A stretch of 23,370 nt of DNA, from positions 1 through 23,370 of the forward strand of contig JAODMX010000271.1 in NCBI GenBank assembly GCA_025464735.1, given 5' to 3'. The notes under the pieces were generated by a model. That model saw nothing but the letters and a program-made list of their open reading frames with translations. It was not told where the DNA came from and made no database searches. The translations under genes were made by a program, and so were the position numbers. Position 1 is the stretch's first letter. The number at the start of each line of letters is the position of its first letter. The DNA is from Frondihabitans sp. (GTDB taxonomy: Bacteria; Actinomycetota; Actinomycetes; Actinomycetales; Microbacteriaceae). Below, piece after piece: positions 1 to 23,370 of this stretch.

Positions 1-1758
1 CCACTCGTCACTCCACCCCGGCGTGCCGAGGGGCCAGAACGGCACCGCGACCTGGATGAAACCGCCCAGGCTCTTGTGAACATCCACAGCGTTCTTGACC
101 CGCTGCAGTTGCGGGGCAGACAGGAGGTCGTGACGGCCACCCAGGTGAACACGCGCGAGGATCGATTGGACCATGGTGAAGTCGATCAGGTCGTCCGACC
201 ACTCGGGCTGAGGATACGACCACACTGCGGCCTGCTCGGGCGCGATGTTCGATGGCGCCCCGCAGGCAATGACGGCGTTGACGATCGGACTCTCCTGATC
301 ACTCGTCGACTGCAGCTGCGCAACCGACAGGAGAGCGGCGTCGGCACGCATCGCCCCCGACGAACAGTTCTCGAGAATCAACTCGGGGTGCCGCCGCCGA
401 ACGGACGTGAGCCAGCCGACGTACGCCCTGTCATGACCCAGAAGGCCCTCACCGAGACTCTCGGCATCAACCTCGGTCCCTTCGCCGATGTTGATGTTGT
501 AGTCGAACTTGAAGTAACCGATTCCGTAGTCGGCGACCAGCCTGTCCACTGTCTCGTCCAGCCGTGCTCGAACGGCGGGGTGTCGGAAGTCGAGGTGGTA
601 TCTGCCCTGCTCGGCGACCGCGCGTCCTTCCCTCCGGAAGAACGCCTCGGCGGGCAGTTGAACGACGGCCGGCGAGTTGACGCCCATGACCTCGGGTTCG
701 AGCCAGAGCCCGGGGGTCATGCCGCGGTCTCGGATCCGATCGGTGACTTCCGCGAGCCCGTTGGGGAATCGAATGGTCGACTCACGCCACTCGCCGACGG
801 TGCTCCACCATCCGGCGTCGTCCGCGTACCAACCCGCGTCGATCACGAAGTAGTCGGCCCCGACGAATGCCGCACTGTCGACGAGCGGGAGCAGCTTCTC
901 GGTGCTCGGGTCGCCCATGAGGCAGTTCATGTAGTCGTTGGCGATCACGGGAAGGGTGCCGGTGCGCAGCCGCGTCTGCCAGTGGTGCTGCCGGTAGGTC
1001 GGGCCGCTGAGCGAGAGTGCTGCGTCGCGCCCGACGTCGTCCAGTTCGGACCACCAGGGGCCGTTGTGCTCGATCTGCCACATCCAGATCGTGTTGCTCT
1101 CGGGATCCTCGAGGGCACCCATCGGAAGGTGAGTCGACGACGACCAACTGCCGACGCCCCCGTACGAGAACGACGTTCGCGTTGAGCTCGTCGCGTGCGG
1201 AATGCCGGCGTCGACCAGGCCGACCTCGGCCAGTGAGCGCTCCTGCCAGCGGTATTCCGCGGTCCACGCCATGAGCCCGGTGTGACTGCGCAACCGCTCG
1301 AAGACGTCGGCATCGATGATCTCCGCGAACCCGCCCAGCACCAGGCTGCTCAGGTATTCCACAACGACGTCCTCCGCCCCGGAGTGCGTGAGCCGGTTCT
1401 CGACCGTGACCGTCGACGGGGTGCCGGTGCGCAGGCGCGTCTCGACGAGGATCCCGGTGGTCGAGTCGATCTGCGTGACCGTCAGGCTGTCGGATCCGAC
1501 GTCATAGGAGACGAGCCGGAGCCGATCGCTCGCGGCGTAGTTGCGGTGACGCACGTCGTGGCTGTGACGCACGTGGCTCTCACCGGCAAGCGAGAGCTCG
1601 ACGAGCGGCGTGACGTGGGGGCGGTCATTCTGCGTGCGCTGCCTTCCGGCCACGGCGAGCCCGACGAGGCGCACCGGGGCATCTCGGGGAAGGTCGAGAC
1701 GAACCTCGACCGAACCGAGGGTCACGCGGAGTTCGTCGATCGCCAGGTCGACCGCCAT
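1..1758 (-). CDS. GH36-family alpha-galactosidase (partial, 3' end beyond window)
   Basis: The frame stays open from an ATG at 1758 to base 1 (586 codons), so the C-terminus lies off the left edge. It reads as a glycoside hydrolase family 36 enzyme, which removes alpha-linked galactose from oligosaccharides such as raffinose or melibiose by a retaining mechanism. Visible family motifs are LEPEVMG, then YFKFDYNINIGEG with the probable nucleophile Asp419, LENCSSGAMRAD, and STSDQESP with the probable acid/base Asp487. An N-terminal beta-rich domain precedes the barrel. No signal peptide is seen, so it should act in the cytoplasm on imported sugars. The start codon shares one base with the stop of the upstream aldehyde dehydrogenase (TGATG), so it is the last visible gene of the operon. 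Related families often total about 700 residues, so perhaps 100-150 are missing. The exact glycoside is uncertain, given the uronate-like neighbours. Confidence 0.9.
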   Translation of the reverse strand, partial: MAVDLAIDELRVTLGSVEVRLDLPRDAPVRLVGLAVAGRQRTQNDRPHVTPLVELSLAGESHVRHSHDVRHRNYAASDRLRLVSYDVGSDSLTVTQIDSTTGILVETRLRTGTPSTVTVENRLTHSGAEDVVVEYLSSLVLGGFAEIIDADVFERLRSHTGLMAWTAEYRWQERSLAEVGLVDAGIPHATSSTRTSFSYGGVGSWSSSTHLPMGALEDPESNTIWMWQIEHNGPWWSELDDVGRDAALSLSGPTYRQHHWQTRLRTGTLPVIANDYMNCLMGDPSTEKLLPLVDSAAFVGADYFVIDAGWYADDAGWWSTVGEWRESTIRFPNGLAEVTDRIRDRGMTPGLWLEPEVMGVNSPAVVQLPAEAFFRREGRAVAEQGRYHLDFRHPAVRARLDETVDRLVADYGIGYFKFDYNINIGEGTEVDAESLGEGLLGHDRAYVGWLTSVRRRHPELILENCSSGAMRADAALLSVAQLQSTSDQESPIVNAVIACGAPSNIAPEQAAVWSYPQPEWSDDLIDFTMVQSILARVHLGGRHDLLSAPQLQRVKNAVDVHKSLGGFIQVAVPFWPLGTPGWSDEW

Positions 1759-3206
1759 CAGATCGTTCCCATCACGCCGTCCACCCGGCGAGGGATCCCG
1801 AGCGGGTTGCCGTCACGGAGGGCGGGGGGAAGGATCCGCGACGGAGCACTCTGATAGGCGACCGGCCGCTGGAACCGCCGCGTCGCCGTCGCACCGACCG
1901 ACGTGTGCAGCGAGGTGGTCGACGGGTAGGGCCCGCCGTGGTGCTGCGACCAAGTCACGGCCACGCCGGTCGGCCAGCCCTCGAAGAGGAGGCGCCCGGC
2001 GCGCTCGCGCAGGAGGGCTGTGAGCTCGGTGAGATCGTCGTCGTCCTCCGCGTGCAGGGTCGCCGTCAGGCTGCCGGGCACCGCGGCGATCCCGGCGAAC
2101 AGCTCACCCTCGTTGTCGTAGTGGACGAGCAACGTGACCGGTCCAAAGCACTCCTCGAGCAGCACGGCGGGGTCGGCGAGCACAGCCCGGACCGTCGTGG
2201 CGAGCACCACAGCGGACGCACCGTCACTCTGCCCCGAAGCGGTTGGATCACCCGCCACCACGGTGACTCCGGCATCGGCGGCAAGAGCGGCGACACCTTG
2301 TGGGAAGGACTCACGGATCGACTCGGTGAGGAGCGTCGCGTGCAGAGCCGGCACCTTCCCTGCGAGCTGCTCGGCGAACCCGGATCCACTCGGCACGAAG
2401 ACGACGCCGGGCTTCGTGCAAAACTGGCCAGCACCCAGCGTGAACGAACCAGCCAGACCCTCGGCAAGTTCGGCGCCGCGTCGACGAGCGGCCAGAGCTG
2501 TGACGACGACGGGATTCACGCTGCCGAGCTCACCGTAGAACGGCACCGGTTGAGGTCGCGCGGCGGCCCGGTCGAAAAGCGCCCGCCCACCTCTGACCGA
2601 CCCGGTGAATCCGACCGCGGTGATCGCGGGATGCTCGACCAGGGCGATCCCTGCATCCTGCCCCTCCACCAGAGCGAAGAGGCCCTCAGGGGCCCCCGCC
2701 GAAGCCAGGGCCCTCGTCACCAGCTCCGCCACCCGCCGCGAGAGTCGCGGATGCCCCGGGTGCGCTTTGACGACGACCGCGCAGCCGACGGCGAGCGCGG
2801 AGGCGGTATCGCCTCCGGCCACCGAGAAGGCAAAGGGAAAGTTGGACGCGGCGAAGACCGCGACCGGCCCCAGCGGGACGAGCAGGCGGCGGAGATCAGC
2901 GTTCGGGGGCACGGCGGCCGGGTTGGGGTGGTCGATCACGGCCTCGAGGTACGAGCCCTCGCGGATCACGCGTCCGAAGAGCCGCAGCTGCGCTGAGGTG
3001 CGAGCGATCTCTCCCGTGAGTCGGGGCGCACCGAGGTGCGTCTCGTCATTGGCGAGCGGCACGAGGGCGTCGGAGTGCGCGTCGAGGGCGTCGGCCACCG
3101 CGTCGAGCCAACGGGCGCGGTCGCCGTCGGACGCTGCGGCCGAGCGTCGTCCCGCCTGCGTGGCCGCGATCATGATGCGGTCGAGTTCGTCGAGCGGGGT
3201 GTCCAC
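1758..3206 (-). CDS. Alpha-ketoglutarate-semialdehyde (2,5-dioxovalerate) dehydrogenase
   Basis: A 482-residue aldehyde dehydrogenase. It should oxidise 2,5-dioxopentanoate (alpha-ketoglutarate semialdehyde) to alpha-ketoglutarate with NAD(P)+, the last step of oxidative sugar-acid pathways. Typical motifs are ASNFPFAFSVAGGDTAS at the cofactor pocket, Lys147 in VVVKAHPGHP, the general base Glu226 in YGELGSVNP, and the catalytic Cys263 in GQFCTKPG. The AHPGHP and ELGSVNPV segments resemble the ketoglutarate-semialdehyde subgroup rather than generic ALDHs. I chose the GTG at 3206 because AAGGAG lies 7 bases upstream; a longer open frame to 3308 would overlap the preceding gene and adds a proline-rich, non-ALDH tail. 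It lies 52 bases after the dehydratase gene and overlaps the galactosidase by one base. The subgroup assignment is from remembered sequence style and is quite secure because the preceding genes make the same substrate. Confidence 0.85.
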   Translation of the reverse strand: MDTPLDELDRIMIAATQAGRRSAAASDGDRARWLDAVADALDAHSDALVPLANDETHLGAPRLTGEIARTSAQLRLFGRVIREGSYLEAVIDHPNPAAVPPNADLRRLLVPLGPVAVFAASNFPFAFSVAGGDTASALAVGCAVVVKAHPGHPRLSRRVAELVTRALASAGAPEGLFALVEGQDAGIALVEHPAITAVGFTGSVRGGRALFDRAAARPQPVPFYGELGSVNPVVVTALAARRRGAELAEGLAGSFTLGAGQFCTKPGVVFVPSGSGFAEQLAGKVPALHATLLTESIRESFPQGVAALAADAGVTVVAGDPTASGQSDGASAVVLATTVRAVLADPAVLLEECFGPVTLLVHYDNEGELFAGIAAVPGSLTATLHAEDDDDLTELTALLRERAGRLLFEGWPTGVAVTWSQHHGGPYPSTTSLHTSVGATATRRFQRPVAYQSAPSRILPPALRDGNPLGIPRRVDGVMGTI

Positions 3207-3258
3207 GGTGGTTCTCCTTCGAATGGTGGGCTGAGGGTGCGGGCGCGCGGCAGCCGGG

Positions 3259-4335
3259 TCAGGTGTCGGCGGTGAAGTGGAGTCCGAGCCCGGGCGAGCC
3301 CCCGCCAACCCGCAGCAGGCCGTCGGCGATGGTCACTCCGGTCGGTTCACTGAGCAGACCCAGCCGATCGAAGCTGGCATCTTCGACGTCCTCGACCCAG
3401 GATCGTCCCGGCAGAGTCAGGGCCAGCTGGCCGGAGAGCTCGGGGAGCAGGTGCGGCGCGACCTCGAGCGAGTGCGTTCGGGCGAGTTCCGCGATGGCGA
3501 GGAACGGCGTGATACCGCCCACTCGCACGATGTTGGGCTGGACGACGTCGACGGCTCCGGCATCGATGAGGTCGCGGAAGCGGTAGATCGTGTGACAGTT
3601 CTCGCCGAGAGCGACGGGCACATCGATGGAGCGTCGGAGTTCGGCGAACGCCGCCGTCTCGTCGGCGAGCAGAGGCTCCTCGATCCAGTCGAGGTCGAAG
3701 CGTTCGAGCGCTGCGACCGCGCGGCGAGCCGTCGTGAGATCCCAGCGCTGGTTGGCGTCGATCATCAGGTGGCGATCGGGGCCGAGGACGTCCCGGACCG
3801 CGGCGATGCGATCGACGTCCTCCCCGAGCTCGGGCTTGCCGACCTTGACCTTGACGCCGGTACATCCTGCCGCGACCCACCGCTCGGCCTGGGCGACGAG
3901 CTCGTCGAGCGAATAGTGCAGATTGACCCCGCTGCCGTAAACGGGAGCCGAGTCGTGACGGCGTCCGAGATGGTCGACGAGCGGGAGCCCGCGCTGTGAC
4001 GCGTCACGATCCCAGAGGGCGAGGTCGACTCCCGCCATCGCGATGGTCGTGAGACCACCCGAGCCGGCTTCGTGCAGGTGATGCCAGAGATCGTCCCAGA
4101 GCGGTGCCGCCTCGGCCGGACGACCGATGACGAAATCGCGGATGTCGTGGCGAAGCAGGGCGACAACCGCCTTCGGCCCGATTGTCGGGGTCCACGAGAA
4201 CCCCGTTCCCGAGCTGCCGTCATCACACCGCACGACGACTTCGATGACGTGCATCTCGCGGACGGCCTCGCCCCACGGCCGCACGAGCGGCGCTGTGTGC
4301 AGCGTGGCGACGAGGTCCGTGATGAGCGGAGGCAT
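3259..4335 (-). CDS. Mandelate racemase/muconate lactonizing (enolase superfamily) sugar-acid dehydratase
   Basis: A 358-residue enolase-superfamily enzyme of the mandelate-racemase type, probably dehydrating an aldonic or aldaric acid (galactarate, talarate or similar). From the ATG at 4335, the KxK base motif is Lys162/Lys164 (GVKVKVG). Metal ligands are Asp193 (MIDANQRWD), Glu219 (WIEEP) and Glu245 (GENCH). His295 (APHLLPE) is the second base. The partner of that histidine is normally Asp in QPD..R.GG, but here the sequence is QPNIVRVGG with Asn268, which is unusual. The RVGGITPFLAIAELA stretch resembles talarate/galactarate dehydratases. The start shares one base with the upstream stop; a GTG one codon earlier (4338) is an alternative. 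Between the KDG-dehydratase-like and semialdehyde dehydrogenase genes, it should provide the deoxy-keto acid, if it is active. The exact substrate cannot be told. Confidence 0.82.
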   Translation of the reverse strand: MPPLITDLVATLHTAPLVRPWGEAVREMHVIEVVVRCDDGSSGTGFSWTPTIGPKAVVALLRHDIRDFVIGRPAEAAPLWDDLWHHLHEAGSGGLTTIAMAGVDLALWDRDASQRGLPLVDHLGRRHDSAPVYGSGVNLHYSLDELVAQAERWVAAGCTGVKVKVGKPELGEDVDRIAAVRDVLGPDRHLMIDANQRWDLTTARRAVAALERFDLDWIEEPLLADETAAFAELRRSIDVPVALGENCHTIYRFRDLIDAGAVDVVQPNIVRVGGITPFLAIAELARTHSLEVAPHLLPELSGQLALTLPGRSWVEDVEDASFDRLGLLSEPTGVTIADGLLRVGGGSPGLGLHFTADT

Positions 4336-5288
4336 CACGCGGGGGCAGCAGCGTGATCGGCCACGAACGCGTGACCGACCTCGAGGATCCGGGCGAGTTC
4401 CGCTGTCTGCTCGTCGGTCGGATCCACAAGCGGTGGCCTCACGGATCCAACCGGCAGCCCCGCAAGCCGGAGGCCGGTCTTGATCAGCGAGACCCCGAAC
4501 CCGGGCGTCTGATCGCGAAGGCGGACGAGCGGCGCGTAGAACGCGTCGAGGAGATCGAGTCGTCGCTCTTCGTCGCCGGACACGTACGCGCGATAGTGCG
4601 CCATCGCGATCTCGGGCGCCATCGCGAACGCCGCCGAGGAGTAGAGCGGCATCCCGAGCGCGCGGTACGCGCCCTGCGTCAGCTCGGCCGTGAGCAGACC
4701 GTTGAAGAACTGGAAGTCGTCACGACCCGTGGCGCGGACGGCCAGGGCGATCTCCTGGGCGAGACCGATGTCGCCGGTGCCATCCTTGAACCCGATCACC
4801 TTCGGGTTGCCGGCGAGATGAGCGACAGCGGCGGGCGTATAGCGGGCGCCACCCCGGTGGTAGACGATCACCGGGAGGTCGGACGCGGCGGCGATCGCTT
4901 CGACGTAGGCGATCGTTCCGGCGATCGGCCCTGCCACGAGGTACGGCGGGAGGACCAGGAGGGCGTCGGCTCCCGCTTCCTCGGCGCGACGGGCAAGTTC
5001 GATCGCGGTGCCGAGTGAGCCGCCGGTGCCGGCGACCACAGGGATCCGGCCCTCGCCACCGCGCGCTGCCACGACTTCGACCGTGGTCGCGACGACCGAG
5101 GCCGCCTCGTCCACGGAGAGCGCGTGGATCTCTCCGGTGCCACACGCTGGGAAGACTCCGCCGGGAGCCCAGTCGAGGCGCGACGACACGTGCTCGGCAA
5201 GGATGTCGAGGTCGACTCGACCGGTCGGGGCGAACGGTGTGACGGGGAAGAAGAGGATGCCGTCGAACCTGATGGGGGTGGTGCTCAT
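4335..5288 (-). CDS. 5-dehydro-4-deoxyglucarate dehydratase-like protein (DHDPS/NAL superfamily)
   Basis: A 317-residue class I aldolase-fold protein of the dihydrodipicolinate synthase superfamily. The segments FFPVTPF, PACGTGEIHALS and VIGFKDGTGDI match 5-dehydro-4-deoxyglucarate dehydratase, which dehydrates and decarboxylates 5-keto-4-deoxyglucarate to alpha-ketoglutarate semialdehyde, water and CO2. Lys168 (GFKDG) is the expected Schiff-base lysine and Tyr143 (VIVYHRGGARY) the conserved tyrosine. The product is the substrate of the aldehyde dehydrogenase two genes downstream. The ATG overlaps the stop of the epimerase gene by 4 bases (ATGA), which implies translational coupling. The main alternative is L-2-keto-3-deoxyarabonate dehydratase, a related member that makes the same product from a C5 acid. 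Confidence 0.82.
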   Translation of the reverse strand: MSTTPIRFDGILFFPVTPFAPTGRVDLDILAEHVSSRLDWAPGGVFPACGTGEIHALSVDEAASVVATTVEVVAARGGEGRIPVVAGTGGSLGTAIELARRAEEAGADALLVLPPYLVAGPIAGTIAYVEAIAAASDLPVIVYHRGGARYTPAAVAHLAGNPKVIGFKDGTGDIGLAQEIALAVRATGRDDFQFFNGLLTAELTQGAYRALGMPLYSSAAFAMAPEIAMAHYRAYVSGDEERRLDLLDAFYAPLVRLRDQTPGFGVSLIKTGLRLAGLPVGSVRPPLVDPTDEQTAELARILEVGHAFVADHAAAPA

Positions 5289-6196
5289 GATCTGCTCTCT
5301 TCGATTTCGACAGGGTGGAGCTGTTCTCGCCAGGAGCGCGTCGGTCGCCAGTCGAGGAGCCTCTCGGCCTTGGCCGTGGAGAAGGCGGGCGCCCCTTCCG
5401 CGAGGGATTCGGCAACCGTTGCCGCTTCGGGGAGGAATCGAGGAATCAGGGTCGCGAGGCTCTCCCGAGCCAGGGCGTCCGAGGCACCGACGAAGAACAC
5501 GGATCCGTTGGGGACCGTTGTGGCGCGCGCCAGCCAGGCCAGCACGAAGTCGCCGACGTCACGGGCGTCCACGTAGTTAAACAGCGAGACGGCCGCGTAC
5601 TCGGGATGCGCGAGACGTGCGTTGAGGGTGTGCCCCTGCTGGGTCGGCGCGCCCTCCCATTCCTCGGGCGAGATCACGAAGCACGGGCGGAAGACGCCGT
5701 AGCGAACAGCGTCACCGTCGCGGAGGACCGCCATCGCCACGATCTCCTCGATGACCCGCTTCGACAGCGAGTAGGCGTTCCACGGGGCCAGGGGGCTCTC
5801 CTCGTCGAGCGGCAAACGATCGGGCCGCCAGCCGTGCGGCGCCCCGTAGCCGAGCACGGTGGGTGAACTCGCCGCGAGGACCTTGGTCGCCCCGGATGCG
5901 ACGGCCGCCTCGACGACGTTCCAGGCGATGGTGGTGTTGGTTCGGAAGATGACGTGCTCGGGGGCACTGAACGGGACGGCGATGGCGGCGAGATGCACGA
6001 CGAACTCCGGCCGAACCTCTGCGAAAGCGGCCAGCGTCGCGTCGTGGTCGGTGAGGTCGATCGCGATCTCGGCGCATGGGGCTGCCGGGGTCGTCTGGTG
6101 ATCGAGCGAGGTGACGTCGTGGCCTGCCCCGACGAGAGTCGTGACGACACTGCGGCCGAGGCGGCCGGCACCTCCGGTGACGAGGACTCGTGTCAC
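5285..6196 (-). CDS. NAD-dependent epimerase/dehydratase family protein (possible uronate or sugar dehydrogenase)
   Basis: A 303-residue extended short-chain dehydrogenase. The N-terminal Rossmann motif is VTGGAGRLG (residues 6-14), Asp47 in AIDLTD is a typical early conserved Asp, and the catalytic set is Ser110/Ser111 (AASSPT), Tyr142 and Lys146 (YSLSK). The GTG at 6196 is used because the dinucleotide-binding motif begins four residues later and the start overlaps the preceding stop as GTGA. A longer open frame to 6328 would only add an arginine-rich, non-homologous tail. In an operon ending in keto-deoxyglucarate chemistry, a hexuronate 1-dehydrogenase (uronate to aldarate lactone) is an attractive role, since known uronate dehydrogenases are SDRs. 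A nucleotide-sugar or sugar epimerase is equally compatible with the motifs. Confidence 0.8.
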   Translation of the reverse strand: MTRVLVTGGAGRLGRSVVTTLVGAGHDVTSLDHQTTPAAPCAEIAIDLTDHDATLAAFAEVRPEFVVHLAAIAVPFSAPEHVIFRTNTTIAWNVVEAAVASGATKVLAASSPTVLGYGAPHGWRPDRLPLDEESPLAPWNAYSLSKRVIEEIVAMAVLRDGDAVRYGVFRPCFVISPEEWEGAPTQQGHTLNARLAHPEYAAVSLFNYVDARDVGDFVLAWLARATTVPNGSVFFVGASDALARESLATLIPRFLPEAATVAESLAEGAPAFSTAKAERLLDWRPTRSWREQLHPVEIEESRS

Positions 6197-7539
6197 GATC
6201 GACCGGCCGTGACGCGCTTCGTCAGATCGATCCCGAGGTTGAGATCGGCCACCCGCACGGCCTGGCCGCTGACGAGCGATGCGTTGCCGGCGATCCCGAC
6301 GGCGACCGAGCGGATGCCGTCCAGCCAACCGGCCGGGCGTCCGAGCGGGTCGGGGCCGGCACCCTCGAACACGTCTCGGAGCAGCCGAACGTCGCCACCG
6401 CCGTGCGCGGTGCCGCCATCGGCGATGACGACCTCTTCCGCTTCGCCCCAGTGGCTTTGCACGAGAAGGGTCTCCGACGGCGGACGAAGGCTCTGCGCCT
6501 GCCCATTGTCGGGTGAGGCGCTCGGATCGATGGTGTCGCGTTCGACGAGGCTGCCTCGTTCCACGACCCGCAACTCGGCCCGCCCCTTGGTGCCGTTGAT
6601 CGAGACCGTATAGCCCTCCCAGGGTGAGTGGGCGTTCAGGGAGTACGACATGCTGGCGCCCTTCTCGTAGTCAACCACGAGCGAGAGATTGTCTTCGATC
6701 GAGATTCCCTCGGAGAAGACATCCTGATCGCGCCGATACCCATCGAAGCGCTCGTTCTCGAGGTACAGCGCCTCGAGCACCTCGTCGGTTCGGAGGTCAA
6801 GCAGGAAGGGATCATTGGCGGCCTCGGCGGTCGTGCCACGCTCCGGTCGCGTGCCGAGGCCGCGGCGCTCGGCCTGTTCGGCGCCGTAGAAGCGGAGCCC
6901 GCCGCTCGCAAACACTCGCGCAGGGACATCATCGATCCACCAGTTGACGAGATCGAAGTGATGGGAGGCCTTGTGGATCAGCAGCCCGCCCGAATTCGCC
7001 TTGTCACGGTGCCAGCGACGGAAGTAGTCGGCGCCGTGATTGGTGTCGAGCACCCACTCGAAGTGCACCGACGTGACGTCGCCGATGCGTCCCGACTGCA
7101 CAACCTCCTTGAGGGCCGAGTTGCGCGGCGAGTAGCGGTAGTTGAACGTCACGACGACGTTGCGTCCCGTCGTCTCGACCGAGTCGACGATCGAGCGACA
7201 ACCCGCCGCGTCGATCGTGAGCGGCTTCTCGACGACGACATCGGCCCCTGCCGCCTGGGCTCGGACCACCATCTCGGCGTGGGTCCGATCGGGGCTCGTC
7301 ACGATAATCCGGTCGATGCGTTGTTCGCGGACGACGCGTTCGAGATCGTCAGGAGAGCAGAGGAGGGGCCTCGCCACACCGGCCGCCTCGAGGGCGCGGG
7401 CGTGGTACTCGAGGCGTCCCTCGTTCACGTCGAACAGGGCAACGAGCTGCGCGCCATCGGCGTGGGCCGTGGTCATGGCTTCCAGGTACATGCGCGCACG
7501 CATGCCCGAGCCGATCAATCCGTACCGGGTTGTCGTCAT
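6193..7539 (-). CDS. Gfo/Idh/MocA family oxidoreductase
   Basis: A 448-residue NAD(P)-dependent sugar oxidoreductase and the first gene of the operon. The N-terminal Rossmann fold shows YGLIGSGMRARMY (residues 6-18), LFDVNEGRL after strand 2, and the family EKP motif at 104-106 (VVVEKPLTI). The catalytic-domain signature HKASHHFDLVNWWIDD holds the His/Asp region typical of the family. It is longer than the common 330-390 residues, with extra sequence in the C-terminal half. The ATG at 7539 follows GGAGG by 5 bases; the in-frame ATG nine bases upstream (7548) would place that Shine-Dalgarno inside the gene. It may oxidise the sugar released by the galactosidase or interconvert a keto form. The substrate cannot be deduced. 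The promoter and LacI-type operator lie directly upstream. Confidence 0.88.
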   Translation of the reverse strand: MTTTRYGLIGSGMRARMYLEAMTTAHADGAQLVALFDVNEGRLEYHARALEAAGVARPLLCSPDDLERVVREQRIDRIIVTSPDRTHAEMVVRAQAAGADVVVEKPLTIDAAGCRSIVDSVETTGRNVVVTFNYRYSPRNSALKEVVQSGRIGDVTSVHFEWVLDTNHGADYFRRWHRDKANSGGLLIHKASHHFDLVNWWIDDVPARVFASGGLRFYGAEQAERRGLGTRPERGTTAEAANDPFLLDLRTDEVLEALYLENERFDGYRRDQDVFSEGISIEDNLSLVVDYEKGASMSYSLNAHSPWEGYTVSINGTKGRAELRVVERGSLVERDTIDPSASPDNGQAQSLRPPSETLLVQSHWGEAEEVVIADGGTAHGGGDVRLLRDVFEGAGPDPLGRPAGWLDGIRSVAVGIAGNASLVSGQAVRVADLNLGIDLTKRVTAGRS

Positions 7540-7590
7540 CGAGTCCTCCATGGTCTGCGCCGTCGCGACCGACCGATTGAGTGCCGGATC

Positions 7591-7610
7591 CTGAGAAAGC
7601 GTTTCCTCAG
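7591..7610. promoter_or_regulatory. LacI-family operator 1
   Basis: CTGAGAAAGCGTTTCCTCAG is an imperfect palindrome (16 of 20 positions symmetric) around a central CG at 7600-7601, the usual layout for LacI/GalR regulators. It lies between the operon promoter and the first gene and about 130 bases before the divergent lacI-type gene. Binding by that regulator is an inference. Confidence 0.7.
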
Positions 7611-7623
7611 CATTCCTCCAGCC

Positions 7624-7652
7624 ATTAGAACAGGAATGAATCGACCCGTCAA
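7624..7652 (-). promoter_or_regulatory. Sigma70-type promoter of the sugar-acid operon
   Basis: Read on the minus strand, TTGACG (7652-7647) and TCTAAT (7629-7624) are separated by exactly 17 bases, a near-consensus vegetative promoter. Transcription would begin near 7617, leaving a leader of about 78 bases before the ATG at 7539. The operator palindrome at 7591-7610 lies just downstream of the predicted start, a good position for repression. Confidence 0.7.
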
Positions 7653-7678
7653 ACCCCGGCTGGACGGCTGCGACGTCG

Positions 7679-7698
7679 GTGTGAAAAGGTTTCCTCGG
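7679..7698. promoter_or_regulatory. Possible second LacI-family operator
   Basis: GTGTGAAAAGGTTTCCTCGG matches operator 1 at 15 of 20 positions, with the right half TTTCCTC identical, but the left half and centre are degenerate. Its centre is 88 bases from that of operator 1. It lies upstream of the operon promoter and 43 bases before the regulator gene, so it could allow looping or autoregulation. Confidence 0.5.
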
Positions 7699-7740
7699 CT
7701 CACCACACGGGTCGGCCGACCAGAGCAAGGGGAATCCTCG

Positions 7741-8751
7741 ATGGCGCGCGCACCCCGCACGAAACCGGCACCGATCAACGCCGTCGCCGAACTGGCCGGC
7801 GTCTCGGTCTCGACGGTCTCACGGGTGATGAATCTGAATTCGACGGTGGATCCAGAGATCGCGAAACGGGTTCGACAGGCGGCCCTGACCCTCAACTACG
7901 CACCCAGCCCACTCGCTCGCTCGCTGGTGCTCGGTCGCACGATGACGGTCGCCATCCTGGTGCCCGACCTCGCCAATCCGACGTTCCAAAGCATGATGCG
8001 GGGAGTCGGGCGGGCCGCTGCCAGAGACGGCTACCGGATCCTTGTCGCCGACAGCATCGAGACGATCAGCGAGGAGAGCATCCTCGCGCTGGAGATGCGC
8101 CGGCGGTGCGACGCGATCGTGCTCTGCGCTCCGCGGATGCCCGAGGAGGAGCTGGGCGCCCTCCTGCCCGAACTGGCACCCGTCGTGCTGATCAACCGCG
8201 AAAATGCAGGGACGACGACTCCGGTGCTGACCGCCGACTACGAGGCAGGGATCCGGCCCCTGGCCGACCACCTGTACGGTCTCGGCCATCGGCGCCTGGC
8301 CTACCTCGAGGGCAATCCCGAGAGCGCGTCGAACAGGTCCCGTGCGCGCGGGCTCGAGGCCTTCGCGACTGCCCATCCCGGCGTCGAGGTCGTCACGCTG
8401 GCGTGCGGTACGTCCTTCGAGAACGGGTACGACCGGGCCGGCGAGGTTGCGCGTTCCGGCGCCACGGGAGTCCTCGCCTTCAACGATCTCGTGGCCATGG
8501 GCCTCCTCAGCGGCCTCACCGAACTGGGCGTGAAAGTACCCGACGACATCTCGATCACCGGATTCGACGACATCCCGTTCGCGCGCTACACGACGCCACC
8601 GCTCACGACGGCGTCCGTGCCGGTCGTCGAGCTCGGCGAACAGGCCTGGAAGCGTCTCGTCGCCGTCATCCGCTCCGAAACCCCCGCCGTCGACGTCAAC
8701 TACCAGCCGCGCCTCGAGATCCGCGGAAGCACTGCTTCGGTCAGCTCGTAA
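7741..8751 (+). CDS. LacI family transcriptional regulator
   Basis: A 336-residue LacI/GalR regulator. The helix-turn-helix is INAVAELAGVSVSTVSRVMN (about 12-31), followed by a hinge with NYAPSPLARSL. The periplasmic-binding-like effector domain begins at TVAILVPDLANPTFQSM and ends with ITGFDDIPFARYTTPPLT, both standard for the family. The ATG at 7741 follows AAGGGGA by about 7 bases; the frame is open far upstream, but that is antisense to the oxidoreductase. It is divergent from the six-gene operon and two matching palindromes lie between them, so it is the likely local repressor, relieved by a sugar or sugar acid. The inducer cannot be told. Confidence 0.93.
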   Translation: MARAPRTKPAPINAVAELAGVSVSTVSRVMNLNSTVDPEIAKRVRQAALTLNYAPSPLARSLVLGRTMTVAILVPDLANPTFQSMMRGVGRAAARDGYRILVADSIETISEESILALEMRRRCDAIVLCAPRMPEEELGALLPELAPVVLINRENAGTTTPVLTADYEAGIRPLADHLYGLGHRRLAYLEGNPESASNRSRARGLEAFATAHPGVEVVTLACGTSFENGYDRAGEVARSGATGVLAFNDLVAMGLLSGLTELGVKVPDDISITGFDDIPFARYTTPPLTTASVPVVELGEQAWKRLVAVIRSETPAVDVNYQPRLEIRGSTASVSS

Positions 8752-8760
8752 CCGCCACCT

Positions 8761-8780
8761 CCGGCGCCGGCTTCGCCGGT
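8761..8780 (+). other. GC-rich hairpin after the regulator gene
   Basis: CCGGC-TTC-GCCGG (8767-8779) forms a tight 5-bp stem-loop 15 bases after the lacI-type stop and just before the alkC -10 element. It has no T-run, so it is at best a weak terminator. Confidence 0.3.
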
Positions 8781-8784
8781 GACA

Positions 8785-8790
8785 TAGCGT
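8785..8790 (+). promoter_or_regulatory. -10 element TAGCGT, leaderless start of the alkC-type gene
   Basis: TAGCGT ends exactly six bases before the ATG at 8797 and no Shine-Dalgarno is present. This fits a leaderless transcript that starts at the A of ATG, the same arrangement seen before five other genes here. Confidence 0.5.
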
Positions 8791-8796
8791 TGGCAC

Positions 8797-9906
8797 ATGC
8801 CCTTTGCAGACGAGCTCATCGGGGTGCCTACGGCGCTCACCCTCATCGCGGGCGTGCAGGCAGCCGCACCGGACCGCACGCTGAGCTCCCTGCGTGCCAC
8901 CCCGGACCGGCTCGCGCCCCTCGCCCTCCGCGAGCGAAGCGATCTCCTGCGCGATGCCCTGCTCACCGACCTCGACGGATCGTTCGACGACCTCGCAGCG
9001 ACCGTCCGACGCGCCGCCGCAGGAACACTGCCGTTCTCGGGCTGGCTGATCTGGCCCGTGACGAGCGCTGTCGCAGAGCGCGCGGTCCAGGACGGCAGCG
9101 AGGCCGCGTTCGACGACGCCCTGTCGCTGCTGGCCGAGCTGACGTCGCGGCTCACCTCGGAGTTCGCGATCCGGACGCTCCTCCGCCACGACCTCCCCCG
9201 CGCGCTGGGGACGATCCAGGCCGAGTGGGTGACCTCGGACGACGTGGACGTTCGCCGCCTGGCGTCGGAGGGGACGCGGCCGTACCTCCCGTGGTCGACC
9301 CGGGTGCCTGGGATCCTGGCCGATCCAGAGTCCACGGTCCCTCTCCTCACCGCCCTCTACCGCGACGACAGCGAGTACGTTCGTCGCTCCGTCGCCAACC
9401 ACCTGAACGACATCAGTCGTGCGAACCCCGCGCTGGTCGTCGAGACAGCGAGGGCCTGGCTCAGAGCGCCCGACGAAAACACTGAGCGCCTCGTCGGGCG
9501 GGCACTTCGGACACTCGTCAAGCGGGGGGATCCGGGCGCTCTCGCGCTCCTCGGCTTCACGCCCGCGGCGCTCGACGTAGCGGCCTTCGCTCTCGACCGT
9601 GCGACGGCAGCGATAGGCGAGACCGTCACCTTCTCAGCGGCGGTCACGAACACGGGCGACGAGCCCGCGCGACTGTCGATCGACTACGCGGTCCACCACC
9701 GCAAAGCGAACGGTGAGTCGACCGGCAAGACATTCAAACTCGCCGTCCGGACACTGTCACCAGGCGAGAAGCTCACCCTTGTCAAGCAGCACTCGTTCCG
9801 GGTGATCACGACGCGCCGCTACCACCCGGGAACCCACGCGATCGAGCTGCTCATCAATGGTGTGTCCTTCGGGCGCCGCGAATTCGAGCTCACCGCTCCC
9901 GCGTAG
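8797..9906 (+). CDS. AlkC-type DNA alkylation repair glycosylase with C-terminal Ig-like domain
   Basis: A 369-residue protein of the AlkC/AlkD HEAT-like-repeat superfamily. These glycosylases excise positively charged alkylated bases such as 3-methyladenine. The most telling stretch is DVRRLASEGTRPYLPW (around 150-165), followed by YVRRSVANHLNDISR (around 192-206), both typical of AlkC. From about residue 265 the helical repeats give way to a beta-rich segment (GETVTFSAAVTNTGDEPARL to the end), matching the Ig-like domain known at the C-terminus of some AlkC proteins. It is cytoplasmic and probably single-gene. It seems leaderless. The 3' end overlaps the convergent nucleoside hydrolase gene by 17 bases. 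Confidence 0.85.
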   Translation: MPFADELIGVPTALTLIAGVQAAAPDRTLSSLRATPDRLAPLALRERSDLLRDALLTDLDGSFDDLAATVRRAAAGTLPFSGWLIWPVTSAVAERAVQDGSEAAFDDALSLLAELTSRLTSEFAIRTLLRHDLPRALGTIQAEWVTSDDVDVRRLASEGTRPYLPWSTRVPGILADPESTVPLLTALYRDDSEYVRRSVANHLNDISRANPALVVETARAWLRAPDENTERLVGRALRTLVKRGDPGALALLGFTPAALDVAAFALDRATAAIGETVTFSAAVTNTGDEPARLSIDYAVHHRKANGESTGKTFKLAVRTLSPGEKLTLVKQHSFRVITTRRYHPGTHAIELLINGVSFGRREFELTAPA

Positions 9907-10864
9907 CGAACTCCAGCAGCCGACCGACGAGGTGCGGCGCGAGCGGCTCGTCGATATCGAGAACGACCCTGGTCCGAAGGCCCTCGTGATCGAAGGTGCC
10001 GCGGTGCTGCCCGCGGAGGTCGCAGATTGTCTGGCCGCGACCCGGCCCGGAGGTCGTGTCAATGACGATCGGCACCGCGGGGGCGCGAGTCGCCGTCACT
10101 CCCCCGACGGCGAGCGCCGCCGCCAGCGGGTCGTGCAGAGCCGAGCTGCGCCGCCCGTAGTACGGCACGTAGAAGTCGTAGTAGAGGTCGAGGATCGCGC
10201 CGAGGGCCCGGGTGAACGCCGACTCCGAGTCGAGCAGCGCCTGACGGTCGGACTCCTCAAGGGAGTTGGCGAGCGTGATGTCCAGCGGGACGAGCGTGAC
10301 GTCCCAGTCGGCCTCGAGCACCCGCTGGGCTGCCTCCGGGTCGTTGCCGATGTTCGCCTCGGCGACGGCCGAGATGTTCCCGGGAACCAGGGCCGCGCCG
10401 CCCATGATCGTGACGGGGCCCACCCGGTCGGCCAGCGCCGGATCCGAGTCCAAGGCGATCGCAAGATTGGTGAGCGGGCCGATGGCGACGATCTCGAGAC
10501 GACCCTCGTACTCGTGCGACAGGGTGAGCAGCAGCTCGGCGGCGCTCTCCGTCTCCGCTTGCCGAGCCGAGGGCTCGAGCTCGACCTCACCGACGCCGTT
10601 GGACCCGTGGATGTGCGGCACCCCGCCGTCGAACTCGCCGACGAGCGGATCGTGCGCGCCGACCGCCACCGGGATGTCGTCGCGACCGGCGAGGGAGAGC
10701 AGCGCGAGCGTGTTGACGGCCGCCCGGGCCGCATCGATGTTGCCGCTCACCGTCCCGACACCGACCAGCTCGACCTCGGGCGAGGCCAGCAGGTACGCGA
10801 TCGCGAGCGCGTCGTCGACACCGGTATCGCAGTCGAGGTAGACGGGGCGGGTGGCTGCGGTCAT
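9890..10864 (-). CDS. Inosine-uridine preferring nucleoside hydrolase family protein
   Basis: A 324-residue nucleoside hydrolase that cleaves the N-glycosidic bond of ribonucleosides to give base and ribose for salvage. The calcium-binding signature is at the N-terminus: YLDCDTGVDDA, with Asp11, Asp13, Asp17 and Asp18. Other family segments are HIHGSNGVG, EIVAIGPLTNLAIAL, TIMGGA and HDPLAAA near the C-terminus, whose Asp is the usual fourth metal ligand. HGSNG has Asn where HGxDG is more common. The ATG at 10864 follows GAAGGAG by 7-8 bases. Base preference cannot be predicted. It converges on the alkC-type gene. Confidence 0.9.
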   Translation of the reverse strand: MTAATRPVYLDCDTGVDDALAIAYLLASPEVELVGVGTVSGNIDAARAAVNTLALLSLAGRDDIPVAVGAHDPLVGEFDGGVPHIHGSNGVGEVELEPSARQAETESAAELLLTLSHEYEGRLEIVAIGPLTNLAIALDSDPALADRVGPVTIMGGAALVPGNISAVAEANIGNDPEAAQRVLEADWDVTLVPLDITLANSLEESDRQALLDSESAFTRALGAILDLYYDFYVPYYGRRSSALHDPLAAALAVGGVTATRAPAVPIVIDTTSGPGRGQTICDLRGQHRGTFDHEGLRTRVVLDIDEPLAPHLVGRLLEFATRER

Positions 10865-10895
10865 GGCGGGCTCCTTCGAGGACAAGGGGATGACG

Positions 10896-10901
10896 AGTGT
10901 A
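10896..10901 (-). promoter_or_regulatory. -10 element TACACT of the nucleoside hydrolase gene
   Basis: On the minus strand TGTACACT precedes the ATG by about 31 bases, with a Shine-Dalgarno GAAGGAG in between. No convincing -35 was found. Confidence 0.35.
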
Positions 10902-10958
10902 CAGGCGGGGCGCGGCATCACACGGTGCAGCCGGGCGGCGCTCGTGGTGAGATGGGGG

Positions 10959-11573
10959 ATGCATCGCGGCCACCGGATCCTGCCCGCACTTCTGATCGTC
11001 GGCGCAACGACATCGGTCTGGCTCGTCTCGGAGTGGTTGACCTGGCGTGCGTCGCGCGAAGGGCTGACGACCGTGCAACGCGACACTCGACGCGTCGTAT
11101 CCGGCGAAGCCGTCCTGGTGCTCGGCTACACCCCGAGCCGAAATGGACGCATCAACGCGATGCAACGGTGGCGCGTCCGGATCGCGGTGAGATCCACGGA
11201 TCCGGCGACCGCCCTCTTCGTATTCTCCGGCGCAGCGACGCGAGGACCCCGCACGGAAGCCGCCCTGATGGCCGACTACGCCGTCGACGCGCTGGGGGTG
11301 CGGCGGTCGAACACCGCGCTCGAGGAGCAGGCACGCTCGACCTGGGACAACATCACGTTCTCACGGCCGCTCATCGCCGCTGCCCCGGCGATCAAGATCG
11401 CGTCGAACACCTTCCATGCGCGGAGGGCGCGAGCGTACCTGCGGAAGCAGGATCCGGCACTAGCAGCCCGCCTCCACAGGGCGCGCGACTACCGCTTCGC
11501 CGAGGCCGCCCCGCTCAAGCCGCTCCTCGCCCTGTACGAGTGGGGTCGTGCCGTCGCAAGCATCCTTACCTGA
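10959..11573 (+). CDS. YdcF-like (DUF218, ElyC/SanA/YdcF) membrane-anchored protein
   Basis: A 204-residue protein with one N-terminal membrane segment (about 8-25, PALLIVGATTSVWLVSEWL), then a DUF218 domain. Family landmarks are AVLVLGYTPSRNG, LFVFSGAATRGPRTEAALM, EEQARSTWDNITFS and IKIASNTFHARRARAYL. Members such as SanA, ElyC and YdcF are linked to envelope integrity, but their biochemical activity is poorly known. The ATG at 10959 is the likeliest start; an in-frame GTG at 10944 or 10947 is possible. No strong Shine-Dalgarno is seen. It is divergent from the nucleoside hydrolase with 94 bases between the starts. Confidence 0.8.
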   Translation: MHRGHRILPALLIVGATTSVWLVSEWLTWRASREGLTTVQRDTRRVVSGEAVLVLGYTPSRNGRINAMQRWRVRIAVRSTDPATALFVFSGAATRGPRTEAALMADYAVDALGVRRSNTALEEQARSTWDNITFSRPLIAAAPAIKIASNTFHARRARAYLRKQDPALAARLHRARDYRFAEAAPLKPLLALYEWGRAVASILT

Positions 11574-11588
11574 TCTCTGGTGGAGTCC

Positions 11589-11594
11589 TATGCT
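11589..11594 (+). promoter_or_regulatory. -10 element TATGCT of the HdeD-like gene
   Basis: TATGCT lies 45 bases before the ATG at 11640, with TTACCT at 11566-11571 as a weak -35 at a 17-base spacing. A GGAGG follows for translation. Confidence 0.35.
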
Positions 11595-11639
11595 CAAGCT
11601 GCACGGAGAACTTCAGCCCCACCAGCCTCGGAGGTCACG

Positions 11640-12191
11640 ATGTCCAGCCCTATCTCTTCCGGTACCACCGCGCGTTCGTGGGTGATCGGCGCGGCGATCG
11701 TCGCAATCGTCCTCGGGCTCATCGCCCTGTTCTTTCCCGGGGCCTCCCTTCTGACAGTCGCGATCCTGTTCGGCCTCGCCCTGCTCGCCATGGGAATCTT
11801 CCGACTCGCCATCGCCATCCGCGGCACGGCCCTGCCGACCGGCGCGCGGGTGTTCACCGGCGTCTTCGGCGCGATCGTCCTGATCGCCGGGATCCTCTGC
11901 CTCATCGATCCGGGCCAGTCGCTCAGGATCCTGGGCATCTTCATCGGCATCGGCTGGATCTTCGAGGGCGCGACGGGTCTCGTCGCCGGCACGATCGGAT
12001 CCCCCGGTGGCCGCCGCGTCTTCCCGATCATCGCCGGCATCGTCGCCATCGTGGCGGGCCTCATCATGCTGTTCCTGCCCGTCCTCGCCCTGTCGGCGTT
12101 CATCGTCGTCGCCGGCATCATCCTGATCGTGATCGGCGTCACGATGCTGCTGCATCTACCGCGCAAGGCGGGCAACATCTCGTCGATCTGA
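11640..12191 (+). CDS. HdeD-like (DUF308) six-helix membrane protein
   Basis: A 183-residue, almost entirely hydrophobic protein with about six membrane segments arranged as pairs, as in the HdeD/DUF308 family (acid-resistance membrane protein in enterics; role in Actinobacteria unknown). Segments begin near residues 14, 38, 69, 94, 128 and 149, with glycine-rich turns such as IDPGQSLRILGIFIGIGW. The ATG at 11640 has GGAGG five bases upstream; an in-frame GTG at 11580 would add a polar tail. The potassium-channel gene starts 24 bases downstream but has its own promoter-like element. Confidence 0.85.
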   Translation: MSSPISSGTTARSWVIGAAIVAIVLGLIALFFPGASLLTVAILFGLALLAMGIFRLAIAIRGTALPTGARVFTGVFGAIVLIAGILCLIDPGQSLRILGIFIGIGWIFEGATGLVAGTIGSPGGRRVFPIIAGIVAIVAGLIMLFLPVLALSAFIVVAGIILIVIGVTMLLHLPRKAGNISSI

Positions 12192-12203
12192 GGCGCCTCG
12201 CAT

Positions 12204-12209
12204 TATGGT
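12204..12209 (+). promoter_or_regulatory. -10 element TATGGT, leaderless start of the potassium-channel gene
   Basis: TATGGT is followed by exactly six bases and the ATG at 12216. There is no Shine-Dalgarno in a useful place, so leaderless initiation is likely. Confidence 0.5.
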
Positions 12210-12215
12210 TCGGGG

Positions 12216-12965
12216 ATGACGCAAGAATCCTGGCTGAAGCGGACCCAGTGGCCCCTCCTGGGCGTCTCCCTTCTCTTCCTCGCCGCCTATTCCGTCCAAG
12301 TCATAGCCAATGTGCCCGTTCGGGCCGGCAGGGCCATCGACGTCATCATCTGGGTCACCTGGGCCGTCTTCGGCATCGACTACGTGGTCAACCTGGTGCT
12401 GGCGCGGAACCGACGGCGCTGGTTCGTGCGCAACCTATGGCAGCTCGCGATCCTCGCACTGCCCGCGCTCCGCCCACTTCGCCTCCTGCAGTTACTCAAC
12501 GTGCTGCGGGTGGTGCACCGGACGGGCGGCAACGCCCTCCGCGGCCGACTGCTCACGAACGTTCTCGGCGCGGCGGTGATCGTCGTCTACATGGGCGCCC
12601 TCGCGGTCCTCAGCGCTGAGGAGAACGCCCCCGGATCCAACATCCGAACCTTCGGCAACGCGCTCTGGTGGGCAATCGTCACGATCACGACGATCGGCTA
12701 CGGCGACTTCACGCCCGTGACGCTCCTCGGCCGGCTGATCGCGGTCGGACTCATGATCAGCGGCATCGCGGTGCTCGGTGTCGTCACCGCGTCGCTCTCG
12801 TCCTGGCTGGTGGAGCGGGTGAGCATCAACGAACCGGATCCCAACGAGAAGATCGAGGAATCGCTGCGGCACGACATCTCCCGCCTCACGACGCAGGTGG
12901 AACGCCTGACGGAGCGTCTCGACAGCGTGCTCACGCGCGTCGGCGACGGCTCCGACAGCACCTAG
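12216..12965 (+). CDS. Six-transmembrane voltage-gated-type potassium channel
   Basis: A 249-residue potassium channel. The selectivity filter is TTIGYGD (158-164) in a pore loop that starts at NALWWAIVTIT. The preceding part has four hydrophobic segments (about 12-30, 41-62, 73-82 and an S4-like stretch at 83-102 with Arg86, Arg89, Arg98 and Arg102), so it resembles a small Kv-type channel rather than a two-helix KcsA. After the last helix (about 171-198) comes a polar tail in which ISRLTTQVERLTERLDSVL (224-242) has heptads of leucine and valine, probably a tetramerising coiled coil. It should conduct K+ across the plasma membrane. No RCK domain is present. Confidence 0.9.
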   Translation: MTQESWLKRTQWPLLGVSLLFLAAYSVQVIANVPVRAGRAIDVIIWVTWAVFGIDYVVNLVLARNRRRWFVRNLWQLAILALPALRPLRLLQLLNVLRVVHRTGGNALRGRLLTNVLGAAVIVVYMGALAVLSAEENAPGSNIRTFGNALWWAIVTITTIGYGDFTPVTLLGRLIAVGLMISGIAVLGVVTASLSSWLVERVSINEPDPNEKIEESLRHDISRLTTQVERLTERLDSVLTRVGDGSDST

Positions 12966-13012
12966 GGCGCGCCCCGGGGTCGGTTCGACGAACCCGCGGA
13001 GGGCGGCTCCGA

Positions 13013-13018
13013 TAGGCT
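13013..13018 (+). promoter_or_regulatory. -10 element TAGGCT of the antiporter gene
   Basis: TAGGCT lies 23 bases before the ATG at 13042, leaving a short leader with the Shine-Dalgarno GGGAG. No good -35 was found at 16-18 bases. Confidence 0.35.
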
Positions 13019-13041
13019 CGACAAAGCCGACGGGAGATCAC

Positions 13042-14136
13042 ATGTCCGCCAGAATCCAAGCCTGGGCGCCGCTCGCGATGCCGGTCATCGCCGTGATCGC
13101 ACTCGCTGTCACCTACCACCGGCACCTGTCGACCGCCGCTGCTGTCGTCGTCGGACTCATCATCATCGGCGCCGTTCTCGCGGCGGTCCACCACGCCGAG
13201 GTCGTGGCTCACCGGGTCGGCGAGCCCCTCGGATCCATCGTTCTCGCGGTCGCCGTCACCATCATCGAGGTCGGCCTGATCATCACGCTCATGGTCGGCG
13301 GCGACGGGCACGACACCGAGACCCTCGCCCGAGACACAGCGTTCGCCGCGGTGATGATCACCTGCAACGGCATCGTCGGGCTTTCCCTCGTGCTGGGCTC
13401 GCTACGTCACGGTCTGCCCCGCTTCAACTCGCAGGGCACCGGCGCAGCGCTCGCCGTCGTCGCGACCCTGGCAGGGCTCACACTCGTGCTGCCCACCTTC
13501 ACCGTGGGAGCCAGCGGCGGCCGATTCACCGGCGCCCAGCTCGGCTTCATCGCCGTCGTCGCGCTCGCGCTCTACGTGGCGTTCATTGCGACGCAGACCG
13601 GTCGGCAACGCGACTTCTTCCTGCCGGTGTCGAAGTCGGGCAAGACAATCCAGCCTGACGAGCACGCTGTCCCGCCGACCAACCGGCAGACCGTGCTGAG
13701 TCTGGTTCTGCTCGCCGTCTCCCTGCTCTCGGTCGTCGTGCTGGGCCACGCCGTGTCGCCGACCATCGAAGAAGGGCTCGTCTCCGCCGGCATCCCGACC
13801 ACCTTCGTCGGCGTCGTCATCGCGTTCATCGTGCTCCTGCCCGAAGGCATCGCCGCCTCGCGCGCCGCCCTCAACAACCGGCTGCAAACCAGCCTCAACC
13901 TGGGCTACGGCTCGTCGATCGCGAGCATCGGGCTCACCATCCCGGCCATCGCGGTGGCGAGCATCTGGATCGAAGGGCCACTGGTCCTCGGCCTCGGGGC
14001 GGTGCAGATCGTGCTGCTCGTACTGACCCTCATCGTGTCGAGCCTCACGGTGCTTCCGGGACGGTCACTCCGGCTGCAAGGGCTCATCCACCTCATCATC
14101 CTGGCGGCCTTCGTGTTTCTCGCGATCGCGCCGTAA
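13042..14136 (+). CDS. ChaA-type calcium/sodium:proton antiporter (CaCA superfamily)
   Basis: A 364-residue polytopic protein with about 11 membrane segments. The two CaCA alpha repeats are clear: GEPLGSIVLAVAVTIIE (60-76, with Glu61 and Glu76) and LLPEGIAASRAALNN (265-279, with Glu268), followed by the SSIASIGLTIPA segment. This fits the ChaA family, which exchanges Ca2+ or Na+/K+ for H+ at the plasma membrane. A polar loop (about 186-217) separates the halves. It has its own -10-like element and a GGGAG ribosome site, so it is probably transcribed separately from the K+ channel gene 76 bases upstream, though a joint role in cation homeostasis is plausible. Confidence 0.87.
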   Translation: MSARIQAWAPLAMPVIAVIALAVTYHRHLSTAAAVVVGLIIIGAVLAAVHHAEVVAHRVGEPLGSIVLAVAVTIIEVGLIITLMVGGDGHDTETLARDTAFAAVMITCNGIVGLSLVLGSLRHGLPRFNSQGTGAALAVVATLAGLTLVLPTFTVGASGGRFTGAQLGFIAVVALALYVAFIATQTGRQRDFFLPVSKSGKTIQPDEHAVPPTNRQTVLSLVLLAVSLLSVVVLGHAVSPTIEEGLVSAGIPTTFVGVVIAFIVLLPEGIAASRAALNNRLQTSLNLGYGSSIASIGLTIPAIAVASIWIEGPLVLGLGAVQIVLLVLTLIVSSLTVLPGRSLRLQGLIHLIILAAFVFLAIAP

Positions 14137-14142
14137 GGGCGC

Positions 14143-14202
14143 TGTGCTCCGGTTCGCGGTGCTCCCGTTCGCGGTGCTCCCGTTCGCGGTGCGCCGGGTA
14201 GC
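14143..14202. repeat. 15-bp tandem repeat after the antiporter gene
   Basis: The unit GGTGCTCCCGTTCGC occurs twice exactly (14158-14172, 14173-14187), preceded by a copy with three changes (14143-14157) and followed by a decayed copy (14188-14202). It fills most of the 81-base gap between convergent stops. No function is evident. Confidence 0.8.
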
Positions 14203-14217
14203 TCCGCTCCGGTCAAC

Positions 14218-14553
14218 TCAGACGATGAGCAGCACGACGCCTGCATTGACGACGACCGTGGCCCAGAAGGCCAGCTGAAACGACCGCTTCCTCGTCTTGT
14301 GCCGCAGCACCTGCTGTGCGACGACACCTCCCGGCCAACCGCCGAGAAGACCGACGAACAGGAGATTCCGCTCGGAGATCCGCCATCGCCCTGCCCGGGC
14401 CGCCGACTTGTCCACGGCATAGACGACGGCGAGCAGAATACTCAGCGCCAGGTAGAGCCAGGGCACGCCGACCGGAAACGGGCGGACCATCGCGCGCCAG
14501 ACGAACAGCGCGGCAAACACGGGGACGGTGGCGAACGCGAGGAAGCGGGGCAC
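14218..14553 (-). CDS. DUF1294 small membrane protein
   Basis: A 111-residue protein with hydrophobic segments at about 4-20, 32-46, 65-80 and 93-111. The DUF1294 core is visible: YAVDKSAARAGRWRISE, then LLGGWPGGVVAQQ and RHKTRKRSFQ, the family's most conserved block. Function is unknown; in other bacteria the domain is sometimes fused to a cold-shock domain, which is absent here. I start it at the GTG at 14553 because TACGAT lies exactly six bases upstream, a leaderless arrangement. A longer frame to 14850 would run across the divergent reductase gene. The stop is 81 bases from that of the antiporter gene, which converges on it. Confidence 0.83.
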   Translation of the reverse strand: MPRFLAFATVPVFAALFVWRAMVRPFPVGVPWLYLALSILLAVVYAVDKSAARAGRWRISERNLLFVGLLGGWPGGVVAQQVLRHKTRKRSFQLAFWATVVVNAGVVLLIV

Positions 14554-14559
14554 CGGGCG

Positions 14560-14565
14560 ATCGTA
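14560..14565 (-). promoter_or_regulatory. -10 element TACGAT, leaderless start of the DUF1294 gene
   Basis: On the minus strand TACGAT is followed by six bases (CGCCCG) and the GTG at 14553. The CLC gene has the same TACGAT and nearly the same spacer, CGTCGG, before its GTG. Confidence 0.5.
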
Positions 14566-14617
14566 GCCGGGCAACGCCCTCCGGATCCTTCTGGGCACGC
14601 CGTGCCACGCTTGAGCA

Positions 14618-15652
14618 ATGCGATACGTGATCATCGGCGCGGGTGCCATCGGCGGAACGCTCGGCGGACGCCTTGCGCAACACAGTCCACACCCGCCGCT
14701 TCTGATCGCGCGAGGAGACCACGGCGCAGCGATCGCCGCCAACGGACTCCGGCTCCGCTCGCCCGACGACGACACAGTGGTGCGCGTCTCCGTCGCGTCG
14801 AATCCAGCAGACGTGACGCTGCTCGACGACGACGTGCTGGTGTTCGCCACGAAAACACAGCAGATCGAAGACGCCGTGCTTCAGTGGGTCGACCAACCTG
14901 TGGTGTCCGCGAGTTCTTCGCTCCTCGTGGGAACGGCCGGCGACCTGCTCCCCGTCTTCACCGCACTCAACGGCATCGAGAGTGAACGGATCGCTCTGCG
15001 GTACTTCCGCCGGGTCTTCGGAATCTGCGTCTGGCTGCCCGCCGTGCACCTGACCGCGGGCGAGGTCGCGGTTCGCATCGCACCCACGAGCGGCACCTTC
15101 ATCATCGGGCGGTACGGTGCTCGCGCCGATGCTTCTGACAGGGCGCTTCTTACGACGCTCGCCGCCGACTGGGAAGCCTCGACGTTCCGAGTCTTCGTGG
15201 TCGACGACGTCATGCCGTGGAAGCACCGCAAGCTTCTGGCGAACCTCGGCAACGCAGTGCAGGCGCTGCTCGGGCCGTCGTTCTCGCCGTCACTCATGCC
15301 GAGGATCAGAGCCGAGGCGGAAGAGACCTTCCGGACCGCCGGCATCACCATGCCGAGCGACGCGGACGAGGAAGAATGGCGGGGCGACGTCTTCAGCACA
15401 CGGCCCATCCCAGGGCTCGAAGGGTCGCTGGGGGGATCCTCGTGGCAATCACTGCAACGCGGAGCCGGGTCGATCGAGACGGACTTCCTCAACGGGGAGA
15501 TCGCGCTCCTGGCGCGATCCCAGGGGCGTGACGCGCCGCTGAACGCCACGGTTCAGCGTCTCGCGCGACAGGCGAGCGCGAAGGGTACGGGCGCAGGGTC
15601 GATGGCCGAAGCCGAGCTGACGGCCGAGCTCGACGCGGCACTCCGGCCCTGA
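14618..15652 (+). CDS. Ketopantoate reductase-like (ApbA/PanE family) oxidoreductase
   Basis: A 344-residue NADPH-dependent reductase of the ApbA/PanE family. It opens with the Rossmann motif YVIIGAGAIGGTLGGRL. The central helix WKHRKLLANLGNAVQALLG holds the expected catalytic lysine, and the C-terminal ETDFLNGEIALLARSQG matches the substrate-binding helix. It is longer than true PanE (about 300) and diverges from the second family member at 15958, so a different 2-oxo-acid substrate is likely. The ATG at 14618 has no Shine-Dalgarno; CACGCT lies six bases upstream, a weaker version of the leaderless pattern. It is divergent from the DUF1294 gene with 64 bases between starts. Confidence 0.82.
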   Translation: MRYVIIGAGAIGGTLGGRLAQHSPHPPLLIARGDHGAAIAANGLRLRSPDDDTVVRVSVASNPADVTLLDDDVLVFATKTQQIEDAVLQWVDQPVVSASSSLLVGTAGDLLPVFTALNGIESERIALRYFRRVFGICVWLPAVHLTAGEVAVRIAPTSGTFIIGRYGARADASDRALLTTLAADWEASTFRVFVVDDVMPWKHRKLLANLGNAVQALLGPSFSPSLMPRIRAEAEETFRTAGITMPSDADEEEWRGDVFSTRPIPGLEGSLGGSSWQSLQRGAGSIETDFLNGEIALLARSQGRDAPLNATVQRLARQASAKGTGAGSMAEAELTAELDAALRP

Positions 15653-15699
15653 CGGGCGGCGTTCCCCGCTCCCCGTCGCCCCTCCGTACCGCACCCCGT

Positions 15700-15782
15700 T
15701 ACCTGCCTCCTGCCTCCCTGCCTCCTCCCTACCTCCCGCCCTCCTGCACTCCCGCCCTCCCTCCCTCCCTCCCTCCGCCCGC
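15700..15782 (+). repeat. Pyrimidine-rich tract with (CCCT)5
   Basis: About 83 bases after the first reductase gene are almost all C and T. The tract begins with imperfect TGCCTCC repeats and ends with five CCC runs separated by single T (15755-15773). Read on the minus strand, the last part is five GGG runs with one-base A loops, a canonical parallel G-quadruplex motif. No gene is seen. The rest of the 305-base gap (15653-15957) holds inverted-repeat element copy A and a -10 element. Confidence 0.85.
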
Positions 15783-15804
15783 CGTGTGTGGCGACGCCAC
15801 CCTC

Positions 15805-15888
15805 TCGACAATTCAGGCCCCAGCGTCACGGGACGAACGCGCACCCCTTGTTCCGGACTGCGGCGACAGCCCAGCCCTGAAAAGTCGA
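15805..15888. repeat. 84-bp inverted-repeat element, copy A
   Basis: The left arm TCGACAATTCAGG and right arm CCTGAAAAGTCGA are inverted copies at 11 of 13 positions. The same arms, with diverged interiors, occur at three further places (copies B, C, D). The interior shares GCGCACCCCT (15839-15848) with copy D. It lies between the G-rich tract and the second reductase gene. Confidence 0.7.
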
Positions 15889-15945
15889 CGCGAGAAAGCG
15901 CCAGCACGCGAAACTCGAACGCAATCTCCACACCGACGTCGCCGG

Positions 15946-15951
15946 TAACGT
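15946..15951 (+). promoter_or_regulatory. -10 element TAACGT, leaderless start of the second reductase gene
   Basis: TAACGT is followed by exactly six bases (GGAGTC) and the ATG at 15958. The GGAG within those six bases is too close to the ATG to be an ideal Shine-Dalgarno. Confidence 0.45.
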
Positions 15952-15957
15952 GGAGTC

Positions 15958-16878
15958 ATGCGAACTTTGGTGGTCGGAGCAGGGGCAGTCGGCGGCTACT
16001 TCGGGGCACACCTGGTCGACGCCGGTCGCGACGTCACCTTCCTCGTCCGCGAGCAACGCGCCCAGCTGATCCGCCGCAATGGCCTCACCGTGACACAGCC
16101 TGGCGGTCGCCTTCACGTGGCGCCGAGTGCCGTCACCGCTGCCGAACTCGACAGCACCTTCGACCTGATCCTCCTTTCGGTCAAGTCGTTCGGACTCGAG
16201 GAGGCCATGACTGATCTCGCGCCCGCGATCGGACCGCAGACGGTGATCGTGCCACTGCTGAACGGGATGCGCCACGTGGCGACACTCCAGCAGCGATTCG
16301 GCCGCGAACACATCCTCGGCGGTCTGTGCCTCGTCGTCACGCAGCTCGACGCCGACGGCACGATTCGACAGCTTGCCACCGGCGCCAGCGTGGCCTACGG
16401 CGAGCTCGATGGCACGATCTCCGAACGGGCCGAGGAGGTCGACGCAGAACTCAGCGGCGCAGGCTTCACAACAGAGCTGACCGAGGCGATCCAACTACGC
16501 ATGTGGGAGAAGTGGCTGCTGCTCGCCTCGGGCGGTGCCCTGACCACCCTTCTTCGCGGGGACGTCGGCGCGATCGAAGCCGTCCCGAACGGGGTGGACA
16601 CGGCCAGGGCCATCATCGGCGAGGCGCTCGCCGTCGCAACCGCGTCCGGGTATGAGCCACGCCCGGAGACTCTCGCGCGCGTCACGAAGACGCTGACGGC
16701 ACCCGGATCCTCGTTCTCCACCTCCATGTACCGGGATCTCATCGTCGGGAACGATGTCGAGGCCGAACAGATCCTGGGCGACCTGGTCGTCCGCGCAAAG
16801 GGACTCGGGCTCACAACGCCGCTCTTCGCTGCAGCCGACGCCGGGCTCGAGGTCTACCGGGCTGGCCGCGCATCCTGA
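15958..16878 (+). CDS. 2-dehydropantoate 2-reductase (PanE/ApbA family)
   Basis: A 306-residue protein with the length and motifs of ketopantoate reductase, which makes pantoate for coenzyme A with NADPH. It shows LVVGAGAVGGYFGAHL (4-19), LLSVKSFGLEEA, PLLNGM (99-104), the probable catalytic Lys185 in MWEKWLLLAS, and the C-terminal set SFSTSMYRDLIVGNDVEAEQ (252-271) with Glu268 as the likely substrate-binding acid. It fits the classic PanE pattern better than the homologue at 14618, though many bacteria carry family members of other specificity and no other pantothenate gene is nearby. The 3' end overlaps the convergent DUF2236 gene by 25 bases. Confidence 0.87.
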   Translation: MRTLVVGAGAVGGYFGAHLVDAGRDVTFLVREQRAQLIRRNGLTVTQPGGRLHVAPSAVTAAELDSTFDLILLSVKSFGLEEAMTDLAPAIGPQTVIVPLLNGMRHVATLQQRFGREHILGGLCLVVTQLDADGTIRQLATGASVAYGELDGTISERAEEVDAELSGAGFTTELTEAIQLRMWEKWLLLASGGALTTLLRGDVGAIEAVPNGVDTARAIIGEALAVATASGYEPRPETLARVTKTLTAPGSSFSTSMYRDLIVGNDVEAEQILGDLVVRAKGLGLTTPLFAAADAGLEVYRAGRAS

Positions 16879-17711
16879 CGGCTTCGCCTCGGAACATCTG
16901 GGGCGGCGAGACGGCGCAATCGCCGAAGGTAGTGCCGTTGCGGCCACGTCCGAACACGGCCGGGCAAGCGCGGATAGATCACGGAGACGACGGCCCAGAG
17001 GTGATCGAGTCGGCGGCGATCGCGAGGGCTCCAGTTCATTGCGAACTGCTCTCGAACCTCGCGCGGCAACAGCCCCGCGGTGACGAAGCGGTTGAGCGGC
17101 ATGAGCCGTTGAACCCAGGACGGTGCCGTCTCCGCCCGCCACAGGGCATCGGCCTGCGCACGAACCGTGTCGTCGACGGCGAGGCGCTGCGTGGCCGCGC
17201 GCCAGTAGCTCGCGAACGCCGCGCGATCGGCGGGCCATGCTTCCGCAGGGACCTCGAGGGCAGTACCGAGCGACGCGTAGCGCGCGTAAACCTCGTCTGC
17301 GCGCGCCTCGGGGAGGTGGCCGAGCACGCGCTCATAGACGAGCATTGCTGTGTCGTAAAGAGTGGCCGCCACCCAGAGCTGGAGCTCGGGGTCGCGGGCA
17401 TCGTACGGCGGGATTGTCGCGTCGCCTGGATCGACTCGCCGAGGATCCTCTTGTCGAGGATCCGGACCATGGACCGGCCCGTGCATCTTGGTCACGAACG
17501 ACACCGCGATCTCGCGGTCGGTCGGCGTGCCCGCCATGACGGCGTAGACGTACATCAGGGTGCCGTGGAGCCGACCCATCGGGTTGCGAGCGAAGTCGCT
17601 GTGCCGCGCCACGCCATGGCCGACCTCGGCGCGCGCAAGCTGCAGAAGGATTGCGCGGCCGGCTCCGGCGAGGATCACTGCCTCCGACCATGGGTCGATC
17701 GAACGGGACAC
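16854..17711 (-). CDS. DUF2236 / MpaB-type oxygenase family protein
   Basis: A 285-residue protein of the DUF2236 family (ER-bound oxygenase MpaB / latex-clearing-protein-like domain), whose characterised members bind heme b and carry out oxidative cleavage. Visible landmarks are GRLHGTLMYVYAVMAGTP (46-63), VTKMHGPVHG (73-82) with His77 and His81, and YDARDPELQLWVAATLYDTA, the usual family core. A predicted mostly helical body and a very basic C-terminus (RRLRRLAAPDVPRRSRQ) follow. The GTG at 17711 sits six bases after TAACCT, the leaderless pattern. The substrate is unknown. The tail lies on the end of the reductase gene. Confidence 0.82.
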   Translation of the reverse strand: MSRSIDPWSEAVILAGAGRAILLQLARAEVGHGVARHSDFARNPMGRLHGTLMYVYAVMAGTPTDREIAVSFVTKMHGPVHGPDPRQEDPRRVDPGDATIPPYDARDPELQLWVAATLYDTAMLVYERVLGHLPEARADEVYARYASLGTALEVPAEAWPADRAAFASYWRAATQRLAVDDTVRAQADALWRAETAPSWVQRLMPLNRFVTAGLLPREVREQFAMNWSPRDRRRLDHLWAVVSVIYPRLPGRVRTWPQRHYLRRLRRLAAPDVPRRSRQDARPAR

Positions 17712-17717
17712 GCTCGG

Positions 17718-17723
17718 AGGTTA
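17718..17723 (-). promoter_or_regulatory. -10 element TAACCT, leaderless start of the DUF2236 gene
   Basis: On the minus strand TAACCT, six bases (CCGAGC), then GTG at 17711. The gap 17712-18132 (421 bases) otherwise holds inverted-repeat copy B, a small GGTGG-CAGACA-CCACC hairpin (18026-18041), and no gene I can support. Confidence 0.45.
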
Positions 17724-17939
17724 CCGCCTGCTCCTTTGACCTGACCCCTACGCCGTGTCGGTTCCAGACGGGACGGTCTCGACGTTCCGCCGTCGCAGGG
17801 CCGAAGCGGCGCCGGGTCTGGCATGGCTCGAGGCTCATCCGGAAAAGTTCGCCTACAACGGCGTCGCCTCGGCGCACGACCGCGTCGGCTCGCCAGGTCG
17901 GCTACCGGACGGGAACCGCGACGGCCACTGCCGCCGACA

Positions 17940-18023
17940 CCGGGAATTCAGGGTCCACCGTACGCATCTCGCGAAACCATCACTGCCCCCGGTCGCGCGT
18001 GCGCTTCGGCCCTGAATTGCCAC
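17940..18023. repeat. 84-bp inverted-repeat element, copy B
   Basis: The left arm CCGGGAATTCAGG and right arm CCTGAATTGCCAC bound an 84-base unit, the same length as copies A and D. Beyond the right arm, similarity to copy C continues (ACAGGGTGGCAG against GCGGGGTCGCAG). The interior differs from the other copies. It lies between the DUF2236 and AbiEi-like genes. Confidence 0.7.
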
Positions 18024-18132
18024 AGGGTGGCAGACACCACCTCTCGTCCACAGGGGGCGGGTGGCGCCCGTCTCTCCACAGATCGAGCTCCGACCCCGAC
18101 GAGAGCGGCCGCAGCCGAGCCACGCTGTCGGC

Positions 18133-19155
18133 ATGACCACGATCTCCGCCCTCGTCAGGGCCCACGGGCACGGACTCCTTCACAAACGACAGCTTGTTCG
18201 CCTCGGCGCGAGCGATCGAGATCTGACGGAGGCCGTGCGGTCTGGTGACGTCCGGCGCGCGCGGAGAGGGTGGTACACCACCTTCGAGCCTCGCGATCCC
18301 CGGTTCGTCGCGGTACGCGTGGGCGGGCGCCTCACCGGCGCCGCGGCCCTCGACATCCTGGGAGCCTGGAACTCGGGAACACCGCGAATCTCTGTCTCTG
18401 TCCCATCCAACGCGGCGCGCCTGCGTCGGCGGCCGGGCGTTCGGGTGGTCTGGGACGACGAAGGAGTCTTTCGTCGAGGGTCAAGCTGGGCGGTGGACCC
18501 CCATGACGCGCTCCGCGAGGCGTTGCTCGAGGTACCGTTCGAAGAAGCCGTCGCCCTGATCGACTGGGCTCTGCACTCGGAACTGCTTTCCCTCGACGAG
18601 GTGCCAGGCATCGTGAGCCGCCTACCGATCGATGCTCGGCGAATCGTCGATTGGGTCGATCCCGACTGCGAAAGCATCGGCGAGAGCATCACGCGAACGC
18701 GTCTCCGCGCAGCCGGCTACGAGGTCACCAGCCAGGAGCCTGTCAACGGCCACCAGCGAATCGATCTCGTCGTCAACGATGTGGTCGCCGTCGAGGTGGA
18801 TGGACGTACCTTCCACGAATCAACATTCGAATCCGACCGGACGAAAGACCTCGCGATGGTCCGCGAGGGGCGCATCGCTCTCCGTTTCAGCTACTCGATG
18901 ATCAGAACGCTCTGGTCTCAGATCGTGGTCGCCATCGAGGCGGCGGTGCGCATGCACCGGCGTGGAGGAACCGCTTGTGTCGGCAACTCAGGCTCGAACC
19001 TGCCAAGGGCGTGCGATGGTGGCCGCGCCTGGCGGATCCCAGCCCGGAGCCGGTCGGCCAGCCCTGAATTGCCGCGGGGTCGCAGCCGACGGACGCCGCT
19101 GGGGCGCCACCGTCGGTCCGGCGGCTACCGCTACCTCGGTACGATCGTCGGGTGA
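18133..19155 (+). CDS. AbiEi-like winged-helix and DUF559-type (PD-(D/E)XK) nuclease-fold protein, extended C-terminus
   Basis: A 340-residue protein. The N-terminus (1-60, ISALVRAHGHGLLHKRQL then GASDRDLTEAVRSGDV and RARRGWY) matches the AbiEi antitoxin-type winged helix. Residues 180-260 look like the Vsr/DUF559 nuclease fold: Glu184 in SIGESITR, Asp211 in RIDLVV, Glu221 and Asp223 in VEVDG, then RTKDLAMVREG. Such fusions are common in Actinobacteria and their role is unsettled; no AbiEii toxin gene is beside it. Family members normally end soon after the helix ending near residue 278 (AIEAAVRMHRR). Here the frame runs on through inverted-repeat copy C (from residue 283) to a TGA that overlaps the CLC start by four bases, so about 58 C-terminal residues are low-complexity and probably acquired. 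The ATG at 18133 has CACGCT six bases upstream. Confidence 0.75.
   Translation: MTTISALVRAHGHGLLHKRQLVRLGASDRDLTEAVRSGDVRRARRGWYTTFEPRDPRFVAVRVGGRLTGAAALDILGAWNSGTPRISVSVPSNAARLRRRPGVRVVWDDEGVFRRGSSWAVDPHDALREALLEVPFEEAVALIDWALHSELLSLDEVPGIVSRLPIDARRIVDWVDPDCESIGESITRTRLRAAGYEVTSQEPVNGHQRIDLVVNDVVAVEVDGRTFHESTFESDRTKDLAMVREGRIALRFSYSMIRTLWSQIVVAIEAAVRMHRRGGTACVGNSGSNLPRACDGGRAWRIPARSRSASPELPRGRSRRTPLGRHRRSGGYRYLGTIVG
18980..19075. repeat. Inverted-repeat element, copy C (96 bp, inside a coding frame)
   Basis: The left arm TCGGCAACTCAGG and right arm CCTGAATTGCCGC bound 96 bases, 12 more than the other copies. The left arm and its flank match copy D at about 20 of 22 positions. It lies within the open frame of the AbiEi-like gene and appears to have removed or displaced its original stop. 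Confidence 0.7.
19140..19145 (+). promoter_or_regulatory. -10 element TACGAT, leaderless start of the CLC gene
   Basis: TACGAT, six bases (CGTCGG), then GTG at 19152. It is inside the C-terminal extension of the upstream frame and has no Shine-Dalgarno, which supports separate transcription of the CLC gene. Confidence 0.5.
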
Positions 19156-20411
19156 CCCTTGCCAGCCGCCCCGCGTCCGCGTCCTGGCTCGCCCGCCTTG
19201 TCGCGGTGACCGTGCTCGTGGGGATCGGCAGCGGTCTCAGCGGTCTCGTCGTGAGTTTTCTCCTGCACGGACTTGAGCACATCACGTACGGGTTCGGCGA
19301 CGGTCACTTCCTTGACGATCTGCAGACCCCGTCGAACGGCCTGCGGGTCGGGGCCCTCTTCCTGGCGGGCGTCCTCGGCGGGTTCGGCTGGTGGGCTCTC
19401 CGACGCTGGGGAACAAAGGTCGTTCCGGTCGAGGCCGCCGTCGAAGGCAAGAGGATGCCCGTCCTCAGCAGCCTGTGGAACGTCGCCCTCCAGATCGTCA
19501 TCGTCGGCCTTGGCGCATCCATCGGTCGGGAGGTCGCGCCGCGCGAACTCGCCGCCCTCGTCGCGCAGTGGGTCACGCGCAACACGGGTGTCACGGCTCG
19601 AGAGACCAAGATCCTCGTGGCGTGCGGCGCCGGTGCCGGCCTCGCGGCCGTCTACGACGTGCCGTTGGGCGGAGCCGTCTTCGCGATCGAGATCCTGTTG
19701 GCGGAGATCAGCATCGCCACGGTTCTGCCCGCCCTTGCGACCTCCGCCATCGCCGCGCTCGTCGCCCGCCTCGTGACCTCGGGCTCGCCGCTGTATGACG
19801 TTCGGCCCCTCCACCTCAGCCCGTCGCTGCTCGTCTGGTCCCTACTCGCCGGGCCGGTGCTGGGGTTTGCTGCCCTCGGATTCCTCGTGCTGGCGAAGTG
19901 GGCAACGGCACATCGACCGAAGGGCTGGACGATCCTCATCATCATGCCCGCGGTGTTCACAGGCGTGGGAGTCCTGTCGATCTGGTTTCCGCAGATCCTC
20001 GGCAACGGGCGGGCCCTGGGGCAGCTTGGGCTCACCGGAACGGCGCCCCTTGGCTTCATTGCGCTCGTCGTAATCGTGAAGACTCTCTCGACCGTCGGGA
20101 CAATCGGGGCCGGGGCGGCCGGAGGCACGCTCACGCCGTCCCTCGCACTCGGTGCAGGCCTCGGCGCCGTCCTCGGCGGCGTCTGGCTGCTCGCGTGGCC
20201 CGGCTCCGACATCTCGGCGTTCGCGTTCGTGGCGGCGGCCGCGTTCCTCGCGGCCTCGATGAAGGCGCCGTTGACCGCGCTCGTCCTCGTGCTCGAATTC
20301 ACCGGACAAGGAACGGCGCTGCTCGTACCGGCCCTCCTGGCGATCGGCGGCTCCGTCGCGGTCAACTACATGGTCGGACGCCGACAGCAACGTTTGGTCG
20401 GCGTGAGCTGA
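19152..20411 (+). CDS. CLC-family chloride channel or chloride/proton antiporter
   Basis: A 419-residue CLC protein with about ten hydrophobic segments. The family's second anion-site motif is GASIGREVAPRE (121-132), where Glu127 corresponds to the gating glutamate of GREGP, but the following Gly is Val. The third motif is GAAGGTLTPSLALG in place of GGxFxP. The first motif (GSGIP) is not recognisable; KVVPVEAAVEGKRMP occupies its place. FLAASMKAPLTALVLVLEFTG, near the C-terminus, is the standard late CLC segment. No CBS domains follow. It belongs to a divergent actinobacterial CLC group, so ion selectivity and coupling should not be assumed. The GTG at 19152 overlaps the upstream TGA. Confidence 0.85.
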   Translation: MTLASRPASASWLARLVAVTVLVGIGSGLSGLVVSFLLHGLEHITYGFGDGHFLDDLQTPSNGLRVGALFLAGVLGGFGWWALRRWGTKVVPVEAAVEGKRMPVLSSLWNVALQIVIVGLGASIGREVAPRELAALVAQWVTRNTGVTARETKILVACGAGAGLAAVYDVPLGGAVFAIEILLAEISIATVLPALATSAIAALVARLVTSGSPLYDVRPLHLSPSLLVWSLLAGPVLGFAALGFLVLAKWATAHRPKGWTILIIMPAVFTGVGVLSIWFPQILGNGRALGQLGLTGTAPLGFIALVVIVKTLSTVGTIGAGAAGGTLTPSLALGAGLGAVLGGVWLLAWPGSDISAFAFVAAAAFLAASMKAPLTALVLVLEFTGQGTALLVPALLAIGGSVAVNYMVGRRQQRLVGVS

Positions 20412-20507
20412 CGCTCCGCTCGCGCAGAGCTGGGCCACTCCGGCGGACGGTCGCCCCTGATATCACCGGTTGCCCGAGAATCGCGGCCCCCAGAGCGGTC
20501 GCTCGCG

Positions 20508-20591
20508 TCGGCAACTCAGGGCTGGCCGCGCAGGCGCACCCCTGAGAGCGGGGATCCGGCGACGCACGACCCGCCAGACCTGAATTGTCGA
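20508..20591. repeat. 84-bp inverted-repeat element, copy D
   Basis: The left arm TCGGCAACTCAGG and right arm CCTGAATTGTCGA are inverted at 10 of 13 positions, and complementarity continues inward (GCTGG / CCAGA). The interior shares GCGCACCCCT (20534-20543) with copy A. It lies 96 bases after the CLC stop. The gap 20412-20796 also holds a perfect inverted repeat, a 9-bp tandem repeat and a -10 element; I see no gene in it. Confidence 0.72.
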
Positions 20592-20618
20592 CAGCGGACA
20601 GGTGGCCTCTGTCGACAA
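20585..20618. repeat. Perfect 10-bp inverted repeat overlapping copy D
   Basis: TTGTCGACAG (20585-20594) and CTGTCGACAA (20609-20618) are exact reverse complements with 14 bases between. The left half is part of the right arm of repeat copy D. It could form a hairpin or bind a dimeric regulator; there is no T-run after it. Confidence 0.75.
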
Positions 20619-20620
20619 GC

Positions 20621-20674
20621 GAAGCAACCGAAGCAAGCGAAGCAAGCGAAGCAACCGAAGCAAGCGAGGGAAGC
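20621..20674. repeat. 9-bp tandem repeat (GAAGCAASC)
   Basis: Five consecutive units of GAAGCAACC or GAAGCAAGC (20621-20665) in the order C, G, G, C, G at the eighth base, then a decayed unit GAGGGAAGC. It directly follows the inverted repeat. The 9-base period keeps frames open on both strands, but no gene signals support translation. Confidence 0.85.
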
Positions 20675-20754
20675 GACCCACGAGCAGGAACGGCCGCCGG
20701 CGGGGTGCGCGCGCACCGACGCGAGGCGCGATTCGGCAATCCCGCCGGAACCAA

Positions 20755-20760
20755 TAGGCT
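20755..20760 (+). promoter_or_regulatory. -10 element TAGGCT of the DUF4383 gene
   Basis: TAGGCT lies 36 bases before the ATG at 20797, with a GGAGG between. TTCGGC at 20732-20737 is a poor -35 at a 17-base spacing. Confidence 0.35.
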
Positions 20761-20796
20761 TGTGGCTGAACATCTCGCCATTGGAGGCCCCCAGAC

Positions 20797-21225
20797 ATGA
20801 GCACGTCCACCAGCCTCAGCCAGTCCCCGAACCGGCTGCTCGGCATCGTCGTCGGTATCATCTTCCTGCTGATCGGCCTCCTAGGCTTCTTCATCGCCAC
20901 GCCGTACCCCTTCGCAACGCCCCAGGGTGGTGTGCTGATCGGACTATTCGCCTCGAACGCCCTGCTCGCCTCGATTCATGTCGTGATCGGCGGTTTCCTG
21001 CTGATCTGCGCCCTTGCCGCCCGTCTCCCGGCCAAAATCGTCAACTTCATCGTCGGTATCGGCCTCTTCGCGTTCGGTGTCTTCGGTCTCTTCGCGTCCG
21101 ACACGAGCGCCAACATCTTCGCCATCAATTCCGCTGACACCGTGCTGCACTTCCTCGCCGGCCTCCTCCTCGCAGTCGCCGCCCTCGCAACCGACAAGGT
21201 GCTCTTCCAGCCGAAGACGGCCTGA
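20797..21225 (+). CDS. DUF4383 four-helix membrane protein
   Basis: A 142-residue hydrophobic protein with about four membrane helices (near 14-34, 47-73, 80-100 and 115-131). The LLGIVVGIIFLLIGLLGFF start, the IHVVIGGFLLICAL middle and a final VLHFLAGLLLAVAAL match the DUF4383 pattern of actinobacterial membrane proteins. It has no known function. The ATG at 20797 follows GGAGG by about 9 bases. It is preceded by a repeat-rich gap and followed, 89 bases later, by the heme oxygenase gene, which seems to have its own promoter. Confidence 0.8.
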   Translation: MSTSTSLSQSPNRLLGIVVGIIFLLIGLLGFFIATPYPFATPQGGVLIGLFASNALLASIHVVIGGFLLICALAARLPAKIVNFIVGIGLFAFGVFGLFASDTSANIFAINSADTVLHFLAGLLLAVAALATDKVLFQPKTA

Positions 21226-21253
21226 ATCCTCTGGTGAGCGCGACCGAACGCCG

Positions 21254-21273
21254 CTAGGGTAAGGGTCACCTAA
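21254..21273. promoter_or_regulatory. DtxR/IdeR-like iron box overlapping a -10 element
   Basis: CTAGGGTAAGGGTCACCTAA has both half-sites of the actinobacterial iron box (TTAGGNTA and TNACCTAA, one mismatch on the left) but with one more base between them than the 19-bp consensus. The -10 element TAGGGT (21255-21260) lies within it, so binding would block transcription of the heme oxygenase gene when iron is plentiful. Iron control of heme oxygenases is known in Corynebacterium; here it is inferred. Confidence 0.45.
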
Positions 21274-21314
21274 CAAGGGCCGGACGACCTCCGGCAGTCC
21301 CGGAGAGGCAGCGC

Positions 21315-21977
21315 ATGTCGGTGGCCATACCGTTCTCGCAAGCTCTGCGCGAGCGCACGGGGTCCCGCAGGCGCGTGGACGGCCCGAGCGCCTCGGAGCG
21401 GTTCATGACCGATCTCATGACAGGTCGGCGAAGTCGCGACGACTACGTGGCTCTCGTCGCGCAGAACTTCTTCGTCTACCGGGCTCTCGAGCGGGCGGCC
21501 GAGCGACGAGCCGACGATCCCGTCGCTCGCTTGTTCATCTCCCCCGCCCTGACGCGACTGCCCGCGATCGGCCACGACCTGAACTTTCTCATGGGCGACG
21601 ACTGGGCGGAGCGGATCGCCCCACTCGCGACGACGGAAAGCTACGTTACGAGGATCGAGACGGTCGCCGCCACGACGACCGGCGGCTTCGTCGCCCACCA
21701 CTACACGCGCTACCTCGGCGATCTCTCGGGCTGCACGATCATCCGAACCCTGATGCAGCGGCAGTTCGGCTTCGAGACGAACGGCGTCGGCTTCTACCTC
21801 TTCGCCGGGATCGCGCGCCCCAAGGAATTCAAGTCGACCTACCGTTCGCAACTGGACGCGGTCGGCTGGTCGGAGGAGGAGCGTGAGCGCGTCATCGACG
21901 AGGTCGGCGTCGCCTACCGGCTGACGGAGGAACTCTTCGAAGAGCTCGACTCGACCAGGGCCACAACCGCGGCCTGA
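21315..21977 (+). CDS. Heme oxygenase (HmuO-like) family protein lacking the proximal histidine
   Basis: A 220-residue homologue of bacterial heme oxygenase, which degrades heme to biliverdin, CO and iron. Long stretches follow HmuO: SQALRERT, FMTDLMTGR, FVYRALE, VAHHYTRYLGDLSG (126-139), LMQRQFGF and GFYLFAGIA. Two key places differ. The helix that should carry the heme-ligand His (near 19-22) reads TGSRRRVDGPSASERFM, with the first His of the protein at 87. The distal glycine motif is GDLSGC (135-140) rather than GDLSGG. Asp136 is kept. I saw no alternative frame that restores the usual His-Glu-x-Ala-Glu pattern, so a simple frameshift does not explain it. The ATG at 21315 has GAGAGG upstream. 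Its 3' end is two bases from the convergent helicase gene. Activity on heme is therefore doubtful. Confidence 0.88.
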   Translation: MSVAIPFSQALRERTGSRRRVDGPSASERFMTDLMTGRRSRDDYVALVAQNFFVYRALERAAERRADDPVARLFISPALTRLPAIGHDLNFLMGDDWAERIAPLATTESYVTRIETVAATTTGGFVAHHYTRYLGDLSGCTIIRTLMQRQFGFETNGVGFYLFAGIARPKEFKSTYRSQLDAVGWSEEERERVIDEVGVAYRLTEELFEELDSTRATTAA

Positions 21978-21979
21978 GC

Positions 21980-23284
21980 CTAGCCGCCGACCGACGCCGC
22001 CTGGATCGCGGGAACTCGCGTGGCCTGGCTCATGAACCGCCGCACATCGAGGTCGACGATGATGTCGCTCGGTCGCAGCGGACGAGACAGGTAGAGGCCC
22101 TCGAGCGAGGTGATGCGGCTCAGGGCGACGTAGGTTTGACCGGCGCTGAACACGCGCGACCCGAGGTCGACGATGGCTCGATCGTACGTCTTGCCCTGTG
22201 ATTTGTGGATCGTCACCGCCCAAGCGAGCCGAAGGGGGAACTGCTGGAACTCGGCGACGATATCTTTTTTCAGCTCCTTCGTCGTGGCCGAATAGGAGTA
22301 CTTGAACTTCTCCCAGACGGCCGGCTGCACCTCGACCTCCTCACCGTCGATCTCGACGAACACGGTGTCTCTGATTTTCGTGACGACGCCGACACTGCCA
22401 TTGACCCAGCGCTGGTCCGAGTCGTTGCGCAGGAACATCACCTGGGCACCGGTCTTCAGCTCGAGCGCCTCGTCGGCCGGGAAGGCTCGCCCGGTGAAGT
22501 CGCCGGTTACCTCGGCCTTGGCCGTCTTGACTCTCCCCGGCAGGCGCTCGAGCTCGACCTTGTTGATGCGGTTGACCGTGTCGTTGCGCGTGGCGAGCGT
22601 GATCGCCCCGTCGGTCGGTGCCGGCCTGGCGCCCGCAGAATTGAGTTCAGCGGCGATCTCCGCCGTCACCCGCCCGTGCCGCACGGCATTGAGCATCTCC
22701 TTGAAGGCGGCGTCGCTCTGGCGGTGGATGAAGGCGAGCTCCAGGATCCGGAGCGGCGCGTCGTCCCAGACGTGGGCGTCAAAGAACCACATGGAGCGGT
22801 AGTGATCGGTGAAGTACGCGCGCTCGTCGGCGTCGCCGGGCACGGGTGCCAACTGGTACGGGTCGCCGAAGAGGACGACCTGGACACCGCCGAACGGCTC
22901 GTTGCGTCGCTGCCGAGCCTGACGCAACGACCGGTCGATCGCGTCGACGAGATCGGCGTTGACCATCGAGACCTCGTCGATGACGAGAGTGTCGATGGTG
23001 TTGAGGAGTTTGCGAAGCTCGGAGTTCTGCTCGATGTCGTGATCGGCGATCAACCCGATAGGGAGCCGGAACAGCGAATGGATCGTCTGCCCGCCGACGT
23101 TGAGGGCGGCCACGCCCGTCGGCGCACAGATCACGATCTGCTTCGAGGTGTTCCACGAGAGATGGTTGAGGAGTGTCGACTTGCCGGTGCCCGCGCGGCC
23201 TGTGACGAAGATGTGCTCGCGGGTGTTCTCGATGGCAGCATAGACAGCCGCCTGCTCGGCAGACAGTTCTGGCGCCACACTCAC
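21980..23284 (-). CDS. Pif1-like ATP-dependent DNA helicase (superfamily 1B)
   Basis: A 434-residue helicase. Motif I is VTGRAGTGKST (27-37, Lys35), motif Ia CAPTGVAALNVGGQTIHS, motif II LVIDEVSMV, motif III FGDPYQLAPV, motif IV-like FIHRQSDAAFKEMLN, motif V VTIHKSQGKTYDRAIVDLG and motif VI YVALSRI. These fit the Pif1/RecD2 group, which unwinds DNA 5' to 3', often at G-quadruplexes and R-loops. It is shorter than many members, without the long N- or C-terminal extensions. The GTG at 23284 gives the longest form; a second GTG at 23280 is also possible, with an AGGAG-like signal crowded against both. TAGATT at 23308-23313 is a probable -10. It converges on the heme oxygenase gene with two bases between the stops. 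Confidence 0.9.
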   Translation of the reverse strand: MSVAPELSAEQAAVYAAIENTREHIFVTGRAGTGKSTLLNHLSWNTSKQIVICAPTGVAALNVGGQTIHSLFRLPIGLIADHDIEQNSELRKLLNTIDTLVIDEVSMVNADLVDAIDRSLRQARQRRNEPFGGVQVVLFGDPYQLAPVPGDADERAYFTDHYRSMWFFDAHVWDDAPLRILELAFIHRQSDAAFKEMLNAVRHGRVTAEIAAELNSAGARPAPTDGAITLATRNDTVNRINKVELERLPGRVKTAKAEVTGDFTGRAFPADEALELKTGAQVMFLRNDSDQRWVNGSVGVVTKIRDTVFVEIDGEEVEVQPAVWEKFKYSYSATTKELKKDIVAEFQQFPLRLAWAVTIHKSQGKTYDRAIVDLGSRVFSAGQTYVALSRITSLEGLYLSRPLRPSDIIVDLDVRRFMSQATRVPAIQAASVGG

Positions 23285-23307
23285 TCCTCACCCCGATCGA
23301 TCCCTCC

Positions 23308-23313
23308 AATCTA
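23308..23313 (-). promoter_or_regulatory. -10 element TAGATT of the helicase gene
   Basis: On the minus strand TAGATT lies 23 bases before the GTG at 23284. No clear -35 is visible. Confidence 0.35.
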
Positions 23314-23357
23314 CCGGCCAGCGGACGGGAACACCGGGCACCCTCCACAGCCAAAGT

Positions 23358-23363
23358 TATGAT
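23358..23363 (+). promoter_or_regulatory. -10 element TATGAT of a gene starting at the window edge
   Basis: TATGAT is followed by six bases (GAGCGT) and a G at 23370, the last base. By the pattern seen elsewhere in this window, that G should be the first base of a GTG start of a leaderless gene lying just beyond the edge. The coding part is not visible. Confidence 0.35.
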
Positions 23364-23370
23364 GAGCGTG

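Follow-up and report, generated by a model that had tools for sequence, protein, structure and literature searches.

The proximal histidine is treated as a conserved ligand of heme oxygenases (HO). According to a structural survey, Asn210 of human HO-1 belongs to a distal hydrogen-bond network with Arg136, Asp140, Tyr58 and Tyr114, Tyr134 and Arg183 bond the porphyrin, and His132 forms a salt bridge to Glu202 (PMC5623701). A second paper places Gly144 on the distal side and describes it as a highly conserved catalytic residue that has a hydrogen bond to Asp140 and forms a clique with Lys148 and Phe167 (PMC3026835). HO relatives lacking the histidine are already known from eukaryotes. According to one report, a number of organisms have pseudo-HOs that are without the histidine or inactive (PMC11634067). 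Among the articles listed by searches of open-licence PMC, none deals with a histidine-less HO in the bacterial genera considered here.

We analyzed a stretch of 23,370 nucleotides from Frondihabitans sp. (contig JAODMX010000271.1, hereafter the window), which encodes an HO family protein without the proximal histidine.

The HO gene of the window

The gene (21315..21977, plus strand, ATG start) encodes 220 amino acids. In a Pfam search the protein matched PF01126 with 162.6 bits (cut-off 23, E=1.4e-47), and a search against NCBIfam models gave no match. A first-pass annotation, made from the sequence alone, had reported the proximal histidine as missing. Indeed, residues 1-86 contain no histidine, and the only histidines are found at positions 87, 128 and 129. 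In canonical relatives the proximal histidine lies eight residues N-terminal of a conserved phenylalanine (F-8), and four residues after it follows a conserved glutamate, which we take to be its hydrogen-bond partner. The proximal segment, RTWSGHGDSEGAGFM in one canonical relative, reads RTGSRRRVDGPSASERFM in the window protein. In the homologue alignment the remodelled part corresponds to codons 15-29 (21357..21401, plus strand, TGSRRRVDGPSASER), where canonical HOs have the axial histidine and the glutamate at +4. Within the histidine-less clade described below, this segment varies in both length and sequence.

On the distal side, GDLSGG reads GDLSGC, and the sole cysteine of the protein, Cys140 (codon 21732..21734, plus strand), is confirmed at the place given by the annotation. 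It had been thought to replace a glycine that faces the heme. A glycine is replaced, but within the Gly-Gly pair it is the second one, the counterpart of human HO-1 Gly144; as Gly135 and Gly139 are kept, a heme-facing glycine at position 140 is unsupported. The distal set Gly139/Asp140/Gly143 (human numbering) is present as G135, D136 and G139, where Asp136 (codon 21720..21722, plus strand) corresponds to the distal catalytic residue Asp140. The counterpart of Asn210 of the distal hydrogen-bond network is Thr204 by alignment (codon 21924..21926, plus strand). In the predicted structure the HO fold is present and the axial histidine is absent. The model shows a distal helix broken at 138-139, with pLDDT <50 at 138-142, and a canonical control computed with the same 90 sequences has a continuous helix. 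Since the block means are similar in both, this predicted break merits little weight.

The annotation saw no frameshift, and the same frame is common to 24 proteins (P0001-P0024, P0001 being the window protein), all of which read GDL[SA]GC. A WTA stretch in frame +1 resembles the canonical segment; an N-terminal frameshift was rejected because the homologues share the annotated frame. The window is a single contig, which would leave room for a sequencing or assembly error behind the histidine loss. Homologues at 86, 83 and 82% identity have the same histidine-less frame and GDLSGC. Judged by these independent sequences, the error is already refuted and its probability is practically nil.

Distribution of the histidine-less form

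Among the best 120 of 2996 homologues, rows 1-24, including the window protein, have no histidine at F-8 and all carry Cys140; three of them (P0002, P0003 and P0021) have a nearby histidine at F-10 or F-11. The first comparison covered 80 loci from named genomes. The histidine was absent in Frondihabitans (L001-L003), Frigoribacterium endophyticum (L009) and Rathayibacter (L034-L037, L040, L049 and L051), and both the histidine and GDLSGG were kept in Herbiconiux, Subtercola, Agreia, Leifsonia, Microbacterium, Mycetocola and others. A protein record named Frigoribacterium sp. UYMn621 (P0028) has the canonical histidine as well as GDLSGG, and its nearest grouping is with a record from Glaciihabitans; thus, records named Frigoribacterium are not uniformly histidine-less.

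The 80 loci suggested a perfect coupling of histidine loss and Cys140. This was overturned by Clavibacter and by part of the Frigoribacterium clade. Histidine-less loci without Cys140 comprise nine distinct Clavibacter-type loci, L157, and three loci of the Frigoribacterium clade (L166, L168 and L170). The latter clade has five loci, four of which (L155, L166, L168 and L170) were assigned by their position beside L009; all five lack the histidine, and Cys140 is present in L009 and L155. The nine Clavibacter-type loci (L154, L156, L158, L161, L163-L165, L167 and L169), assigned with the help of a protein search, keep GDLSGG without a proximal histidine. Likewise, all 58 Clavibacter or Clavibacter-like proteins (P0163-P0220) lack the histidine and have Gly140.

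When 398 genomes from the same family were searched by profile, PF01126 was found in 239. An HO was read in 141 of the 239, and 34 of these are histidine-less: 31 of the clade type (including L160) and three scattered cases. Many of the remaining 98 genomes gave low-scoring matches without listed positions, and further variants may occur among the HOs of the family sample beyond the 141 read. Removal of identical sequences from 334 rows left 291, of which 212 have the histidine and Gly140, 63 have Cys140 and no histidine, 16 have Gly140 and no histidine, and none combines histidine and Cys140; the set mixes database proteins with loci of the same species, and its counts are non-independent. 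The 63 include P0030, which is truncated at the N-terminus and unreadable at the histidine site. The 291 also contain three scattered losses (P0045, P0063 and P0109), as well as L160, which stands apart on a long branch and has Cys140 and no histidine. In a rarity control, mostly class-wide, all 98 readable HOs have the histidine and Gly140, and 97 have Asn204. These were obtained from 105 loci (L274-L279, which are weak matches, and L176 gave no readable HO); L175 is one of them, and four others belong to the family sample as well. Five genomes with matches (G512, G641, G589, G576 and G680) were left out. The annotation had left it to homologues to show whether the histidine-less form is a conserved clade, and such a clade is found, comprising Frondihabitans, Rathayibacter, Clavibacter and Frigoribacterium-type proteins.

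The histidine was also lost elsewhere in the family. Among 60 further HOs of the family sample 57 are canonical, and in three the histidine is replaced by arginine (L316), by glutamine (L304) or by glutamate together with Gly140 to Ser (L297, GDLSGS). All three losses are apparently young; the proteins are Subtercola-like by best match, have Asn204 and otherwise look canonical, and each is the only PF01126 match of its genome (G213, G257 and G163, respectively). L316 is 98.6% identical to the histidine-bearing HO of Subtercola boreus (L011), and its loss is thus very young. A single loss for all histidine-less HOs is overturned by these scattered cases.

Three Herbiconiux- or Subtercola-like proteins known from sequence collections only (P0045, P0063 and P0109) have Asp or Glu at the proximal site and keep Asn204; P0109 also reads GDLSDG. 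A long-branch HO group (L159, L162 and L171) keeps the histidine and lacks the glutamate at +4. In L159 and L162 the motif is GDLSCG, with a cysteine at the heme-contacting glycine (human Gly143).

Changed and kept residues of the pocket

Five columns separate histidine-less from canonical HOs: the histidine itself, the glutamate at +4, and residues 203, 204 and 140. Counted over 79 histidine-less and 212 canonical sequences of the 291, the glutamate is present in 25/79 versus 209/212, and residue 203 is Leu in 66/79 versus Phe in 202/212. Residue 204 is Asn in 210/212 canonical HOs and Thr or Ser in 76/76 histidine-less ones, P0045, P0063 and P0109 being left out; outside the 76, the Clavibacter-like P0219 is an exception that keeps Asn204 without the histidine. 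Since the young losses still have Asn204, the change at 204 seems, from these sequences, to follow the loss of the histidine. Together with the young losses that lack it, this change offers a natural series on the interdependence of the two pocket faces.

Other pocket residues are constant or nearly so. Asp136, Arg132, Gly135, Tyr130, Tyr110, Arg177 and Glu196 are invariant in 79/79 histidine-less sequences, and Gly139 and Tyr55 are kept in 78/79. This bears on the idea that the protein has another substrate, one that needs no histidine ligand, for example coproheme or an iron-free tetrapyrrole. In favour of such a change, both faces of the pocket are remodelled: the proximal segment and residue 204 throughout, and residue 140 in some members of the clade. 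However, Tyr130 and Arg177, the counterparts of the porphyrin-bonding Tyr134 and Arg183 of HO-1, are among the invariant residues and nothing points to any particular alternative, so that we consider a new substrate improbable.

The locus and its iron-box-like promoter

A DtxR/IdeR-type iron-box-like site (TAGGGTAAGGGTCACCTAA, 21255..21273, plus strand) lies upstream of the HO gene. It matches 14/19 positions of the DtxR consensus, a score that was reached by none of 100 shuffles. By the same consensus, a site of at least 13/19 is found upstream at the window and at all 34 histidine-less loci, and at 85/95 canonical loci. The iron-box-like promoter proposed in the first-pass annotation is hence real and retained.

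The upstream neighbour encodes a DUF4383 protein (20797..21225, plus strand), a relative of which is found upstream in 10/18 histidine-less loci with Cys140 and sufficient room. Downstream and convergent lies a gene for a PIF1-like helicase (PF05970, 21980..23284, minus strand), which serves as a synteny marker of the HO locus. Where there was room, it was found directly downstream in 21/21 histidine-less loci with Cys140, 4/13 histidine-less loci with Gly140 and 50/77 canonical loci. The nine histidine-less loci with Gly140 that lack it are those of Clavibacter listed above, beside which no PIF1-like helicase was found. A paper on the Rathayibacter toxicus genome lists a predicted incomplete phage region whose products include a heme oxygenase along with a PIF1-like helicase (PMC7143919). 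We read the HO/helicase locus as ordinary chromosomal DNA because it is spread across the family.

Further upstream, the window encodes a protein with an MPAB/Lcp catalytic domain (PF09995, rubber-oxygenase family; 16854-17711, minus strand), a few kb from the HO gene. Two adjacent ApbA/PanE ketopantoate-reductase-like genes are found at 14618-15652 and 15958-16878 (both plus strand), the second being the more typical (136.8 bits vs 67.6). The protein encoded at 18061-19155 (plus strand) resembles the domains of AbiEi antitoxin and of MTES_1575 nuclease weakly, with matches below cut-off.

History of the histidine loss

A tree was calculated without the N-terminal segment and columns 140 and 203-205 and rooted on 19 of the 98 class-wide HOs; the remaining rows were hand-chosen representatives, 30 of 48 histidine-less and 49 of 84 histidine-bearing. 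P0109 and the 60 further HOs, including L297, L304 and L316, are outside this tree. Histidine-less rows are nested inside histidine-bearing ones, and the histidine state needs at least five changes. The main histidine-less group has an SH-aLRT support of 81 and, in the free tree, includes the long-branch histidine-bearing L159 and L171. When its 27 histidine-less rows were held as one clade, the likelihood was better by 51 units (p-AU 0.93). The clade's loss thus most likely happened once, in the common ancestor of Frondihabitans, the Frigoribacterium type, Rathayibacter and Clavibacter. Separate losses are placed by the tree in P0045, P0063 and L160, and by resemblance in P0109, L297, L304 and L316. 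With the exception of Clavibacter, the clade's loss occurred at the ancestral locus, because the downstream PIF1-like helicase is common to histidine-less and canonical loci. The association of histidine and Cys140 was also tested on the phylogeny; it offers only two supported independent pairs, with which significance is unreachable.

Candidates for a replacement ligand

Cys140 occurs only where the histidine is absent (291 sequences), and Clavibacter is without both. It was rejected as the one ligand that replaces the histidine throughout the clade, because Clavibacter and some loci of the Frigoribacterium clade, all histidine-less, do without it. Its candidacy as an iron ligand is limited to the groups in which it occurs. 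That Cys140 reaches the iron is unproven, because its HO-1 counterpart Gly144 is described as distal-side and bonded to Asp140. A hidden alternative histidine was rejected as well: in the main histidine-less set conservation is limited to His128 and His129, and they are equally conserved in canonical HOs. For His128 a ligand role is unlikely also because its HO-1 counterpart, His132, forms the salt bridge to Glu202. In a 1995 paper, exogenous bases reportedly restore activity to the His25Ala mutant of human HO-1. If the vacant proximal cavity took up water or a small molecule, this would be an iron ligand that could serve all groups.

Selection and other HO genes

Core dN/dS values are 0.06-0.32 in 16 histidine-less pairs vs 0.04-0.13 in six canonical pairs, all hand-picked; six Frondihabitans pairs (0.18-0.32) are looser than the canonical ones. 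The histidine-less HO gene is under purifying selection. The annotation had listed a decaying copy among its readings, that is, a gene drifting after its need was lost. The variable proximal segment, the somewhat raised dN/dS of the Frondihabitans pairs and the recurrence of histidine loss in the family would agree with decay. It is contradicted by dN/dS well below 1 in all 16 pairs, by the invariant distal residues, by a frame that is open across several genera and by the iron-box-like site at 34/34 loci, so that decay appears very improbable.

A second, normal HO, which the annotation had suggested to look for, was not found in most cases: 29 of 31 clade-type histidine-less genomes (the window's genome is not among the 31) have no other PF01126 gene. 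In the Frondihabitans genome G001, a distant second HO-like gene (L176) lies ~1 kb from a phytochrome domain and has, by eye, a histidine at the matching place. In the Rathayibacter genome G386, the second HO (L175) aligns as canonical, with the histidine, the glutamate, GDLSGG and Asn204. A phytochrome as user of the bilin product was rejected; it occurs in 1/41 genomes, the one that has its own HO-like gene. The HtaA heme-uptake domain was found in 0/16 histidine-less genomes vs 5/10 canonical ones, and the heme handled by the histidine-less HO may for this reason be the cell's own. Many clade proteins are named heme oxygenase or "biliverdin-producing" in databases, the latter name being given to many of the Clavibacter type; this latter annotation is unsupported.

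Possible functions of the histidine-less HO

As the best explanation we propose, tentatively and at somewhat less than an even chance, that the histidine-less HO still handles heme catalytically or near-catalytically. It would be the ordinary HO of its lineage, vertically inherited and apparently iron-controlled. The proximal histidine was lost, most likely once, and the protein would have been rebuilt around this loss rather than discarded: the histidine and the glutamate at +4 disappeared, their carrier segment became free-form, Asn204 changed to Thr or Ser, and Gly140 changed to Cys in all or some members of three of the four groups. During iron starvation heme would still enter the pocket, where the iron would be held without a protein histidine. 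In any of the groups, water or a small-molecule base could fill the vacant proximal cavity and hold it; where Cys140 exists, the thiolate of this residue could do so from the distal helix. Distal activation of O2 would persist, perhaps at a low rate or yielding a different product, and this catalytic step is the least certain of all. Since the O2-activating distal side is retained, something may still be done to the tetrapyrrole there. The stronger claim, that the only HO of several genera works without a histidine ligand, with its distal site intact and the iron on a borrowed base or on the Cys140 thiolate, we regard as rather unlikely; if true, it would represent a natural HO whose axial ligand can be replaced or moved to the opposite face of the heme.

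Alternatively, the protein could be a pseudo-HO that binds heme, protoporphyrin or a bilin without degrading it and acts as a buffer, carrier or sensor of tetrapyrroles in iron stress. By analogy to the histidine-less relatives in plants and Plasmodium, which have other roles, this is a real possibility, practically as probable as the catalytic explanation and also short of an even chance. Both the ligand histidine and the glutamate at +4 are lost, and the pocket residues are kept. The histidine-less PfHO and Arabidopsis HO2 are called inactive (PMC11634067), which speaks against the catalytic explanation as well. The same applies to the additional histidine-bearing HOs in G001 and G386, as if the histidine-less protein made no biliverdin, although acquired operons could equally explain them. 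Histidine loss recurs in otherwise canonical-looking proteins (P0045, P0063, P0109, L297, L304 and L316), which slightly lowered our estimate for catalysis and raised that for a pseudo-HO; recurrent loss also suggests that bacteria of this family can do without normal HO turnover. Further points against catalytic heme handling are the lack of HtaA in 16/16 histidine-less genomes, the looser constraint in the Frondihabitans pairs and the small number of independent Cys140/histidine changes available for the association test. A pseudo-HO is in turn opposed by the distal catalytic set, nearly invariant here, whereas PfHO has lost its distal Gly-Gly, and by the iron-box-like promoter and usual sole copy, which better fit an iron-releasing enzyme.

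Comparison with described heme oxygenases

The window protein shares the PF01126 family and the HO fold with Corynebacterium diphtheriae HmuO and mammalian HO-1. It differs from both by the absent proximal histidine and glutamate at +4, the variable proximal segment, and the changes Gly140 to Cys and Asn204 to Thr. Listed among the closest structures are two engineered proteins with the HO fold and a replaced axial histidine: human HO-1 H25R (PDB 4wd4; 5btq with biliverdin) and the cobalt porphyrin form of HmuO H20C (PDB 9fw4). These are laboratory mutants, whereas the histidine loss of the clade is natural. The clade keeps the oxygen side of the pocket and discards the ligand side. Either an HO works without its histidine ligand, or these bacteria have an iron-controlled pseudo-HO with some other job; both outcomes would be informative.

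The axial histidine is absent from Arabidopsis HO2 and PfHO as well as from the window protein. PfHO has Lys-Glu in place of the distal Gly-Gly, and Arabidopsis HO2 coexists with three active HOs (PMC11634067). In contrast, the clade of the window protein keeps Gly139 and the distal catalytic set, only the second glycine being altered, to Cys, in part of the clade, and its gene is usually the sole HO and has an iron-box-like promoter. It is the combination of an intact distal site, an iron-box-like promoter, the usual sole copy and a coordinated change of the pocket that sets it apart from these histidine-less HOs.
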